DNA from: Psychrobacillus sp. FSL K6-4046
GTDB taxonomy: Bacteria; Bacillota; Bacilli; Bacillales_A; Planococcaceae
Assembly: GCF_038624605.1 (NCBI RefSeq)
Contig: NZ_CP152020.1
Location: 434,001 to 498,000 of the forward strand
Reading direction: 5' to 3'
DNA: 64,000 bases
Below are positions 1 through 64,000 of this stretch, one piece after another. Within the stretch, counting starts at the first letter, position 1. Every line of letters starts with the position of its first letter. The translations under genes and the position numbers were made by a program. The notes below the pieces were generated by a model, which ran no database searches, was not told the DNA's origin, and was given only the letters and a program-made list of their open reading frames with translations.

Positions 1-358
1 TCTTAAATATGTTTAATATATCTACTAGAACTTACCATATATTCAGAACATTTAAAATAGAGTGAGAGAGTATACGTGAGACGTGTAAATAGAGGATATG
101 GAAGGAAAATAATCGATATGTCGCACTAATTTGTTTTTTTAGTAATTTCATAGTCTTGGATTTGATTGATAAAGGCTTAGGTATTTATGATTGTTTTTGC
201 AAAGAAAATCGTGATAAATCTAAAGGAGTATGATTCTTACAAGATTATTTCATGCTTTGATGAAAAAAATAAAAAAAACCCCTATTTTGTAAAAATAGTG
301 CTAAATATATACGGTTAGGTCTTTTAGTTCAGTTATCCTGGCGAAACTTGTCGAAAAT
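1..358. other. Gene-free left end
   Basis: I see no coding region with a ribosome site on either strand here. An A/T-rich inverted repeat around 268-300 (CTATTTT facing AAAATAG, followed on the minus strand by a run of T) could be a minus-strand terminator, but no minus-strand gene precedes it in this window. Confidence 0.4.
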
Positions 359-383
359 GTTTAGTGATTGTCAAAAAGGATAT
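359..383 (+). promoter_or_regulatory. Candidate sigma-B promoter
   Basis: GTTTAG at 359-364 and GGATAT at 378-383 are separated by 13 bases. This is close to the sigma-B consensus GTTTAA-N12-15-GGGTAT and lies 32 bases upstream of the small gene at 415. Inferred from sequence match only. Confidence 0.55.
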
Positions 384-414
384 ACATAAATAAACGAAGA
401 AGGAGTGGATAAAA

Positions 415-663
415 ATGGACAAAAAGAATGTAAATGACCATAACGTAAACCATAAGGATTCAGAAAAACAAGATATTCCTGGACGTATATTAGACAATCC
501 TGATCTTCTAGACACTGAAAAGGAAAGTATTTTTGATAGAGATGAAGCGATGAAAAATGTAGATCCCATTCCTATGGAGGAATTAAATCAAAAAGTAAAA
601 GATGAAAGTAACCATAGTAAGACTAAAAATACTTCCGCAACAGATAAACGATATCCAGGATAA
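415..663 (+). CDS. Small hydrophilic protein of unknown function
   Basis: An 82-residue, highly charged protein without signal peptide, membrane segment or cysteine. The ATG follows a clear AGGAGTGG ribosome site. Residues 17-45 are rich in Asp, Glu and Pro, and the sequence looks disordered. I do not recognise a family. A sigma-B-like promoter just upstream suggests a general-stress or stationary-phase gene. It is monocistronic, with the YusW-like lipoprotein gene following 82 bases later behind its own ribosome site. Confidence 0.7.
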   Translation: MDKKNVNDHNVNHKDSEKQDIPGRILDNPDLLDTEKESIFDRDEAMKNVDPIPMEELNQKVKDESNHSKTKNTSATDKRYPG

Positions 664-745
664 TTCTTACTAATGTTTAAGAAATCATTTTCTAGACAAT
701 GCTAGTAATAGTAATAGTAATAAATTAGTAAGGAGTGACTTATAT

Positions 746-1183
746 ATGATTAGTACTAAAGGTAAAATACTAAGTAGCGTTTTTTTATCATCGGCTCTTC
801 TTTTAGGGGCATGTGGAGACAAGGAGGAGGTAAGCGATCCGCCTACCACTGAAGCAGCAGAAAGCGAGTTTGGTTTTACTTCTTTTGATTTAGATATTGA
901 TACTGCTGAACAGCGAGATGCAGTAGAAGCTTCCTTTGAAGTGGAAACAAACGGAGTGGAAGCAGAGTATGTGAATTCACTAGACTCTCAAAAACTTCAC
1001 GGAGATGAAGCTTACGAATTCTTAAAGCCAATCTTTACTGACTTAGCTTTAACAAAAGATATGACTAAGGAAGAAGTAATAGAGAAAGTTAATACAGCAT
1101 TTGGGATCAGTGACTATACTGAATTTGACCTAGAGATTCTTTACGAGGATGGTCAAGAAATTGAGTATAGAGATAATAAATAA
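746..1183 (+). CDS. YusW-like lipoprotein
   Basis: A 145-residue protein with a lipoprotein signal peptide. A hydrophobic stretch ends in the lipobox LLGAC, so Cys23 would be lipidated and the protein anchored to the outer face of the membrane. The remainder (FTSFDLDID near residue 44, and a C-terminal EFDLEILYEDG) resembles the YusW family of Bacillales, whose function is unknown. The start is supported by AAGGAGTGA upstream. A strong terminator follows at 1204-1238, so the gene is probably transcribed alone or with the small gene before it. Confidence 0.75.
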   Translation: MISTKGKILSSVFLSSALLLGACGDKEEVSDPPTTEAAESEFGFTSFDLDIDTAEQRDAVEASFEVETNGVEAEYVNSLDSQKLHGDEAYEFLKPIFTDLALTKDMTKEEVIEKVNTAFGISDYTEFDLEILYEDGQEIEYRDNK

Positions 1184-1203
1184 ATTTTGTTTATGAATGT
1201 GAG

Positions 1204-1238
1204 AAAAGGTATCGGGAGATTAACTCCGATACCTTTTT
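1204..1238 (+). terminator. Rho-independent terminator of the YusW-like gene
   Basis: Twelve-base stem (AAAAGGTATCGG / CCGATACCTTTT) with a 10-base loop and a T run, 20 bases after the stop codon. Confidence 0.85.
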
Positions 1239-1420
1239 TATTTTAAAAACAATTAATTAATTTTACCAGTGGAATGAGGCTACTCTTCAGAAGGTATTTG
1301 TAAAAGCGGAAATCAATATTATCTTGTTCTTTCTTGATTGAACGTGTGTAGAGAATTAGAAATAACGTGATTAATATAATATGTAAAATATTAAATTAAT
1401 GTTAAAAAATAGAGGGGGAG

Positions 1421-1445
1421 GTTAGAAAGTTTGTAACGTGGGTAT
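1421..1445 (+). promoter_or_regulatory. Candidate sigma-B promoter of the YflT-domain gene
   Basis: GTTAGA at 1421-1426 (preceded by AG) and a perfect GGGTAT at 1440-1445 are spaced by 13 bases. The position, 50 bases before the ATG, and the stress-protein family of the gene both fit sigma-B control. The rest of the 1239-1494 gap shows nothing else. Confidence 0.6.
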
Positions 1446-1494
1446 TCAAGCAATAACACATTAAATAAAAACTAAAAAAACAGGAGGAATACAC

Positions 1495-2343
1495 ATGAAC
1501 TTAAATTCAAACAGAAAGATTGAAATTGCTCGGACTGAGGAAGATATGTACGAAAAATTAGAACATCTGCAAAAACAGGGATATGAAGAGAGTGATATTC
1601 ATGTAATTTCATCAGAGAGTACTCACTTGAATGCGTTAAATCGCTATTCGGATGTAACCACGCACGAAGCTGGCACATTCATAGACAAATTTAAATCGTG
1701 GTTTACAGGAGAATCTGCAATTGTAGAGGGACTAAAAAAGCTAGACTTAACTGAAGAGGAAGCAGAACAATATGCAAAAGAGGTAGCTTCAGGAAGTATT
1801 GTATTATATACAGACGCTGTGCCTGAAGGGGATTCCCTAGGAGCTAGCGCGAATGATGAGGCAGCTGCAACCACTGATTATACAGATACAGTAGGAACAG
1901 ATGTAGTGCAAAATCGATTTACAGAAGGAGAAGCACCAATCTCAGATTATGCTAAGGAAAGTGGCTTTACTCCCTCTACAAATAATATGGTGAACGAAAC
2001 GGATGGCCGTTTAGATGAGCCACAGGATAAATTTGTTAGAGGAGAAACCTTTGCTACAGACCCATTGCTTGTAAGAGATGAGAATCATGTAGGACATACC
2101 ATGCAAGAGGACAAGTTAGTACAGAACAAGCGTCCTACCATTGAGGAGAGTATAACTGTAGAAGAAAAATCTTATGGGTCGCAGTCTCCAGGTTCAGATC
2201 CAAATTTAGGTCCAGCAGCTTTTGGAGACGATCAGGCGGAACTGAATGAGGAAGAACGAAGAGTTAATCAACAGCAACAGGAAGAAAAACTAGAACGTCA
2301 AAAAAAACTAGATGAACATTCACCAGTCAATAGATTATATTAA
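1495..2343 (+). CDS. General stress protein with N-terminal YflT domain
   Basis: A 282-residue protein. Residues 7-103 match the YflT/GSP17M heat-induced stress protein domain (the KIEIARTEEDMYEKLEHL start, then a GSIVLYTD end). The 180-residue extension is hydrophilic, low in complexity and rich in Glu, Gln and Asn, ending in a Q/E-rich probable helix (residues 250-275). The function of the family is unknown. AGGAGG precedes the ATG. A sigma-B-like promoter lies at 1421 and a terminator at 2355. A short, single-domain paralogue lies at 23897-24223. Confidence 0.8.
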   Translation: MNLNSNRKIEIARTEEDMYEKLEHLQKQGYEESDIHVISSESTHLNALNRYSDVTTHEAGTFIDKFKSWFTGESAIVEGLKKLDLTEEEAEQYAKEVASGSIVLYTDAVPEGDSLGASANDEAAATTDYTDTVGTDVVQNRFTEGEAPISDYAKESGFTPSTNNMVNETDGRLDEPQDKFVRGETFATDPLLVRDENHVGHTMQEDKLVQNKRPTIEESITVEEKSYGSQSPGSDPNLGPAAFGDDQAELNEEERRVNQQQQEEKLERQKKLDEHSPVNRLY

Positions 2344-2352
2344 ACATTGAAA

Positions 2353-2376
2353 TCCCCTCTATTTAGAGGGTTTTTC
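2353..2376 (+). terminator. Terminator after the YflT-domain gene
   Basis: Stem CCCTCT / AGAGGG with a 4-base loop followed by TTTTT. Confidence 0.75.
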
Positions 2377-2436
2377 TATGTCTGAAGCTACTAGTATGAG
2401 ATAATGGTAGCATACGAAAAATTAGAGGTGGTAAAC

Positions 2437-3351
2437 ATGGATTTTGTTGCAATAGATTTTGAAACTGCCAATAGTTTACGAACTAGTGCTTGTTCAGTTG
2501 GAATTGTAGTAGTAAGAAATGGTGAAATAATAGAAGAAGTTCAAACGCTTATTAATCCACTTAGTGAGTTTAATTATTACAATACAAAAATTCATGGAAT
2601 TACAGATTACATGGTTCAGGATGCACCGACATTTCAAGAGTTTTGGCCGCAGCTAAAACCTTATATAGATCAACAAACGATTATAGCCCATAATGCAAGT
2701 TTCGATATTGGCGTACTAAAAGAATCGGTTAATAGATGCTACGAAGAACAACCTCAATTCCAATATGCTTGTTCTTATAGAATTGCTAAAAAAATATGGC
2801 CGGATTTGTACAACCATAAACTATCCACAATAGCCAACTATTTAAGTATCCAATTCAAACATCATGATGCATTGGAGGATGCAAGAGCTGCAGCATTAAT
2901 TACAATCGAAGCAATGAAAAAAACAAGAACGAGCTCATTAAAAGAAATGTCTCTTTTACACAAGATCAAAGTTAATAGTTCCCTTGATACTAAGAAAGCC
3001 CCTTCCAGAGTAAAAAAGAGCAAGGAAGACATGGCCCTTCCTTTTATAGTTCCAGACAATATTGAGAAAAATACTCGTCATCCATTTTATGGTGCAAATA
3101 TTGTTTTTACAGGGAAAATGGATTCTATGACAAGATCGAATGCAGCTAAATATGCTGCTGACCGTGGAGCTACCTGTAAAGGGGCCGTAGACATAGATAC
3201 AAACTTTTTAGTAGTTGGAGATCAAGCGCTTATGAAGTATGTAGAGGGTGTAAAAAGCTCCAAAATGCAAAAAGCTGAGGACTTAATCCAAAAGGGGATT
3301 CCTTTAGAAATAGTTGGAGAGCAGGATTTTTTAAGGTTAGTTAAACATTAA
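2437..3351 (+). CDS. DnaQ-like 3'-5' exonuclease with C-terminal BRCT domain
   Basis: A 304-residue protein. The N-terminal 170 residues are a DEDDh exonuclease: DFETAN (ExoI, metal-binding Asp and Glu), HNASFDIGVL (ExoII) and HDALEDARAAA (ExoIII, general-base His plus Asp). Residues about 218-300 form a BRCT domain (NIVFTGKM, then NFLVVGDQ). The architecture matches the Pol III epsilon-like proteins of Firmicutes, which are probably used in DNA repair rather than as the replicative proofreader. I chose the ATG at 2437 because AGAGGTGG stands before it and the protein then starts directly at the first beta strand. An in-frame start at 2404 has no such site. Confidence 0.85.
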   Translation: MDFVAIDFETANSLRTSACSVGIVVVRNGEIIEEVQTLINPLSEFNYYNTKIHGITDYMVQDAPTFQEFWPQLKPYIDQQTIIAHNASFDIGVLKESVNRCYEEQPQFQYACSYRIAKKIWPDLYNHKLSTIANYLSIQFKHHDALEDARAAALITIEAMKKTRTSSLKEMSLLHKIKVNSSLDTKKAPSRVKKSKEDMALPFIVPDNIEKNTRHPFYGANIVFTGKMDSMTRSNAAKYAADRGATCKGAVDIDTNFLVVGDQALMKYVEGVKSSKMQKAEDLIQKGIPLEIVGEQDFLRLVKH

Positions 3352-3365
3352 ATATTATGATGAAA

Positions 3366-3402
3366 ACAAAGGATGATTATAAAAGCCATCCTTTGTTTTT
3401 TT
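3366..3402 (+). terminator. Terminator after the exonuclease gene
   Basis: Stem ACAAAGGATG / CATCCTTTGT followed by seven T. Confidence 0.85.
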
Positions 3403-3643
3403 ATACGTACACTAAATTATTCTTTAATCATTGGGAGAGAGGTTGGATTATTGTTTCCCCGTAGGAAAATATTAATGTAAGAAGAGAAGCTATATATCGA
3501 GACTATTGCAGAGACTTTATGGTATTTATACAAAATAAAGAGATAGAAGGTTTAAAATGGTCGGTAAAAGTGTAAACGATAATAAAGTATAAATTTGAGG
3601 AGGGAAGAGAAACTAAGATAATAATGGAAGGGGATTAAATATT

Positions 3644-4495
3644 ATGGACAATTCGATATCTTACGGAGACGATTATAAGTATATACCGACGACATCTGTT
3701 GGTAGTGGTGTAGGTTTAGAGATTCTACCAGATGTCTTTTGTTACACCATTCAAATTGTAAACGTTTGTTTAGTAGGGAAGCCAGGTACAGATGATTTCG
3801 TTTTAGTAGACGCTGGAATGCCTAAGTCTGCTGATAAGATTATAGAGATAGTGGAGGAACGTTTTGGTGAGAATAAAAAACCAAGGGCGATCATCTTAAC
3901 ACATGGACATTTTGATCATGTAGGAGCTATTAAAGAGCTAGTTGAAAAGTGGAATGTCCCTGTATATGCTCATCCACTGGAACTTCCTTTTTTAACGGGA
4001 GCGCAGGATTACCCAGATCCGGATACTTCCGTAGAAGGAGGAATGGTTTCCAAAATGTCTGGGATGTTTCCTGTTAAAGCAATAGACCTGGGAGATCATG
4101 TACACATCTTACCAGAGGATGGCTCTGTTCCTTTTATGCCAGGTTTTAAGTGGTTTCATACTCCAGGTCATTCCCCAGGGCATGTTTCGCTATTTAGAAA
4201 AGAAGATGGACTATTGATCGCCGGTGATGCATTTGTTACGGTCAAACAAGAGTATTTATACAAGGTGTTTACACAAGAACAAGAAATAAGTGGACCCCCT
4301 CGTTATTTGACAACAAATTGGGAGGATGCAGAATACTCCGTAAAACTTCTAGATTCCTTGAAGCCTGATATAGCGGTAACTGGTCACGGACTTCCAATGC
4401 GCGGTGAAATACTTAAAAGCAATCTTCATTTATTAGTTAGTGAATTTAAACGAATTGCCAAACCAAGCCACGGGAAATTTTTAGACCATGAATAA
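3644..4495 (+). CDS. MBL-fold metallo-hydrolase
   Basis: A 283-residue cytoplasmic protein of the metallo-beta-lactamase fold. It shows HGHFDHVGA (the HxHxDH zinc motif, near residue 86), HTPGHSPGH (third zinc His) and GDAF (bridging Asp), plus a C-terminal TGHG. The fold covers hydroxyacylglutathione hydrolases, lactonases and other hydrolases, and the substrate cannot be told from the sequence. The start follows GAAGGGG. It is a single gene, facing the large nuclease gene across a shared terminator at 4501. Confidence 0.85.
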   Translation: MDNSISYGDDYKYIPTTSVGSGVGLEILPDVFCYTIQIVNVCLVGKPGTDDFVLVDAGMPKSADKIIEIVEERFGENKKPRAIILTHGHFDHVGAIKELVEKWNVPVYAHPLELPFLTGAQDYPDPDTSVEGGMVSKMSGMFPVKAIDLGDHVHILPEDGSVPFMPGFKWFHTPGHSPGHVSLFRKEDGLLIAGDAFVTVKQEYLYKVFTQEQEISGPPRYLTTNWEDAEYSVKLLDSLKPDIAVTGHGLPMRGEILKSNLHLLVSEFKRIAKPSHGKFLDHE

Positions 4496-4500
4496 ACATA

Positions 4501-4541
4501 AAAGAATCCTATCACCTTTGAAAAGGGATAGGATTCTTTTG
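4501..4541. terminator. Bidirectional terminator between convergent genes
   Basis: Thirteen-base stem AAAGAATCCTATC / GATAGGATTCTTT with T runs on the plus strand and A runs on the other side. It serves the MBL gene and the minus-strand nuclease gene. Confidence 0.85.
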
Positions 4542-4551
4542 TGAATGGGTA

Positions 4552-7500
4552 TCACTTTTTTGCTGCTTGTACAGTTACTTTAATAGTAACAGATTTGTTA
4601 CTATAAGTAGCTTTAATGGTAGTGCTTCCGGCAGATTTAGCCGTAATTACTCCTTCATTTACAGAAATGATATTTTTATCATAGCCACTATATTCTGCAT
4701 CTGCAGTTACATCAATAGTAGAATTTTTCTTCCCTTTGTTATTTAACATAGCTGTAAGCTTAAATGTTGATGATTTATTAACATCTATTTTAATATGCTT
4801 TTTATCCACTTTTAGATTAAGGATTTTAGGCAGAGATGGTGGTGACTCTTGTTCCTTCAAGTCAACTTGAATAATAATTGGGTCATGGTCAGAAGCACGT
4901 CCATGAATATCCATATAGTTAGCGTTGATATGAATCATATCCACTGCTGTTTTTTCTACTAAATTATTTGTTATTAAAATATGGTCTAAGACTTGGTTGT
5001 TCCCTTGATAGTAATAGGAGAATCGTTCACCTGCAGGAACCTTCTCTACCATATTAGTTAATATTCCACCCTTTAAAGCTGCTAATGCAGGAGTAAATTC
5101 AAAGTCATTCATATCTCCGGCCACTATCACCTTCAAGTTAGGGTCTTTTGCTTGTCCTGCTTTTACGAAATTGTTAATCATAGTCGCAATCTCGATTCGC
5201 TCAGCCTCTGAACCTAACAAAGGTGGCTGGTTTTTCCCGAATAAAGGTTGATCTCCACCCTTAGAATTTAAGTGAGCACCGATTACAACTACTTTTTCAC
5301 CTTGGAACTCAAATTGTGCAGCAAGGGGCTTACGGGTATTTTCCAAAGGTAAGTCTAAAATACGTCCAGGATTTAAAGTGAGATTTCCTCCCTCATCCCA
5401 AGCAACCGAATCAGTTGAACTTCCTTTCGTACCCTCAGAAAGTGTTACCCTTTCCGGGTTGTATAGGTAGCCAACTCGAATATTTCCCCCAGGTTGTCCA
5501 CCATCACGATTATATTCAGGTGCAATATCCGTCCATGCATACGCAGGTCCGCCTTCCTCCACAATGGCAGCAATTAACCGCTCATAGCTCGCAGAAGCAT
5601 CGGAATTTCCAGAGTCAGTAGGACCGTCGTTATCTTGAACTTCTACTAATGTAATAATATCTGGGGATTTCATATTTTCAACAAATGATCGTGCAATTTT
5701 TACAACCTTCTCGTTTGGTGTGCTTTCGATGTTAGCGGAGAAGTTCTCTATATTATAAGCAGCGACCGTCAGCTTCTCTTCGCTTGGAACGATTTCTGTT
5801 ATCGTAATAGGTTTTTCAACACGAGTGATAGGTGGGAGCGATTCCTCATCAGTCCATAGCTTAAAGTTTCCAAAACCAAAGCCCATGACTCCGACAATCT
5901 CCTCTGTAAAATAATCACCAGATTTTGCATCATAGTTCTCATTATCGATTAATACTGTAATTCTTTCAGGGTTATAGTCATCAGCAGAAATATTAATACC
6001 ACCTAGAGCATTAAATGTAGTATTAACCGAGTTGCCAGCCACGACCACAATTTCACCATAATCTTGAGGTCCAACGACTTTTGCATTTGGCACAGCTAGG
6101 CGCATTAACTCCACGGATTCCCAAAAGTCTATTCCATCCTCAAAAGGATCGAAGGAAGTCAGACCATCGTTATCAATAAGCTCTGTCGGAGGATGAATAT
6201 CCTCTCCGATTACTAATGGTTCTGGTAGCTCTGCAGTTCCTGTTTTAAGTGTTTCAGTAGCTCTGATTCTAGTGATTGGTAGGTCATTTGCTTTCATGTC
6301 AGAATAGCCATCGTAATACCATTCCTCTACTGTCCCGGCAACTGTCACTAAGTCGCCAACCTTTAAACCATTAGAGCTTTTATTAACAATAATTGCTTCA
6401 GATGTATGGTGGTTATCATCTGGGTTGATATCCTGAATAACAAAATTAGCTGAATTATACAAGTGTGTTACTACACCAGTAACATTTTGTACAGTCGCAC
6501 CTTCATAATCAGAAAAGTGACCTTGTCCTTGGATATCACGAATAGAAAGGTTCTGTGTTTTTAAAACGTTATACGTAAATGTAAAAATTTCAGAGGTAGT
6601 GTCTCCAATTGCGATTGCTTTAATCGTTGTATCTTTTGTTAATGTAATTGGTTCGGTATATTTTGTACTTAATACCGTTGGGGCAGAGCCATCTAGTGTG
6701 TAATAAATACTTGCATTATCCCAAGGAGTTGTTAATGTAATTTCTGTTCCTTCAGAGACAGTTCCGGGGTAAATATTTGGATACACGGCAGGCTTGTTTA
6801 CTTGCTCAAAGCTTTCTAAACCAAGTGTTTTAACTTGGTAAGTAGTGTTAAAAATGGATCCAATACCTGATACATTAATTAGATCACCATTTTTATATTG
6901 CTTAGTAAAGGTTTCATAATCAAGACCGTTGCGATTATCATTGCGAATAATGATCGATTCACCGTTTTCGTGTGTGGCAGTGAATTCAAAAGTTCCGAAA
7001 TCATTAACCGCTGTTAAATTAGAAATCGTTACATTATTTAATAGTATTCTTTCTCCTTGTGTCTGTTCATTGACTCCCGCAGGTGTTATTTCTTGAACAG
7101 ACGGTAAAGGGTTACCAGAAGAGAGCTTTTTTATAGTAGTAGGCTGAATTTGCAGCTCTCCACTATATGGGCTAACCTTTCCTTCTAATTCAACGATATC
7201 CCCTGGTTCTAAATCAGCAGAGCTAGTATATGCATAGAGACCACCAGTTTCATCTTGAATATAGAAAGCTTTACCTCCCCAATAGCCAAGACCAGTTGTC
7301 ACGGTTCCAGTCACACGTATCACTTTATTTTGGTCTGTAATAGCTCGCGCTTCTGCAATATTGTCCACTATTTCAACGTCAGTCGGCGGGGTCTCTCCTT
7401 CAGAAATTATAGTATAGGCACTTGCGCTTCTCATGCCAGGAACTGAGAAATAGGCAGCCAAAGTTCCTGTTACCGTAACTTCACTTTGGAACAAGCTTGG

Positions 7501-7842
7501 ATTGTCTACTAAATTTAGTCCAGAACGTACAGTACCGGTCGGAAGTTGTACTGGGAGAATATTAGCTGGATCAGTCTCTTCCGGAGAATCAGCTAAGCCA
7601 ATATTGGTTGCTACAGTAAAAGGAGCTTCTTGGTCGTAAGAACTTCCAGAGGATGCGGTACCTACTATATATCCTTGAACAGTTGCATTACCAGTGTTAT
7701 TAGAGATAGCTTCCGCTACAGAAATAGGTTCAGCAGCTTCGACTTTGGATACAGAGAGAAAAGGAATAACCATGGAAACAATTAACAGTAGCGAAAGGAA
7801 TATCTTGCTAACTGCACTTTTATCGCTCACTCTTTTTATCAT
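4552..7842 (-). CDS. Secreted multidomain endonuclease/exonuclease/phosphatase-family nuclease
   Basis: A 1096-residue exported protein. After a signal peptide (cut near VEA/AEP) come an OB-like DUF6359-type domain, further OB-fold nucleic-acid-binding modules with GTVTTGLGYWGGKAFYIQD and GVVTHLYNSANFVIQD repeats, and a chitobiase-type C-terminal module (YYTLDGSAP). The EEP catalytic domain follows (YNIENF, LVEVQDNDG, AGDMNDFEF and DHDPIII supply the acidic and His catalytic residues). A BIG2-like Ig domain ends the protein. No LPxTG or S-layer motif is visible, so it may be released. The role is probably scavenging of extracellular DNA or RNA. The ATG at 7842 follows TAGGAGTG. An in-frame start 11 codons earlier lacks one and would spoil the signal peptide. 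Confidence 0.8.
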   Translation of the reverse strand: MIKRVSDKSAVSKIFLSLLLIVSMVIPFLSVSKVEAAEPISVAEAISNNTGNATVQGYIVGTASSGSSYDQEAPFTVATNIGLADSPEETDPANILPVQLPTGTVRSGLNLVDNPSLFQSEVTVTGTLAAYFSVPGMRSASAYTIISEGETPPTDVEIVDNIAEARAITDQNKVIRVTGTVTTGLGYWGGKAFYIQDETGGLYAYTSSADLEPGDIVELEGKVSPYSGELQIQPTTIKKLSSGNPLPSVQEITPAGVNEQTQGERILLNNVTISNLTAVNDFGTFEFTATHENGESIIIRNDNRNGLDYETFTKQYKNGDLINVSGIGSIFNTTYQVKTLGLESFEQVNKPAVYPNIYPGTVSEGTEITLTTPWDNASIYYTLDGSAPTVLSTKYTEPITLTKDTTIKAIAIGDTTSEIFTFTYNVLKTQNLSIRDIQGQGHFSDYEGATVQNVTGVVTHLYNSANFVIQDINPDDNHHTSEAIIVNKSSNGLKVGDLVTVAGTVEEWYYDGYSDMKANDLPITRIRATETLKTGTAELPEPLVIGEDIHPPTELIDNDGLTSFDPFEDGIDFWESVELMRLAVPNAKVVGPQDYGEIVVVAGNSVNTTFNALGGINISADDYNPERITVLIDNENYDAKSGDYFTEEIVGVMGFGFGNFKLWTDEESLPPITRVEKPITITEIVPSEEKLTVAAYNIENFSANIESTPNEKVVKIARSFVENMKSPDIITLVEVQDNDGPTDSGNSDASASYERLIAAIVEEGGPAYAWTDIAPEYNRDGGQPGGNIRVGYLYNPERVTLSEGTKGSSTDSVAWDEGGNLTLNPGRILDLPLENTRKPLAAQFEFQGEKVVVIGAHLNSKGGDQPLFGKNQPPLLGSEAERIEIATMINNFVKAGQAKDPNLKVIVAGDMNDFEFTPALAALKGGILTNMVEKVPAGERFSYYYQGNNQVLDHILITNNLVEKTAVDMIHINANYMDIHGRASDHDPIIIQVDLKEQESPPSLPKILNLKVDKKHIKIDVNKSSTFKLTAMLNNKGKKNSTIDVTADAEYSGYDKNIISVNEGVITAKSAGSTTIKATYSNKSVTIKVTVQAAKK

Positions 7843-7875
7843 ACATTCACTCCTAGGAAAATATTTTAAGTTCAA

Positions 7876-8142
7876 AAGGAGTATAGCAGAGGATTATTGC
7901 AAAATTATTTAATTTCCATAAATTTTTAGTTTTTTTATTAAAAACAGGAGAGAAGTAGTGATTGAGGAAAAGTAAGGGGTATAAAAGGATTATTGTTAAA
8001 TGGTAATAAAGAATCTTTAGAACTCACGTGGAATAATTAAATAGTATTGTACTATATTTATCTATTTCGAATTTTAATAGTTGTAATCATCAGAATTTAT
8101 TGTATAATTTAAATTAGTTAAATAACTAGGCAGAGACGATGA
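7876..8142. other. Gene-free region between nuclease and ABC transporter
   Basis: A very A/T-rich divergent intergenic region that must hold the promoters for both flanking genes. I see no convincing coding sequence. Several AT hexamers prevent a confident promoter call. Confidence 0.4.
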
Positions 8143-8207
8143 GATGAAAGCCTAAATGTAAGCCTTTTTGAAAAGGCTTACATTTGGCGTTCATCTTTAT
8201 TTTTTTG
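8143..8207 (+). promoter_or_regulatory. Large leader hairpin with T tract upstream of ABC transporter
   Basis: GATGAAAGCC at 8143 pairs with GGCGTTCATC at 8186, and inside it AAATGTAAGCCTTTT pairs with AAGGCTTACATTT. Together they make an almost perfect stem of about 24 bp, followed by a T-rich tract (8196-8207), 30 bases before the first gene of the operon. It has the form of an intrinsic terminator in a leader, so attenuation is likely. The regulator and ligand are unknown. Confidence 0.55.
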
Positions 8208-8238
8208 CCATTAACACAACAAAGGGGGATTTAAGGTG

Positions 8239-9264
8239 ATGAAAATGACGGGGCTAGTTGCAAGTATGTTGCTTGCGGGAAGTATTTTAGCTGGTTGTGC
8301 AGGGGACGATTCAAGTGAAGGAGGAAGTGGAGGAGGACGAATAACTCTTTATTCTCCTGAAACACCTGATTTTACTAAAGAATTAGCAGCTAAATATGAA
8401 GAAGTTCACGGTGATAAAGTTGATGTTCAATACGCTGGCACCAACGTTCTTGTGAATCAAATGCTAGCAGAAAAAGATAATCCAAAAGCTGATGTATGGT
8501 ATGGAGGAGGAGGAATACTACCTTTTGAAGCAGCTGTAGAGCGTGGTATTTTGGCAGAATATATTCCAGATTTTGCAGCAGATTGGGACATAGTTGAAGA
8601 TGGCATTAAGATGAAGCATGAAGATGGAAAGTATGTTGGAATCGAAATTTTCGTTCTAGGGTTTTCATATAATACGGAGTTAGTAACTGAGGAAGAAGCG
8701 CCAAAAACGTGGGAAGATCTGTTAGATCCTAAGTGGGAAGGAAAAATTCAATTTCCTAATCCAGCAGCTTCTGGGACTGCAACATTAATGGTTATGGACC
8801 AAATGATGAGAAAGGGTGAGGATGAGGCTTGGAAGTACTTTGAGCAATTAGTTAAGCAATCTAACTCTATGCCAGACTCTGGTTCCGCCCCAACTAAGGG
8901 GGTAGCGATGGGAGAAGCTCATATTGGTATTGGCTTTGACTTTATGGCTTATGAACAAAAAAGTAAGGGAGAAAGTGTAGACTTCATTGTTCCTGATCAG
9001 ACACCAGTTCTTGTAAACCCAGCTTCCTTAATAGAAGGAGGTCCCAATGCTGAAGGCGGTAAGAAATTTATTGACTTCTTGTTATCAGAGGATGCTCAGC
9101 AAATTATGGCAGACTGGTATCATATCCCAATTAATCCGAATGTAGAATCTAAAACACCATTGAATTTAGAAAAAGTTAAAGAGGTAGCGGTAGATTTAGA
9201 TATAGATTGGGTTAACGAAAACTACGACAGAGTAAGAAACGAATGGAAAGATAAATTTCAATAA
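8239..9264 (+). CDS. Fbp/Afu-type ABC transporter substrate-binding lipoprotein
   Basis: A 341-residue lipoprotein (signal peptide ending ILAGC), made of two alpha/beta lobes of the periplasmic-binding fold class that includes FbpA, AfuA and phosphonate binders (ITLYSPE, ADVWYGGGG, SGTATLMVMDQ). The adjacent Tyr pair that holds iron in FbpA is absent, since no YY occurs anywhere in the protein. An organic phosphate or similar anion is therefore more likely than ferric iron. It heads an operon with the ATPase, a fused permease and a HAD phosphatase. The ATG at 8239 is chosen. A GTG just before it is possible. Confidence 0.75.
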   Translation: MKMTGLVASMLLAGSILAGCAGDDSSEGGSGGGRITLYSPETPDFTKELAAKYEEVHGDKVDVQYAGTNVLVNQMLAEKDNPKADVWYGGGGILPFEAAVERGILAEYIPDFAADWDIVEDGIKMKHEDGKYVGIEIFVLGFSYNTELVTEEEAPKTWEDLLDPKWEGKIQFPNPAASGTATLMVMDQMMRKGEDEAWKYFEQLVKQSNSMPDSGSAPTKGVAMGEAHIGIGFDFMAYEQKSKGESVDFIVPDQTPVLVNPASLIEGGPNAEGGKKFIDFLLSEDAQQIMADWYHIPINPNVESKTPLNLEKVKEVAVDLDIDWVNENYDRVRNEWKDKFQ

Positions 9265-9280
9265 ATAAGGGTGAATATAA

Positions 9281-10411
9281 ATGGGATCAGTAAAAATTAG
9301 TAACATCACGAAAAAATTTGGGGACGTTACTGCACTTCATGATATTAACCTTGAAATCAAGGAGGGCGAGTTTTTCGCTCTTCTTGGTCCTTCGGGATGT
9401 GGGAAAACGACCACTATGAGATGTATTGCCGGTTTTGAAAGCCCTACTTCAGGAAAAATTTACATAGGGGACAATGAAGTAGAGAACATTCCTGCAAATA
9501 AGCGGAATTGTGGCATGGTTTTTCAAAGCTATGCATTATTTCCTCATATGAATGTATTTGACAATGTTGCCTACAGTTTAAATATTAAAGAGCTAAACTC
9601 TAGTAATCCTGTTAAACAGTTAGGGATTTACGCCCGGTTATTGAATAAAAGATTAGGAAAGACACCAAAAGCAATACATGAGAAAGTGATGAAAATTCTA
9701 CAATACGTTGAGTTAGATAAATATGCGAATCGTCTAACTAGTGAGCTTTCTGGGGGGCAACAGCAAAGGGTTGCCCTGGCTAGGGCATTGGTGATGGAGC
9801 CAGCCGTGTTATTGATGGATGAGCCACTTTCAAATCTTGATCAAAAGCTACGTCACTCGATGAGGAATACGATTAGATCCATACAACAGGATTTAGGAAT
9901 CACAACTATTTTTGTTACACACGACCAAGAAGAGGCGATGAGTATGGCCGATCGAATTGCAGTGATGGACAAAGGGGAAATCGTGCAAATTGGAACACCA
10001 ACAGATTTATATAGTAATCCATCTACACCTTTTATAGCTGACTTTGTTGGTACTTCCAATATATTAAAGGGGAAAGTTATAGGGGAAGAAAATGGCTTGC
10101 TTATTGTTAGTGGAGATGGTTTTCAATTGAAATCCTCCAATAAGTCTGCTAAGGAAGAGGTAGATATTATTATACGTCCGGAACACGTAATGGTAGAGCC
10201 TGTTCATAGTTTAGTAGATTCTTCAACAACGAATGTTGTAGTTGGAAAGGTGATTATGTCAACTTATTTAGGGTCGATTGTTCGCTACGATGTCAAGGTT
10301 GGAGAATATCAATTAATCGTGGATACAACTTATTCTACAGGTGCTAATATATTCGAAGAAGGAAGAGAAGTAAAGCTAACAGTAGAGTTTGAAAGGGTGC
10401 TATTGATATGA
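9281..10411 (+). CDS. ABC transporter ATP-binding protein (Fbp/Pot type)
   Basis: A 376-residue ATPase that powers uptake by the neighbouring permease. Walker A is GPSGCGKT (about residue 38). Residues 97-130 carry an insertion before the signature LSGGQQQRVALARA, followed by Walker B VLLMDEP, the D-loop SNLD and the H-loop THDQEEA. The C-terminal 120 residues form a TOBE-like OB domain (IIRPEHVM), typical of the CUT1/Fbp ATPases. It overlaps the permease gene by four bases (ATGA), which argues for translational coupling. Confidence 0.9.
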   Translation: MGSVKISNITKKFGDVTALHDINLEIKEGEFFALLGPSGCGKTTTMRCIAGFESPTSGKIYIGDNEVENIPANKRNCGMVFQSYALFPHMNVFDNVAYSLNIKELNSSNPVKQLGIYARLLNKRLGKTPKAIHEKVMKILQYVELDKYANRLTSELSGGQQQRVALARALVMEPAVLLMDEPLSNLDQKLRHSMRNTIRSIQQDLGITTIFVTHDQEEAMSMADRIAVMDKGEIVQIGTPTDLYSNPSTPFIADFVGTSNILKGKVIGEENGLLIVSGDGFQLKSSNKSAKEEVDIIIRPEHVMVEPVHSLVDSSTTNVVVGKVIMSTYLGSIVRYDVKVGEYQLIVDTTYSTGANIFEEGREVKLTVEFERVLLI

Positions 10412-12111
10412 AGAAGTCATTAAAAAATTTCAGTGGCTTGTCAGTAGTAAAAATATTTATATACGTTTTTTTTGGCCTTTTCATGCTACTACCATTATTT
10501 TCAGTGTTTCTTGTAAGCTTCACAGGACAGCCAATAAATATTTTGGGTTCTATAACAGACCCTTCAATTTTTAGTTCAACTATTGAAAAGTTAAAAGGAT
10601 CGTCGTTAGAGAACTATAAAAAGATTTTTACAAACTCTGGGTATTTAGATGCCTTAAAAAATAGTTTATATTTAGGTTTTTTAGTAACAGTTATTGTCAT
10701 TACCCTTTGCATTCCTATGGCCTATGGGATCGCACGGACTAAAATGCCCTTTAAAAAGACAATTTCCGCATTATGTACAATTCCGTTAATCGTACCTACT
10801 TTTATATCTGCTTATGCTTTTATTATAATGTTTGGCAGAGCGGGTTGGGTAACTGAAATATACAACCTATTAGGTGGAGAAGGAATGTTAATCGACCCGT
10901 ATTCTATGACAGGAGTAGTCATGGTACAAGTGTTTTTCTTCTTCCCTTACGCATTGTGGCCATTAGTTGCCGCTTTTAAAATAAGCGACATTAGTTTAGA
11001 AGAAGCTTCGCAAAACTTAGGAGCAAAGAATTGGTTCACATTTGTCTTTGTAACTTTCCCATTAGCACTACCAGGCATTATTTCTAGTGCATTATTAATT
11101 TTTACGGTGAGTTTTTCAGATTTTGGAACCCCGATTGTGCTAGCTCCGAAAGAGTTAAACCTTTTGGTAGTAGAGGCTTATCGAGAAATAGCCGGCTTCT
11201 TCAACTGGGGTGGTGCTGCTATTTTAACAGTAGTCATGGTCATTGTTGCAGCATTCTTTTTCTGGCTTCAACACCTATTTACGAAAAGTAGAAATTATGG
11301 TTCTGTTTCTGGTAAACCAAAAAAACAAAAATTAATAGAAAATAAATTATTAACAAGATTACTGTCGGGTTACTCTTTTTTAGTAGTTTTAATCCCTCTT
11401 TTCGCTATGTTATCTGTAGCATTACAATCTGTTGCTACTACTTGGGGAAAAGATTTACTGCCTAACGGTTATACCCTTAATCACTATAAAACAATTTTTT
11501 CAACCTCTATGGGGAATATACAAAACAGTATTATGCTAGCGACCGGAGCACTTGTATTAAGTGTTATCATAGCAACCTTTGTATCTTACTTTGTAGTAAG
11601 ACAGAATTCATCTAAGTTAGATTTCATGGCATCAATACCTTTAGTTGTCCCTGGTATTGCATTTGGGATAGCTTTGATTCAAACATTTAACACAGCTCCA
11701 TTGCAGTTAACTGGTACTGCCGTTCTACTAATCATTGCCTATACGATCCGAAGACTGCCCTATATGGTTAGGTCTACTATGGGAGCGATGAGAGCAATTA
11801 AGCAGGACATTGAGGAGGCCGCTATCAATCTTGGAGCAACACCTTTAACTGCTGCTATAACTATAGTTGGACCGCTTATGCTCCCTGGAATAGCTGCTGG
11901 ATCCGTTTTAGTATTTATAACCGTAATTAAAGAGGCGAGCGTATCCATACTACTGGCTCCTCCTGAATGGGCACCAATGAGCTTAGCTATATTCCAAAAT
12001 ATTCTTCGTGCTGAGTATTACTCAGCTGCAGCGATGTCGATTGTTCTTATTGTACTTGTGCTTCTACTACAAGGTGTAGCTAACTTCTTATCAAGAAAAC
12101 AACAGTTATAG
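10408..12111 (+). CDS. Fused two-domain ABC permease (FbpB type)
   Basis: A 567-residue integral membrane protein made of two tandem BPD_transp_1 halves, each with about six transmembrane segments. The coupling (EAA) motifs are seen as EEASQNLGAKNWFTFVFV near residue 193 and EEAAINLGATPLTAAITIV near residue 475. Such fused permeases work with a single SBP and an ATPase dimer for iron, phosphonates or sugar phosphates. The gene is followed, after 9 bases, by a HAD phosphatase. Confidence 0.88.
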   Translation: MKKSLKNFSGLSVVKIFIYVFFGLFMLLPLFSVFLVSFTGQPINILGSITDPSIFSSTIEKLKGSSLENYKKIFTNSGYLDALKNSLYLGFLVTVIVITLCIPMAYGIARTKMPFKKTISALCTIPLIVPTFISAYAFIIMFGRAGWVTEIYNLLGGEGMLIDPYSMTGVVMVQVFFFFPYALWPLVAAFKISDISLEEASQNLGAKNWFTFVFVTFPLALPGIISSALLIFTVSFSDFGTPIVLAPKELNLLVVEAYREIAGFFNWGGAAILTVVMVIVAAFFFWLQHLFTKSRNYGSVSGKPKKQKLIENKLLTRLLSGYSFLVVLIPLFAMLSVALQSVATTWGKDLLPNGYTLNHYKTIFSTSMGNIQNSIMLATGALVLSVIIATFVSYFVVRQNSSKLDFMASIPLVVPGIAFGIALIQTFNTAPLQLTGTAVLLIIAYTIRRLPYMVRSTMGAMRAIKQDIEEAAINLGATPLTAAITIVGPLMLPGIAAGSVLVFITVIKEASVSILLAPPEWAPMSLAIFQNILRAEYYSAAAMSIVLIVLVLLLQGVANFLSRKQQL

Positions 12112-12120
12112 GTTATTGGA

Positions 12121-12903
12121 GTGAAAAATTTGAATGGATATATTTTTGATTTAGATGGAACTATTTATATTGATAATGAGATAATCCCTGGAGTCCCAGA
12201 GGCTATTAAAAGTTTGAAGGAAAGAGGGGACAAAGTAGTATTTCTTACAAACAAATCTATTGCAAGTAGAAAAGATTATGTAGAAAAGTTAAAAGCTTTA
12301 GACATTGAAGTGAGATTAGAGGAAGTTATTAACTCAAATTATATTACTGCTCTGTATTTAAAAAAGGTTATGAAACCAGAAGACTCGGTATATGCAATTG
12401 GAGAAGCACCACTATTTGAAGAACTTAGGGAAGGAAACATAAAATTAGCGGATTTCTCCGCTAAAGCTTCCCATGTCGTTTTAGGATGGGACAGGGAGTT
12501 TAATTACGACAAGCTAAACCAGGCATATCAAGCGTGGAGAAATGGAGCAAAAATTATAGCTACGAATCCTGACCGAACCTGTCCCGTTAGTGGAGGGGAA
12601 ATACCTGACTGTGGAGCAATGATCGGTGCTCTAGAAGGAGCAACAGGAGAGCCGATCAAAATCATCACGGGAAAACCGTCCGCACTTATGGCAGATTATG
12701 TACTAAATAACGTTTTGCAGATGGAAGCTTGCAATTGTTTTATGATTGGTGATCGATTAGAAACTGATATAAAAATGGGAAATGATGCTGGGATGCAATC
12801 TGTTTTAGTTATGACAGGAATTACAACACCAACCATGTTAGAAAATCCTGAACATAAACCTAAATATATTTTAGAGAGTGTAAGGAATATACTTTCTTTA
12901 TAA
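12121..12903 (+). CDS. HAD-IIA (NagD-type) phosphatase
   Basis: A 260-residue cytoplasmic phosphatase. FDLDGTIY near residue 8 gives the catalytic Asp pair, FLTNKS is motif II, KPS near residue 181 is the motif III Lys, and GDRLETD near residue 201 binds Mg. A large alpha/beta cap lies between motifs II and III, as in NagD, AraL and phosphoglycolate/glycerol-phosphate phosphatases. It is the fourth gene of the ABC operon, so it may dephosphorylate the imported compound. Its last six bases overlap the end of glpP on the other strand. Confidence 0.82.
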   Translation: MKNLNGYIFDLDGTIYIDNEIIPGVPEAIKSLKERGDKVVFLTNKSIASRKDYVEKLKALDIEVRLEEVINSNYITALYLKKVMKPEDSVYAIGEAPLFEELREGNIKLADFSAKASHVVLGWDREFNYDKLNQAYQAWRNGAKIIATNPDRTCPVSGGEIPDCGAMIGALEGATGEPIKIITGKPSALMADYVLNNVLQMEACNCFMIGDRLETDIKMGNDAGMQSVLVMTGITTPTMLENPEHKPKYILESVRNILSL

Positions 12904-13461
12904 ATTAAAATTCCACATCTCCGGTACTCCAGCGGAAATTGCTAAAGCTCCATTTTCTAAGGCTTGATGTACCTCTGAAATGTTATCTATAAGGCCACCA
13001 GCTATTATAGGGAAAGTAAGACTTGTACAAAGCTGGTCAATTACCTTTGGCATAATACCAGGCATCACTTCTACAGCATCTGGACGACAGGAATTAACCA
13101 TTTCTATTCCTTTAGTAACTGCATTACGATCGAGCAAAAAAATACGTTGGATTGTCATTAGTCCTACTTCTTTAGCCAACTTTACTACATGGCTCTTTGT
13201 AGTAATAATACCAGTCGGTTTCCATTGATCTGCTACGAAGGTTAAAGCCGTTTTTGAGCTAGAAATGCCATCTATGAAATCTAAGTGAATGAAAACGTAT
13301 TTGTTTGCCTGCTTTATTTTATTTATGTGTTCGCCTGCTGTCATCAGATTTCCAGTAAGAAGAAAGACAATATTCGCCTTACTGGTAATTGCTTGCTTTA
13401 AATCCTGCTCATTAGTCACTGCAGCAATTATTTGGGACTCTACCATGTCTACTAAACTCAT
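12898..13461 (-). CDS. glpP: Glycerol-3-phosphate responsive antiterminator GlpP
   Basis: A 187-residue TIM-barrel-like RNA-binding regulator. It matches GlpP along its whole length (HLDFIDGISSSKTAL, EVMPGIMPKVIDQL, IAGGLIDN). In Bacillus subtilis, GlpP bound to glycerol-3-phosphate prevents termination in the glpD and glpFK leaders. Here it is transcribed away from glpD, whose leader hairpin (13555-13603) is the expected target. The ATG follows AAGGTGAGC. The 3' end abuts the HAD gene without a visible terminator. Confidence 0.92.
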   Translation of the reverse strand: MSLVDMVESQIIAAVTNEQDLKQAITSKANIVFLLTGNLMTAGEHINKIKQANKYVFIHLDFIDGISSSKTALTFVADQWKPTGIITTKSHVVKLAKEVGLMTIQRIFLLDRNAVTKGIEMVNSCRPDAVEVMPGIMPKVIDQLCTSLTFPIIAGGLIDNISEVHQALENGALAISAGVPEMWNFNL

Positions 13462-13554
13462 AAGTGCTCACCTTTTCTATCTTTTGGTTATTATGATTAT
13501 ATCATATTTAAATTTTTCTAAATAATATAAAATTGGTCAGAGAATTCAGAGAAG

Positions 13555-13604
13555 ACCATTACAATACTTGCCTAGGGCAAGTTTATTGTAATGGTCTTTT
13601 TAAT
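13555..13604 (+). promoter_or_regulatory. glpD leader terminator/antiterminator (GlpP target)
   Basis: AAGACCATTACAATA pairs with TATTGTAATGGTCTT over 15 bp, with a nested CTTGCC/GGCAAG stem and a TTTTTA tail, 16 bases before the glpD start. It is a strong intrinsic terminator in the place where GlpP acts in Bacillus. Confidence 0.85.
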
Positions 13605-13619
13605 GTGAAGGAGATAAAA

Positions 13620-15269
13620 ATGAAGAAATTTTCATATGAAGAAAGAAACGTACTATTATCAACCCTTGAGGGAACTACATATGACGTCATAGTTATTGGC
13701 GGAGGCATTACTGGAACTGGAGTAGCTTTAGATTGTGTCACGAGGGGTTTAAAGGTATTAGTAGTAGAGATGCAGGATTTTGCTGCAGGAACTTCCAGTA
13801 GGTCAACCAAATTAGTCCATGGCGGTCTTCGATACCTAAAACAGTTAGAAGTAAAAATGGTTGCTGATGTTGGTAAGGAAAGAGAAATTGTTTATTTAAA
13901 TGCCCCTCATGTTACTCATCCAGAGTGGATGCTATTACCTATCTATAAAAAAGGGACATTTGGAAAATATTCGACTTCTGTCGGATTATTGGTATATGAC
14001 TTTTTAGCAGGAGTTAAAAGACATGAAAGAAGAAAAATGTTAAATAGGAATGAGACTATTCAAAAAGAACCCTTACTTAAGCAAGAAAGTTTATTAGGTG
14101 GAGGGTATTATGTTGAATATAGAACTGATGATGCAAGGCTTACGATAGAAGTTGCAAAAAAGGCATTTGAAAAAGGAGCAGACTTACTTAATTATGTAAA
14201 AGCAGAGAAGATGATTTATACGGATGATGGAAAGATTCGTGGAATAACTGTGATAGATCAATTTTCAGAAACTAAAATAAATATTTTCGGGAGAAAAATA
14301 GTTAATGCATCAGGACCTTGGGTTGAAAAAGTAATTAGTTTAGATAAAAAAATAGCAGGTAAAGGTTTGTTGCATACAAAGGGTATTCATATAGTAATAG
14401 ATCAGCAGCGATTTCCATTAAGACAGTCCGTTTACTTTGATACACCTGATGGAAGAATGGTATTTGCTATTCCTAGAGATGGTAAAACGTATGTTGGGAC
14501 AACAGATACTATTTTTGAGGGTGATTTAGTTAATCCGTGTATTGAAAAGAGCGATCAAGAATATTTAATTCAAAGTATTCATTTTATGTTCCCTGATATA
14601 AAAGTAACGATAGATGACATTGAGTCTAGCTGGGCAGGAGTTAGACCATTGATTCGAGAGGAAGGAAAGGGGCCTTCTGAAATTTCAAGGAAGGATGAGA
14701 TTTGGACATCTGCAACTGGTCTTATAACGATTGCAGGGGGAAAGTTGACTGGATACCGAAAAATGGCCGAGACTATTACTGATATATTATGTAAGGATTT
14801 GAAGAATGAAGATATTATAGTTGGCCATTCTATTACCAAGAATTTAAAACTATCTGGCGGAGAATTTGATAATTTAATGGACTATGCTAGTTATACAGCA
14901 AAGAAAGCAAAAGACTTAGTAGATCTTGGCTTAACCAATAAAGAGGCAGTTAAGCTGGCTGCAATGTATGGTAGTAACACGGATGGAATTTTACGACTAG
15001 CAGACAAGGTTTTGAAAGAAACAAATTTACCATTGGTTATTAAACTAACTCTTCATTATGCTATAGAGCATGAGATGGTTATAACTCCAGTAGATTATTT
15101 ATTAAGAAGGACAGGAAGCATCTTATTTAACGTTTCTTCTGTACAAAAATGGAAGCTAGAGATTATTGAATATATGGCTTTAATATTCAATTGGGATGAA
15201 AAAACAAAAGAGTATATGTGGGCTGACCTGGAGTTGAAACTACATCAAGCAACCAACTATAGTAATTAG
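13620..15269 (+). CDS. glpD: Aerobic glycerol-3-phosphate dehydrogenase GlpD
   Basis: A 549-residue FAD enzyme that oxidises glycerol-3-phosphate to dihydroxyacetone phosphate at the membrane and passes electrons to quinone. VIGGGITGTGVALD near residue 23 is the Rossmann FAD motif. SRSTKLVHGGLRYL, YVGTTDT and the C-terminal domain are typical of GlpD, and the length matches the family. The ATG at 13620 follows GAAGGAG. An in-frame upstream start would lie inside the leader terminator and is rejected. Control is by the glpD leader and GlpP. No hairpin terminator is visible after the stop. Confidence 0.95.
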   Translation: MKKFSYEERNVLLSTLEGTTYDVIVIGGGITGTGVALDCVTRGLKVLVVEMQDFAAGTSSRSTKLVHGGLRYLKQLEVKMVADVGKEREIVYLNAPHVTHPEWMLLPIYKKGTFGKYSTSVGLLVYDFLAGVKRHERRKMLNRNETIQKEPLLKQESLLGGGYYVEYRTDDARLTIEVAKKAFEKGADLLNYVKAEKMIYTDDGKIRGITVIDQFSETKINIFGRKIVNASGPWVEKVISLDKKIAGKGLLHTKGIHIVIDQQRFPLRQSVYFDTPDGRMVFAIPRDGKTYVGTTDTIFEGDLVNPCIEKSDQEYLIQSIHFMFPDIKVTIDDIESSWAGVRPLIREEGKGPSEISRKDEIWTSATGLITIAGGKLTGYRKMAETITDILCKDLKNEDIIVGHSITKNLKLSGGEFDNLMDYASYTAKKAKDLVDLGLTNKEAVKLAAMYGSNTDGILRLADKVLKETNLPLVIKLTLHYAIEHEMVITPVDYLLRRTGSILFNVSSVQKWKLEIIEYMALIFNWDEKTKEYMWADLELKLHQATNYSN

Positions 15270-15606
15270 AAAATGACTATTAAAAACATAAATAGATTAA
15301 GTAATTTGGTTGAAACCCTTTTTCCAACTTTGTTTATGCGATTTTTTTAATATAAATAGAGCTTTATAGACGAATGAAAGCAGATTCCATTTATTGATTG
15401 TAGCGACAGACGGCGACTCCCTCTTAAAATGTAGTCATACCAATGGTTTATTACGTATTTTAAAGTGAAAAAAATTCGTCTAACTGACCTTTTCCACCCT
15501 TTATAAACCACTTATTTAAAATATTGGAAACAAAGTCTGCACTCCGCTAAATATTCTGGTTAAAAATTCCATAAATATACCTATTCTTGGAGTCCCTTAT
15601 TTCTAA
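15270..15606. repeat. Gene-free stretch with truncated long intergenic repeat
   Basis: 15271-15421 is related to 25051-25192. Shared blocks are CTATTAARAACATAAATAGAT, CTTTGTTTATGCGA and CATTTATTGATTG followed by ACGGCGACTCC. It carries only the left end of the long repeat that is complete at 35841. No ORF with a ribosome site is seen. Confidence 0.55.
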
Positions 15607-15804
15607 TTATTCAGGCACCACAACAGGCTTTAATTTAACTAGAATCGAGTCAGTATCTAATCCTTCTCGCTCATGCTCTTCTACTACCCAGTTAATAGAA
15701 AGAAGCTGTCTTAGAGTACTTAATTGTTGGGGGTTAAGCTCTAATAATTCAAACGTATTATCGACAATTTTATAGTCCTGTTCCTCTAGTTTGTTGAATT
15801 TCAT
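15607..15804 (-). CDS. Small protein of unknown function
   Basis: A 65-residue soluble protein, Leu- and Glu-rich, with no signal peptide or membrane segment. A weak AAGGA lies 11 bases before the ATG. It follows the 76-residue gene by 14 bases on the same strand, so the two probably form an operon. I do not recognise the family. Confidence 0.5.
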   Translation of the reverse strand: MKFNKLEEQDYKIVDNTFELLELNPQQLSTLRQLLSINWVVEEHEREGLDTDSILVKLKPVVVPE

Positions 15805-15818
15805 TTTAAGTAAGTTCC

Positions 15819-16049
15819 TTAAACCATTAAAAGTAATATAAATTTGACGGAGTAACCATTTTCCAAGAGCTCAATAAATTGTTGTTTATCTTGGTTGTAA
15901 ATATTAAGTAATGTTTCATATTCGGTAGAAAAAGTCTCCTCCCAGGAACGACCATCTAAACAATCTAGTAATTCCTGGTTGGATACGCCATTACTTCGTA
16001 AGGATTCTAGTAAAACTGCTTCCATCGTTGTTAGTTTTATATTTTTCAT
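15819..16049 (-). CDS. Small protein of unknown function
   Basis: A 76-residue protein, mostly predicted helix (VLLESLRSNGVSNQELLDCL), with a hydrophobic C-terminus. AGGGAGTG precedes the ATG. It is the first gene of a two-gene unit with the 65-residue protein. I do not recognise the family. Confidence 0.55.
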   Translation of the reverse strand: MKNIKLTTMEAVLLESLRSNGVSNQELLDCLDGRSWEETFSTEYETLLNIYNQDKQQFIELLENGYSVKFILLLMV

Positions 16050-16086
16050 ATTGTCACTCCCTAATGTGTTTATCTATTCCATTAAG

Positions 16087-16197
16087 TATATCAAAACAAA
16101 TGAACAAACAACCCCAGATTTGTTTATACAATTTGGGGTTCTCAATTTATTTATTTAATTTCCATACTGCAAAGTTTAATCCTAAGGCAAAGGTTAC
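16087..16197 (-). pseudogene. Duplicated 3' fragment of tspO plus its terminator
   Basis: The sequence from the terminator hairpin through the last about 17 codons of tspO (17022-17131) recurs here nearly unchanged: TTTCCATACTGCAAAGTTTA and then CCTAAGGCAAAGGTTAC are shared. Upstream coding sequence is missing, and the copy breaks off where the 213-residue gene ends. It is a remnant of a tandem duplication or recombination, not a gene. Confidence 0.8.
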
Positions 16198-16213
16198 TGG
16201 AAGTGCATCCCAC

Positions 16214-16855
16214 TTAATCAGGTGGGAGTTTATATGTAACTTTCCCTTTTTCATCAAGGAACTCTAATTTAGGTATATCGTTTTCGTCAACAACCATTCT
16301 TATGCGTGAATTCCCTTTGCTATCCATTAGTTGTACCGAAATATCTCCATTTTCGGCTTTACCCATATATGCTCGTTGAACACTCCCCGCATACTCTTTC
16401 TCTATTGCTTCTTCTTTTTCTATAGTTGTAAGATCCGATTTCTCAATTTGATTAGTTCTCTTTATCATTTCTCCAAGATTTTTATTTGGTCTATCAAAAA
16501 TGGCAAACCCATAATTATGATTCCCGTTTTCGCCTACATACCTCATTTGTACAACTTGGTCCTGTTTATATTGGTCAAAGGTAAGTGAAGCAAAGGCACT
16601 GTAATCTCCATTTTCCTTAACTTCATTCCCATAAATTAAGCCGCCGCATTCATCACCCTCTGCATTATAAAACATTAAGCCTGAAATAGGATCATTTTTC
16701 CTGTGACCTGGAAGAATATCTACCCCATCCATTATAGCCGGTGGAATATTATCATCATTAAACAAGGAAAGTCTTACTTTTCCAGACTTATCAACAATAT
16801 TTAAACGTTCTGTGTCAATCTTTGAAAATCTCTCGTTCTGGTTATGTAACACCAT
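16214..16855 (-). CDS. Uncharacterised 213-residue protein
   Basis: A soluble protein without signal peptide. The N-terminal half has strand-rich segments of the type found in beta-rich domains (SGKVRLSLFNDD, GLMFYNAEGDECGGLIYG). A charged helix follows (residues 135-160), then a second beta segment (NSRIRMVVDENDIPKLEFLD) that echoes the N-terminal one. I do not recognise a family. Its 3' end abuts the duplicated tspO fragment, so the last codons may derive from the recombination. The ATG stands behind GTGGGGGGAT. Confidence 0.6.
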   Translation of the reverse strand: MVLHNQNERFSKIDTERLNIVDKSGKVRLSLFNDDNIPPAIMDGVDILPGHRKNDPISGLMFYNAEGDECGGLIYGNEVKENGDYSAFASLTFDQYKQDQVVQMRYVGENGNHNYGFAIFDRPNKNLGEMIKRTNQIEKSDLTTIEKEEAIEKEYAGSVQRAYMGKAENGDISVQLMDSKGNSRIRMVVDENDIPKLEFLDEKGKVTYKLPPD

Positions 16856-17042
16856 TTATCCCCCCACTATACATTTTGTACTATTAAAAATATATTCGGT
16901 AAGTTGAAAATTAGCCTTTAATTTTTATCCTAATTAAACTGTTTTAATATGATATTTCGCAACGTCATCATAATTTTTAAGACTTATATAAACCTATATA
17001 TTTTATTAATTTACATTAATTGTATCAAAACAATAGGTTAAA

Positions 17043-17075
17043 AAACACCAGATTACAAAATCTGGTGTTCTCAAT
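17043..17075 (-). terminator. tspO terminator
   Basis: AACACCAGATT / AATCTGGTGTT stem directly after the tspO stop codon, with a T-rich tail on the minus strand. A diverged copy lies at 16108-16141. Confidence 0.8.
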
Positions 17076-17574
17076 TTATTTATTTAACTTCCATACTGCA
17101 AAGTTTAATCCTAAGGCAAAGGTTACCCATCCGATGTACGGTACCATTAATGCGCCGGCAGTAGTATCTTTCTTTTGGAATTCATATGCTGTCATGGCTA
17201 TGGCACCTAATAAAATGGTCATTTCAATAAGTGCTGTTCCTCTAAGACCCCAACGGAAAAACAAGAAAGACCATAAGAAATTTAAACCTAGCTGTAAGTC
17301 ATAGAGAGGAATTGCAGGTGATTCCTTATCCCCTTGTTGAACTTTTTGATCAGCTCGATATTTGGCTAGTCCCATCATTGCGTATAAGGACGTCCATACT
17401 ATAGGGAAGACAGGAGCAGGGGGAGCGAAGGAAGGCTGTTTAAGCTTTTTGTATTTTTTTTGTGCATTACGATTGGCTAACCAGCCTGTAATAGAGCCTC
17501 CTATAACAGGTACTAGAATGCTAATAGCTAGTTTTTTTTTTATCTAACTCACCGTTTACTTTTAATACTTCCAT
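17076..17574 (-). pseudogene. tspO: TspO/MBR family protein, frameshifted in an A10 tract
   Basis: This is a tryptophan-rich sensory/translocator protein with five membrane helices. In the family it binds tetrapyrroles. The C-terminal part is clear (LQLGLNFLWSFLFF, APPAPVFPIVWTSLYA, PYIGWVTFALGLNF). From the ATG at 17574, which has an ideal AGGAGGT, the frame runs for 17 codons and stops just after a run of ten A (minus strand; T10 at 17532-17541). With nine A, it reads without interruption into the conserved body, giving about 165 residues, the family's usual length. A sequencing error, a real disruption, or a slippery contingency tract could each explain this. Confidence 0.8.
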
Positions 17575-17713
17575 TTGATTACCTCCTAAATAGTCTTATG
17601 TAAAAATTATTCCCTAATTACATTGGAATACGCTTAAATTTTGAAAATATTAGAGTTAATGGAATTATTAGAATATGATATGATAGGAGAATAATTAGGG
17701 GGAGACATAGCTC

Positions 17714-19105
17714 ATGACAAGATTAAAAATCTTACATACGAATGATATACATAGTCAATTTGATAATTATAAAAAGATCGTTTCTTTAATTCGAAAGCAT
17801 CGAGATGAAAATACGATTGTATTAGATGGAGGAGATTTTGCAGATTTTAAAAGCATCGAGCTACAGGGGACTAGGGGGATAGCGGCCCTCGAGCTGCTAG
17901 AGGCTGGTGGTTATGATGCAATTACAATCGGTAACAACGAAATGTTCAACGGAGTCGATACGCTAGAACATATGGCTAGTAATAGCTCAATTCCTTTTAT
18001 AAGTAACAATTTAGTGAAAAAAGATTTAACAGCTATAAAGGGAGTATGTAAGAGTACGATTCTAGAAAAGAACGGTTTGCGTCTCCTCATTACAGGCTCT
18101 TCCCCTGATATGGGAGTGTTTAACGAGGGTCTTGGCCTCTACATGAATGATTATACGGTTGCTATCAAGGAAGAGATTCAAAGAAACAAAGGGAAATATG
18201 ACGTATGTATTCTGTTAAGCCACGTGGGCACATTTGCAGATGAACCGTTAGCCAATGAAATAGAGGAAATTGATATTATCATATCAGCTCATGACCATAA
18301 ACTATTCACAGAAGCGAAGTTAATTAATAATACGATTATGAATAGTGCTGGTAACTATGGGGAGTACCTAGGAATAGTTGAAATAGAAGTGACAAGAGGA
18401 AAGGTCGACCTAATCCACTCACAGACTATATCAACGAAAGAAATACAAGAGGACCCTCAGGTTATTTCAGTTTTAAAAGTGAATAAAACAAAGGCAGTTA
18501 ACGTATTAAGTCAACCGCTATATACCTTAGGGAATCCTCTTTGGCACGATGTAGTGGAGGAGAATCCTATTAGTAATCTGATTGCTGATGGATTGAAGGA
18601 TATGCTAAAGGCAGACATTGGACTTATTAACAGTGGTATTTGTAATGCAGGTATCTTCCATGAGATGTCTAGAAAAAAACTAATAGAAATTTGTCCTTCT
18701 CCCTTGAATCCTACTCTTTTTGAGATTCAAGGAAAACATATTCAGGAAGCACTGCAATCATCCTTAGATGCCCAGGTTTGCTTAGCCGAAGGTCGAGGCC
18801 CAGGTTTTAGGGGGAGATTTGTGGGCAGATTACACGTGTCTGGACTAAAAATTGAGCACGATGGCAAACATATTAAAACTATCTATTTAAAAGAGATTCC
18901 AATGGAAGATGAAAAATGGTATTTAGTTGCAAGCTCCGACTATTTGCAAAGGGGATCAGGTTATCCTAGTCTGGCCATTAATCAAAACGAAACCTATTGG
19001 GCAGAAGAGATTAAGGATATCATTCAAATATATGGAGAAAAACCTGAGTTCATAAAATCTGCTTATCAAAATAGGTGGATGGAAGTAGCTAAAATAAGGG
19101 GATAA
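17714..19105 (+). CDS. yunD: YunD-type 5'-nucleotidase/2',3'-cyclic phosphodiesterase
   Basis: A 463-residue protein without signal peptide, close in length to B. subtilis YunD. The N-terminal metallophosphatase domain has TNDIHSQF, DGGDF and LLSHVG with SAHDHK. The GNHE motif of the family reads GNNE here. The C-terminal 5'-nucleotidase domain starts near residue 275 (NPISNLIADGL, NSGICNAG). The substrate is not settled by sequence. It lies three bases before the DmpA-family gene, so the two are probably co-transcribed. GGGGGAGA precedes the ATG. Confidence 0.82.
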   Translation: MTRLKILHTNDIHSQFDNYKKIVSLIRKHRDENTIVLDGGDFADFKSIELQGTRGIAALELLEAGGYDAITIGNNEMFNGVDTLEHMASNSSIPFISNNLVKKDLTAIKGVCKSTILEKNGLRLLITGSSPDMGVFNEGLGLYMNDYTVAIKEEIQRNKGKYDVCILLSHVGTFADEPLANEIEEIDIIISAHDHKLFTEAKLINNTIMNSAGNYGEYLGIVEIEVTRGKVDLIHSQTISTKEIQEDPQVISVLKVNKTKAVNVLSQPLYTLGNPLWHDVVEENPISNLIADGLKDMLKADIGLINSGICNAGIFHEMSRKKLIEICPSPLNPTLFEIQGKHIQEALQSSLDAQVCLAEGRGPGFRGRFVGRLHVSGLKIEHDGKHIKTIYLKEIPMEDEKWYLVASSDYLQRGSGYPSLAINQNETYWAEEIKDIIQIYGEKPEFIKSAYQNRWMEVAKIRG

Positions 19106-19108
19106 AAT

Positions 19109-20164
19109 ATGAAGCAAATGAAAATACGACAACGTGGTGTGACAATCGGAAAGTTACCAGTGGGCCCCAAAAATTGTATTACAGATGTAGAGGGTGTCCA
19201 AGTGGGCCATGTAACGCTAAATCATCAACTTCAAGAGGGTGAGCATGCTTGTACAGGAGTCACTGCTATACTTCCACATGGCGAAAACCTATTTCATCAA
19301 AAAGTTGTAGGAGCTAGCTATATATTAAATGGCTTTGGTAAAACAACTGGTCTAGTGCAGGTGGATGAGTTAGGGGTGATTGAGGCTCCTATTATGCTCA
19401 CCAATACATTTGGCGTCCCAGCGGTCACTCAAGGTACTTTGGCGTATATGCTAAAAGAAAATCCCGATATCGGGGTCTCTACTGGGACAATTAATATTGT
19501 GGTCGGAGAGTGTAACGATGGTAGGCTAAATTCTATACGTGAACTTCCAGTAGAACCTAAACATGCAATAGAGGCAATCCAAAATGCTACTTCAGAGGCT
19601 TCTATAGAAGGAGCAGTTGGAGCTGGTAAAGGAATGATTTGTTTCGGTCACAAAGGAGGGATAGGATCATCCTCCAGGATAGTGTATGATACATCAAGCG
19701 ATACCGCCTATACCATTGGGTGCATGGTGGTAAGTAACTTTGGAAAGAAAGAAGAGTTCCAGGCAGAACGGTATAAAGCAAAGGATGATAGTTCCGTGCC
19801 GTCGTATCCTACACCTGCAGATGGCTCCATAATAATTGTTTTAGCAACAGATGTACCTCTAGGAAATAGTCAGCTCAAGCGAGTGGCCAAGCGTTGTGGT
19901 ATTGGCTTAGGAAGGACAGGGAGTCACTTTAGCAATGGAAGTGGCGATATTGTTATTGCATTTTCAACTGCTCATAAAATACCACATGTCTCTGAAAACA
20001 GCGTGGAACCAAGGAGTGTCCTAAGGGATGATCATGCTGTCATGAATGATCTGTTCCAAGCTGCAGCAGAAGTGACAGAGGAGGCGATTGTAAACTCCTT
20101 ATCTCAAGCCGTTACTACAAAAGGACGTCTGGGTGAGACAGCGTACGCCTATCCATTTGAATAA
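19109..20164 (+). CDS. DmpA/P1-family self-cleaving aminopeptidase
   Basis: A 351-residue member of peptidase family S58 (L-aminopeptidase D-Ala-esterase/amidase, BapA). NCITDVEGVQVGHVTL near the N-terminus is the family signature. The Gly-Ser site where these proenzymes cut themselves to expose the nucleophilic Ser is seen as GGIGSSSRIV (near residue 189). The later GLGRTGSHFSNGSGD is also conserved. It is cytoplasmic, and in an operon with the 5'-nucleotidase gene. A terminator follows. Confidence 0.85.
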   Translation: MKQMKIRQRGVTIGKLPVGPKNCITDVEGVQVGHVTLNHQLQEGEHACTGVTAILPHGENLFHQKVVGASYILNGFGKTTGLVQVDELGVIEAPIMLTNTFGVPAVTQGTLAYMLKENPDIGVSTGTINIVVGECNDGRLNSIRELPVEPKHAIEAIQNATSEASIEGAVGAGKGMICFGHKGGIGSSSRIVYDTSSDTAYTIGCMVVSNFGKKEEFQAERYKAKDDSSVPSYPTPADGSIIIVLATDVPLGNSQLKRVAKRCGIGLGRTGSHFSNGSGDIVIAFSTAHKIPHVSENSVEPRSVLRDDHAVMNDLFQAAAEVTEEAIVNSLSQAVTTKGRLGETAYAYPFE

Positions 20165-20172
20165 AAGAAAAA

Positions 20173-20216
20173 GCGAAAGGAATCGAGGTAAATGGCTCGG
20201 TTCCTTTCACTCTTTA
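20173..20216. terminator. Terminator between convergent genes
   Basis: GAAAGGAATCGAG / CTCGGTTCCTTTC stem (one G-T pair) with a T-rich tail, between the peptidase gene and topB. Confidence 0.75.
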
Positions 20217-20234
20217 ACATGTAAACAATTTGGG

Positions 20235-22376
20235 TTATTTAAACTCTAGTTTTACTTTGCCTTCTTCTAGAGCAAGCTTTGCATCAAACTTTTGACCATT
20301 TTCAGCTTCAAACCCCTTGATAGTGTTTGTTATTCCTTTTGTACAAAGCAGCTTGATTTGACTAGGCGTAATTTTTTTCTTTAAGAAAAATCCATTAAAT
20401 GTTTGAGTACACCCATTTTTATAATTGGTACAGCCGTAAAAATTTTTACGTGCTACAATGGAGCCTTGTCCACATTTAGGGCATGGAGCAATCGGTTCCT
20501 GCTTAAACTTTGCATATTTCGAACTTGGTTCTCTTGGAGGAAGCTTGATCGTAATGTTTTTGGTTTTAAGTTGGGTAGGTGTTTCATTAATCAGGCTATA
20601 GATAAACTTAGCTATGCTACCAAGAAAACGATCTTGAGAGCCTTCACCATTTCCTATTTTCCGTAGATAGTTTTCCCATTTAGCAGTCATAGAAGGGCTG
20701 GAGAGAAGGTTTCCTTCAATAGCCTGACAAAGAACACGCCCTTTATCAGTAATAGAAACAATATTTTTGGTTACCTTTATATAGTTATGTCTTTTTAAGG
20801 TTTCAATAATCCCACTTCTCGTGGCCTCGGTTCCTAGACCTTCTACTTCCTTTAAAATCTCCGTTTCATCTTTATCTTCTATTAGCTTACCGCAGGTTTT
20901 CATCATTGCGATTAATTGACCCTCTGTATATGGTTTTGGAGGAGTTGTCTTGCCTTCTTTAATTTCAATCTTACTTGCTACTGATTCCTGCTCGGTTAAA
21001 GGAGGAAGCGTTGGTTCTTCTTTTTCCTTTTCATTAGATGACTGAATAAAAAGAGCCTTCCAGCCTTTGTCGACCTCTGTTTTGCCGGTTGTAAAGAATA
21101 GCAATCCGTTTACCTCAGTGGTAACCTTTGTTTCTGTATAAAGATAGTCCGTATGAAACATCCCGAGCGTCGTACGAATAATTTCCTCGTAAAGATTTCT
21201 CTCTATCGGTGACAGTCTGGCAAGTACAGATTGAGATGGAATCTTTTTAGTTGGGATAATAGCATAATGCTCCTGTACCTTTGAGCTATCCACATAACGT
21301 TTTTTTGGAGAGCGAGAGGCTATTGGGAACGGTTTATTGATTAGTTTTTGGTACTCCTCCACTTGTCCGACGATATAAGCAAACTCATTTGGAGTAATGT
21401 GACGAGAATCAGTTCTAGGATAAGTGACTAACTTTTTTTCATATAGTCCCTGCATCGTTTTTAACACATCTGCTGGACTGATTTTCCACAATCTATTAGC
21501 TGTAGCCTGTAATGTCGATAATGAATGTAGCTGTGGCGGTGGAATTCTCTTGTCCTGTTTTACTACAGAGGTAATCACACCTGGCGAATTAGGCTGAATA
21601 TCATGCTTAGCTAAAAGCGCTCGAATAATTTCCCTTTTAGGCTCTTTTGCTTTTGCTTTTCCCTTATAGCTTCCATGCTCTGCAGTAAATAATGCTTCTA
21701 TTTCATAAAAGGGCTCTGAAACAAAGTTCTCGATCTCCATATGACGCTGATAAATCAAATATAGTGTAGGGGATTGAACGCGTCCTATGGGAAATACGTC
21801 TTGTATGCCTTGTTCTTTTAATAAAAGGGAGTATAGGCGAGAAGCATTCATACCAACAAGCCAATCACTGATTTGTCTAGCTTTTGCCTCTTCATACATG
21901 AGTAAGTCCTTTTGATTGTTCTGCAGGTTAGTAAAACCTTTACGAACTTCATCTACTTCTAGTGAGTTAATCCATAAACGTTTAATCGTTTTCCCTCTAG
22001 CGCCTGTTTGGTTATAAATACTATAAAAGATATTAGAGCCTTCGCGGTCAACATCGCATGCATTAATGACTGTATCGGTAGATTTGATGAGTTTTTTCAC
22101 TATCGTAAATTGCTTTGCTTTCCCTTTAGCTACTTGAAATTCATAGCGTTCAGGTAATATCGGAAGGCTAGCGAGTGACCATCTATTCCACTTAGGATCG
22201 TATGCTTTAGGTTCCTTCAATTCTACTAGATGCCCAATTCCCCAAGTAATAAAAGCTCCTTCGGGAAAGATAGGTGAGGGGAGAATTTCAATATAGCCTT
22301 CATGGCGTTTTACTGAAAAAGCGTCTGCATATGCCTTCGCTTGACTTGGCTTCTCAGCGAGTATGACTGGTTTCAC
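20235..22376 (-). CDS. topB: DNA topoisomerase III
   Basis: A 713-residue type IA topoisomerase. The N-terminal Toprim domain has LAEKPSQA and CDVDREG. The active-site Tyr lies in YPRTDSRHI (near residue 320). GLGTEATRSGII is the conserved gate-domain motif. A C-terminal zinc-ribbon-like element (CPKCGQGSIV, then YGCTNYKNGC) is followed by a short repeat-like end. This order matches Bacillus TopB, which resolves recombination and replication intermediates. The ATG follows AGGTGAAAA. Confidence 0.95.
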   Translation of the reverse strand: MKPVILAEKPSQAKAYADAFSVKRHEGYIEILPSPIFPEGAFITWGIGHLVELKEPKAYDPKWNRWSLASLPILPERYEFQVAKGKAKQFTIVKKLIKSTDTVINACDVDREGSNIFYSIYNQTGARGKTIKRLWINSLEVDEVRKGFTNLQNNQKDLLMYEEAKARQISDWLVGMNASRLYSLLLKEQGIQDVFPIGRVQSPTLYLIYQRHMEIENFVSEPFYEIEALFTAEHGSYKGKAKAKEPKREIIRALLAKHDIQPNSPGVITSVVKQDKRIPPPQLHSLSTLQATANRLWKISPADVLKTMQGLYEKKLVTYPRTDSRHITPNEFAYIVGQVEEYQKLINKPFPIASRSPKKRYVDSSKVQEHYAIIPTKKIPSQSVLARLSPIERNLYEEIIRTTLGMFHTDYLYTETKVTTEVNGLLFFTTGKTEVDKGWKALFIQSSNEKEKEEPTLPPLTEQESVASKIEIKEGKTTPPKPYTEGQLIAMMKTCGKLIEDKDETEILKEVEGLGTEATRSGIIETLKRHNYIKVTKNIVSITDKGRVLCQAIEGNLLSSPSMTAKWENYLRKIGNGEGSQDRFLGSIAKFIYSLINETPTQLKTKNITIKLPPREPSSKYAKFKQEPIAPCPKCGQGSIVARKNFYGCTNYKNGCTQTFNGFFLKKKITPSQIKLLCTKGITNTIKGFEAENGQKFDAKLALEEGKVKLEFK

Positions 22377-22658
22377 ATTTTCACCTCTTCAAGATTCATA
22401 TATTTATTGTGCATTAAATTGGAGTAAAATACAAAGGGCTAACGTATCTTAAATTTTCAGTTGGGAGAAAGTTTAATTGAGGTTGTTGATATTCTTTAAC
22501 ATTAACCTAATGAATTTTGCTATAATTATGAAAATTAATATGGAGCTAGGATTGACTACTCACTTGAGGGAATGGTAGTGGGGGGTTTTGATTAAGAAAA
22601 AGTTGGGGTTTTTGTTGCTTCAGCTATTTTTGAAGCTTCCTGAAAGAATGGGATAATA

Positions 22659-23876
22659 TTGAGTGATTCAAGTAATTTTAAAGGATATTCTATTAGAGAT
22701 TTTCAATTTTGGAGAATAGTAGGGAGCCTGGGCTTAGCGTCCATGTTTATATTCGGTTCTATGTATTCAGTTCAACCAATACTTCCGATGTTTACGAAGG
22801 AGTTTGACGTTAAGGTTTCTTACTCTAGTATGATGATGTCCTTAACAACAGTTGGTCTTATAATTGGTTTAATCGTTTTAGGTTTTTTCTCTGATCGGAT
22901 TGGCAGAACTAATTTCGTTAGATTTTCTATAATTGGCTCGGTGATACCTTTTTTTCTTATGACTCTTTCGGATAATTTTGTGTGGATTATTATTTTACGA
23001 TTTATCCAGGGCTTCCTACTTGCTGGAGTGCCAGCTGCAGCATTAGCCTATATAAGTGAGGAAATAGATAGGAAATTTTTGAGTGTAGCAACCGCCCTAT
23101 ATATATCCTGTAATGCTTTAGGAGGAATGATAGGGCGCGTCGTGACAGGTTATGCAACAGAGCATTTCTCTTGGGAAATAGCTTTTTATATTTTAGCGGT
23201 TAGTGGCATATTTGTTTTTATATTAGTGTTGGTTACTTTACCTAACTCAAGAAATTTCCAGCCTCAGGAAGCGAGCTTTAGAAATGATCTAGATGGCTTT
23301 GCTTATCATTTTAAAAATCCTTCCCTGCTGTTAATGTTCGGATTGGGAATTGTGCTTCAGCTTTCTTTTACTGGAATTTGGACATATATACCATTCCATC
23401 TGACTAATTCACCTTTTTCACTTTCAATTGATGCTGTTTCAAATATATTTTTCGCATATGGGCTTGGGGTAATTGGCTCCCCGTTAGCCAGCTGGATGGC
23501 AGGAAAAATAGGACAAAGAAAGGTCCTCATATCTGGAGTTTTTATGCTGAGTATGGGTATTTTACTTACAAACAGTAGTTCAGTTTGGATGATTGTAGTT
23601 GGCTTATGTGTAGTGTGCTTAGGGTTTTTTACAGCCCATTCCTTGGCTGCGTCCTCCGTTAGTAGAGAAGCGAGTCATCATAAAGGGAGTGCCTCCAGTC
23701 TATATCTCGTTTCCTACTATATAGGGGTAGGGGTGGGAAGCACCTTATTAGGACCGCTATGGGAGCGACTTGGATGGAGTGGACTTGTAACATTTACAGC
23801 CATAGTTCCTGTGATTTATGTAGTTTTTGTAATGCTCATACAATATTGGAACACTAAAAAACAGCCCCTTGTCTAA
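22659..23876 (+). CDS. MFS transporter
   Basis: A 405-residue carrier with 12 predicted membrane helices. GFFSDRIGRTNFVRFS is the MFS motif A between helices 2 and 3, and IILRFIQGFLLAGVPAAA resembles motif B. Its closest type is the YnfM/AraJ-like drug or sugar exporter group, but the substrate is unknown. The likely start is TTG at 22659 with only a weak site upstream (GAAAGAATGGG). It shares a terminator with the convergent yflT gene. Confidence 0.8.
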   Translation: MSDSSNFKGYSIRDFQFWRIVGSLGLASMFIFGSMYSVQPILPMFTKEFDVKVSYSSMMMSLTTVGLIIGLIVLGFFSDRIGRTNFVRFSIIGSVIPFFLMTLSDNFVWIIILRFIQGFLLAGVPAAALAYISEEIDRKFLSVATALYISCNALGGMIGRVVTGYATEHFSWEIAFYILAVSGIFVFILVLVTLPNSRNFQPQEASFRNDLDGFAYHFKNPSLLLMFGLGIVLQLSFTGIWTYIPFHLTNSPFSLSIDAVSNIFFAYGLGVIGSPLASWMAGKIGQRKVLISGVFMLSMGILLTNSSSVWMIVVGLCVVCLGFFTAHSLAASSVSREASHHKGSASSLYLVSYYIGVGVGSTLLGPLWERLGWSGLVTFTAIVPVIYVVFVMLIQYWNTKKQPLV

Positions 23877-23892
23877 CAAGGGGCTGTTTCTA
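23856..23892. terminator. Bidirectional terminator
   Basis: AACAGCCCCTT / AAGGGGCTGTT stem, overlapping the end of the MFS gene, with T runs on both sides. Confidence 0.85.
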
Positions 23893-23896
23893 CTTC

Positions 23897-24223
23897 TTAT
23901 TTAGGATCATGAGCAATAATTACTAATTTACCTTGATCTAATTCTTTTTCTGCAGCTTCTGCTTCTTGAGTGGTTAATCCTGCACCGCTCATTTTAGCTC
24001 GTAGTTCATCTCCACGTGAAGAGAACATATTCTTCATTGATTGAAGGAATCCCATCTCCTTCACTCCAACATCAGAAGTATCTAATGCGTCATTTACGTC
24101 GTCTGCACGATCTTTTGAATGTGCAAAAATATGAATATGGTCTTTATGGTACCCTTGAGTTTCTAATCGTTCGATTTCTTGCTTAGCCTGTACGGCATTT
24201 TCTACAGTTAATTTGACTGTCAT
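23897..24223 (-). CDS. YflT-type general stress protein
   Basis: A 108-residue single-domain member of the YflT/GSP17M family (VQAKQEIERLETQGYHKDHI near residue 10, AAEKELDQGKLVIIAHD at the end). Function is unknown. It is a paralogue of the N-terminal domain of the protein at 1495. The ATG follows CTGGAGGG. A near-consensus sigma-B promoter is 36 bases upstream, so it is expected to be induced by stress. Confidence 0.88.
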   Translation of the reverse strand: MTVKLTVENAVQAKQEIERLETQGYHKDHIHIFAHSKDRADDVNDALDTSDVGVKEMGFLQSMKNMFSSRGDELRAKMSGAGLTTQEAEAAEKELDQGKLVIIAHDPK

Positions 24224-24258
24224 ATAAAATCCCTCCAGTATTTGTTCTCCTTCATACT

Positions 24259-24283
24259 TTACCCGTCCTGAATAAATTTAAAC
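24259..24283 (-). promoter_or_regulatory. Sigma-B promoter of yflT-type gene
   Basis: On the minus strand, GTTTAA (24278-24283) and GGGTAA (24259-24264) are spaced by exactly 13 bases, almost the full sigma-B consensus. Confidence 0.8.
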
Positions 24284-24359
24284 TAAATACAAAACGTATT
24301 ATGTGAAACAATAAATGGTATTTGTTATGATGAAAGAAAAATAGAATGGAAGTTGCCGG

Positions 24360-24857
24360 ATGGAAAACCAATCTAAACGAATAGAAAGTTTTAAGACTGC
24401 AATGGGAAATTACCCGACAGGAGTAACCGTGGTAACTGCTTTAGATCAACAAGGTAAGCCGATGGGAATGACTGTTAACTCCTTTGCCTCTGTCTCTTTG
24501 GATCCATTACTTGTTCTCTGGTCTATTGATAAAAAAGCGTTCTTATATGAAGAGTTTTTAAAAGCGGACAAGTTTGTAGTGAACATATTAGCAGAGGATC
24601 AAAGTGACCTTTGTAATTTGTTCGCCAGCCGAGTGGAAGATCGTTTTTCTGGCTGTGAATGGCGAGCATCCGAATTAAATCAGCCGATATTAGCAAATAG
24701 TCTTTCTGTTTTAGAATGTACATTATTTAAACAAGTAGACGCTGGAGACCATACTATATTAATAGGAGAAGTTAAGGATATAAAGAATGAGGAAAAAAAT
24801 CCTTTACTATACCACCGTCGCTTTGTCGGGGCTATTCCTAAAGAATTTTATAAATAA
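24360..24857 (+). CDS. Flavin reductase domain protein
   Basis: A 165-residue FMN-binding split-barrel protein of the HpaC/flavin reductase family (NYPTGVTVVTA, GMTVNSFASVSLDPLLVLWSI, FVVNILAEDQ, GDHTILIGEV). These reduce flavin with NAD(P)H, often for a partner monooxygenase. No such partner gene is adjacent. The ATG at 24360 has a poor ribosome site. It is a single gene with its own terminator. Confidence 0.85.
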   Translation: MENQSKRIESFKTAMGNYPTGVTVVTALDQQGKPMGMTVNSFASVSLDPLLVLWSIDKKAFLYEEFLKADKFVVNILAEDQSDLCNLFASRVEDRFSGCEWRASELNQPILANSLSVLECTLFKQVDAGDHTILIGEVKDIKNEEKNPLLYHRRFVGAIPKEFYK

Positions 24858-24924
24858 GTATTCGATGGCTAGGGAAGAAATAAATACGATATGTTAAAGG
24901 TAAAGTTAGTTATACAATACACAT

Positions 24925-24965
24925 AAAAATGAGTTAGGATATTTTTTTCCTGACTCATTTTTTTA
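24925..24965 (+). terminator. Terminator of flavin reductase gene
   Basis: AAAATGAGT(T)AGGA / TCCTGACTCATTTT stem ending in T7. Confidence 0.8.
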
Positions 24966-25050
24966 TTAAGCTTTGTTAAAGTTATTGGTTGATTTTGACT
25001 AACCATTCTTTTTTATAGTGACTGTAAGCATACACAAAGGAACTTTCAAA

Positions 25051-25191
25051 TGGCTATTAAGAACATAAATAGATGATGAAATTGGGATTGGGTACAGTTT
25101 TTCGGCTTTGTTTATGCGAGTATATTTATTAGCACTTATCGTTGCATTAAAGCTGTTCCCATTTATTGATTGGAGCGCCAGACGGCGACTC
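25051..25191. repeat. Left part of long intergenic repeat, cut by the IS
   Basis: Related to 15271-15421, and from 25166 (TTGATTGGAGCG, ACGGCGACTCC) to the left end of the complete repeat at 35841. The right part continues at 26810-26906 on the other side of the IS. Confidence 0.75.
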
Positions 25192-25202
25192 CTACGGGAT
25201 GA
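25192..25202. repeat. Target site duplication, left copy
   Basis: CTACGGGATGA, identical to 26799-26809. Eleven bases is the size made by IS4-family elements of the IS231/IS4 groups. Confidence 0.9.
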
Positions 25203-26798
25203 CATAGCTATCAAGTTAAGAAGTTTATAAAAACCCTCGAGGTTGGTATAGAAAACTAACCAACAGGAGGTGCTTCACATGAAAAAAACAGATTTAGACG
25301 AATGGAAACTCTTAATGGAACAATTGTATAAACTATTTTCCCCAGATAAGTTGGATTGTTGGGCCAAAGAATCAGGATGGATCAAACGAAAACGAAAGCT
25401 TGATGCGTATTCATTTCTCCACATCCTTCTTTATCATTGCGGAAACCTGGCCGGCAGTTCGCTACGCGAGCTCAGCCTGTCATTAGAAGAAACCTGTCAT
25501 ATTTCTATGACTCCAGAGGCAATAAACCAACGTTTAAATAAAGAATTAATTGTATTTCTAAAAAAGTGTTTGGAACATTTTATACAAGTGGAGTTAAATT
25601 ATCAGTTGCCGATCAGTGACGAACTACGAAAATTTTGTGAGAGGATCCGTATAATAGACGCGACCATCCATTCCCTTCCTTCGGATTTGAAGGAGACTTT
25701 TCCTGGCGTCTATCGAGCCGAATTAAAATGCCAACTGGAGTATGAATTCCTGACAGGACAGTTCATATTGGCTGACTGGATGAACGGAAAGGAAAACGAT
25801 TCTCTATATGGGAAGAATCGATTAGAGACGGTCTCACCTGGCGATTTATTTCTACAAGACTTGGGTTATTTCCATCTACCCACCTTCCAAAAAATTGATG
25901 AGTCCGGGGGCTATTTCGTCTCTAGAGTTCGACCAGATTGTTCTATCTATACAGGGAATCCCAACCCTCGTTACCATGCCGATGGCAGGGTCGTCAAATC
26001 CTCTTTTTATCAGAAGGAATCTTTGGCAGAGCACCTGGAACAAATGGAGCGTGGCTCCGTAAGGGAATGGGAGGAAGTTTATGTGGGGTATGACTATAAA
26101 TTCCCTACCCGTTTAATTTTGTATCGCCATACAGAGGAACAAGATAAAAGTGATCAGTATAAACGTAAACATTCACGTTACCAGACAAAGGAGCACGTAA
26201 GAGCGCTAGATGGGGCGACGATTATTATGACAAACCTCCCGGATACTATCCCAGCTGAGAAAGTGATGGACCTTTACCGATTGCGCTGGCAGATCGAGTT
26301 ATTGTTTAAAGGATGGAAATCTAATTTCCCGACCACTTTTTATAAACAGATAAAGGAAGAACGTGTCCTATGTCATTTTTTCGCTCATTTATTATTGTTT
26401 CTAATCACAACTACAACAACTTATCAGGCACGTTTATTCTTGCTAGAGAAATCTAGAATAGAGATAAGCATTCAAAAGGGCATCTCAGTTGCACTACGCT
26501 TTATTCGCTTGATGTTTGAAAGCATAAAAAAATACACCAAGCTTACCAATGGGGTACTGAAAAGGTTTCATGGTGCTCTTTGTAAACATGCATTGAAAAC
26601 AAAAGGGCCACCTGAAAAGGATCCATTGATTATACTCGGTGCAAATTACAGTTAGTATTCTATGCCCTGTATAGAAAGAAATTAAACTTACATTTTTTGG
26701 TTAAACCAAAAAGTGTTAATTTCATATGGTCTAATTTTCAAAAATACCAGTTCATATGAGAGTGAATGACGTAAATTTTTCTTAACTTGATAGCTATG
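25203..26798 (+). mobile_element. Complete IS4-family insertion sequence, 1596 bp
   Basis: Both ends are perfect 20-bp inverted repeats (CATAGCTATCAAGTTAAGAA). The element holds one intact transposase gene and is bounded by an 11-bp direct repeat, so it looks like a recent single insertion. It landed inside a copy of the long intergenic repeat. Confidence 0.95.
25279..26655 (+). CDS. IS4-family transposase
   Basis: A 458-residue DDE transposase. The Y-2-R-3-E-6-K signature is intact in YRLRWQIELLFKGWK (near residue 340). The first Asp is likely in RIIDATIHSLP (near 128) and the second in FLQDLGYF (near 193). The ATG at 25279 stands 8 bases behind AGGAGG. An in-frame GTG three codons earlier is less likely. 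All catalytic motifs are present, so the element may be active. Confidence 0.93.
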   Translation: MKKTDLDEWKLLMEQLYKLFSPDKLDCWAKESGWIKRKRKLDAYSFLHILLYHCGNLAGSSLRELSLSLEETCHISMTPEAINQRLNKELIVFLKKCLEHFIQVELNYQLPISDELRKFCERIRIIDATIHSLPSDLKETFPGVYRAELKCQLEYEFLTGQFILADWMNGKENDSLYGKNRLETVSPGDLFLQDLGYFHLPTFQKIDESGGYFVSRVRPDCSIYTGNPNPRYHADGRVVKSSFYQKESLAEHLEQMERGSVREWEEVYVGYDYKFPTRLILYRHTEEQDKSDQYKRKHSRYQTKEHVRALDGATIIMTNLPDTIPAEKVMDLYRLRWQIELLFKGWKSNFPTTFYKQIKEERVLCHFFAHLLLFLITTTTTYQARLFLLEKSRIEISIQKGISVALRFIRLMFESIKKYTKLTNGVLKRFHGALCKHALKTKGPPEKDPLIILGANYS

Positions 26799-27336
26799 CT
26801 ACGGGATGAGTGAGACAGATAAGACATCACAACCACGCGCGCTAGCGATGGGTGATGGCTTATCGCTCACCCCGAGGAAAGCGTCCGGCTGGGGCGGAAA
26901 TCAATTCTACTCTCTGATTTAATATTTCTTTGCATCCTAAATCAACCATAACCTTTAACATAGCCTTTTATTATTGTTTTTTACTAAAGCCCCCATTACT
27001 TTACGTGCATCTTTTTTATCAATTCTTCTATTCCACTCATTAAACGCCCCATCGAATTCTACCAGCGCATGATTGAAGGATTTCGAACGCTGCATTTTGC
27101 AATCTTTGTGGGATTCCTGCTAAAACAGCGCGCATTGCCTCCCAGTGAAAAGCAAGTAGATTCTTTATTCCACATTACTTAAGAGTTTTAGTTCCCTGTA
27201 ACTTTTAGGATGCCCCTTTATTTTGGTGAATTAAAAGATAAAATTATTTATAGAAATAAATTCTGACAGAACAGAGCATTTAAAGACAGGTATTTAAAGT
27301 GAAATAAATTTACTATTTAAATAAGGAGGAAATAGC
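26799..27336. repeat. Right part of interrupted long repeat, then gene-free sequence
   Basis: 26799-26809 is the second target duplication. 26810-26906 completes the long repeat (ends AGGAAAGCGTCCG, GCGGAAATCAA). Between 26955 and 27120 both strands are open for short stretches (minus strand: a 46-codon frame ending at 26955; plus strand: a frame ending near 27182), but neither has a ribosome site. They may be remnants of decayed genes. Confidence 0.6.
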
Positions 27337-28191
27337 ATGTCAACTTGGTTAGAATCGTTACAAAAAGCAATTAACTTTATCGAAGAAAACTTATTAGAAG
27401 AAATTTCGATAGAGGGCATTGCAAAGGAAGCAAACTCTTCTGCATACAATTTTCAACGAGCATTTGGATTATTAACAGAAACCTCAGTAGGTGAATATAT
27501 TCGACGGAGAAGATTGACTTTGGCAGCAGATGAGTTAAAAAGAACAGACAGTAAGATTATCGACCTTGCATTTAAGTACGGCTATGATACTCCCGAGGCT
27601 TTTTCAAAAGCCTTTAGGCGTCAGCATGAGGTTTCACCAAGTGACGCTAGAAAAAATATTGGCAAGATCAAATCATATAACCGCCTCGTGATAGAGGTGA
27701 GATTGAAAGGGGCAGAACCAATGAAATATCAAATCGTAGAACGTGAAGGCTTTCAAGCAATAGGTATAAAAAAAGAATTTTTACTTGAGAATGAGGGAAA
27801 TTTAATCGGAATTCCTAAAATGTGGGATGAATTAAATGGGGATGGCACTACTGACAAGCTAGTACAAATTAATAATGGACAAATTAAAGGAATGCTCGGT
27901 ATTTGTGTAGAAAAACCTCATGAGAAAATTGACTATTGGGTTGCTACAGAATATGCAGGTGACGTTAAAGAAGGATTTGAAGTAATCGAACTTCCAGCTT
28001 CTAAATGGGGTGTTTTTGAAGTACATGGTCCAATGCCTGATGCAATGACAAAAGTTTGGAAACAAATTTTCTCTGAATGGTTCCCTGCTAACGGATATCA
28101 ACATGCAGGAACTCCAGAGTTCGAAAGGTATACAGAGGATGATCCATTCAGTCCAGATTGCTATTCAGAAATTTGGATTCCATTAAAATAA
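27337..28191 (+). CDS. AraC-family regulator with GyrI-like effector domain
   Basis: A 284-residue protein. Residues 1-110 carry two AraC/XylS helix-turn-helix units (EEISIEGIAKEANSSAYNFQ and DLAFKYGYDTPEAFSKAFRR). Residues about 125-283 form a GyrI-like/effector-binding domain (YQIVEREGFQAIGIKKEF, YSEIWIPL at the end), as in Rob and BmrR-like sensors of small molecules or drugs. It is cytoplasmic and transcribed alone. AAGGAGG precedes the ATG. Confidence 0.88.
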   Translation: MSTWLESLQKAINFIEENLLEEISIEGIAKEANSSAYNFQRAFGLLTETSVGEYIRRRRLTLAADELKRTDSKIIDLAFKYGYDTPEAFSKAFRRQHEVSPSDARKNIGKIKSYNRLVIEVRLKGAEPMKYQIVEREGFQAIGIKKEFLLENEGNLIGIPKMWDELNGDGTTDKLVQINNGQIKGMLGICVEKPHEKIDYWVATEYAGDVKEGFEVIELPASKWGVFEVHGPMPDAMTKVWKQIFSEWFPANGYQHAGTPEFERYTEDDPFSPDCYSEIWIPLK

Positions 28192-28203
28192 TTTGAAATA
28201 GAG

Positions 28204-28245
28204 GTCCCATTCGTCGACGCCAAAACGACTAGTGGGATTTTTGAA
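28204..28245 (+). terminator. Terminator after AraC-type gene
   Basis: Imperfect stem TCCCATTCGTCG / CGACTAGTGGGA followed by TTTTT. Confidence 0.6.
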
Positions 28246-28447
28246 TGGAGGCAAGATATACTTTCTTCTTCGGCCCAACAACTATACAGTTCAAAAAAAT
28301 CATCTTAATCAATTTAACTGCTCACAATTTTACACAGTTCAATTAGTTTATCTTTTGATTCGTACATGTTTTTTTGTTCATATATTCCGAAATCTTTATT
28401 CCCCAGTCACTTTTTTTCACATCTCGAAGGTTATACTTGTTAATCAA

Positions 28448-28678
28448 TTATTTAAGTACATTTTTTAAGGCTTCCTCAATATCTGTTTCTAGGTCATTAT
28501 TGGATAAATCATATAGTGTACCTGAACCTTCAGAATAACCACCAAAGTAATACCACAATCGAATTGTATCTGCATAAAAATCATATCCCCAAATTTTGGA
28601 CTATCTTAATCTATCGCTATTTGAGAACGATACTCTTTTCTACTCGCAAGCTGTATCAATAATAAAGTTTGTGAGGTC
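28448..28678 (-). pseudogene. Decayed gene remnant, unknown family
   Basis: The minus strand keeps one reading frame for 77 codons with two in-frame amber stops. The last 50 codons are protein-like (SKIWGYDFYADTIRLWYY, then GTLYDLSNNDLETDIEEALK). No start or ribosome site is visible. It lies in the 650-base gap between the AraC-type gene and the polysaccharide operon. The plus-strand frame at 28232-28468 over the same area has no coding character. Confidence 0.4.
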
Positions 28679-28837
28679 TTTTGGACTACTAAATATAATC
28701 ATTAAATAACATTTGTGAGAAATTACTCAATTGAAAATTTTAAATTGTCTAATCTTCTATAAATTGGGTATATAAATGGTAAAATTATATTATTTGTAAA
28801 CAAAAATAAAATAATGGAAAAAGTTAGGGGGATTAAA

Positions 28838-29710
28838 ATGAGCTTAACTATACATAACGGCGAGTATGACTCTAAACAAGCCTTTGATCAAATAAAAGAT
28901 TTTTTTAACGTTTTAAAAGCAAATGTTGTTCGCTCTCGTACGACAATTACTGCTGTTTTTTTATCGGCTTCTTTTAAAAGGTTAGGATTTCAGCAAGAGG
29001 ATTTAACATCCTATCTTGGAAGCAAAATTAGAAAAACTGATTTTCTTTTTGAGCTTAAGGAGCCTCATAAATGGTGTATCATACTATCCCAAAGTGGCGA
29101 GGAGGAAGCGCAAGCCTTTCTTAATAGGTTGTTTGCAGACACTAACATTGTCTCTTCTCTGACTCTATCGGCAACTATTATAGAGATAGGGAACAATCGC
29201 GTAGAGTTTGAGGAATTATTAGAGGTTGGAAACAGAGCTATAGATGAGGTCGTTAGTACTGGAAGTCCCTTTGAAGTAACATACATATCACAATTTAAAG
29301 AAAAAGACATAGAAAAAATTAAGGTTAGTATTCTAGAGGAAAATGAAATATTTCGGAATGTCCTAAGTTCTTCCATGGAAAATATGAATGTTGATATGTT
29401 CGAATTAGAGATAAAAGCTTTCTCTAATGGGTATGATTTTTTAGCATCTAATTGGTATCGTTCTAGCCATACACATATCATCATTATGAACGATATTTTA
29501 CCTAGAAAAAATGGGCTCGAAGTTTTGCATATGGTTAAACAGCTCCCTAATGAACAACGCTTTATAACGTACATGATGACCAAGAAGAAATCGGAGGAGG
29601 ACATGCTCTATGCCTACGAAATAGGAGTAGATGAGTATTTGATAAAACCATTTAATATTAGACTTTTTGAGGCACAGATAAGAAGGACTTTCGAAAGGTT
29701 ATGGCTATGA
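28838..29710 (+). CDS. Degenerate GGDEF plus receiver-domain protein
   Basis: A 290-residue cytoplasmic protein, first gene of a polysaccharide operon. Residues 25-140 look like a diguanylate cyclase fold whose GGDEF loop is lost (KTDFLFELKEPHKWCIIL where the motif should be). Residues 160-290 are a response-regulator receiver: Glu167-Glu168 in the acidic pocket, Thr248 and Lys270 are conserved. The phosphoacceptor position, four before Pro222, is Asn218 instead of Asp, with Asp219 next to it. It may be a c-di-GMP-related or phosphorylation-independent regulator. The start at 28838 follows TAGGGGG. The next gene overlaps by four bases. Confidence 0.7.
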   Translation: MSLTIHNGEYDSKQAFDQIKDFFNVLKANVVRSRTTITAVFLSASFKRLGFQQEDLTSYLGSKIRKTDFLFELKEPHKWCIILSQSGEEEAQAFLNRLFADTNIVSSLTLSATIIEIGNNRVEFEELLEVGNRAIDEVVSTGSPFEVTYISQFKEKDIEKIKVSILEENEIFRNVLSSSMENMNVDMFELEIKAFSNGYDFLASNWYRSSHTHIIIMNDILPRKNGLEVLHMVKQLPNEQRFITYMMTKKKSEEDMLYAYEIGVDEYLIKPFNIRLFEAQIRRTFERLWL

Positions 29711-30750
29711 TTCAAATTTCCATTAAATTTGTCCTCCTACTGATCTGTCTATTAACATTGTTACTCGTTTCTATCGGTCTTTACTTAATTATAAAGAGAG
29801 TCAAAGAAGTAAAGATAAAAGCGAAAATAGCATCTTATGTCAGCAAGCATGAAGAGAATTGGCGTTGCTACTTAATAGAAGGGGTACCCTTTAATCCGGA
29901 GGTCATTCCTAAAAGTAGAGAAGAGATAATAGGCATAGAAGTAATATTTTCGACCTACTTAAAGAATCTCTCTAACGAATCCATTCAAGAGAAAATTAGT
30001 CAATTTTCTAATGAATACTTAAAGGACTTCTATTTGAATCTTCTGCAAAGTAAAAGCTGGAGTAAACGAATGAATGCTATGTTTCATATAGAAGATTTCA
30101 AGATTGATTCTCTTGAAAAAGATTGCGAAAAGCTCGGGAAAAAGAGGATTTCAAGAGAAGAATACTTTCAGCTTTTGAAAATCTATTCGCTATTTAATAA
30201 GAATTTATTTTTACAGCATATCCTGATCAGTAATGTTCAACTGTCAGAATATGAGTATAAAAAACTACTTTTAAATCTTCCGGCAGAGCTTTTGGATACC
30301 TTAACCGATAAAATTACAGATTTACCTAAAACATGCCGCTATGCCTTAATTGATACCTTGGGGCTTAAAAGAGATATAGAGTATTTGCCTCATCTAGAAG
30401 TACAACTACAGCAAGAGGATATTGAGATTCGAATAAAATCCCTTAGGGCGATCTATGAGATTGGATTTATTAATAATCCAGAAAATTATTTAGCTTTTGT
30501 GAAATCTCCAGTTTGGGAGGAAAGGCTAATGGTAGCTAAATTGTTTCAGCTTTTACCACTTTCTTATACGCTCCCTCATTTAGAAATACTTTTAGAGGAT
30601 GAATCGTGGTGGGTCCGCTCTCAGGCTGCTAAAACAATGATGAGGGATAAAAGCGGCAGGACTAGCCTAGAAGAGTATATAGAGCATTCAAGTGATCGGT
30701 ATGCAATTGATATGGCCAATGAGGCACTAGGGAAAGGACTTAAACCATAA
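29707..30750 (+). CDS. Membrane-anchored HEAT-repeat protein
   Basis: A 347-residue protein with one N-terminal membrane helix (residues 5-30) and a long cytoplasmic helical region. The last third contains HEAT-like repeats (DIEIRIKSLRAIYEIGF, WEERLMVAKLFQLL, WWVRSQAAKTMMRD). HEAT repeats bind other proteins, so it may link the regulator to the glycosyltransferase. The ATG at 29707 overlaps the previous stop (ATGA). ATG 29701 is an alternative. Its last base is shared with the next start. Confidence 0.75.
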   Translation: MIQISIKFVLLLICLLTLLLVSIGLYLIIKRVKEVKIKAKIASYVSKHEENWRCYLIEGVPFNPEVIPKSREEIIGIEVIFSTYLKNLSNESIQEKISQFSNEYLKDFYLNLLQSKSWSKRMNAMFHIEDFKIDSLEKDCEKLGKKRISREEYFQLLKIYSLFNKNLFLQHILISNVQLSEYEYKKLLLNLPAELLDTLTDKITDLPKTCRYALIDTLGLKRDIEYLPHLEVQLQQEDIEIRIKSLRAIYEIGFINNPENYLAFVKSPVWEERLMVAKLFQLLPLSYTLPHLEILLEDESWWVRSQAAKTMMRDKSGRTSLEEYIEHSSDRYAIDMANEALGKGLKP

Positions 30751-32171
30751 TGGGCTTAGCCAATATTTTAGATTATATACTTTTGTTTTTTGCCGGAATC
30801 ATATTGTTTTATATGGTCATCGTTATTTTAACGTATAGTATTATGCTTTTCATGGCTTTCCATCAGCTAAAAAAGCAATCCAAACTCGATAAGGATGAAT
30901 TAGACGATGATTATATAGATGTGATTTATTCAAAGCCCGTCTCGATTATTGTCCCAGCTTACAACGAAGAAGCAGGTGTGATTGATAGCATCCATTCTCT
31001 TTTAAGTCTGCGATATCCACAAACAGAATTAATTGTAGTAAATGATGGGTCTACCGATGCCACTCAGCAGAAGGTAATTGAACAATTTAAAATGAAAAAG
31101 ATAACAAAAATTATACGAGATCAGCTGTCTACAGAGCCTATAATCGATATTTATCAATCAGTTATACACCCCAACTTACTGTTGGTAAATAAAAAAAATG
31201 GAGGAAAGGCTGACGCTTTAAATGCAGGCATTAATGTCTCGAGATACCCTTACTTTTGCTCTATTGATGGAGATTCTATCCTAGAAGAGACTTCTTTGCT
31301 TCGGGTGATGAAACCTATTATTTTATCTAACGGTGAAGTTATCGCAACGGGAGGTAATATTCGAATAGCAAATGGATCAGATATTCAATTAGGATCTATA
31401 TTTAAAACTGGTCTATCGAATAACTTCTTAGTTGTGATGCAGGTTGTAGAATATTTAAGAGCTTTTCTTATGGGAAGAATTGCACTTAGTAAATTTAATT
31501 TAGTACTGATTATATCTGGAGCCTTTAGCGTTTTCTCCAAGCAATGGGTCATAGAGGCGGGTGGATATTCCAAGCATAATATTGGAGAAGATATGGAGCT
31601 GGTCGTTAAAATTCACCGCCTACTTAAAGAAAAAAAATTAAAGAAACGCATTGAATTTGTGCCTGATCCGGTTTGCTGGACGGAGGCTCCTCAAGACCTA
31701 TCAACGTTAAGGAAGCAAAGAAGAAGATGGCACCAGGGGTTAATAACAAGCTTATGGAAGCATAGAAAAATGACCTTTAATCCAAAGTACGGAGGAATCG
31801 GTATGATTTCTTTTCCTTACTTCTGGATTGTAGAATGCTTGGGACCTGTTATTGAATTGGGAGGATATATTTATATTGTTATTGCATTCTTTTTAGGAGA
31901 TATCTATTACGAGATTGCTATACTTCTTGCGCTGTTATTTGTTGTTTATGGAGCCATTTTTTCAGCGTTATCCATATTATTAGAAGCATGGAGTACAAAT
32001 GCATTCCCGAAAGTTCGAGATGTATTTAGGTTAATCATTGTATCCCTTTCGGAAATATTTTGGTACAAGCCGTTAACGTTATTTTGGAGATGTGAAGGGC
32101 TGCTCCATTTTATACTAGGTAAAAACGTATGGGGAACTATGAAGCGTAAAGGCTTATCGCAGAAAGGATAG
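30750..32171 (+). CDS. Processive family 2 glycosyltransferase
   Basis: A 473-residue membrane enzyme of the BcsA/IcaA/YdaM kind that makes and probably exports a beta-linked polysaccharide. After an N-terminal membrane helix come NDGSTDAT (98-105), GGKADALNAG, the metal-binding DGD (173-175), catalytic GED (279-281) and QRRRW (323-327). Several membrane helices follow at 345-450. No PilZ domain is fused, so any c-di-GMP control must come from partners. It overlaps the genes on both sides. Confidence 0.88.
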   Translation: MGLANILDYILLFFAGIILFYMVIVILTYSIMLFMAFHQLKKQSKLDKDELDDDYIDVIYSKPVSIIVPAYNEEAGVIDSIHSLLSLRYPQTELIVVNDGSTDATQQKVIEQFKMKKITKIIRDQLSTEPIIDIYQSVIHPNLLLVNKKNGGKADALNAGINVSRYPYFCSIDGDSILEETSLLRVMKPIILSNGEVIATGGNIRIANGSDIQLGSIFKTGLSNNFLVVMQVVEYLRAFLMGRIALSKFNLVLIISGAFSVFSKQWVIEAGGYSKHNIGEDMELVVKIHRLLKEKKLKKRIEFVPDPVCWTEAPQDLSTLRKQRRRWHQGLITSLWKHRKMTFNPKYGGIGMISFPYFWIVECLGPVIELGGYIYIVIAFFLGDIYYEIAILLALLFVVYGAIFSALSILLEAWSTNAFPKVRDVFRLIIVSLSEIFWYKPLTLFWRCEGLLHFILGKNVWGTMKRKGLSQKG

Positions 32172-35100
32172 TGGAGATGAAACGATTTTATTTAGTTTGT
32201 ATTGCTATCCTCTGTATTTTACTTCTACCAATTATGCTGTGGTTTTTAGAACCAAATGAAAAGGTGAGTATAGCCATTATTGATAAGACAGTATCAGATG
32301 ATTCTTACCGAGAGCATTTAGGACTCACTTGGTTACTCAATCATTTAAAATATACGAATGGTGATGAAGCATATGATGCATCATCCGATTACTTTGGGTT
32401 TACGCCAAATAATAAGGAAAAAATACGGGCATTGCCTGATGACTATTCGAATTATGATGTCATTTACTTGGCTGATACTTACGGTGTTCATGAGGGTAGT
32501 AGCGAAGCTTATGGCGGACTGGAGAAAGAAGAGTGGAACAATATTCTAAAGAGATTAAATGATCGAGACAAAAGCTTGTTAATCGCGGAATTTAATACTT
32601 TTGCCTATCCTACTGAACCTCCAGTTAGAGAGAGTGTGGAAAATTATTTAGGACTCCAGTGGACTGGCTGGACAGGAAGATATTTTGAAGATTTGGATCC
32701 AACTAGCAATGAAGAGATTCCAAATCGGGTGATTGACTCTGTAGAAGATTGGAGCTACACCGGAGAAGGATTTGTGTTAGTAAACGACAAAAATGATGTC
32801 ATTGTTTTAGAAAGTGATCAGCATTTTGGCGAAAAAGGAATTCAAGTATCCTTTACGAAGGATGGAAAAGCCAAATTTGATCTCGAGAAAAGTGCGGATT
32901 ACAAATATTGGTTTGACATAGTAGTGCCGCAAGAGGGAACAAAGGTTTTAGCTAATTATCAATGGGATATAACAGAGGCGGGTAAGAGTTTACTTGAGGA
33001 GTATTCAATCCCAACAGAATTTGCTGCAGTTTTGGCAAGAGAACAGTCAAATTCATCTAGTTATTATTTTGCAGGTGATTTCAATGATATAGCAAAGGTT
33101 CCTGCTTTTTATCAGCTGAAGGGGCTAGCAAACATCTATCAATTTGCTGAGAGATTTGCTGATAATGCTTTTTACTGGTCTACGTATGCTCCTATGATGA
33201 AGGTAATATTGGAAGACTTCCATACAAGTGAGGGGACCAACATGGAAGATGGCTTGGGCTATAACGCTAGAGTAAAAGGCGAAACATTTGAAGTGTATGA
33301 GAATGACCAGTGGAAGCCCTTAACCATTAAAGGGGTAAACATCGGCATGGGAAAACCAGGCTATTTTCCCGGTGAAGCAGCTATTACCGAGGAAGAATAT
33401 TATCGCTGGTTCAAACAAATAGGGGAGATGCACGCTAACATGGTGCGCGTTTATACATTACATCCTCCCGGCTTTTATAATGCCTTGAAACGCTATAACG
33501 AGGAACAGGAAAATAAAATTTATGTTCTTCATGGCGTTTGGATCAATGAAGAAAAGCTGGAGGAATCATTAGACGCTTTTGAGGAAGAAAATTTGAAAGA
33601 TTTTCAAACGGAAATGAAGACAATTGTCGATGTTATCCATGGAAACAAAATAGTCAAAGAAAGGCCAGGGCATGCTTCGGGTGTTTACAACGCTGATGTG
33701 TCTGAGTATATCGCAGGATGGGTTCTAGGCATCGAATGGTACCCTTACATGGTACTAAATACAAATGAAAAGCACAGCTCCATAGGAGAGTATGACGGTA
33801 CATATTTTGAGACGAAGGGGGCAAGGCCCTTTGAATATTGGTTGGCAGAGCAAATGGATACTATCGTTAAGTATGAAAAAGAGAGCTATAACTGGGTAAG
33901 ACCAATGAGCTTTACCAACTGGGTGACAACGGATATTTTAGAGCATCCCGCAGAGCCAGCTGAACAGGAGGATCTGGTAGGTGTAGATCCTAACGTCATC
34001 TACACAAAAAATGAAATGAAGCTAACTGAGCAATTCGCTTCCTACCATGTCTACCCCTATTATCCTGACTTCTTTAATTATGAGGAGTCCTATCAAAAAT
34101 TTGTAGATCACCGTGGAGAATTTAATAGCTATGCTGCTTACTTAAAAGAGCTACACGAGGTGCATCGTATGCCAATACTAATTGCGGAATTTGGAGTGCC
34201 AGGTTCTAGGGGGCTAACGCATAAAAATCCATTTGGTTGGAATCAAGGTTTTCATTCCGAAGAGGAGCAGGGTAAAATAATTAGCCGTCTATTTGAAGAT
34301 ATTATGGCAGAAAAGCTCTTAGGAGGCTTAGTTTTCACCTGGCAAGATGAATGGTTTAAGCGTACGTGGAATACCGTGGACTATGATAATCCAGATAGAC
34401 GCCCTTACTGGTCCAATGCGCAAACTAATGAGCAACAGTTTGGTCTATTGAGCTTTGATCGCCATAAGATTAGAGTCGATGGGAAAACAGAGGAATGGAA
34501 GGGGAAGCCTATCTATGAAAAGAAAGACGGAAGTATACGATCTTTATATGTAGACCATGATGAAAGATATTTATATATAAGATTAGATTATGATACGTCA
34601 TTTACAGGATACCCTATGTTTCTTCTAGATGTCGTTCCGAATCAAGGAAATACTAAGTTTGAAGGCTTGCCTAATATATCTTTTACGAACGGGATAGACT
34701 TTATAGTAAATTTAAAGCAAAGTGAATCTCGTTTACTAGTGGATCAATATTACGACTTTTTCTCCTATCAATATGGTCATGTATTAAACTTACTAAAGCC
34801 AAAGCCAGCAACTCCTTCTTTGGATAGCGGGAAATTTGTAAAAGAGCAATATGCCTTAAATAAGGAACTATACTTGCCGCAACAAAAAACAACGCTTCCC
34901 TTTGAATCCTATGAAGCAGGAAAGCTAAAACGGGGAAATGGAAATCCAGAAGCTAGTGATTATAATTCACTAGCGGATTATTACATAGCCGATGGTAAAA
35001 TCGAGCTTAGAATTCCTTGGCTATTACTACGTGCCAAAGACCCTAGTCAAAAAGAGTTCATGGGGGATTTATACAAGGACGGAATAGAGGCAAGCAAGTT

Positions 35101-35296
35101 TGTAGATGAAATATTTGTAGGTGCCTTGTTACTGAATGAGCAAGACATTCTTCAGGATACGTTTCCCTCCATGGAAACAAGTGTTTTACCAAAGCTAAGC
35201 AGCTATACTTGGGATAAGTGGGATTTACCTGAATACGAAGAGCGCTTAAAAGAGTCTTATACCATCGTACAAGATCTATTTGGTCGATATAAATAA
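32171..35296 (+). CDS. Membrane-anchored glycosidase-like protein of the polysaccharide operon
   Basis: A 1041-residue protein held outside the cell by an N-terminal signal anchor (residues 5-27). Residues 30-330 resemble a catalytically inactive amidotransferase/DUF4350-like alpha-beta domain. Residues 370-760 look like a clan GH-A TIM barrel (KGVNIGMGKPGYFPG, MVRVYTLHPPGFY). Likely acid/base Glu is in LGIEWYP and the nucleophile in LIAEFGVPGSRG. The C-terminal 250 residues contain a beta-sandwich of the carbohydrate-binding type. It may trim or remodel the polymer made by the preceding gene product. The exact family is uncertain. The gene ends in a strong hairpin terminator. Confidence 0.7.
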   Translation: MEMKRFYLVCIAILCILLLPIMLWFLEPNEKVSIAIIDKTVSDDSYREHLGLTWLLNHLKYTNGDEAYDASSDYFGFTPNNKEKIRALPDDYSNYDVIYLADTYGVHEGSSEAYGGLEKEEWNNILKRLNDRDKSLLIAEFNTFAYPTEPPVRESVENYLGLQWTGWTGRYFEDLDPTSNEEIPNRVIDSVEDWSYTGEGFVLVNDKNDVIVLESDQHFGEKGIQVSFTKDGKAKFDLEKSADYKYWFDIVVPQEGTKVLANYQWDITEAGKSLLEEYSIPTEFAAVLAREQSNSSSYYFAGDFNDIAKVPAFYQLKGLANIYQFAERFADNAFYWSTYAPMMKVILEDFHTSEGTNMEDGLGYNARVKGETFEVYENDQWKPLTIKGVNIGMGKPGYFPGEAAITEEEYYRWFKQIGEMHANMVRVYTLHPPGFYNALKRYNEEQENKIYVLHGVWINEEKLEESLDAFEEENLKDFQTEMKTIVDVIHGNKIVKERPGHASGVYNADVSEYIAGWVLGIEWYPYMVLNTNEKHSSIGEYDGTYFETKGARPFEYWLAEQMDTIVKYEKESYNWVRPMSFTNWVTTDILEHPAEPAEQEDLVGVDPNVIYTKNEMKLTEQFASYHVYPYYPDFFNYEESYQKFVDHRGEFNSYAAYLKELHEVHRMPILIAEFGVPGSRGLTHKNPFGWNQGFHSEEEQGKIISRLFEDIMAEKLLGGLVFTWQDEWFKRTWNTVDYDNPDRRPYWSNAQTNEQQFGLLSFDRHKIRVDGKTEEWKGKPIYEKKDGSIRSLYVDHDERYLYIRLDYDTSFTGYPMFLLDVVPNQGNTKFEGLPNISFTNGIDFIVNLKQSESRLLVDQYYDFFSYQYGHVLNLLKPKPATPSLDSGKFVKEQYALNKELYLPQQKTTLPFESYEAGKLKRGNGNPEASDYNSLADYYIADGKIELRIPWLLLRAKDPSQKEFMGDLYKDGIEASKFVDEIFVGALLLNEQDILQDTFPSMETSVLPKLSSYTWDKWDLPEYEERLKESYTIVQDLFGRYK

Positions 35297-35303
35297 TTTA
35301 GTA

Positions 35304-35333
35304 AAGACGTGAAACCTTATTGATTTCACGTCT
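35304..35333 (+). terminator. Terminator of polysaccharide operon
   Basis: GACGTGAAA / TTTCACGTC stem. A nearly identical hairpin recurs at 35991-36029. Confidence 0.7.
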
Positions 35334-35439
35334 CAGAGTGTAGACAAAAGGGGTGGAAAAACGATTTCCAACCCTTTTGCTATTATCACAGTTTACATTT
35401 CTGGAAAAAGAGCTAACTCAGCTCTCGATTTTGTTTGTT

Positions 35440-35807
35440 TTACGCCATTTTTGGCGTTTTCCAGGTCCAGCTGGCCAACTTCTTAAGATTTAAGGCAGCA
35501 AAAGAAAGAAGTCTTCTTTTGTCATTGGTCGTTTGTACGGAAGTGCAGGAAGGATATGATTCTCTAAAAGGAAATTCGCAATAGCTGGTGTCTTGTAGGC
35601 TCATCAGCGGCAACAACGACTTGGCGTCCTACCTGTGTCGATACTAGGTCTCCCTATTGTCGAATAAAGGTTTTCAACCAGGGGGTAGATAAAGGAAAAA
35701 TTAATTGCCGCATCTAACTTACGAACAAGATGGTCTTGTGGTACCAACTGTTTAATAGTCAAGATTTCTAATTGTTCGAGTTCATTGGTTTGATTTTTCG
35801 TCATCAT
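35440..35807 (-). pseudogene. IS1182-family transposase remnant
   Basis: Three pieces of one transposase remain in order on the minus strand. The N-terminus spans 35630-35807 (QLVPQDHLVRKLDAAI, FIYPLVENLYS). A middle piece lies about 35500-35605 (KTPAIANFLLENHILPALP). The C-terminus lies in another frame to 35440 (AALNLKKLASWTWKTPK). Large internal deletions and frameshifts make it inactive. A hairpin at 35346-35381 (AAAAGGGGTGGAAA / TTTCCAACCCTTTT) may be the old element's own terminator. Confidence 0.8.
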
Positions 35808-35840
35808 ATCCCTACCTCATTCATTTTACAGGAGGCTCCG

Positions 35841-35967
35841 TTGATTGAAGCGAAGAACGGCGACTCCAGCGGGAACAGCGCGAGCTGAAGACCCTGGACT
35901 GAGCGCAGCGAGGGAAGCGGCTGAAGCCGTGCCCGCGGAAAGCGTCCGTTCGTAGCGGAAATCAACT
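35841..35967. repeat. Long intergenic repeat, complete copy
   Basis: G+C-rich against its surroundings, about 127 bp. It starts TTGATTGAAGCG, has ACGGCGACTCC(AG)CGGGA, a central CTGAAGACCCTGGACTGAGC, GCGGCTGAAGCCG, and ends GCGGAAAGCGTCCG, AGCGGAAATCAAC. The ends are partly complementary (TTGATT...AATCAA, CGGACG-type), so it folds into a long arm with inner hairpins. I recall similar repeats throughout Planococcaceae and other Bacillales genomes. The role is unknown. Confidence 0.75.
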
Positions 35968-35990
35968 CTTCCTCGCGTTACTTCTATTTT

Positions 35991-36029
35991 AAAAGACGTG
36001 AAATCTTATATTGATTTCACGTCTTTTAA
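35991..36029. terminator. Terminator downstream of PTS EIIC gene
   Basis: AAAAGACGTGAAATC / GATTTCACGTCTTTT perfect stem, usable in both directions. It is a near copy of 35304-35333. Confidence 0.8.
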
Positions 36030-36075
36030 ATTACTGACTAGTTATTTACCAGCGTCTTATTCATCGCAAACTCAC

Positions 36076-37113
36076 TTATTCAAAATCGAGCTTGTAATCC
36101 TGGGATTTAATCATTTTAAGTTTACGTGAGAATAAGTATATCAATCCTACATTTAATGCAATCGGAAGAATAAGAAAGGTACTAAGCATAATAGTTATAT
36201 TCTTAAGGTTCCAACCTCCTTCGGCTAGATTAATATAATTTAGTGGACCTACGAGACCAGATAGGCCAAAGCCTGCACTCATGGGAGTACCCTGTATATT
36301 TAAGACACCTGCTAATCCTCCCAATATGGCGGCACTAATAACCATCGGAAAAACAATTTTTGGCTTCATAAAAAAGTTACGCATTTGGATTTTAGGGGAA
36401 CCGAGTACATGTGCTAATGCAGTCCCTAAATTATTTGCTTTGTAGCTTGCAATTGCCAATCCGACCCCGGTTGCCACTATCCCTAAGTTGGCTGCACCTG
36501 AACCGACTCCAGAGAGCATGATAACAGTCGCAACACCGACCGTCGAAATAGGCGATAAAATAATTAGACAGAATGCCACAGCAATTACTGCGCCCATCAC
36601 TACCGGCTGTAAGGTAGTCAAATAAGCAATTCCTTCTCCTAATAAGCCAGTAGACTTCTTCATGAATGGCAATAAAAGATAACCGACCATTCCTGGAATC
36701 ATAATAGTAAGTGTTGGTATGAGAAGAATTGCATAGGCTTTTAGTTTATCTCCAATCATTGTCACAAATAATACTGCTAAAGCTGCCGTAACTCCTGTAT
36801 TAAGAACAACCCCGATCCCATTCAATGCAAAAAGACCGTCAGCAGTTTTCATGACTGCCCCACTACCTACCATTGCTGCTAACCCAACGCTAGCTGTCTG
36901 AATAGGGGTTAGTTTGAAAGTAATACCTACCATAATCCCGATTAAAATAGAAAGCATACTCATTAAGTAAACGGTTATATCAAATAATGGCTGTAAAAAC
37001 GGAAAATGTGGTATTAATAGTTTTAATATCTCTCCAAGTAAAGCATTTGGTATGAGAGCTACAACAATTCCAATGCTCATCCCAGTGAGTAATTTACTCA
37101 TAAATTCTTTCAT
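36076..37113 (-). CDS. PTS_EIIC_2-type membrane transporter
   Basis: A 345-residue membrane protein with about nine or ten hydrophobic helices, Gly- and Ala-rich, of the PTS EIIC_2 family (DUF-like sugar transporter IIC). No EIIA or EIIB gene is near, as is usual in this family, so the substrate and the phosphorylation partner are unknown. I place the start at 37113 because GGAGG lies 8 bases before it. An ATG five codons earlier overlaps that site. Confidence 0.78.
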   Translation of the reverse strand: MKEFMSKLLTGMSIGIVVALIPNALLGEILKLLIPHFPFLQPLFDITVYLMSMLSILIGIMVGITFKLTPIQTASVGLAAMVGSGAVMKTADGLFALNGIGVVLNTGVTAALAVLFVTMIGDKLKAYAILLIPTLTIMIPGMVGYLLLPFMKKSTGLLGEGIAYLTTLQPVVMGAVIAVAFCLIILSPISTVGVATVIMLSGVGSGAANLGIVATGVGLAIASYKANNLGTALAHVLGSPKIQMRNFFMKPKIVFPMVISAAILGGLAGVLNIQGTPMSAGFGLSGLVGPLNYINLAEGGWNLKNITIMLSTFLILPIALNVGLIYLFSRKLKMIKSQDYKLDFE

Positions 37114-37258
37114 TTCTCTTTCCTCCATCCTTACAGATTGGTGTTAATTATAAAAACTATTCAGAATAGGGTCAATACACTTTATTACTTTAAAGTGATA
37201 TATAACAAAAGTTAATCATTTTATTGTCATTTTTTAATAATAAAATGATATATATAAA

Positions 37259-37290
37259 AATCCCCTAAACAGTAGTTCAGGAGATTAAGG
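37259..37290 (-). terminator. Terminator of phosphoesterase gene
   Basis: On the minus strand CCTGAAC / GTTTAGG stem with ATTTTTAT tail, 20 bases past the stop. Confidence 0.55.
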
Positions 37291-37310
37291 TCTTTCCGTA
37301 TAGTTAATAT

Positions 37311-38048
37311 TTATTGATTCACATAAAACAACTTAAATAGAATTTCTCTTTGAGGAACCTCTAATTCCTCAAACTTTTTCAGAAAGGCTTTTTTATTATA
37401 TTTTACATGACGGATTAATATAGATGGTTCTTTAGAGGAAGCATCTATAATTGCAAAAGGAGCTGTAGTATCTTTTGACACCCCCAAAGCACCAGGGTTT
37501 AAGTAGATTTGTTTTTCATTTGAAAAAAGATGCTGTGGATGATGGTGACCAAAGCAGATAATATCTGCGGGATAGGTAGAATACATTTTCTCCATATTTT
37601 CTAAAGTGCCTTCTAAGATACTATGAAAAGGTTCGTCCTTAATATGAGCACATCTTTTTTCTTCTTCGATATGATAATGGATGCCGAGTATACGAATACC
37701 ATTTAAATTTTTTTCCAGTACACGTGGGAGGCTTGTAAGTCTTTCAACATTTTTCTGGCTTAACTGATTAGCAATCCATGAATGATGTTCGAACGTATGG
37801 CTATAGCTTTCCGGATGACCCTCCCCTTTTTTGAGCGAAAGTATGGCTTCATCATGGTTGCCTGTAATCATTTGGATCTCTGGTCGAGAAAATAATAAAT
37901 CTAATACTTCGTTCGTATCAGGACCCATGGCAATCATATCACCAAGGCACCAAATCTCATCAATATCCTGTTGTCTATCAATTTCCTCTAAAACTGCCTT
38001 TAAGGCAAGTTCATTTCCATGGATATCTGTAATTATGGCAAGTTTCAT
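37311..38048 (-). CDS. YfcE/MJ0936-type metallophosphoesterase
   Basis: A 245-residue calcineurin-like phosphoesterase. Metal-binding motifs are DIHGN (start), GDMIAMGPD, GNHDEA, and FGHHHPQ with NPGALG near the end. This group often hydrolyses phosphodiesters or serves as a YfcE-like phosphatase, and some are diadenosine tetraphosphatase-like. The substrate is unknown. Single gene. Confidence 0.85.
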   Translation of the reverse strand: MKLAIITDIHGNELALKAVLEEIDRQQDIDEIWCLGDMIAMGPDTNEVLDLLFSRPEIQMITGNHDEAILSLKKGEGHPESYSHTFEHHSWIANQLSQKNVERLTSLPRVLEKNLNGIRILGIHYHIEEEKRCAHIKDEPFHSILEGTLENMEKMYSTYPADIICFGHHHPQHLFSNEKQIYLNPGALGVSKDTTAPFAIIDASSKEPSILIRHVKYNKKAFLKKFEELEVPQREILFKLFYVNQ

Positions 38049-38242
38049 AGCTATAATCTCCTATATTTGATTGGATTTTTCCTTCTTTTTTATTATAGCA
38101 AATGGTTGGAAAAGGAAAATCTACACTTATAAAAAATAAAATAAATTGAATCTAAATAGTTAACAAAAACATGTTAAAATAAGTATATTCCAAAAATTTA
38201 CTGAATATTTAAGTAATGTAATTGTGAAGGAGGTAGGGCTCA

Positions 38243-39358
38243 TTGAAATCTAATTTAATCATATTAGGGGTAAATCATGCTTATCAGCTCGTTTCAAGAG
38301 ATTGTCAACCTGCCGTTTATCGCGCATTTTTTGATAGAGTAAATCCAGATTTAATAGGGATTCAAAGAACCCCTGAAAAATATGCGCGTATGGATCTACA
38401 GGAATATGCTTACGAGCAAAAAGAAATAATATTACCTTATGCGCTTCAAAAAGGCGTACCTATTTTTCCGTTTGATTGGAATGCATCTTCGAATGATCAA
38501 CTATTAGCATACGGTATAAATGATAGTGATCAGCCAGCCTTTTTTAGAGGAGAAAACTCCCTCAAGAAATTCGCTTTTTTCTCTAATTTACAGGAAGATT
38601 TCTTTTACTCAGAACGCAAAGAAGTTATAAAACAAAATAATGAATGGATACAAACGAAATCATCAGGGGAAAAAGATTTTGCGAGACGATTATTTCAGTA
38701 TAGAACATATATGCAAGCGATGAGTATTAAGTCAATTGCTGAGAGTCATCCAGGAAAGACTATACTAATCATAGTTGAGTATAAGCACAAGATAGATATT
38801 GAAAGTATATTATCCAATAACTCTTTCATGGAAATTATACAGCCATCTAAATTTGGTTATCCAACTAATGAGGAAATTAGTCAGCACAAAGAAATTAAAG
38901 ACGCTTACGCAGTATGTTCCTTTAATATACTAGGTTTGCAGGCTAATCATGAAATAGATATGAAATGGGTAGAAGAAAATCTAGATACGTTAAGAGAACA
39001 TGAGTATACAAGTGAAGTAAAGCTGTTAGAAGTTAAGCTAGAGCTTTTAAAGGGAACAATCACTGATACCGAAGCTATTAAAAGATATATTGAGCTAGAG
39101 AAGGGGTTAAATTACTACCAACGATTTACCTACACAGGTGTAAAAGATAAATCTAGGATTGACTCTTATTTCGATCCTTTTGGCAATTTATCGGTAAAAA
39201 ATAGATTACGAGTTGAACTTGGTAAGAGTTTTTATAACATAAAGCAGCAAGACAAGGTTCAGGTCTTAAAAGAAGAGATACTTAGTATGAGTAGCTTAAC
39301 CATCTTCCAGGAAAAGCAGCTTGAAGCTTATTGGAATATGTATATTTCCACGGTTTAA
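38243..39358 (+). CDS. Uncharacterised 371-residue protein
   Basis: A soluble protein starting at a TTG eight bases behind AAGGAGGT. The N-terminus (LIILGVNHAYQLVSRDCQPA) recalls the GxxH start of TraB/PrgY-like proteins, and the FPFDWNAS segment lies near residue 78. This likeness is weak. The C-terminal half is helical and TPR-like. No signal peptide or membrane segment. I do not assign a function. Confidence 0.6.
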   Translation: MKSNLIILGVNHAYQLVSRDCQPAVYRAFFDRVNPDLIGIQRTPEKYARMDLQEYAYEQKEIILPYALQKGVPIFPFDWNASSNDQLLAYGINDSDQPAFFRGENSLKKFAFFSNLQEDFFYSERKEVIKQNNEWIQTKSSGEKDFARRLFQYRTYMQAMSIKSIAESHPGKTILIIVEYKHKIDIESILSNNSFMEIIQPSKFGYPTNEEISQHKEIKDAYAVCSFNILGLQANHEIDMKWVEENLDTLREHEYTSEVKLLEVKLELLKGTITDTEAIKRYIELEKGLNYYQRFTYTGVKDKSRIDSYFDPFGNLSVKNRLRVELGKSFYNIKQQDKVQVLKEEILSMSSLTIFQEKQLEAYWNMYISTV

Positions 39359-39383
39359 AGGTTATAAAATGGAGGACATTCTA

Positions 39384-39681
39384 ATGTTCATGTTTAACTC
39401 AACTCAGCAAAAAGAGGAATTCAAAGAAAGTTTGCAACCAATTAATATTGTGCTTTCGAAAGATTGAAGAATATGTAAGTATAGATAACTTATCTTTTGA
39501 ACAATTAAGCAAATTCCAGAAGGAACCTCTCTTATTAACTGCTGAAGAAGGATCCTGGAAAAGAAGCTGGGTCGTGATAGCCCATGATACATTGTGTGGT
39601 GACCCTATCTCACGGGAGAGCCATTTTTGTCTCGGCTTTGTAATAAAGCAGTTTCTATTGCAGCACAAGGAAAATAAATAA
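39384..39681 (+). pseudogene. Frameshifted and truncated small gene
   Basis: An ATG behind GGAGG opens a 27-codon frame that stops near 39466. The adjacent frame then continues with protein-like sequence (KIEEYVSIDNLSFEQLSKF, GSWKRSWVVIAHDTLCGDPI). Both pieces read as one protein if a frameshift near 39445-39465 is corrected. The C-terminus then turns into unrelated residues, so a second break is likely. I do not recognise the family with confidence; it could be SUKH/SMI1-like. Confidence 0.5.
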
Positions 39682-39744
39682 GAGGATGGTCTCAGGAAAT
39701 AGGAGGGACCATCCTCAAGTGATGCATATATATTGGTGGCTAAG

Positions 39745-40431
39745 TTATTTTACATTTTCAGAATCCGAAACAGGCTTACGTTTATGTTTGATGAGTTTTA
39801 TAACGTAATAAAGAGCAATAGTCACAAAAATAATGCTTAGAATCAAATATTCATCTAAATCAGAGGATAAGATGCCAGCAGGGATTAATGCGAGGATAAA
39901 GAAGTATATGAAGTTGCCAATAGTAGTAGCAACTGTAAAAGGCAAAATTCGGATTGTACTAAGTCCAGCTAAAATATTTACGAGGCTAGTTGGGACGAAA
40001 GGAAAGAGTCTTGCTTGGAATACGTAAGCAAAGCCATTTGCATCTACTTTTTCGATTACTTTTGCATCAAACTTATGAATAATCATGCTTTGGAATATGT
40101 AGCGAACGCCATAAAAAACGATAATAGAAGCGAGAACACTAGTAAACCAACTCCATAAAAAGCCATTTACAAAACCAAACAATGCAATATTTATAGTAAT
40201 TACTAATATTAGCGGAAAAACAGTAAAAGAGTTTTGTATCACCATGACCAATGCCATAAAAAATAATGCATAAGCAATATTTTTATCTAGAAATGTTTTG
40301 GCTTTATCTACATCTCCATCTAAAAGGATACTAATTAGGTCTTGGTTTATTGAGAAAAAGAATATAAGGAACAGAAATCCACCGATTAAGATCCATTGTT
40401 TTTTGGAGAGAGTAGTTTTCTTTTTTTTCAT
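39745..40431 (-). CDS. TVP38/TMEM64 (VTT/DedA superfamily) membrane protein
   Basis: A 228-residue membrane protein with about six helices. The central part has the SNARE-associated family features (VFQARLFPFVPTSLVNILAGL, LPFTVATTIGNFIYFFI). Members act in lipid scrambling or membrane homeostasis. The C-terminal tail is basic. GAGTTATG start, with AGGTGAG just upstream. Confidence 0.85.
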   Translation of the reverse strand: MKKKKTTLSKKQWILIGGFLFLIFFFSINQDLISILLDGDVDKAKTFLDKNIAYALFFMALVMVIQNSFTVFPLILVITINIALFGFVNGFLWSWFTSVLASIIVFYGVRYIFQSMIIHKFDAKVIEKVDANGFAYVFQARLFPFVPTSLVNILAGLSTIRILPFTVATTIGNFIYFFILALIPAGILSSDLDEYLILSIIFVTIALYYVIKLIKHKRKPVSDSENVK

Positions 40432-40552
40432 AACTCACCTGTTCTTTCTAACTCGAAGTGCTGATATTTTATTCTTTTATGGTATCATTCTTTGCCTATT
40501 CTCAACACTTTGATGCATCGCTATATTACTATAACTAAATGGAGGTTATTTA

Positions 40553-41290
40553 ATGTCACATAAAGGATTTAACGCCTACAACCAAGAACAATTTTTCACG
40601 AATTACTTTAAGAGGAGAGAACGTTCGGACAGCCCGAATAATGCGATTGAAGGACCGATGATTTTTGAAATGCTAGGAGATATTACTGGTAATTCCATAC
40701 TAGATTTAGGTTGTGGTGATGGCTCATTTGGTAAGGATTTGATACAGAATGGAGCTACTGAATATATAGGTGTGGAAGGCTCCGAAAAAATGGTGGAAGC
40801 AGCCAAAGCGAATTTAAAGACGTTAAATGGCAAGGTGATTATGGATACAATGGAGTCATATCCTTACCCAGACAAAGCGTATGACATAGTGACTTCTAGG
40901 TTTGCTATACATTATGTGTCTGATATAAATCAGCTATTCGACTCTATACATAAAAGTTTAAAGGATAATGGTAAATTCATATTTAGTGTCCAGCATCCTC
41001 TCACGACTTCTTCCTTTTTAAGCAAGCAATCTGGAGAGAAACGTGAGAATTGGATAGTGGACAATTATTTTCTAGATGGAGAAAGAGAAGAACCTTGGAT
41101 CGATCACATAGTCGTAAAATTTCACCGTACAATTGAGCAATACTTTACAGCATTACGAGACAATGGCTTTACTATTTTAGAATTGCGTGAAGGTAATCCA
41201 AAACGTCAACACTTTTCTAGTGAAGAAGAATTTAAACGAAGACAAAGAATTCCTGTTGTATTAGCCTTTGCGTGTGAAAAAAGTAAATAG
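40553..41290 (+). CDS. Class I SAM-dependent methyltransferase
   Basis: A 245-residue protein. SILDLGCGDGSFGKDL near residue 48 is the SAM-binding motif I, and YDIVTSRFAIHYV is motif IV/post II. The C-terminal segment (LREGNPKRQHFSSEEEFKRR) is typical of small-molecule methyltransferases of Bacillales. The substrate is unknown. GGAGG precedes the ATG. It ends exactly where the convergent MFS gene ends. Confidence 0.85.
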   Translation: MSHKGFNAYNQEQFFTNYFKRRERSDSPNNAIEGPMIFEMLGDITGNSILDLGCGDGSFGKDLIQNGATEYIGVEGSEKMVEAAKANLKTLNGKVIMDTMESYPYPDKAYDIVTSRFAIHYVSDINQLFDSIHKSLKDNGKFIFSVQHPLTTSSFLSKQSGEKRENWIVDNYFLDGEREEPWIDHIVVKFHRTIEQYFTALRDNGFTILELREGNPKRQHFSSEEEFKRRQRIPVVLAFACEKSK

Positions 41291-42496
41291 TCAAAGGGCT
41301 TCAAAACCTCTTGTTTTAGATATTCTCCATGTAATAAGGATTAAATAACATGAACCAAGTAGCATGAGAATGGAGCCGCCTAGGACCACTACTTTGACGG
41401 ATACCCAGCTAGCAACTAGTCCGAATAGAAGGACTGCTACTATTTGAACAAAACTAGAAATCATCTCATATAAACTAGTGATGCGTCCCATCATATTAGA
41501 ATGAATTCGTGATTGGATATATGTCATAAAACCAGTATTGGCGATGGAAAGACTGAATGATAATGCGAAAAACCCAATACTTGCTGCAAAATAGGAAGTT
41601 GAGAGACTATAAATAAAATATCCACTTGCTACAAAAAATGTCCCTACACCCATCATTGCTTTAGCTGATAGAAACCTTACCAACAAATTTGTACATATTG
41701 CGCCTAATAAAAATCCCAGTCCAGCTATACTAACAAGGGATCCATAGGCAGCATCCGTCAATAAGAGCACTTCCTTTGCAAAAGCAACTTCTGTGGAATC
41801 TAATGCTGCAGTTACTAGCATCGTCCCTTGGAAGGTCATATAAATGAAGAAAAAGGACAAGTATTTTTTACTGAAGTTCCAAACAGCATACCAATCTTCT
41901 CGCACCTCCTTTACGTGGAGGTGTTTTTTCACCTCAGGGATCGTATTAAGTATATTAGGCAGGAATATAGTCCATATACCGCAGCAAATAAAGATTAATA
42001 CATTTATTACTAATGAAAATTCAAGTGGTGCAAGCATAAATAATATACCTGCCAGAAAAGGTCCTGTCACAAAGGCTCCCGAATGAACAAAGGTTAACAC
42101 AGCATTAAACTTGTTTCGATCCTCTTCTGGTAACAATAAAGTCATATAAGTAAATGAGCTTGTTTCAAATATGGCACCTGCCATTTGTATAAATAACACC
42201 AGCAAATAGATAACCCATAAGGAATCTACAAAAAGCAGAGAGCCTACGAGAATAGCCCGGATAATATCTAAAAATATCATCAAATGCTTAGTAGAAACAC
42301 GGTCAATCATACTTCCAGCCCAAGGTCCAATTAACATACTAGCGAAGGGTTTAATTATATATAATCCAGTTACAGCTAATACAGACCCTGTTTTGTCCAA
42401 AATAATTAGATTAAGGGCAAGTAAATAAATCCACCCTCCAATGTTAGCTAGTCCGACTACACCTAAATAAAGAGCTCTAACTTTCCGCTTATTCAT
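41291..42496 (-). CDS. MFS transporter under T-box control
   Basis: A 401-residue carrier with 12 predicted helices of the MFS_3/enterobactin-exporter-like group (IGPWAGSMIDRVSTKHLMIFLD is motif A). By homology an exporter of drugs or natural compounds would be guessed, but a T-box leader directly upstream means expression rises when one tRNA is uncharged. That points to amino-acid transport or an amino-acid-derived substrate. AGGAGGA(A) precedes the ATG. Confidence 0.82.
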   Translation of the reverse strand: MNKRKVRALYLGVVGLANIGGWIYLLALNLIILDKTGSVLAVTGLYIIKPFASMLIGPWAGSMIDRVSTKHLMIFLDIIRAILVGSLLFVDSLWVIYLLVLFIQMAGAIFETSSFTYMTLLLPEEDRNKFNAVLTFVHSGAFVTGPFLAGILFMLAPLEFSLVINVLIFICCGIWTIFLPNILNTIPEVKKHLHVKEVREDWYAVWNFSKKYLSFFFIYMTFQGTMLVTAALDSTEVAFAKEVLLLTDAAYGSLVSIAGLGFLLGAICTNLLVRFLSAKAMMGVGTFFVASGYFIYSLSTSYFAASIGFFALSFSLSIANTGFMTYIQSRIHSNMMGRITSLYEMISSFVQIVAVLLFGLVASWVSVKVVVLGGSILMLLGSCYLILITWRISKTRGFEAL

Positions 42497-42532
42497 TTAT
42501 ATTCCTCCCGACATGTTTATTACTACAAATAA

Positions 42533-42818
42533 AAAAATCCCACCCCCAAGACGATTGTCTTGGGGACGAGATTAACATGTCGTGGTGCCACCCCAGTTTG
42601 CCCCATTGTCACCAAAGGAGCCTTTTCAAGTACGGCATAGAAAATGCTTATACTTTAGCTCTATAACAGGAGCACCCGTCACATCATACCCCGTTTTATA
42701 CGAGTCCTATGTGAAGCTCAGAGGCTTGTTTCAGTAATTCCTTCTTCATCCCTTTTCAGCTACCAGGACTCTCTTTTGGAAGACTTTAAATTACTTACTC
42801 TTCTCTTCATCGCATTTA
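42533..42818 (-). promoter_or_regulatory. T-box riboswitch
   Basis: On the minus strand, the hallmark GGGTGGCACCACG lies at 42580-42592, and the terminator stem CCCCAAGACAATCGTCTTGGGG(GG) with T7 at 42533-42565. Upstream are Stem I elements: AGTA loop-E bulge (GAGAAGAGTAAGTA), AGAGAGTCC and GGTAGCTGAAAAGG distal loop parts, and a 3' strand AATTACTGAAACAAGCC. The T-box bulge reads UGGC, which pairs with a tRNA whose discriminator base is G. Together with AAC in the specifier strand this favours tRNA-Asn. ACA (Thr) or CAA (Gln) are not excluded. Confidence 0.9.
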
Positions 42819-42827
42819 ATTTACAAT

Positions 42828-42833
42828 ATCATA
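42828..42833 (-). promoter_or_regulatory. Putative -10 box of the T-box transcript
   Basis: TATGAT on the minus strand, just before the T-box leader. The -35 element is weak. Confidence 0.4.
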
Positions 42834-42923
42834 CCATATATTTGGTTAATTTCTATCTCGGCATATAAAATAGAATAAAAATAATTTAGATTACTCAAAC
42901 TTTATATGAGAGGAGTGCAATTA

Positions 42924-44168
42924 TTGAAGAAATTAAAGGAGTCTATTCAGCAATTTGCGTTGCCGATGTCCACGGATGAAGATTTAAATCCTTTATTAGA
43001 AGCAATTGGGGGAGCTAACATTGTTTTACTTGGCGAGGCGAGTCATGGTACCTCGGAGTTTTATAAGGTAAGAGCTGAAATTTCGAAAAGATTAATAAAG
43101 GAAAAGGGTTTTACTTTAATAGCGGTTGAGGGAGATTGGCCATCCACACAGCACATTAATCGATTCATAAAGGGTTATAGTAAGTACTCGGATGCTAAAG
43201 AAATGCTTAAGGCTGCATTTGAGCGTTGGCCAACCTGGATGTGGGCCAATGAAGAAATTGCTGAATTTTCTACATGGTTAAAGGACTATTATGGCCATAA
43301 GGAAGATAAAATTGGCTTTTATGGAATCGATGTATATAGCCTATGGGAATCTTTGGATGAGGTCATTCGATATTTAAAGGAAACCGATCCAAACGGAACG
43401 GAATTACAATTTGCACAAAGAGCTATTTCTTGCTTTGAACCATTTAATCGACATCCGGAAACATACGCACTTTCCACGTTAGACATTTCAGAGGCTTGTA
43501 TAGAAGAGGTATCAAAGCTTATCAAGTCCATCAGAGAACACGAGGATAACTTTAAAGACGAAGGAGAAAATGACTTAAATTTGAAGATAAACGCTTTAGT
43601 GGCCCAAAATGCAGAGGAATATTACCGAGCAATGGTTCGAAGTGATGATCTGTCATGGAATGTCCGAGATGAGCATATGGTAGAGGCCATTAATGAAATA
43701 ATGGATTACCATGGAAAAGATGCAAAAATCATTATTTGGGAGCATAATACGCATATTGGTGATGCGTCAGCTACAGATATGAAGGATGCAGGTATGTTGA
43801 ATGTTGGACAAATCCTTCGTCTTCAAAATAGAAGAGACAATGTATTTGCGTTAGGCTTTGGTACTCATTCAGGAACAGTCATAGCTGCAGATGAATGGGA
43901 CACCCCCTACAAAAGAGAAAAAGTTCCTCCAGCGAGGAAGGATTCGTGGGAGGATGTGCTCCACGATGCTGGAGGTGGAGACAAGCTATTACTCTTTAAT
44001 AAAGATAATCGTGCTCTGTTCAATGAGTGGATAGGTCATCGAGCCATAGGAGTCGTTTATAATCCCTCTTTTGAGGCCTATGGTAATTACGTTCCTTCTA
44101 AAATAAGTGAAAGATATGATGCGTTTATTTACTTAGAGCAAACAAATGCTTTGAAACCTTTAAAGTAG
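42924..44168 (+). CDS. Erythromycin esterase family protein
   Basis: A 414-residue protein of the EreA/EreB-like fold. GEASHGTSEFY near residue 37 has the conserved Glu and catalytic His, EGDWPS and EHNTHIGDAS carry further active-site residues. Chromosomal Bacillus homologues (succinoglycan biosynthesis-type/Bcr136-type) are not all macrolide esterases, so resistance cannot be claimed. The TTG at 42924 lies 8 bases after GAGGAG. An in-frame ATG at 42906 lies before the ribosome site and is less likely. Confidence 0.85.
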   Translation: MKKLKESIQQFALPMSTDEDLNPLLEAIGGANIVLLGEASHGTSEFYKVRAEISKRLIKEKGFTLIAVEGDWPSTQHINRFIKGYSKYSDAKEMLKAAFERWPTWMWANEEIAEFSTWLKDYYGHKEDKIGFYGIDVYSLWESLDEVIRYLKETDPNGTELQFAQRAISCFEPFNRHPETYALSTLDISEACIEEVSKLIKSIREHEDNFKDEGENDLNLKINALVAQNAEEYYRAMVRSDDLSWNVRDEHMVEAINEIMDYHGKDAKIIIWEHNTHIGDASATDMKDAGMLNVGQILRLQNRRDNVFALGFGTHSGTVIAADEWDTPYKREKVPPARKDSWEDVLHDAGGGDKLLLFNKDNRALFNEWIGHRAIGVVYNPSFEAYGNYVPSKISERYDAFIYLEQTNALKPLK

Positions 44169-44174
44169 AAAGTT

Positions 44175-44220
44175 AGAAGAGGTGATAAGGTCAGTGACTT
44201 TACACCTCGTTTTATTTTGT
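44175..44220 (+). terminator. Terminator of esterase gene
   Basis: GAGGTGATAAGGTC / GACTTTACACCTC stem with GTTTTATTTT tail. Confidence 0.75.
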
Positions 44221-44323
44221 AGTAGGAAAAAAGACAGGTTTTTAGAAATATATACATTTTGAACTTATTATTTTACTATTTCATGTTAAACTAACAAAAA
44301 ATAGATAATTTGGAGGTAGAGAA

Positions 44324-45808
44324 TTGAAGGCTTGCAGAAAAGTACTTATTACATTAGTAGCTATCATCTTAACAGGAAGCGCTATATTTGTACCTACTCC
44401 GTCCATTTCATCGGTTGAGGCTGCTTCAACCTATACTAGTTTAACGAATAAATTAAATACAATAATGGCAGACAATCGAATGAAAAATGCAACTTCCAGT
44501 ATTACAGTTCGCAAGGCTTCTACAGGAGAAATCATCTATGAACGCAATGGAAATAAAGGGATTACTCCTGCATCGTCCTTAAAGCTATTGACCGGAGCTA
44601 CAGCGTTAGAAACTTTGGGAGAGGATTTCCGGTTTTCTACTGCTGTATTAACGAATGGAAAGGTAAGTAAGGGTACCTTGAATGGTAATCTCTATCTTAA
44701 AGGGCAAGGGGATCCGACTTTATTAAAAAGCCATTTTGACAATTTTGCCACAGGACTATCCAAACAAGGTATTAAGCATATATCAGGTAACCTAATTGGA
44801 GATGATACATGGTATGACAGCGTTGGGTTGTCCTCGGGGATTATGGCGGAGGACGTTCCTTATTATTATGCAGCCCCTATTTCGGCATTGACCTTATCTC
44901 CAAATGGAGATTTTGATGCAGGGTCTGTCATTGTGGAAGCTAAACCGACAAGCAATGGAAAAGCAGCCAGAGTAACGCTATCTCCGAATACAAATGTACT
45001 AAAGGTAGTCAATAAATCTAAGACAGTCCCTAAAGGAAGTAAAAACACGTTGAAAATCACTCGTGAGGTTGGAACAAACAAAGTGATTATTACTGGTAAC
45101 TCTCCTATAGGAACTTCTGGATCCAAGGAATGGATTGCCGTCACAGATCCAACGATGTATGCACTGGACATTTTCAAAAAATCCTTAGCAGAGAAGGGGA
45201 TTACCCTTGGGAAGTCTAGTAAATTAGTGAAAGGGAAAACACCAGCTACCGCTAAGACCCTCCTTTCAAGAAAGTCACAACCTTTAAAGGATTTAATCAT
45301 TCCATTCATGAAGCTGAGCAACAATGTACACGCTGAGATTTTAGCGAAGGAAATGGGAAAAAAGGTTTATGGTGAAGGAAGCTGGGATGCAGGACTTCAA
45401 GTCATGCGAGATTATGCTTTCTCTGTTGGTATAGACACTTCCCAATGGAAGTTCGAGGATGCTTCTGGACTATCCTACTCCAACAAAATTACATCAAGAG
45501 AGCTTTCACAATTATTGTATGTAATCAGAAAAGAGCCTTGGTACAACACCTATTATAAGAGTCTGCCTATCGCTGGATCTAAAGATCGCTACGTTGGTGG
45601 TACACTGCGCCACAGACTAGGAACAGCACCAGCTGCTGGAAACGTAATGGCGAAAACCGGAAGTCTTAAAAACATTAAAGCACTTGCAGGCTATGCGAAA
45701 ACAAAGGACGGAGAGCTACTCATATTCACGGTCCTTACAGAAGACAATAAAGCGAGCACCGTACCTTCTATTGACCAAATAGCAACTGCTATAACAAACC
45801 ACAAATAA
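44324..45808 (+). CDS. dacC: D-Ala-D-Ala carboxypeptidase/endopeptidase, PBP4a (S13) type
   Basis: A 494-residue exported penicillin-binding protein, close in size to B. subtilis DacC. A signal peptide ends near VEA/AST. The active-site triads are SSLK (Ser84 nucleophile, Lys87), SNN (near residue 331) and KTGS (near 446). The long insertion between SxxK and SxN typical of S13 is present. It trims peptidoglycan stem peptides, and in Bacillus it is a stationary-phase gene. TTG start behind TTGGAGGT. Confidence 0.9.
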   Translation: MKACRKVLITLVAIILTGSAIFVPTPSISSVEAASTYTSLTNKLNTIMADNRMKNATSSITVRKASTGEIIYERNGNKGITPASSLKLLTGATALETLGEDFRFSTAVLTNGKVSKGTLNGNLYLKGQGDPTLLKSHFDNFATGLSKQGIKHISGNLIGDDTWYDSVGLSSGIMAEDVPYYYAAPISALTLSPNGDFDAGSVIVEAKPTSNGKAARVTLSPNTNVLKVVNKSKTVPKGSKNTLKITREVGTNKVIITGNSPIGTSGSKEWIAVTDPTMYALDIFKKSLAEKGITLGKSSKLVKGKTPATAKTLLSRKSQPLKDLIIPFMKLSNNVHAEILAKEMGKKVYGEGSWDAGLQVMRDYAFSVGIDTSQWKFEDASGLSYSNKITSRELSQLLYVIRKEPWYNTYYKSLPIAGSKDRYVGGTLRHRLGTAPAAGNVMAKTGSLKNIKALAGYAKTKDGELLIFTVLTEDNKASTVPSIDQIATAITNHK

Positions 45809-45811
45809 AAC

Positions 45812-45864
45812 AATGACAGCAATGTTACAGGTGCCTGGCACTCGTAACGTTGCTGTCATTTTGT
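45812..45864 (+). terminator. Terminator containing palindromic repeat copy 1
   Basis: AATGACAGCAA.GTTAC pairs with GTAACGTTGCTGTCATT, then TTGTG. The loop is the repeated GTTACAGGTGCCTGGCAC motif (45824-45848), also found at 49642, 50916 and 51965. Confidence 0.7.
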
Positions 45865-45912
45865 GTAGGTTGGTTTTTGTAATATAATGAGTGGGATAGT
45901 GAGGTGTTGGAT

Positions 45913-46503
45913 ATGGCTCGTGAAAGAAAATTTACTGATGAGCATTTGTTTAAGGAAACAAAGGAATTAATTATTCATGATGGCTATGAGGCTTTTACGT
46001 TTAGTAAGCTGGCTTCACGTCTGGGTGTTTCAAGAGGAAGTCTCTATAAATATTATGATAATAAAGATGAGTTAATTTCTGAGTTTCTGATGTATGAGAT
46101 GGCTAGGTTTTTATCGGATTTTGATAAGTTGAATAAAAGTGCTGATTTCCAAACTCAGTTTAATGAGCTGATTGATTTTATTTTTGCGCATAATAATATT
46201 TACGAGGTATTGGATATCATAGGTCAAATTCCTGCACCGACGACAAAACGGGCATTGAATAATAAATCTAGAATAAGCGAATACTATATTAGTATGTACC
46301 AGCAATTTGAAGGGTTTATTGAGCTAGGGAGAAGAGAAGGTCTTATTAAGGAGCATTTGCCTACAGCAGTTTTACTTGGGATGATCTTTCAAATTATTGC
46401 GATTCCCAACCACTTTCATATTCCTGAAGGCGAGTGGGTGGCTTCTATAAAGGAAATCTTGAGCAGTGGAATGTTCAAGGTCGATTCATTGACAGGAAAA
46501 TGA
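45913..46503 (+). CDS. TetR-family transcriptional regulator
   Basis: A 196-residue regulator. Residues 8-55 make the TetR helix-turn-helix (FTFSKLASRLGVSRGSLYKYY). The rest is the helical ligand/dimer domain. ATG 45913 follows GAGGTG by six bases and is preferred over the in-frame GTG at 45904. It is 86 bases before the MMPL gene, and the perfect palindrome between them is the probable operator. Confidence 0.9.
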   Translation: MARERKFTDEHLFKETKELIIHDGYEAFTFSKLASRLGVSRGSLYKYYDNKDELISEFLMYEMARFLSDFDKLNKSADFQTQFNELIDFIFAHNNIYEVLDIIGQIPAPTTKRALNNKSRISEYYISMYQQFEGFIELGRREGLIKEHLPTAVLLGMIFQIIAIPNHFHIPEGEWVASIKEILSSGMFKVDSLTGK

Positions 46504-46543
46504 TAGAAAAGGATAATGAAAAAGTAATATGTTTTTTTATCCA

Positions 46544-46563
46544 AAGTGACACTAGTGTCACTT
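46544..46563. promoter_or_regulatory. Perfect 20-bp palindrome, probable TetR operator
   Basis: AAGTGACACTAGTGTCACTT reads the same on both strands and lies 26 bases before the MMPL start, downstream of a TAATAT-like -10 (46525-46530). Confidence 0.75.
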
Positions 46564-46589
46564 AATAAACCGAGTAGGGAGTGGAATTG

Positions 46590-48689
46590 TTGAAAAAGTT
46601 ATTAGGAAGTGTCACTGATTTTGTAGCCACTAAAAAGGGTATGTGGATTACAATCGGTGCATGGATAGCGATTACGGTCTTACTAACAATATTTGCACCT
46701 GGAGCGGGGGACCATAAAGTATCAAGCGTCACGTCTCTTCCTGAGGATGTCCAATCCGTAGTGGCTCAAAAGCATATTGACGAGCACTTTAAGGATGCAG
46801 AAAGTCTTCCAGCTATTTTAGTACTACAATCCAAGGATTCAGAAATTGATGTAACTGCCCTTGGAGAAGCATTAGATAAAGTAAGTGCAGCAAATATTAA
46901 AGGTGTAAAGGAAGTTGTTCCTTTTAGCAGCCTGCCACCTCAAGCTCTAGCTGGTTTCTTCTCAGAAGACCAAAAGACAGCCGTTGTTCCGTTAAATTTT
47001 ATAACCTCTTTAGAAACTGCTGAATTAGAAAAATCACTAGAAGAAATAAGAGATATAGTTTTGGAAGATACGGGAGCAGATGTTTATATTACTGGCCCAG
47101 CTGGTATTGCGGTAGACACGACTAATTTGTTTGAAAGAGCAGATTTAGTATTGATTTTAGCTACTGTTGGTATCATTTTAATTCTATTAATCGTCATTTA
47201 TCGATCTCCTTTATTAGCAATTATTCCATTATTGGCTGCAGGGATTGTATATCAGGTAGTTAATCAATTGTTAGGTATTCTCGGAGCAGGAGGTCTAGAT
47301 TTAGCAGCTCAGTCATTATCTATTATGTCTATTCTATTGTTTGCAGCTACCATTGATTATTCTTTATTTGTTTTCTCTCGTTATCGTGAGGAACTGAAGA
47401 ATTATGAGAGTAAGTTCGATTCGATGAAGTGGGCAATGAGAGAAACAGGAATACCTGTATTCTTTGCAGGCGGTACTGTTCTTGCAGCAATGCTAGTATT
47501 GTTCTTTGCGAGCTTCGGAGATTATAGAAACTTCGCTCCAATCTTTGGTACTACGATGTTTGTTATTATGTTTGCTTCTGTAACATTAATACCTGCATTG
47601 TTCACATTATTTGGTCGCAAGTCGTTCTGGCCACGCATTCCTAAGTACGGTGAAGGAGAAGAGAAGGTCAGTAAACTATGGAGCAAAATTGGTTCATTCG
47701 TTGTAGGGAAACCAATTGTAGCGGCTCTAATCATACTCGTTATTTTAGTGGGATCTGCTTTGAATATGTTTAACCTTAAGTATGAGTTCGATACGATGAA
47801 GTCCTTCCCAGAGGATATGCCATCACGTATGGGCTATGAGATTATAGAGGAAGAGTTTGCGAAAGGTGATTTAGCCCCAACAACTGTTCTTTTTGAATCA
47901 GAGGAAGAAGTAACGGAGGAAGTTCAAGCAAGTATTTTGGAGCAGCTTCAAAATCAAGAACTTGTAAACTCAGTACGTCCTACTGGTGTATCAGAGGATG
48001 GGTTAGCAGTGCAATACCAATTAACCTTTAAGGACAGTCCATATTCTACTGAATCAATGGATGCTCTCGAGAAAATGATAGAAGAGAAAGAGGATATCAT
48101 TTCTGCATCGGATGCTAGTGGCGATCTTTATTTTGCAGGTGAGACAGCTGCTCAAGTGGATGATCGAGCAGTTAATGATCGTGATTTAATCATTATCGTT
48201 GTATTAGAAACGATCTTGATCTTCATTCTATTAATCGTGTTGACAAAGTCTATTAAAATGCCTATTTACATGATGGGAACCATTCTTTTATCATTCTTAG
48301 CTGCATTAGGCTTAGGGATGTTCTTATCTAACTTATTCTTTGATATTGATACTATCAGTAATCGAGTTCCTTTGTATTCCTTTGTGTTCCTCGTTGCGCT
48401 TGGTATAGACTATAATATCATTTTAATATCTCGTTTTATGGAGGAACGTCAAAAGCATTCAGTAAAGGATGCTGTTCAAATTGCAGTTTCTCATACAGGA
48501 GGAGTAATTTCCTCTGCCGGGATTTTATTGGCAGCTACATTTGCTGTCTTAATGACTCAGCCAATTCAATTATTGTTCGTATTCGGCTTCATTGTTGCGG
48601 TAGGTATTATTCTCGATACCTTCTTAATTCGAGGTATTTTATTACCGGCTTTAATTGTCTTGTTTGAAAAGGATAAAAAGAATAAGTAG
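46590..48689 (+). CDS. MMPL/RND-family membrane transporter (YdfJ type)
   Basis: A 699-residue protein of the size of B. subtilis YdfJ (about 720). Each half has one helix, a large extracellular domain (residues 40-180 and 390-525) and five more helices. MMPL signatures are seen in IDYSLFVFSRYREE (near 255) and GIDYNIILISRFMEERQ (near 610), with the proton-relay Asp in each. It exports lipids or drugs by proton motive force in this family. The start is TTG 46590 or 46587 behind AGGGAGTGG. Regulation is probably by the preceding TetR protein. Confidence 0.88.
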   Translation: MKKLLGSVTDFVATKKGMWITIGAWIAITVLLTIFAPGAGDHKVSSVTSLPEDVQSVVAQKHIDEHFKDAESLPAILVLQSKDSEIDVTALGEALDKVSAANIKGVKEVVPFSSLPPQALAGFFSEDQKTAVVPLNFITSLETAELEKSLEEIRDIVLEDTGADVYITGPAGIAVDTTNLFERADLVLILATVGIILILLIVIYRSPLLAIIPLLAAGIVYQVVNQLLGILGAGGLDLAAQSLSIMSILLFAATIDYSLFVFSRYREELKNYESKFDSMKWAMRETGIPVFFAGGTVLAAMLVLFFASFGDYRNFAPIFGTTMFVIMFASVTLIPALFTLFGRKSFWPRIPKYGEGEEKVSKLWSKIGSFVVGKPIVAALIILVILVGSALNMFNLKYEFDTMKSFPEDMPSRMGYEIIEEEFAKGDLAPTTVLFESEEEVTEEVQASILEQLQNQELVNSVRPTGVSEDGLAVQYQLTFKDSPYSTESMDALEKMIEEKEDIISASDASGDLYFAGETAAQVDDRAVNDRDLIIIVVLETILIFILLIVLTKSIKMPIYMMGTILLSFLAALGLGMFLSNLFFDIDTISNRVPLYSFVFLVALGIDYNIILISRFMEERQKHSVKDAVQIAVSHTGGVISSAGILLAATFAVLMTQPIQLLFVFGFIVAVGIILDTFLIRGILLPALIVLFEKDKKNK

Positions 48690-48697
48690 AAATAATG

Positions 48698-48742
48698 AAA
48701 GCTTGAACCGTTAGGGATTCTAATGGTTCAAGCTTTTTACGT
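48698..48742. terminator. Terminator after MMPL gene
   Basis: AAAGCTTGAACC / GGTTCAAGCTTT stem followed by TTTACG. Confidence 0.8.
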
Positions 48743-48786
48743 GGATGAAGGAGTAAAAAAAACATCCTTACCCATACTATAGACAC

Positions 48787-49515
48787 TTATGGATGCAAAG
48801 ACATTGAATGTATTTCAATAAGCTCTGAGACAGTTACAAACTGATATCCCTGCCGCTGAAGCTCAGGAAGTATTTCTTCCAGTGCTTTAATAGTTTGAGA
48901 ACGGTCCCCTCCAGAATCGTGGAATAAAACAATGTTGCCTGGCTTCACACCTGATAATACTTTTTTAACAATTTTCTTTGTACCTGGTCTTTTCCAATCC
49001 TCTGTATCCTGATGCCAAGACCACATAATTACTTTATAACCTTCATCAATCGCAGTGTTAATAATTTTGTCATTATACTGGCCACCTACTGGCCGATAAA
49101 AAATGGGGTAGGTTCCTGTTATTTTATGAACTATATCATTTGTCTTTTCTAATTCTTCCTTTAGCTTAGCTGGGGAAATGGTTAGTGGATGTGTATACGT
49201 ATGGTTGGCGATCTCATGTTCATCTGTCCCCATTCTAGAAACAACCTCTGGATACTTCTCAACTCTTTCGCCAATAACAAAAAAAGTTGCTTTTGCATCA
49301 TATTTTTTTAATAAATCTAAAACCTGCGGTGTATATGTAGGATGAGGACCATCATCAAAGGTAAGGGCGATCACCTTCTCATCTGTTTTTATCTCCCACA
49401 TAACATAGCCCTTCTCTTCGTAATAAGGTCGCCCCTTATCCATGGCGGAGGTAGTATAACCAATGCCAAAAAGCACAAGGAATACTACTCCAATTTTAAT
49501 GACAAGTGACTTCAT
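48787..49515 (-). CDS. Polysaccharide deacetylase
   Basis: A 242-residue NodB-homology protein exported or anchored by an N-terminal hydrophobic helix (residues 5-24). TFDDGPHP (Asp pair of motif 1), HTYTHP (motif 2), YRPVGGQYND (motif 3) and LFHDSGGDR (motif 5) are present, so it should be active. The target is peptidoglycan or another N-acetylated glycan. AGGAGGAA precedes the ATG. Single gene. Confidence 0.9.
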   Translation of the reverse strand: MKSLVIKIGVVFLVLFGIGYTTSAMDKGRPYYEEKGYVMWEIKTDEKVIALTFDDGPHPTYTPQVLDLLKKYDAKATFFVIGERVEKYPEVVSRMGTDEHEIANHTYTHPLTISPAKLKEELEKTNDIVHKITGTYPIFYRPVGGQYNDKIINTAIDEGYKVIMWSWHQDTEDWKRPGTKKIVKKVLSGVKPGNIVLFHDSGGDRSQTIKALEEILPELQRQGYQFVTVSELIEIHSMSLHP

Positions 49516-49641
49516 TTATATTCCTCCTTGTAGCATATTTGGCGGAAGTATTATTTAAGTTATTGTTGCCCTAGCAAATAAGAATATACCAGACCAAACA
49601 CTCCCATTAAATGCAAGATGACTACTGGCGCGATGATTACA

Positions 49642-49676
49642 GAATGATTACAGGTGCCTGGCTCCTGTAATCATTC
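49642..49676. repeat. Palindromic repeat copy 2
   Basis: GAATGATTACAGG / CCTGTAATCATTC, a perfect 13-bp stem around TGCCTGGCT. Intergenic. Confidence 0.75.
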
Positions 49677-49686
49677 CGCAATCTAA

Positions 49687-49732
49687 AAAAATGCTTGGGA
49701 ACTAGATTTGACTAGTCACCAAGCATTTCTAT
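49687..49732 (-). terminator. cotJ operon terminator
   Basis: On the minus strand AAATGCTTGG / CCAAGCATTT stem with an inner TGACTAGTCA, followed by T run, directly after the cotJC stop. Confidence 0.8.
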
Positions 49733-50302
49733 TTAGAATATTTTTTTCTGATCTCTATCTTCTATAAGTAATTCCACCGATTCTCTAAATCTTAAGGAGT
49801 GAATATTTTCCCTTTCTCTAAGGAAACGAAGTGCATCACTTACACCTGGATCATCACAAATGTCGATTAACCATTGGTATGTCGCGCGTGCTTTTTCTTC
49901 TGCGGCAATATCCTCATATAAGTCTGCAATTGGATCACCTTTTGATTGAATGTAAGTAGCGGTAAAAGGAACACCACCAGCATTTTCATAGAATAAAGAG
50001 TGCCCATGATTAACAAAATGAGGTCCAAGGCCAGCTTTTTCTAATTGCTCAGGAGTTGCATCCTTTGTTAATTTATAAATCATAGTAGCAAGCATTTCTA
50101 GGTGAGAAAACTCTTCTGTTGAAATGTCGGTAAGAATTCCAATTACTTTATCAGGAACCGTGTATCGCTGGTTCATATAGCGCAAAGCAGCTGCGAGCTC
50201 TCCATCGGCTCCACCGTACTGTTCCATAAGATATCTAGCAAGCATTGGGTTGCATGTCGTAACTTCTACAGGATAAAGCAGCTTTTTCTCATAAACCCAC
50301 AT
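49733..50302 (-). CDS. cotJC: Spore coat protein CotJC (manganese-catalase-like)
   Basis: A 189-residue ferritin-like four-helix protein of the Mn-catalase family, found in the spore coat. The metal-ligand Glu and His residues are in STEEFSHLEMLATMIYKL and AAEEKARATYQWLI, with RERENIHSLRFRE last. The ATG at 50302 follows AAAGGAGAAA. An in-frame start 20 codons earlier overlaps cotJB and is rejected. Third gene of cotJABC, made in the mother cell during sporulation in Bacillus. Confidence 0.95.
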   Translation of the reverse strand: MWVYEKKLLYPVEVTTCNPMLARYLMEQYGGADGELAAALRYMNQRYTVPDKVIGILTDISTEEFSHLEMLATMIYKLTKDATPEQLEKAGLGPHFVNHGHSLFYENAGGVPFTATYIQSKGDPIADLYEDIAAEEKARATYQWLIDICDDPGVSDALRFLRERENIHSLRFRESVELLIEDRDQKKIF

Positions 50303-50315
50303 TAGTTTTCTCCTT

Positions 50316-50582
50316 TCAAATTTGCCATGGCCATGGAGTAGAGTTCCAGCGCCAGCCAACATCTAATGCTTGCTTGGAGGGAGTAGTCATTAATGAAAGC
50401 GGACCATACTGAGCTTCATATTTCTTCCTTACTGCAGCTGCATTTTTTATAGCCATACGCCATTGCTCCAAAGCATCTAAATCATCTGGATGTGTATCGG
50501 TGTAGAGAGTCAGCTCTACGACAACAAAATCCATTTGCTGGACTTGTTTTAATAGATTCCATTGGTGATCGCTTGATGTCAT
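50316..50582 (-). CDS. cotJB: Spore coat peptide assembly protein CotJB
   Basis: An 88-residue protein matching CotJB (LYTDTHPDDLDALEQWR, GWRWNSTPWPWQ at the C-terminus). In B. subtilis it is needed for assembling CotJA and CotJC into the coat. It begins inside the last codons of cotJA (ATGA overlap), behind GGGAGGAGGG. Confidence 0.95.
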   Translation of the reverse strand: MTSSDHQWNLLKQVQQMDFVVVELTLYTDTHPDDLDALEQWRMAIKNAAAVRKKYEAQYGPLSLMTTPSKQALDVGWRWNSTPWPWQI

Positions 50583-50797
50583 GATATTCCCTCCTCCCTA
50601 TAAAATCCATCGACAAACTGTGGCCATAAAGAGCCTTGCATTAATGCATCTGCTGGTGTATTTTGCGGTAATCCAGGTTGTTGAAAATTAGTAAATAGCT
50701 GTGGAGGAAGCACAAACTTTCTAACTAAAATAGGGGGGCAAGGATCCCGTGGAGAAACGTATGGCTTATAACTACCCCGAAACTGCCAATTTTCCAT
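50579..50797 (-). CDS. cotJA: Spore coat protein CotJA
   Basis: A 72-residue Pro-rich protein matching CotJA (PYVSPRDPCPPI, FVLPPQLF, ADALMQGSLWPQF). First gene of cotJABC. AAGGAGTGA precedes the ATG. A sigma-E promoter is expected, but only a weak CATAGGTT-like -10 is visible about 40 bases upstream. Confidence 0.93.
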   Translation of the reverse strand: MENWQFRGSYKPYVSPRDPCPPILVRKFVLPPQLFTNFQQPGLPQNTPADALMQGSLWPQFVDGFYREEGIS

Positions 50798-50915
50798 CTT
50801 TAATCACTCCTTCAAACCAACCTATGTAAAAAAACATAAAATAAGACTAGAAGGACAACCCAAAAAACATTTTTAATAACCACTGCAGCGTCTCGGCAAG
50901 GCAAGGGACATAAAA

Positions 50916-50946
50916 AATGTTACAGGTGCCTGGCACCTGTAACATT
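50916..50946. repeat. Palindromic repeat copy 3
   Basis: AATGTTACAGGTGCC then T then GGCACCTGTAACATT, a perfect palindrome with 15-base arms and one central base. Between the AEC gene terminator and cotJA. Confidence 0.85.
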
Positions 50947-50969
50947 CTCGATCCTTTAGATACTTTTAC

Positions 50970-50998
50970 AAAAAAAGACCACCTAAGAAAGGTAGTCG
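50970..50998 (-). terminator. Terminator of AEC permease gene
   Basis: On the minus strand GACTACCT / TAGGTGGTC stem and T7. Confidence 0.75.
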
Positions 50999-51027
50999 GT
51001 AAACGGGCTTTAGAAAAGCTTTAGATA

Positions 51028-51933
51028 TTAAATTCCGAGAAAAAATAAAACGAATGGAATGGTAAGGATACTGAGAATAGTAGTTATAAAGGTTGTAAAG
51101 GATACTAAATCTGGTTCAGTTCCAAATTGTAAAGAAAGCATCGTGGTGTTTGCAGCTGTTGGCATGGCAGCTTGAATGATAAAAACCGTTTTAAGTAAGT
51201 CATTTAGCGGTAGAAAAAACATAATGGCTGCTGCCAGTAAAGGTGAAACAAACATTCGAACAACCGTTGCTGTCGTAACAAATCGATATGCAACTTTTTT
51301 TCTTGAGATTACTGCCAATTGCATACCGAGCACAAGCATGACGGTCGGAATAGAAGCATCTGCAGCTAGTCCCACACCTTCCATTACGGACTGAGGCACA
51401 GTCACATGTAGCACTTGAAGGAGAACTCCCAGTAAGGATGCATAAACTAATGGCATTCTTAAAACCTTATGTACAGCCTGCTGCCAGGTAGCTTTCTCCT
51501 CTCCACCTAAAGAGGCAAAAAAGATTCCAATGGTGTTCATGATCAAACCGTGGAAAACCATTATCACAACAGCATAATCAAATCCAACAGCCCCTAAAGC
51601 AAAGAGAACAACTGGTGCTCCGTAGTTCCCGCTATTAGGAAAAACACTCCCTAAAATTAATGCTGCTAACTGAGGACGAGTAGTCTGCATAAAAAGCGAA
51701 GAAAGCCACACGACTCCCAATAAGCAAAAGGTTAAAAGGAGACATGCTCCTAGAATATATACATAATCAATCGACAACTCATGCGTATAAAAAGTACGAA
51801 ATGCTAAGAAAGGAGACATAAGATAAAGCGCAGCTGAAGAAATAGATTTAATATCAAACCCTATCAACCTCTGTCCTATAAAACCAATAAAAAAGATAAT
51901 AAAAACCGGCAAAATAATCAGCAATAAATCCAT
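51028..51933 (-). CDS. AEC (auxin efflux carrier) family permease
   Basis: A 301-residue membrane protein with ten predicted helices. FPNSGNYGAPVVLFALG near residue 97 and AAMPTAANTTMLSLQFG near 255 are the two family crossover motifs. Bacterial members carry malate or other organic acids, and the substrate here is not known. AAGGGGTGGG precedes the ATG. Single gene with its own terminator. Confidence 0.88.
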   Translation of the reverse strand: MDLLLIILPVFIIFFIGFIGQRLIGFDIKSISSAALYLMSPFLAFRTFYTHELSIDYVYILGACLLLTFCLLGVVWLSSLFMQTTRPQLAALILGSVFPNSGNYGAPVVLFALGAVGFDYAVVIMVFHGLIMNTIGIFFASLGGEEKATWQQAVHKVLRMPLVYASLLGVLLQVLHVTVPQSVMEGVGLAADASIPTVMLVLGMQLAVISRKKVAYRFVTTATVVRMFVSPLLAAAIMFFLPLNDLLKTVFIIQAAMPTAANTTMLSLQFGTEPDLVSFTTFITTILSILTIPFVLFFLGI

Positions 51934-51964
51934 CCAAACCCACCCCTTAACATATCTTCAAATA

Positions 51965-51987
51965 TTACAGGTGCCAGGCACTTGTAA
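51965..51987. repeat. Palindromic repeat copy 4
   Basis: TTACAGGTGCC-A-GGCACTTGTAA, one mismatch between the arms. Intergenic upstream of the AEC gene. Confidence 0.75.
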
Positions 51988-52133
51988 CATAAACAAACAA
52001 AAACAAAAAAAACAAGACAAAGCAAAAACAGAACAAAGACAAAAAACAAAAAACTAGTCCGGTATCCGTAATATATATAACTATATCATTTGTGGAATCT
52101 TTTTTCTGAAATAGTTTTATGGTTATGTTAAAA

Positions 52134-52156
52134 TTATATCGTATTATACGATATAA
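52134..52156. promoter_or_regulatory. Perfect palindrome upstream of MarR gene, probable operator
   Basis: TTATATCGTA-TTA-TACGATATAA, 10-base arms, 16 bases before the MarR start codon. Fits autoregulation of a dimeric winged-helix repressor. Confidence 0.7.
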
Positions 52157-52172
52157 AAACGGGGGATAAAAA

Positions 52173-52592
52173 ATGAGTATACAATTAAATCAACTAAATC
52201 AGTATTGGACTGACATTTATTTTTATTTACATTATCCACATGTGGATAAAATAACTCATCAAGCAGTACGAATACTTCAACTTCTGGATAAACATTCGGA
52301 TGCTGGAATTAATGAAGTAGCAAAGGTTTTAAAGATTTCACATAACACTGCATCAGAACATGTCAAAAGGCTAATTGAGAAAAATTACATTGTTAAAGAG
52401 AGAAGTGGAGAGGACCAGAGAAGAGTTATTCTTCGATTGACCGGATTAGGATCCGATGTTTTATATCGAAACACAAGTCTGGATGATCAAAAATTATCGA
52501 AAGTCTTAGATCAACTATCGCAGGAAGAAAAAATAATAATTGAAAAAGCATTTCAAACCTTAAGTGAGGTAGCAAAAAAATGTACATTTTAA
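52173..52592 (+). CDS. MarR-family winged-helix regulator
   Basis: A 139-residue regulator. Winged helix at about residues 30-95: GINEVAKVLKISHNTASEHV is the helix-turn-helix and RSGEDQRRVILRLT the wing with the usual D-x-R. It overlaps the next gene by 13 bases, so it is co-transcribed with the DUF3147 membrane protein. AACGGGGGAT precedes the ATG. An operator-like palindrome lies directly upstream. Confidence 0.88.
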   Translation: MSIQLNQLNQYWTDIYFYLHYPHVDKITHQAVRILQLLDKHSDAGINEVAKVLKISHNTASEHVKRLIEKNYIVKERSGEDQRRVILRLTGLGSDVLYRNTSLDDQKLSKVLDQLSQEEKIIIEKAFQTLSEVAKKCTF

Positions 52593-52927
52593 TGAAGGTT
52601 ATTATATCCGCTATTATCATAGCTATGGTAACGGAGATTTCGAGGAGATTTCCCACCTATGGAGGTATTATTGCAGCATTGCCTTTAGTGAGCTTACTTA
52701 GTATTGTTTGGTTGTATGTTCAAGGAGAGCAATCCTCTACGCTGAGCAAGTTCGCTTTAGGAGTGCTTTGGGGATTCCCAGCCACCGCTGTAATGCTACT
52801 GATTGTATATCTGGCATTACAAAATTCGTTGCATCTTTTTGTTTCCATTTTGCTAGGGATTGCTGGGTGGCTGTTCTTCTTATACATACAAGAAACCGTG
52901 GTTACTTACATTAAGCACATCGTCTAA
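52580..52927 (+). CDS. DUF3147-type small membrane protein
   Basis: A 115-residue protein with four predicted membrane helices (residues 3-22, 28-47, 60-80, 88-108) and the FPTYGGIIAALPLVSLLSI segment of DUF3147. No known function. It is translated from within the end of the marR-type gene and is probably its regulatory target. It may act as a transporter or its helper. Confidence 0.8.
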   Translation: MYILMKVIISAIIIAMVTEISRRFPTYGGIIAALPLVSLLSIVWLYVQGEQSSTLSKFALGVLWGFPATAVMLLIVYLALQNSLHLFVSILLGIAGWLFFLYIQETVVTYIKHIV

Positions 52928-53049
52928 TGAGAGGCTGGTGTTGTTGCCACAGCACAGGTGGCAAATGAGGAAGCGCTTGTTTTGAATAAACTAAAAGAAA
53001 TTGCAAAAGAATTGTAGACAAAAACACATTTGAATTAATTGACATTTTT

Positions 53050-53089
53050 TATAGTCATTTTGACAATTATAGTTGTCAAAATGACTATA
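53050..53089. promoter_or_regulatory. 17-bp inverted repeat at XRE gene promoter
   Basis: TATAGTCATTTTGACAA and TTGTCAAAATGACTATA flank six bases. A promoter TTGTCA-N17-TATATT (53073-53101) lies in the right arm, so a protein bound here would block it. Confidence 0.75.
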
Positions 53090-53120
53090 ATTGTATATAT
53101 TGGAAGAGAGGAGGCGGGGA

Positions 53121-53324
53121 ATGGTGAAAAGCCGTTTAAAGGAGTTAAGAGCAAGAGATGGACTCAATCAGACTGAACTAGCTAAGTTAGCTAGGATTTC
53201 TAGGCAAACTATTAGCTTAATAGAGCGAGAAGAATATATGCCTTCTATATTAATAGCTGTACGTATAGCTAGAATTTTTAATGAGCCTGTAGAAAATGTC
53301 TTTTTAATAGGGGAGGAAGAATAA
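53121..53324 (+). CDS. XRE-family HTH regulator
   Basis: A 67-residue Cro/C1-type repressor that is almost only the DNA-binding domain (LNQTELAKLARISRQTISLIE) with the FNEPVENVFL end typical of small Bacillus regulators. ATG 53121 follows GAGGCGGGG. An upstream in-frame ATG at 53091 would lie inside the promoter. It overlaps the DUF3169 gene by one base and probably represses its own operon through the inverted repeat. Confidence 0.88.
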   Translation: MVKSRLKELRARDGLNQTELAKLARISRQTISLIEREEYMPSILIAVRIARIFNEPVENVFLIGEEE

Positions 53325-54022
53325 TGAAAAAGATGTTCACAACAATTGTTAGTTTACTGCTCGGAGGGGTAGCTGGTTTTACGATCACCTATGCTATCAT
53401 GATGGGCAAAGATCAGGGTCGCGAGGCATGGGACCATCCTGTAAATCTGATTTTATATATTGTTTTGGCTATGATTCTAACTCTTTTAGTAATCGGTCTT
53501 GTGTTTATAAGGAAGATAAAAATAGTTAATTCCCAAACATTTGATGGGGAACAAGAGGATTTAATGGAAGAGTACAAATACAAAAAGGTCGCTGATTTGG
53601 GTATAGCTGCTAATATTTCACAGGTCTTATCTATATTAGCGGTTGCAGTTTCTATTCTAATGACAAACAATACAATTTTACAAATTGGTTTTATACTTTT
53701 GTTCATAGCTAGCTGGACCATTCCGATGTTTAGTGCAAATTTTATAAAGACAAGTTATCCAGAAAGAAACCTTCCGAGCATCCAATCAAAGGACTATGAG
53801 CAACGGCTTATGGACTCTATGGATGATGGGGAGAAGTACGTGACCTTACAAGGACTTTATAAATCGCATCGATTATTCAACCTGTTTATGCTCACTGGTA
53901 TTAGTTTAGCTGTTGCATTTTCTTACTTTAGCGAGCAATCGCAAATTTTTTCTATAGCAGTAATGTGCTTAGTCTTGCTGGTAGTGAACACAAGCTATTT
54001 AGTAGTTGTACGCAATAAATAA
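53324..54022 (+). CDS. DUF3169-type membrane protein
   Basis: A 232-residue protein with six predicted membrane helices in three pairs, and a central charged loop (SQTFDGEQEDLMEEYKYKK). It matches the DUF3169 family, usually found beside a small XRE regulator as here. Function unknown. The ribosome site is GGGGAGGAA within the end of the preceding gene. Confidence 0.8.
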   Translation: MKKMFTTIVSLLLGGVAGFTITYAIMMGKDQGREAWDHPVNLILYIVLAMILTLLVIGLVFIRKIKIVNSQTFDGEQEDLMEEYKYKKVADLGIAANISQVLSILAVAVSILMTNNTILQIGFILLFIASWTIPMFSANFIKTSYPERNLPSIQSKDYEQRLMDSMDDGEKYVTLQGLYKSHRLFNLFMLTGISLAVAFSYFSEQSQIFSIAVMCLVLLVVNTSYLVVVRNK

Positions 54023-54036
54023 GGGGGATTTTAAAA

Positions 54037-54219
54037 ATGACAACGGGACAATTGCTTTTATGGATAATAGGTTTATCTATACTTTTATATTTTATTATCA
54101 AGTGGGGAGTAAAAAATGGGATTAATGAGTCTATGTTAGTCTCAGAGGAAGCTAGAAGGAAATATCGACAAGAACAAGAAGACAAGGTGCAAAGGTCCAT
54201 AGACGATTTAAAGAACTAA
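54037..54219 (+). CDS. Small single-pass membrane protein
   Basis: A 60-residue protein with one membrane helix (residues 5-25) and a charged C-terminal helix (EARRKYRQEQEDKVQRSI). It follows DUF3169 by 14 bases behind AAGGGGG, so it is the third gene of the operon. I do not recognise a family. A weak inverted repeat (TAAGCCA / TGGCTTA) at 54233-54277 may end the transcript. Confidence 0.65.
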   Translation: MTTGQLLLWIIGLSILLYFIIKWGVKNGINESMLVSEEARRKYRQEQEDKVQRSIDDLKN

Positions 54220-54310
54220 GATTTCTTATTTCGGTAAGCCACCACCACAGAAATCCAAGCAGCCATGATGGCTTATCTTTTATACTTGCTCGCTGTTTGT
54301 TTATTAAAAT

Positions 54311-54351
54311 AAAAACTGATACCTGTCTCTAAAATAAGACAAGTATCAGCA
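54311..54351 (-). terminator. Terminator of YjzC-like gene
   Basis: On the minus strand CTGATACTTGTCT / AGACAGGTATCAG stem followed by TTTTTATTTT. Confidence 0.85.
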
Positions 54352-54357
54352 ACTTAG

Positions 54358-54660
54358 TTATCCTGCATGGGACCATGTAGTAGGGGTTCCTGCTTTTGGG
54401 CAGTTTGGAAAAGTAGAGCCAGCCTCTAGAAAAGCTTCATCTCCATCTTCATCCACATAGCGACCGGATGTTAATACTTCCTGCCCTGAGCTGTGGGTAT
54501 GACTTTCAGAGCGTTTCCAATACGTAACTACTTCCGTGTCGGGACAGGAAGGGAACTTCGAACCTTTTTCTAAAGTTCTAGTACTACCAGACTCACACGT
54601 ATAATTACCGGTTTCTTCTACGACATCATCTGTTGTATATTCATAAACTTTACTCATCAT
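54358..54660 (-). CDS. YjzC-like small protein with two tandem repeats
   Basis: A 100-residue protein built of two copies of one motif: G-x-Y-x-(5-8)-L-E-K/A-G-S-x-F-P-x-C-P-(5)-T-x-W (KGSKFPSCPDTE at about 31-42 and AGSTFPNCPKAG at about 80-91). Each repeat has one CP, so the two Cys could form a metal or disulfide pair. It resembles the YjzC family, of unknown function. GGGAGGAA precedes the ATG. A sigma-B-like promoter lies 40 bases upstream, so it is probably a stress gene. Confidence 0.6.
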   Translation of the reverse strand: MMSKVYEYTTDDVVEETGNYTCESGSTRTLEKGSKFPSCPDTEVVTYWKRSESHTHSSGQEVLTSGRYVDEDGDEAFLEAGSTFPNCPKAGTPTTWSHAG

Positions 54661-54699
54661 ACATTCCTCCCATATAGAACTGATATCTTATTTAAATAG

Positions 54700-54725
54700 A
54701 TACCCTTACAGGCAAATGTAAAAAC
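54700..54725 (-). promoter_or_regulatory. Candidate sigma-B promoter of YjzC-like gene
   Basis: On the minus strand GTTTTT (54720-54725), 14 bases, and perfect GGGTAT (54700-54705). Confidence 0.65.
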
Positions 54726-54757
54726 ATTTCTACTAACGTTATTCACATGTGGGTAAG

Positions 54758-55864
54758 TCAGTTCCAGACATCCTTTGCTATTTGGACTACATGGCGAATT
54801 TTTGCCCATTGTTCCTCTTCAGTTAATATGTTTCCTTCCTCAGTAGAAGAAAATCCACATTGAGGACTCAAGCAAAGCTGTTCTTTTGGTACATATTTAG
54901 TAGCATCTTCGATGCGAGCTTTAACTAATTCTTCTTCCTCTAGGTCTCCATGCTTAGACGTAATCAGCCCTAGGACAATATTTAAATCCTTTCGATTAAC
55001 ATGTCGTAAAGGCTCGAAACCACCAGAGCGCTCATCGTCAAATTCTAAAAATAAACCATCCACATGTAATCCACCGAATATAGTTTCTGATACTAACTCA
55101 TAGCTTCCGCTTGTAATATAAGTGGATCGGAAATTTCCCCGACAAATATGCATGGTCACTAGCATATCGGCTGGTCTTTTAGAAATAGACTCATTAATAG
55201 CCCTTGCAGAAAGGGATAAGGCTTGCTCTAGCGATAACCCCCTGTCCTTTAAGGAAGCGAGGCCTTCCTCGGAAAAGGAGGTAGCCCATGAAGTATCATC
55301 AATCTGAAGATAAAGACAGCCCTCATCGTAAATTGCCTGGATAAACCCTTGATAAGCTGTGATTAAGTCAGAAAATAATTCCTCATCATTGTTATACACA
55401 CCTTCCTCAATTGCAGCTCGGTAATAAAGCATGTTCGGACTAGGAATAGTAAATTTTACAACAGCATCCCCAGCTGCTTCTTTTAAAAACTTGAAATGCT
55501 CAATCATGTAATGGGTACTAAAGCCAATCTTTCCTGTCACCTTAATACCATGAGCTTTTGTTTGCACCCCTTTAAATGATAGTCCTTGATCGGTTTCATA
55601 AAATTCCACGCCATCTAGTCCGCTTAAAAAATCGAAATGCCACCATTTTCGACGAAATTCTCCATCTGTGATAGAAAGTAATCCAGCTTCCTTCTGTTTT
55701 TCTATGAGTTTAATAATCTCTTCATTTTCCACTTGAGTTAGCTGCTCTTGGGAAATTTCTTTTTGTTCAAATTGAGCCCTTGCTTGCTTTAAACGTTCCG
55801 GTCTCAGGAAGCTTCCAACGTGATCTGCTTTGAAAGGTGCTTTTACAAGTAATTGATTTGTCAT
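54758..55864 (-). CDS. MetE C-terminal-like methionine synthase (YxjG/YxjH type)
   Basis: A 368-residue cytoplasmic enzyme of the cobalamin-independent methionine synthase family, catalytic half only. The zinc ligands are HICRGN (His and Cys) and CLSPQCGF near the C-terminus, with DDTSW and EFDDERSG in the active site. Length and sequence match B. subtilis YxjG/YxjH, believed to methylate homocysteine from an unusual donor. A SAM-I riboswitch with its terminator lies directly upstream, so expression rises when SAM is low. Confidence 0.9.
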   Translation of the reverse strand: MTNQLLVKAPFKADHVGSFLRPERLKQARAQFEQKEISQEQLTQVENEEIIKLIEKQKEAGLLSITDGEFRRKWWHFDFLSGLDGVEFYETDQGLSFKGVQTKAHGIKVTGKIGFSTHYMIEHFKFLKEAAGDAVVKFTIPSPNMLYYRAAIEEGVYNNDEELFSDLITAYQGFIQAIYDEGCLYLQIDDTSWATSFSEEGLASLKDRGLSLEQALSLSARAINESISKRPADMLVTMHICRGNFRSTYITSGSYELVSETIFGGLHVDGLFLEFDDERSGGFEPLRHVNRKDLNIVLGLITSKHGDLEEEELVKARIEDATKYVPKEQLCLSPQCGFSSTEEGNILTEEEQWAKIRHVVQIAKDVWN

Positions 55865-55924
55865 ATTAAATTCCTACCTTCTATTTATATTATGTTGCGA
55901 TTACTACTGTCTATAAAATCAAAT

Positions 55925-56082
55925 AAAAAGAGGGCTCGCTTCATAAGAAGAGAACCCTCAATATATATTGAAGTCATTCTTCTTATCTTCAAGACTTAAT
56001 GTCTATTGGATTTAGCACCACACCTAAAAGGCTGGTTGCTGAGACATCATAGGGCCAATCCCTCCGTCTCTCTTGATAAGAA
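55925..56082 (-). promoter_or_regulatory. SAM-I (S-box) riboswitch
   Basis: On the minus strand the aptamer reads CTTATCAAGAGAGACGGAGG at its 5' end, then GATGTCTCAGCAACC, AGGTGTGGTGCTAAATCC and GACATTAAGTCTTGAAGATAAG, the P1-closing strand. All core motifs are present. The expression platform is a GAGGGTTCTCTTCTT / AAGCGAGCCCTC stem with a T run (55930-55959), 65 bases before the start codon of the methionine synthase gene. Confidence 0.95.
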
Positions 56083-56154
56083 ATAAAATATTAAATTATC
56101 TAAATATAATAAAAATAAGTTTAACATGGGCTTTAAACAATTTCAAGGGCTACC

Positions 56155-57891
56155 TTACTTAGGGATAGCTACCCAGTGACCGTCGGATACCTCTACCAGC
56201 TCAGAATTCTTTAATTGATACTTGTCAGTAACATTAGACTCTTCCATGAGCACACGCTTTTTCTTGGCCTCTACTTTTGGGTCAGGGATTGGAATGGCTG
56301 CTAAGAGAGACTTAGTGTACGGATGCTGTGGATTAGTATAAAGCTCCTCACTTTCTGCTAGCTCTACAATTTTTCCAGAATACATGACAGCAACGCGATC
56401 ACTTATATGTTTTACCATGGACAGGTCATGTGCGATAAATAAGTATGTCAGGCCTAGTCTGTGCTGTAAATCCTCCAAAAGCTCTACAATCTGTGCTTGT
56501 ATAGAAACATCTAAAGCCGATAGAGGTTCGTCACAGACGATAAAATCAGGCTCAACCGCAAGTGCTCGAGCGATACCTATACGTTGTCGCTGTCCACCAG
56601 AGAACTCATGTGGATAACGTAATGCATGCGAGGGCTCTAAGCCTACCAATTCTAGTAATTCCTCTACCCGCTTCTTTCTCTCCTCTGCATTTTTGCTCAG
56701 ACGATGAATATCTAATGCCTGCCCAATAATGTCTAGCACCTTTAAACGAGGGTTTAAGGAAGAGTAGGGGTCCTGGAAGATGATTTGCATATGCCGACGC
56801 ATCGTTTTAAGCTCATTTTTACTTAAACGATTAATGGCCATTCCTTGATATAGCACATCTCCATCTGTAGGCTCATGCAATCGAAGAATCGTCCGACCGG
56901 TAGTAGATTTACCTGAGCCTGATTCTCCTACAAGACCAAGAGTTTCCCCGGGCTTTATAAAGAAGCTAATATCGTCAACCGCTTTTAAGACATTCCCGCG
57001 ACTTACTTGAAAATGTTGTTTTAAAGATTTAACTTCCAGCAGTGGCTTTCCATTTTCTAATCCAATAGAACGAAGAGGAAGTTTCTTCGGCTTTTTCTTC
57101 TCGTCTAAACGAGGTAAGGCATTTAATAGTTTTTTCGTATAGTCATGCTTTGGGTTAGCAAAAATTTCTTCGGTAGTTCCTGTTTCAACGATTTCTCCAT
57201 TTTTCATCACAGCTACACGGTCACACATTCCAGCGACAACTCCAAGGTCATGAGTAATTAAAATAATAGAGGTCCCAAAGCGCTTCTGCATATCCTTCAT
57301 TAAATTTAGTATTTGAGCTTGAATGGTCACGTCTAACGCAGTAGTTGGCTCATCTGCAATAAGTAGAGTAGGCTTACATGCTAAAGCAATGGCAATCATA
57401 ACTCTTTGACGCATACCACCAGAAAACTCATGCGGATATTGGTTATAACGTTCTTCACTATTTTTAATTCCTACAAGCTTGAGTATCTCAATAGCTTGTG
57501 CCTTTCCCTCTTTTTTCGAGAGCTTTTGGTGCTTAATAAGGCTTTCTGCTATTTGAACGCCGATACGAATGGTTGGATTTAAAGAGGTCATTGGATCCTG
57601 AAAAATCATACTGATATCTCTTCCTCTAATAGCTTCCATTTCCTTCTCTGTCTTTGTGTGGAGTTGTTCCCCTAAAAACTCAATGGAACCATTTTTCATG
57701 AAGGAAGGAGGAGAAGGTAAAAGGCGCATAATGGAACGGGCCGTGACACTTTTTCCACTTCCAGATTCTCCGACTATGCCCAATGTTTCTCCTTTTTTAA
57801 CCTCAAAGCTAACACCTCGAACAGCCTCGAATTCATTGTCATTTGTTAAAAAGGAAATCTGTAAATCCTCTACTTTTAAAATAGTTTCCAT
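56155..57891 (-). CDS. Fused double ATP-binding protein of peptide ABC transporter
   Basis: A 578-residue protein with two complete ATPase domains of the DppD and DppF type. Domain 1 (1-260): [12 protein letters not shown]-type [20 protein letters not shown]. Domain 2 (290-540): [31 protein letters not shown]. Each is followed by the oligo/dipeptide C-terminal signature. It runs divergently from the permease genes 240 bases away. ATG 57891 follows AGGTGG. The nearest match in function is import of peptides or nickel chelates. Confidence 0.93.
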
Positions 57892-58056
57892 GAAAACCAC
57901 CTATCTGAATGAAATCTTCGTATTGTTTATGATTCATGCTCTGTTGTTAGAGAGCGTATATTTAAAGTAATATGAGCGGTTTCTACAAAAAAGAAGACTA
58001 AACACGCACATTAGTGGCGCATTTAACCCTACTCTAAATAGACTAAATAATTTGCG

Positions 58057-58085
58057 TTGACTTAATGGTAGTTCGAATCTATACT
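58057..58085 (+). promoter_or_regulatory. Sigma-A promoter of permease-SBP operon
   Basis: TTGACT, a 17-base spacer, TATACT. Near consensus, 48 bases before the permease start. Confidence 0.8.
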
Positions 58086-58132
58086 ATACTATACCACTCG
58101 GATTTATACAATATGGAGAGGGGGGATTTAGT

Positions 58133-59557
58133 ATGGGAAGAAAACTTTCTTCCAACGCATTTAGTTTTACCTACGGAAGACTACAACATCATTCCTTCTA
58201 TAGTATTTTGTTATTTTTACTTGGTTTGCCGGTTCATGTCATTACTTTTATACTCTTTTACTTAAAAAAACAGAAGGATCCTCATTCTTCCTTAAAAAGT
58301 GATTTAAAGTCTGCACTTGAGACAAGGGGAGTGCGAGAGGAACTGTACGAAGAGTATAAGGAACAATATGAACGAAAGCATGCCTTTTTTAATGAAAAAA
58401 TTAATAAAGAAAAAATGACGGCGGAAGTAAATAAACTAGTAGAAGATCGAATAGAAAAGCTTGTATCTACTGAAATGGAAGAAATACATCAGTTAAAAGG
58501 CACGAAGCCTCTTACTTATACATCCTATTTTCAAAGTCTGTTAGAAAATACAACATTTCTCATTATTTCATTTATACCAGGCTTACTGATGTACCTTTTG
58601 TTAGGTATATATAGTAATGCGTTCAGTAAATTTATTTTTGAGAGACTTATTATGAGTGTCTTTGTGATAACGGGTGTTTCCATTCTAGTATTTACTATTT
58701 TATACCTGTCACCATTTGATCCAGCTGCCAATCTTTTAGGGGAAAGTGCAACGAAGGATCAGATTGCTGCATTCAACCAAATGCACGGGTTAGACTTACC
58801 TTATTTACATCAGTTATGGAATTCGGTAAAAGGTATCGTAACATTTGATTTAGGAGCATCCTTTACGGGAAATGAAGATGTCGCTACAAGTATTGCAAAC
58901 AAGTTTCCAGTTACGCTAATGATTGCTATCTTTTCTTTAGTGATGGCTGTAGTGATCGCGATCCCAGTAGGAATCATATCTGCAACAAGACAAAACTCGT
59001 TCTTAGATTATTCCTTTATGTTCATTGCTTTGATCGGCTTGTCCATCCCTAACTTTTGGCAAGGGCTTATCTTCATCTTGAACTTTTCTATTAAGCTACA
59101 ATGGCTTCCTGCAACCTATAGTCCTCAAAACTATTTGTCGATTATTATGCCTGTAGTTGTGCTCGGAACAGGTCTTACTGCTTCGGTAGCGAGAATGACA
59201 CGTTCATCCGTATTAGAAATTATAAATGAGGATTATATAATTACTGCAAAAGCAAAAGGCTTAAACCAACGCCAAGTGCTTTGGAAGCATGCAATAGGAA
59301 ATGCAATGATTCCAATCATTACGGTTATCGGTCTACTGTTTGGTGGAATGCTAGGTGGAGCAGCTGTTACAGAGAAAGTATTCAATATTAGTGGTATTGG
59401 GAGTTATATTGTCGACAAACAGTTTATACCCGATATCCCAGCCATTATGGGTGGAGTTATTTATATTGCAATAACCATTTCCTTAGTGAACGTGCTCATC
59501 GACATTTTATATGCATTTTTTGATCCGCGTATAAAATCTAAGATGAAGCAACTGTAA
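58133..59557 (+). CDS. DppB-type ABC permease with long N-terminal extension
   Basis: A 474-residue protein, about 150 longer than DppB/OppB. Residues 1-170 are an extension: one membrane helix (about 24-43), a charged coiled-coil-like cytoplasmic stretch (residues 50-125), a second helix (about 135-160). The standard permease follows: LYLSPFDPAANLLG, VFDLGASF region, and the coupling loop EDYIITAKAKGLNQRQVLWKH near residue 365, then the usual C-terminal FFDPRIK. GAGAGGGGGG precedes the ATG. Confidence 0.88.
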   Translation: MGRKLSSNAFSFTYGRLQHHSFYSILLFLLGLPVHVITFILFYLKKQKDPHSSLKSDLKSALETRGVREELYEEYKEQYERKHAFFNEKINKEKMTAEVNKLVEDRIEKLVSTEMEEIHQLKGTKPLTYTSYFQSLLENTTFLIISFIPGLLMYLLLGIYSNAFSKFIFERLIMSVFVITGVSILVFTILYLSPFDPAANLLGESATKDQIAAFNQMHGLDLPYLHQLWNSVKGIVTFDLGASFTGNEDVATSIANKFPVTLMIAIFSLVMAVVIAIPVGIISATRQNSFLDYSFMFIALIGLSIPNFWQGLIFILNFSIKLQWLPATYSPQNYLSIIMPVVVLGTGLTASVARMTRSSVLEIINEDYIITAKAKGLNQRQVLWKHAIGNAMIPIITVIGLLFGGMLGGAAVTEKVFNISGIGSYIVDKQFIPDIPAIMGGVIYIAITISLVNVLIDILYAFFDPRIKSKMKQL

Positions 59558-59572
59558 GAAGTAGGTGTAAAA

Positions 59573-61063
59573 GTGGTATCTAAAAAACAACATGCACTAA
59601 AGCTGTCACGAGAATATACTCAGGCAAACTTTGCTGGAGTATTATCTCTTCTACTGACAATAGTTTTATTGTTTAATAGCTTTAATTTTGATATGGGTAC
59701 GTTAAAGCCAATTGCTAGTAGTGTTTCAGCTATATATGCATTTTTTACAGCGATTCAGTATTTTATAATCTGGAGAATGAAGCGAGAGCTTTTGAGTTTA
59801 GGGCATTTAAAAAATGCTACTAGAAGGCTTGGCTATGTCCAAGTAACCGCTCTATTAACTGGTAATATCTTCATAGCATCATTCGGTTTTAATTTGATCA
59901 AGGAGAAGAAAACACCAGAATACACATTCAGCATTTGGATGATTTTCACCCAGCTGTTTATTCTAGTTATTTCTGCATTAAATCTCTTTAAACCCTATGT
60001 GTCGGACACTTTTTTACCCGCAATGGGTGCTTTACTCGTCATTTTAATTATCCAAGTGTTTACTTTGGTGGCTGTAGCTAGGTATGTCAGTGATGAAGGC
60101 GCGCCTGGGTGGATGCAAGGCTTAGCGATTGTATTAATTATCACTTCGTTGACAGGTAATATTTTCAACTTACTGCTTGGCGTTAGCTTAATCATTAAAA
60201 CGCGTAGTAACAGTCTGTCACGAATAGTGAAGTGGAACACAATGTGGGATAAAATCACTCGTAATTCTACAGCTATACTAGGAATGTTCTTTATCGTTCT
60301 TATGTTCGCGTTATCAGTGTCTAGCCGTTTTACTTTTGACTATGATATGGCAGTAGAGAATAACTATGAGGCACTGCTTCAGTCGCCAAGCTTGGAATAT
60401 CCGTTCGGTACAGATAATTATGGCAGAGATGTATTTTCTCGAATTATCTTCGGGGCGAGAATTTCTCTAATTGTAGGCTTTGCTTCTACGTTAATACCAT
60501 TCATAGTGGGAGGGGCATTAGGAGCATTGGCTGGATATTACAGCAAACGTACAGATAACATCATTATGCGTTTGCTTGATATTTTGTACGCAATTCCAGG
60601 GATATTACTTGCCATTGCAATTATTGCAGCATTCGGAGCAAATACTACGAATCTTATACTAGCTTTGAGTGTTGGTTCTATTCCGACATATGCTCGAACA
60701 ATGCGAGCGAATGTGATGATGGTCTCGAATTACGAATATGTAGATTCTGCCCGGGCTTTAGGGGCTTCCAATCTATCGATCATCTTTAAGCAAATTGTTC
60801 CAAATTCCCTTGCACCTATGATTGTCAAAGCTACACTTACAATAGGTACAGCAGTAATTGCAACGAGTAGCTTGAGCTTCTTAGGTCTTGGAGTAGAGCC
60901 ACATATACCTGAATGGGGCAATATTTTAAAAATAGGTAGTACTTATTTAGAGTCTAATTCCTATTTGGCGATTATACCTGGCCTTGCAATTATAGGTCTC
61001 GTATTATCTTTTAACTTTTTAGGCGATGGACTTAGAGATGCATTTGATCCGAGAATGGATTAA
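59573..61063 (+). CDS. DppC-type ABC permease with six-helix N-terminal extension
   Basis: A 496-residue protein, about 200 longer than DppC. Residues 15-215 hold about six hydrophobic segments of no known domain. Residues 230-496 are a normal DppC: LEYPFGTDNYGRDVFSRIIFG is the family signature, the coupling loop is DSARALGASNLSIIFKQIVP, and it ends DGLRDAFDPRMD. GTG start, 16 bases after the previous gene. It pairs with the extended DppB-type protein to make the channel. Confidence 0.87.
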   Translation: MVSKKQHALKLSREYTQANFAGVLSLLLTIVLLFNSFNFDMGTLKPIASSVSAIYAFFTAIQYFIIWRMKRELLSLGHLKNATRRLGYVQVTALLTGNIFIASFGFNLIKEKKTPEYTFSIWMIFTQLFILVISALNLFKPYVSDTFLPAMGALLVILIIQVFTLVAVARYVSDEGAPGWMQGLAIVLIITSLTGNIFNLLLGVSLIIKTRSNSLSRIVKWNTMWDKITRNSTAILGMFFIVLMFALSVSSRFTFDYDMAVENNYEALLQSPSLEYPFGTDNYGRDVFSRIIFGARISLIVGFASTLIPFIVGGALGALAGYYSKRTDNIIMRLLDILYAIPGILLAIAIIAAFGANTTNLILALSVGSIPTYARTMRANVMMVSNYEYVDSARALGASNLSIIFKQIVPNSLAPMIVKATLTIGTAVIATSSLSFLGLGVEPHIPEWGNILKIGSTYLESNSYLAIIPGLAIIGLVLSFNFLGDGLRDAFDPRMD

Positions 61064-61090
61064 AGCAAGCTCAACAAGGAGGAAAAAGTA

Positions 61091-62905
61091 ATGAAGAATA
61101 CAAAAGCATTATTGGCTTTATTGTTAACGCTAGTTTTAATATTGGCAGGTTGTGTAAACACAAAATCAGACGTAGATAAAGCAACAGACAAATCTGATTC
61201 TAAAACAGAGCAGGGTAAGGTAGTAATTGAGCTGTTAGGGATGAGCACTGGGGAAGCGGACATGAATATTGTACGTGACCAGTTAATCAAAAATGGCTTC
61301 GATGTGAAATTAAATATTCAACCAGACTACGGTAGCTTCACTGCGCAAAAAGATGCAGGAAACTATGATTTAGCTTTATCTAGCTGGACGACTGTAACGG
61401 GTAACCCCGACTATGCAGTACGTGCGCTTTTTAAAACAGACGGTGATAACAGCATTATGTCTGACAAAAAAATCGATGAGCTGATTGAAGAGGCTAGCAC
61501 AGAAACACCGGAAGAGTACACAAAAACATATAAAGAGTTCGAGGATCTTTTAGTCCTAGAAAAAGCATATATTGCACCGTTATATAATTCTTTTAAAGCG
61601 CAAGGAGTAAATAAAGAAGTATTGAATGCGGATACTGTGAGATTGGCTAAATCTCGTGCAATCGCTTGGGAAACAATTGACTTTGTAGATGCTTCTAAAA
61701 GAGATTCTGCACCACTGATCATGCAACAGGGAATGGCATCCTTAACTTCATTAGATCCTATTAAAGGAAATGATGGTTCTATTAATACACTAAATACAAA
61801 TATGTACGTTCGTTTAGTTAACTTAACAGACGATGATAAAGTAGTTTCCGACGGTTCTCTTTCATTGAACCATGCAATCGCAGATGGCAATAAAGATTAT
61901 TACTTCTTACTAAGAGATGATATTAACTTTGCAGCAGTAACAGATAAAAAAGCAGTTGATACGGGAGAACGCGTAGGGGCAGAGGATGTCGTATTCTCGA
62001 TGAACCGTGCAAAAGACAGCAAATCAGTTCCAGACCATCGCACATATAGCTTACACGAAAGCATGGAAAAGATTGAAATCGTATCAGATCTTTCAGAGCT
62101 TGATGTGAAGCAATCTGGCAGTGATATTACAGTGAAGGAAGCTTTAGAAAATAATGTGGATACAGCAATTTCAGAGCTAGTGACAGATAAAACACAAGCA
62201 GATGCAGCTAAAGGGAAATACCAAGTAGTTAAAATTACAACGACTAATCCATTCCCACAAGTTTTAAATTATTTGGCTCATCAATCTGCAGGGATTGTGT
62301 CTAAAAAACAAGTAGAGAGCATCAACACTTACGATGTTGCTACCTTCGATGTAAACAAAGATATTCCTTACGGGGATCAAAATACAGTAACGGAAGGTGC
62401 TTCTTACAATAATACGTTATATGCTAGTGGGCCTTACATCTTATCCCACAAAAATGATTATGAGGCAGTATTCGTAAAAAACCCAGCTTATATGCAAGGA
62501 ACTGAAAACGAGCCGAAGATTGCAAACGTAACCGTTCGTTTCATTGCAGATGCAGATAGCGCGCTATCGGCTCTTCGCAACGGAGAGATTCATATATTTA
62601 ATGGAGTTCCTGAAACAAAATACAAATTAGTAGAAGATGATAGCAAGCTAACTCTTCAGAAAAACGATAGCAATGCTGTAAGTTATCTGCTATTTAATAC
62701 AAAAGGTCGTGATGTATCAGAAAGCGAATCTTTACGTAAAGCGATTCTGTACTCGATCAACCAGGATGAAATCATTAACTATTACCAAGGAAACAAGAAA
62801 AAAGCAGTATCAACTGTAAGTCCTCTTGTAGAAACGGGTAACGAGCTTAAGGCAGATGCTGCTAAGGTAAATGAGTACTTAGAGGCTTTTAAAGCAGGTA
62901 AATAA
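61091..62905 (+). CDS. Peptide-type substrate-binding lipoprotein with circularly permuted SBP_bac_5 domain
   Basis: A 604-residue lipoprotein (lipobox LAGC, Cys21). The parts of an SBP_bac_5 protein occur in an unusual order. Residues 43-200 match the normal C-terminal lobe: VRDQLIKNGFDVKLNI, GNYDLALSSWTT, KKIDELIEEAS, AYIAPLYNS. Residues 207-604 then match the normal N-terminal and middle parts: SLTSLDPIKG, YYFLLRDDINF, GAEDVVFSMNRA, LRKAILYSINQDEIINYY. The protein ends in DAAKVNEYLEAF, the place where a canonical protein would run into residue 43. Every part is present once, so permutation rather than fusion is likely. AAGGAGG start, good terminator. Confidence 0.88.
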   Translation: MKNTKALLALLLTLVLILAGCVNTKSDVDKATDKSDSKTEQGKVVIELLGMSTGEADMNIVRDQLIKNGFDVKLNIQPDYGSFTAQKDAGNYDLALSSWTTVTGNPDYAVRALFKTDGDNSIMSDKKIDELIEEASTETPEEYTKTYKEFEDLLVLEKAYIAPLYNSFKAQGVNKEVLNADTVRLAKSRAIAWETIDFVDASKRDSAPLIMQQGMASLTSLDPIKGNDGSINTLNTNMYVRLVNLTDDDKVVSDGSLSLNHAIADGNKDYYFLLRDDINFAAVTDKKAVDTGERVGAEDVVFSMNRAKDSKSVPDHRTYSLHESMEKIEIVSDLSELDVKQSGSDITVKEALENNVDTAISELVTDKTQADAAKGKYQVVKITTTNPFPQVLNYLAHQSAGIVSKKQVESINTYDVATFDVNKDIPYGDQNTVTEGASYNNTLYASGPYILSHKNDYEAVFVKNPAYMQGTENEPKIANVTVRFIADADSALSALRNGEIHIFNGVPETKYKLVEDDSKLTLQKNDSNAVSYLLFNTKGRDVSESESLRKAILYSINQDEIINYYQGNKKKAVSTVSPLVETGNELKADAAKVNEYLEAFKAGK

Positions 62906-62913
62906 ATAATATT

Positions 62914-62950
62914 AAAAGGCATACTCGTGTAAGCGGGTATGCCTTTTTTG
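62914..62950 (+). terminator. Terminator of transporter operon
   Basis: AAAAGGCATACTCG / CGGGTATGCCTTTT stem ending in T6, 9 bases past the stop. Confidence 0.85.
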
Positions 62951-63082
62951 TTAACTTTATTTTTAAAATTGAGCTAGAATATTTTTTCCTAGCTCATGTT
63001 CCTTTAATATTGTCTTTGACTAACGCAACAGTTAGTTTAGGCGTAACATTTCAAAAAAAACTAAGCTCATGAAAAATCAACT

Positions 63083-63265
63083 CTAGCTTTTAACAGAGCC
63101 TTTTAAATTTACGCGTGTAAAAGAACTCAAGACTCTTTTCAAAAAAGGTTTTCGGACTTTCTTTTTTCTAGATAGGTAGTTATGTCCTAATTTAGATTGT
63201 CTTACTTCCTTTTCCAAGTCAGCCATCCGTTGCTTTGCATATTCTATATCATTAATCGTAATCAT
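63083..63265 (-). CDS. Small basic protein
   Basis: A 60-residue, Lys/Arg-rich cytoplasmic protein with a helical N-terminus (YAKQRMADLEKEVRQS). ATG 63265 follows TTAAGGAG. An earlier in-frame ATG has no site. Family unknown. Confidence 0.55.
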   Translation of the reverse strand: MITINDIEYAKQRMADLEKEVRQSKLGHNYLSRKKKVRKPFLKRVLSSFTRVNLKGSVKS

Positions 63266-63326
63266 TATTTTTCTCCTTAAGGAGAAGTCCAATTATATTG
63301 TTAAGGTGTGGCTAGCACCATTCCTG

Positions 63327-63422
63327 TTAGCCACTTTTACTTAAATAGTGTGTTGGCAACTCCAATTTATTTTTACCTACAAATTTATTAATCTGCTTAT
63401 CACTCTTTTTTGATATCATCAT
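63327..63422 (-). CDS. Micro-ORF, 31 residues
   Basis: On the minus strand ATG ATG behind an ideal GGAGG (63430-63434). The peptide is Lys-rich (KKSDKQINKFVGKNKLEL) with no cysteine or membrane helix. Its end overlaps a hairpin (GTGGCTA / TAGCCAC, 63307-63334). Real or decayed status cannot be told. Confidence 0.4.
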   Translation of the reverse strand: MMISKKSDKQINKFVGKNKLELPTHYLSKSG

Positions 63423-63654
63423 TTCTTTTCCTCCTTCATTTATTATTTTTCCGATTAAACCAATAGCATCATTTTAGTCGACTGGGGTTTTCTCTCCCCA
63501 ACCATTGCTATCCACTTTCGAGAGATTCCTTTTTTAATAACTTTCTTCGCTGTTCCATGATCATCATCACCAGCACTCCTTTTCTTATTATTTTGTTTAT
63601 ATATGCAACACGCAATGCGTGAAAACACCAAAGTTTTTAAAAATGCACAAAAAA

Positions 63655-63715
63655 GAGCACACGCTTCTTTACATAAGCGTGTGCTCATAGAAAAAAACGG
63701 CATAACATGCCGTCA
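63655..63715 (-). terminator. Tandem terminators
   Basis: Two minus-strand intrinsic terminators in a row: ACGGCAT / ATGCCGT plus T7 (63692-63715), then GAGCACACGCTT / AAGCGTGTGCTC plus T6 (63648-63688). They follow the 25-residue ORF. Confidence 0.85.
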
Positions 63716-63722
63716 GTATTAA

Positions 63723-63800
63723 TTATTTACAAATAAAATAATTAGCGGTTGGGCACGAAATCACTATACGAATATTTTTTGAAGTTTTAAATGTAGTCAT
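63723..63800 (-). CDS. Micro-ORF, 25-residue two-cysteine peptide
   Basis: On the minus strand ATG stands 7 bases behind GGAGGT (63806-63811). The peptide begins TTFKTSKNIRIV and ends ISCPTANYFICK, with Cys16 and Cys24 and a hydrophobic C-terminus. A terminator follows at once. It has the form of a signal, bacteriocin or leader peptide. No processing or export gene lies within the window. Upstream, TTGACA (63866-63871) sits between direct repeats ATTCAGAAATA (63856 and 63874), a possible activated promoter. Confidence 0.4.
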   Translation of the reverse strand: MTTFKTSKNIRIVISCPTANYFICK

Positions 63801-64000
63801 TTTCCGTACCTCCATTTCTAATTTGAATATCTAACTACTTGAGGATATCATTGTTTATTTCTGAATGTCAACATATTTCTGAATATTATGTACAAGATTG
63901 TATCTCAGTAGCTTCACATCCCAATTTGTTGCTGATTATTTTTCTACTAATATCCACCGATTAAATCCTATTTTTTTTCACATAGGATAAGCTATATTTT

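Follow-up and report, generated by a model that had tools for sequence, protein, structure and literature searches.

The lipoprotein encoded at 61091..62905 of the window (the whole stretch of 64,000 nucleotides that was analysed) belongs to the SBP_bac_5 family (DppA/OppA/GsiB class) and is naturally circularly permuted, a conclusion that we regard as nearly certain. Taken as a whole, the arrangement is probably that of a permuted solute-binding protein (SBP) within a dedicated GisABCD-type ABC importer encoded by four genes, in which the lipoprotein would be the substrate-capturing part and for which a fold, an origin, and a ligand are proposed below. The features of the unit are as follows.

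56155..57900, minus strand: fused double ATPase, 581 aa, divergent from the permease and SBP genes (open reading frame and profile searches)
58057-58062 and 58080-58085, plus strand: promoter-like site in the divergent region, with a -35 element (TTGACT), 17 bp, and a -10 element (TATACT)
58086-58112, plus strand: conserved box, running from the -10 element onward (divergent-region comparison)
58133..59557, plus strand: permease B (permB), 474 aa, DppB/GsiC type, with an N-terminal extension of ~165 residues
59573..61063, plus strand: permease C (permC), 496 aa, DppC/GsiD type, with an N-terminal extension of ~195-218 residues containing 6 hydrophobic segments (~59573-60226)
61091..62905, plus strand: circularly permuted SBP_bac_5 lipoprotein, GisD-like, 604 aa, start ATG
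61091..61150, plus strand: lipoprotein signal peptide, with cleavage before Cys21 (LILAGC; read by eye; Cys21 in 49/49 alignment rows)
61151..61216, plus strand: Cys21 and linker 22-42 at the new N-terminus, with conserved CVxTKSDV (49-row alignment)
61217..61702, plus strand: block 1 (residues 43-204), the canonical C-terminal part of SBP_bac_5, comprising the later C-lobe and the return to the N-lobe (Pfam, PDB, and profile alignments)
61703..62902, plus strand: block 2 (residues 205-604), the canonical N-terminal part of SBP_bac_5, comprising the N-lobe and the first part of the C-lobe (Pfam, PDB, and profile alignments)

SBP_bac_5 was the sole Pfam family above its cut-off in the lipoprotein. 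In native order, the protein scored 138.9 bits to PF00496 (gathering cut-off of 32.4 bits) in two stretches. Residues 263-599 matched profile positions 12-275, and residues 54-120 matched positions 301-367 when block 1 (residues 42-203) was scanned alone. The two parts showed zero overlap in the profile, and each was matched once, with a profile gap (276-300) at the cut. Compared to DppA and OppA (SBP_bac_5, cluster C), the protein contains the same profile parts (12-367) once each, except for this gap, and differs in their order. When the sequence was reordered (residues 205-604 followed by 43-204), the two stretches merged into a single match to positions 12-367 with a score of 150.1 bits, and the E-value of the best PDB match, 1uqw, improved from 2e-12 to 5.3e-15. 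These results bear out the swapped order proposed in a preliminary description of this DNA, as well as its statement that all parts are present once behind one signal peptide. Block 1 aligned to SBP_bac_5 and not to an unrelated domain, and block 2 covered only positions 12-275 of the 368 in the profile.

Alignments to solved structures showed the same inversion. Residues 445-582 and 86-162 aligned to 181-317 and 394-476 of 1uqw, respectively, and residues 445-573 and 58-164 aligned to 200-325 and 379-489 of 5u4o. Likewise, positions 217-313, 435-567, and 56-174 of a profile built from 49 relatives aligned to 20-112, 180-310, and 373-494 of 3tpa. By contrast, ordinary SBP paralogues in the same genomes had the canonical order of pieces in 12/12 cases, judged by eye among the matches listed that showed both pieces. 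Permutations of this kind are easily overlooked, because profile tools break such proteins into two pieces. It could be argued that block 1 is an extra copy of the domain and that the canonical C-terminal part still follows block 2. No support was found for such a duplication, and it is refuted because the match runs out at profile position 275 with only five residues of the protein left (599 of 604), and because each part is matched once; we consider its probability to be vanishingly small.

We obtained several results about the position of the cut. In the 49-relative profile alignment, block 2 ended opposite mature residue 337 of DppA, and block 1 picked up after 337. From the domain limits of DppA and OppA, we take this residue to lie inside domain III, the C-terminal lobe. 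With these limits, the new ends and the lipid anchor would be on the C-lobe, not at the hinge side where they had been placed in the preliminary description, and roughly the first 80 residues of the C-lobe would remain at the C-terminus of the permuted protein. Thus, the earlier proposal that the C-lobe precedes the N-lobe stands as to order, whereas its exact division of the lobes does not. From our reading of the alignment and the modelled strands, the old C- and N-termini are probably joined within roughly residues 195-207; they would have been close together and would have been joined directly. The new N-terminus in the C-lobe would bear the lipid anchor via the conserved linker, in which T24 is present in 49 of the 49 aligned rows, K25 in 45, V22 in 44, V28 in 39, S26 in 37, and D27 in 34, with variable sequence beyond.

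An AlphaFold2 model of the permuted lipoprotein based on 49 sequences had a mean pLDDT of 82.5 and a pTM of 0.80, with pLDDT values under 50 at residues 1-5, 12-40, 219-230, 313-321, and 426-439. The first 36 PDB matches to the model in Foldseek were solute-binding proteins, mostly of the peptide, nickel, opine, or chitooligosaccharide type. TMt values were at most 0.48; such low values are expected, because the Foldseek aligner is order-dependent and covers part of the chain, and the matches are no proof of the whole fold. We propose that the protein would adopt the usual Venus-flytrap fold, close on its ligand, and dock on the permeases in the usual way.

Searches for homologues with the same order, as suggested in the preliminary description, revealed a large family. 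Full-length relatives of the same order were present in 14/61 near genomes, namely the own genome, 7/17 of the genus, 6/19 of other family members, and 0/24 from other families of the class; the open frames in the 13 other genomes were 64-90% identical to the protein. Among 398 sampled Bacilli genomes, 35 contained a match at 1e-60, of which 34 were full length, and a phylum sample gave matches in 4/398 genomes (the own genome plus three others from its class); the 1e-60 limit is strict, and remote permuted relatives may have been missed in both searches. A contig scan of 84,980 genomes yielded 302 relatives, and the best 80 of these were read. They came from Psychrobacillus, Sporosarcina, other Bacillaceae, Paenibacillus, and Brevibacillus; the names of two records, Arthrobacter (L035) and Bacillus subtilis DE0224 (L064), seem to be wrong. 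In 79 of these 80 contigs, the frame aligned from residue 20 or an earlier position, and the called frame at locus L048 starts only at residue 61. Alignments of the permuted protein had a mean column identity of 81% (14 rows) or 76% (49 rows), and conservation extended along the entire length.

This distribution also bears on whether ORF 61091-62905 could stem from misassembly or from the fusion of two broken genes. Such a reading gains some appeal from the literature, since TpMglB-2 (Tp0684) was the sole precedent for a permuted ABC binding protein found in open-access papers, and none of the DppA/OppA class was found there. However, the same-order frames in the 13 other near genomes, in 79 of the best 80 contigs, and in 34 Bacilli genomes, together with full-length conservation, contradict it. 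The same order in independent assemblies implies that the ORF is no assembly error and refutes this explanation, to which we give almost no credence. TpMglB-2, a glucose-binding ABC lipoprotein, is likewise naturally circularly permuted; its permutation is common to Gram-positive relatives and leaves ligand binding intact (PMC4990184). It differs from the protein described here in having a Type I (Cluster B) sugar-binding fold of another family, with a permutation in the N-lobe (PMC4990184).

The permuted gene was closely associated with the other genes of the unit. Among the loci of the best 80 of the 302 relatives, the order of divergent fused ATPase, permB, permC, and permuted SBP gene last was found in 79/80; locus L062 ends at a contig edge, and genes are split at L033 and L091. 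By simple hydropathy cut, permB contains 8 hydrophobic segments and permC contains 11. No Pfam family reached its cut-off in either N-terminal extension, and several NikB/GsiC-type models begin at permB residue 166, past the extension. The permB extension has hydrophobic segments at 24-42 and 141-159 on either side of a charged stretch (43-140), which AlphaFold2 modelled with helices at 50-64, 67-85, and 92-122. If the core of permB has its usual inside N-terminus, as we assume, then stretch 43-140 would face the outside. The best PDB matches to the permB model were DppB/OppB of E. coli and M. tuberculosis, over ~300-330 columns. A weak match to the permB extension in another genome (G107) was rejected, as its sequence is that of what we take to be a chemotaxis-type protein. 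The permC extension (59573-60226) resembles two three-TM repeats that share LTGNIF...G..LI, with a weak BLAST match between them.

Co-occurrence at 79 of the best 80 loci strengthens the proposed link between the permuted SBP and the extended permeases. A further reading of this link is that the permutation, the CVxTKSDV anchor linker, and the probably outside-facing helical stretch of permB co-evolved, so that the SBP would be held by its C-lobe in a fixed orientation on an ectodomain and would dock unlike ordinary Dpp/Opp proteins. We consider such co-evolution unlikely and favour the usual mode of docking on the permeases.

The permuted lipoprotein and its unit most resemble the GisABCD-Ggt system of S. 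aureus. In both, the ATPase gene is divergent from the permB-permC-SBP genes, the SBP is a lipoprotein, and the permeases have more than six predicted TM segments (PMC10355420). The GisABCD permeases have nine predicted TM segments (PMC10355420), compared to the 8 and 11 hydropathy segments of permB and permC. GisABCD-Ggt imports GSH and GSSG, and mutants grow poorly on either as a sulfur source; uptake of GSSG by the Gis system is described, and gisA is presumed to be divergent (PMC10355420). The survey of Gis systems in that paper was restricted to Ggt-bearing genomes and reported the full system in staphylococci only and "nearly the complete" system in few bacilli; the main text contains no word beginning with "permut" (PMC10355420).

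Three genomes (G067, G692, and G737) carry a diverged full-length relative, and the loci of two of these, L202 (G067) and L203 (G692), were read. L202 contains a divergent ATPase, permB, permC, the permuted SBP, and Ggt, in this order, and tblastn and a Ggt search showed the same order at L203; both Ggt genes scored above the TIGR00066 cut-off. Judging from this layout, L202 and L203 are probably Staphylococcus-type units, and the SBPs of these GisABCD-like units have the permuted order seen in the window. The ATPase, permB, permC, and SBP of L202 were 49, 44, 46, and 40% identical to those of the window, respectively (permC from residue 107), and the two SBPs were colinear across 590 columns. 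The permC of L202 is 390 aa, compared to 496 aa in the window, and contains about half of the window permC extension. An S. aureus record matched window protein residues 20-225, spanning the permutation junction, with 44.9% identity; the match stops at residue 225 with no annotated gene underneath, and a divergent ATPase and a permease lie nearby. The gene order at L202 and L203 and this match across the junction imply that GisD is very probably permuted too.

Unlike the unit in the window, the E. coli GsiABCD system has a canonically ordered binding protein and is encoded in a single operon (PMC10355420), and the models of its permeases start past the extensions of the window permeases. It is similar in other ways. 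The nearest solved SBP by sequence, 1uqw, is YliB and thus GsiB, because yliABCD is the former name of GsiABCD (PMC10355420). The best NCBIfam model of the ATPase is GsiA and that of permC is GsiD, both under their cut-offs. For permC, GsiD (274.0 bits) was level with Opp4C (273.3 bits); the nearest model of permB was Opp2B, labelled as a nickel permease; and the ATPase, which missed the GsiA cut-off, passed those of OppF, CntD, CntF, NikD, and NikE. Because Opp, Nik, and Cnt models matched as well, the NCBIfam names assigned to these proteins do not point specifically to glutathione.

From these comparisons, we tentatively favour glutathione, GSSG, or a similar cysteine-containing peptide as the ligand, which would be imported for its sulfur, perhaps under CymR-type control. 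This interpretation is weakened by the absence of ggt and by a difference in the ligand site. Unlike GisABCD-Ggt, the unit has no adjoining ggt: none was found in the 64-kb window or in the flanks of the loci of the best 80 of 302 relatives, and the single TIGR00066 match in the own genome lies outside the unit and below the cut-off. It is a Ggt-like gene (G000:C1:3674783-3676303), and an SBP match at 3678912 lies ~2.6 kb away. Within the nearly invariant segment WTTVTGNPDYAVR, the amino acid at position 111 is Arg in 49/49 rows, and its equivalent is Ser in L202, Asn in L203, and Ser in GsiB, which suggests that the ligand may differ. It is quite possible, then, that the same permuted importer takes up another ligand, such as an oligopeptide, a nickel chelate, or another metallophore, and that its Gis layout is ancestral. 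The invariance of Arg111 in the Bacilli clade and its absence from L202 and L203, the lack of a nearby ggt, the Opp2B, NikD/NikE, and CntD/CntF matches, and the mere ~40% identity of the SBP to that of L202 favour another ligand, whereas the best PDB match to GsiB, the Gis-type layout, and a post hoc likeness of the promoter box to that of yrrT in two genomes (see below) argue against it. Neighbouring genes gave no useful clue to the ligand: clusters of other ORFs (without BLAST matches to the unit proteins) in the flanking DNA occurred at no more than 14 of these 80 loci.

The evidence on possible sulfur control of the importer came from the divergent region. A 21-base form of the box was present with ≤2 mismatches in 70/79 divergent regions, compared to 0.0 per 79 in shuffles, and a long form occurred a single time per genome in the own genome (G000) and four others. 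Searches against Rfam found only the SAM riboswitch of another gene. This SAM-I riboswitch (55980-56082, minus strand) precedes the gene at 54758-55864 (minus strand), just downstream of the ATPase gene; the product presumably resembles a MetE-type methionine synthase, which would put sulfur metabolism next door. The box was rejected as a regulon in the own genome, where its 18-base core gave 32 sites with ≤2 mismatches compared to 30 for a control pattern, and where the five sites outside of the operon with ≤1 mismatch had no start of a gene >61 aa within 350 bp on the strand.

The box pattern was compared with 11 cysK-family loci from five genomes. Its two best matches (2 mismatches) were in G608 and G610, upstream of genes that we take to be yrrT-mtnN-mccA-like; there, the box starts 30 and 41 bases upstream of yrrT as called. 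The upstream regions of the strongest cysK relatives had at least 4 mismatches to the box. A second pattern was shaped after the yrrT sites had been viewed, so that the likeness is post hoc; it gave 11 sites with ≤2 mismatches in the five genomes, compared to 1 for a control pattern. Five of these sites belonged to this operon and two to yrrT, and four, a number matching chance, were near no recognised sulfur gene. With ≤1 mismatch, three sites remained (the G610 operon and the two yrrT sites), compared to 0.18 expected from base composition, a count that is not independent of the pattern. The yrrT comparison covered four genomes (G000, G608, G610, and G611), and nothing closer than 6 mismatches was found upstream of yrrT in the own genome (G000) or in G611. 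In B. subtilis, CymR represses the yrrT-mtnN-mccAB operon (PMC3519770). The likeness of the two boxes is suggestive only, and CymR control of the importer unit is plausible on these sequence comparisons.

In a tree of 53 permuted proteins, a long branch separated L202 and L203 from the others, and Bacillaceae and Caryophanaceae were intermixed. A copy of the permuted protein on a Metabacillus plasmid has the same order and 74.2% identity; together with the mixed tree, this copy suggests some transfer. The 362-kb plasmid of Metabacillus dongyingensis (L219) carries the entire four-gene unit. A remnant of the unit is present in G766 (L205, 7984-8812), where an ATPase fragment (525-576) directly adjoins an SBP fragment (382-600). 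We propose that the permutation would have arisen by tandem duplication, fusion, and loss of the outer parts, with a single origin that predates the divergence or spread of the Bacillaceae, Paenibacillaceae, and Staphylococcus-type members. One candidate for a double-SBP intermediate, a 1166-codon stretch in G020, was rejected, as it consists of two separate canonical SBP genes. These tandem genes (L191, 2576-4174 and 4391-6073), which are in the same frame and 216 bp apart, illustrate a possible precursor of a permuted gene.

Natural circular permutation has been recorded in few two-lobed ABC binding proteins. The kind of importer described here is known, and what is new is a permuted binding protein of the DppA/OppA class. 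Members of the permuted family occur in the Bacillaceae, Caryophanaceae, and Paenibacillaceae, as well as in S. aureus, whose homologous GisABCD supplies the cell with sulfur from glutathione. It offers a ready-made permuted scaffold for use in biosensors, and a natural test of whether docking and transport depend on the placement of the chain termini and lipid anchor.
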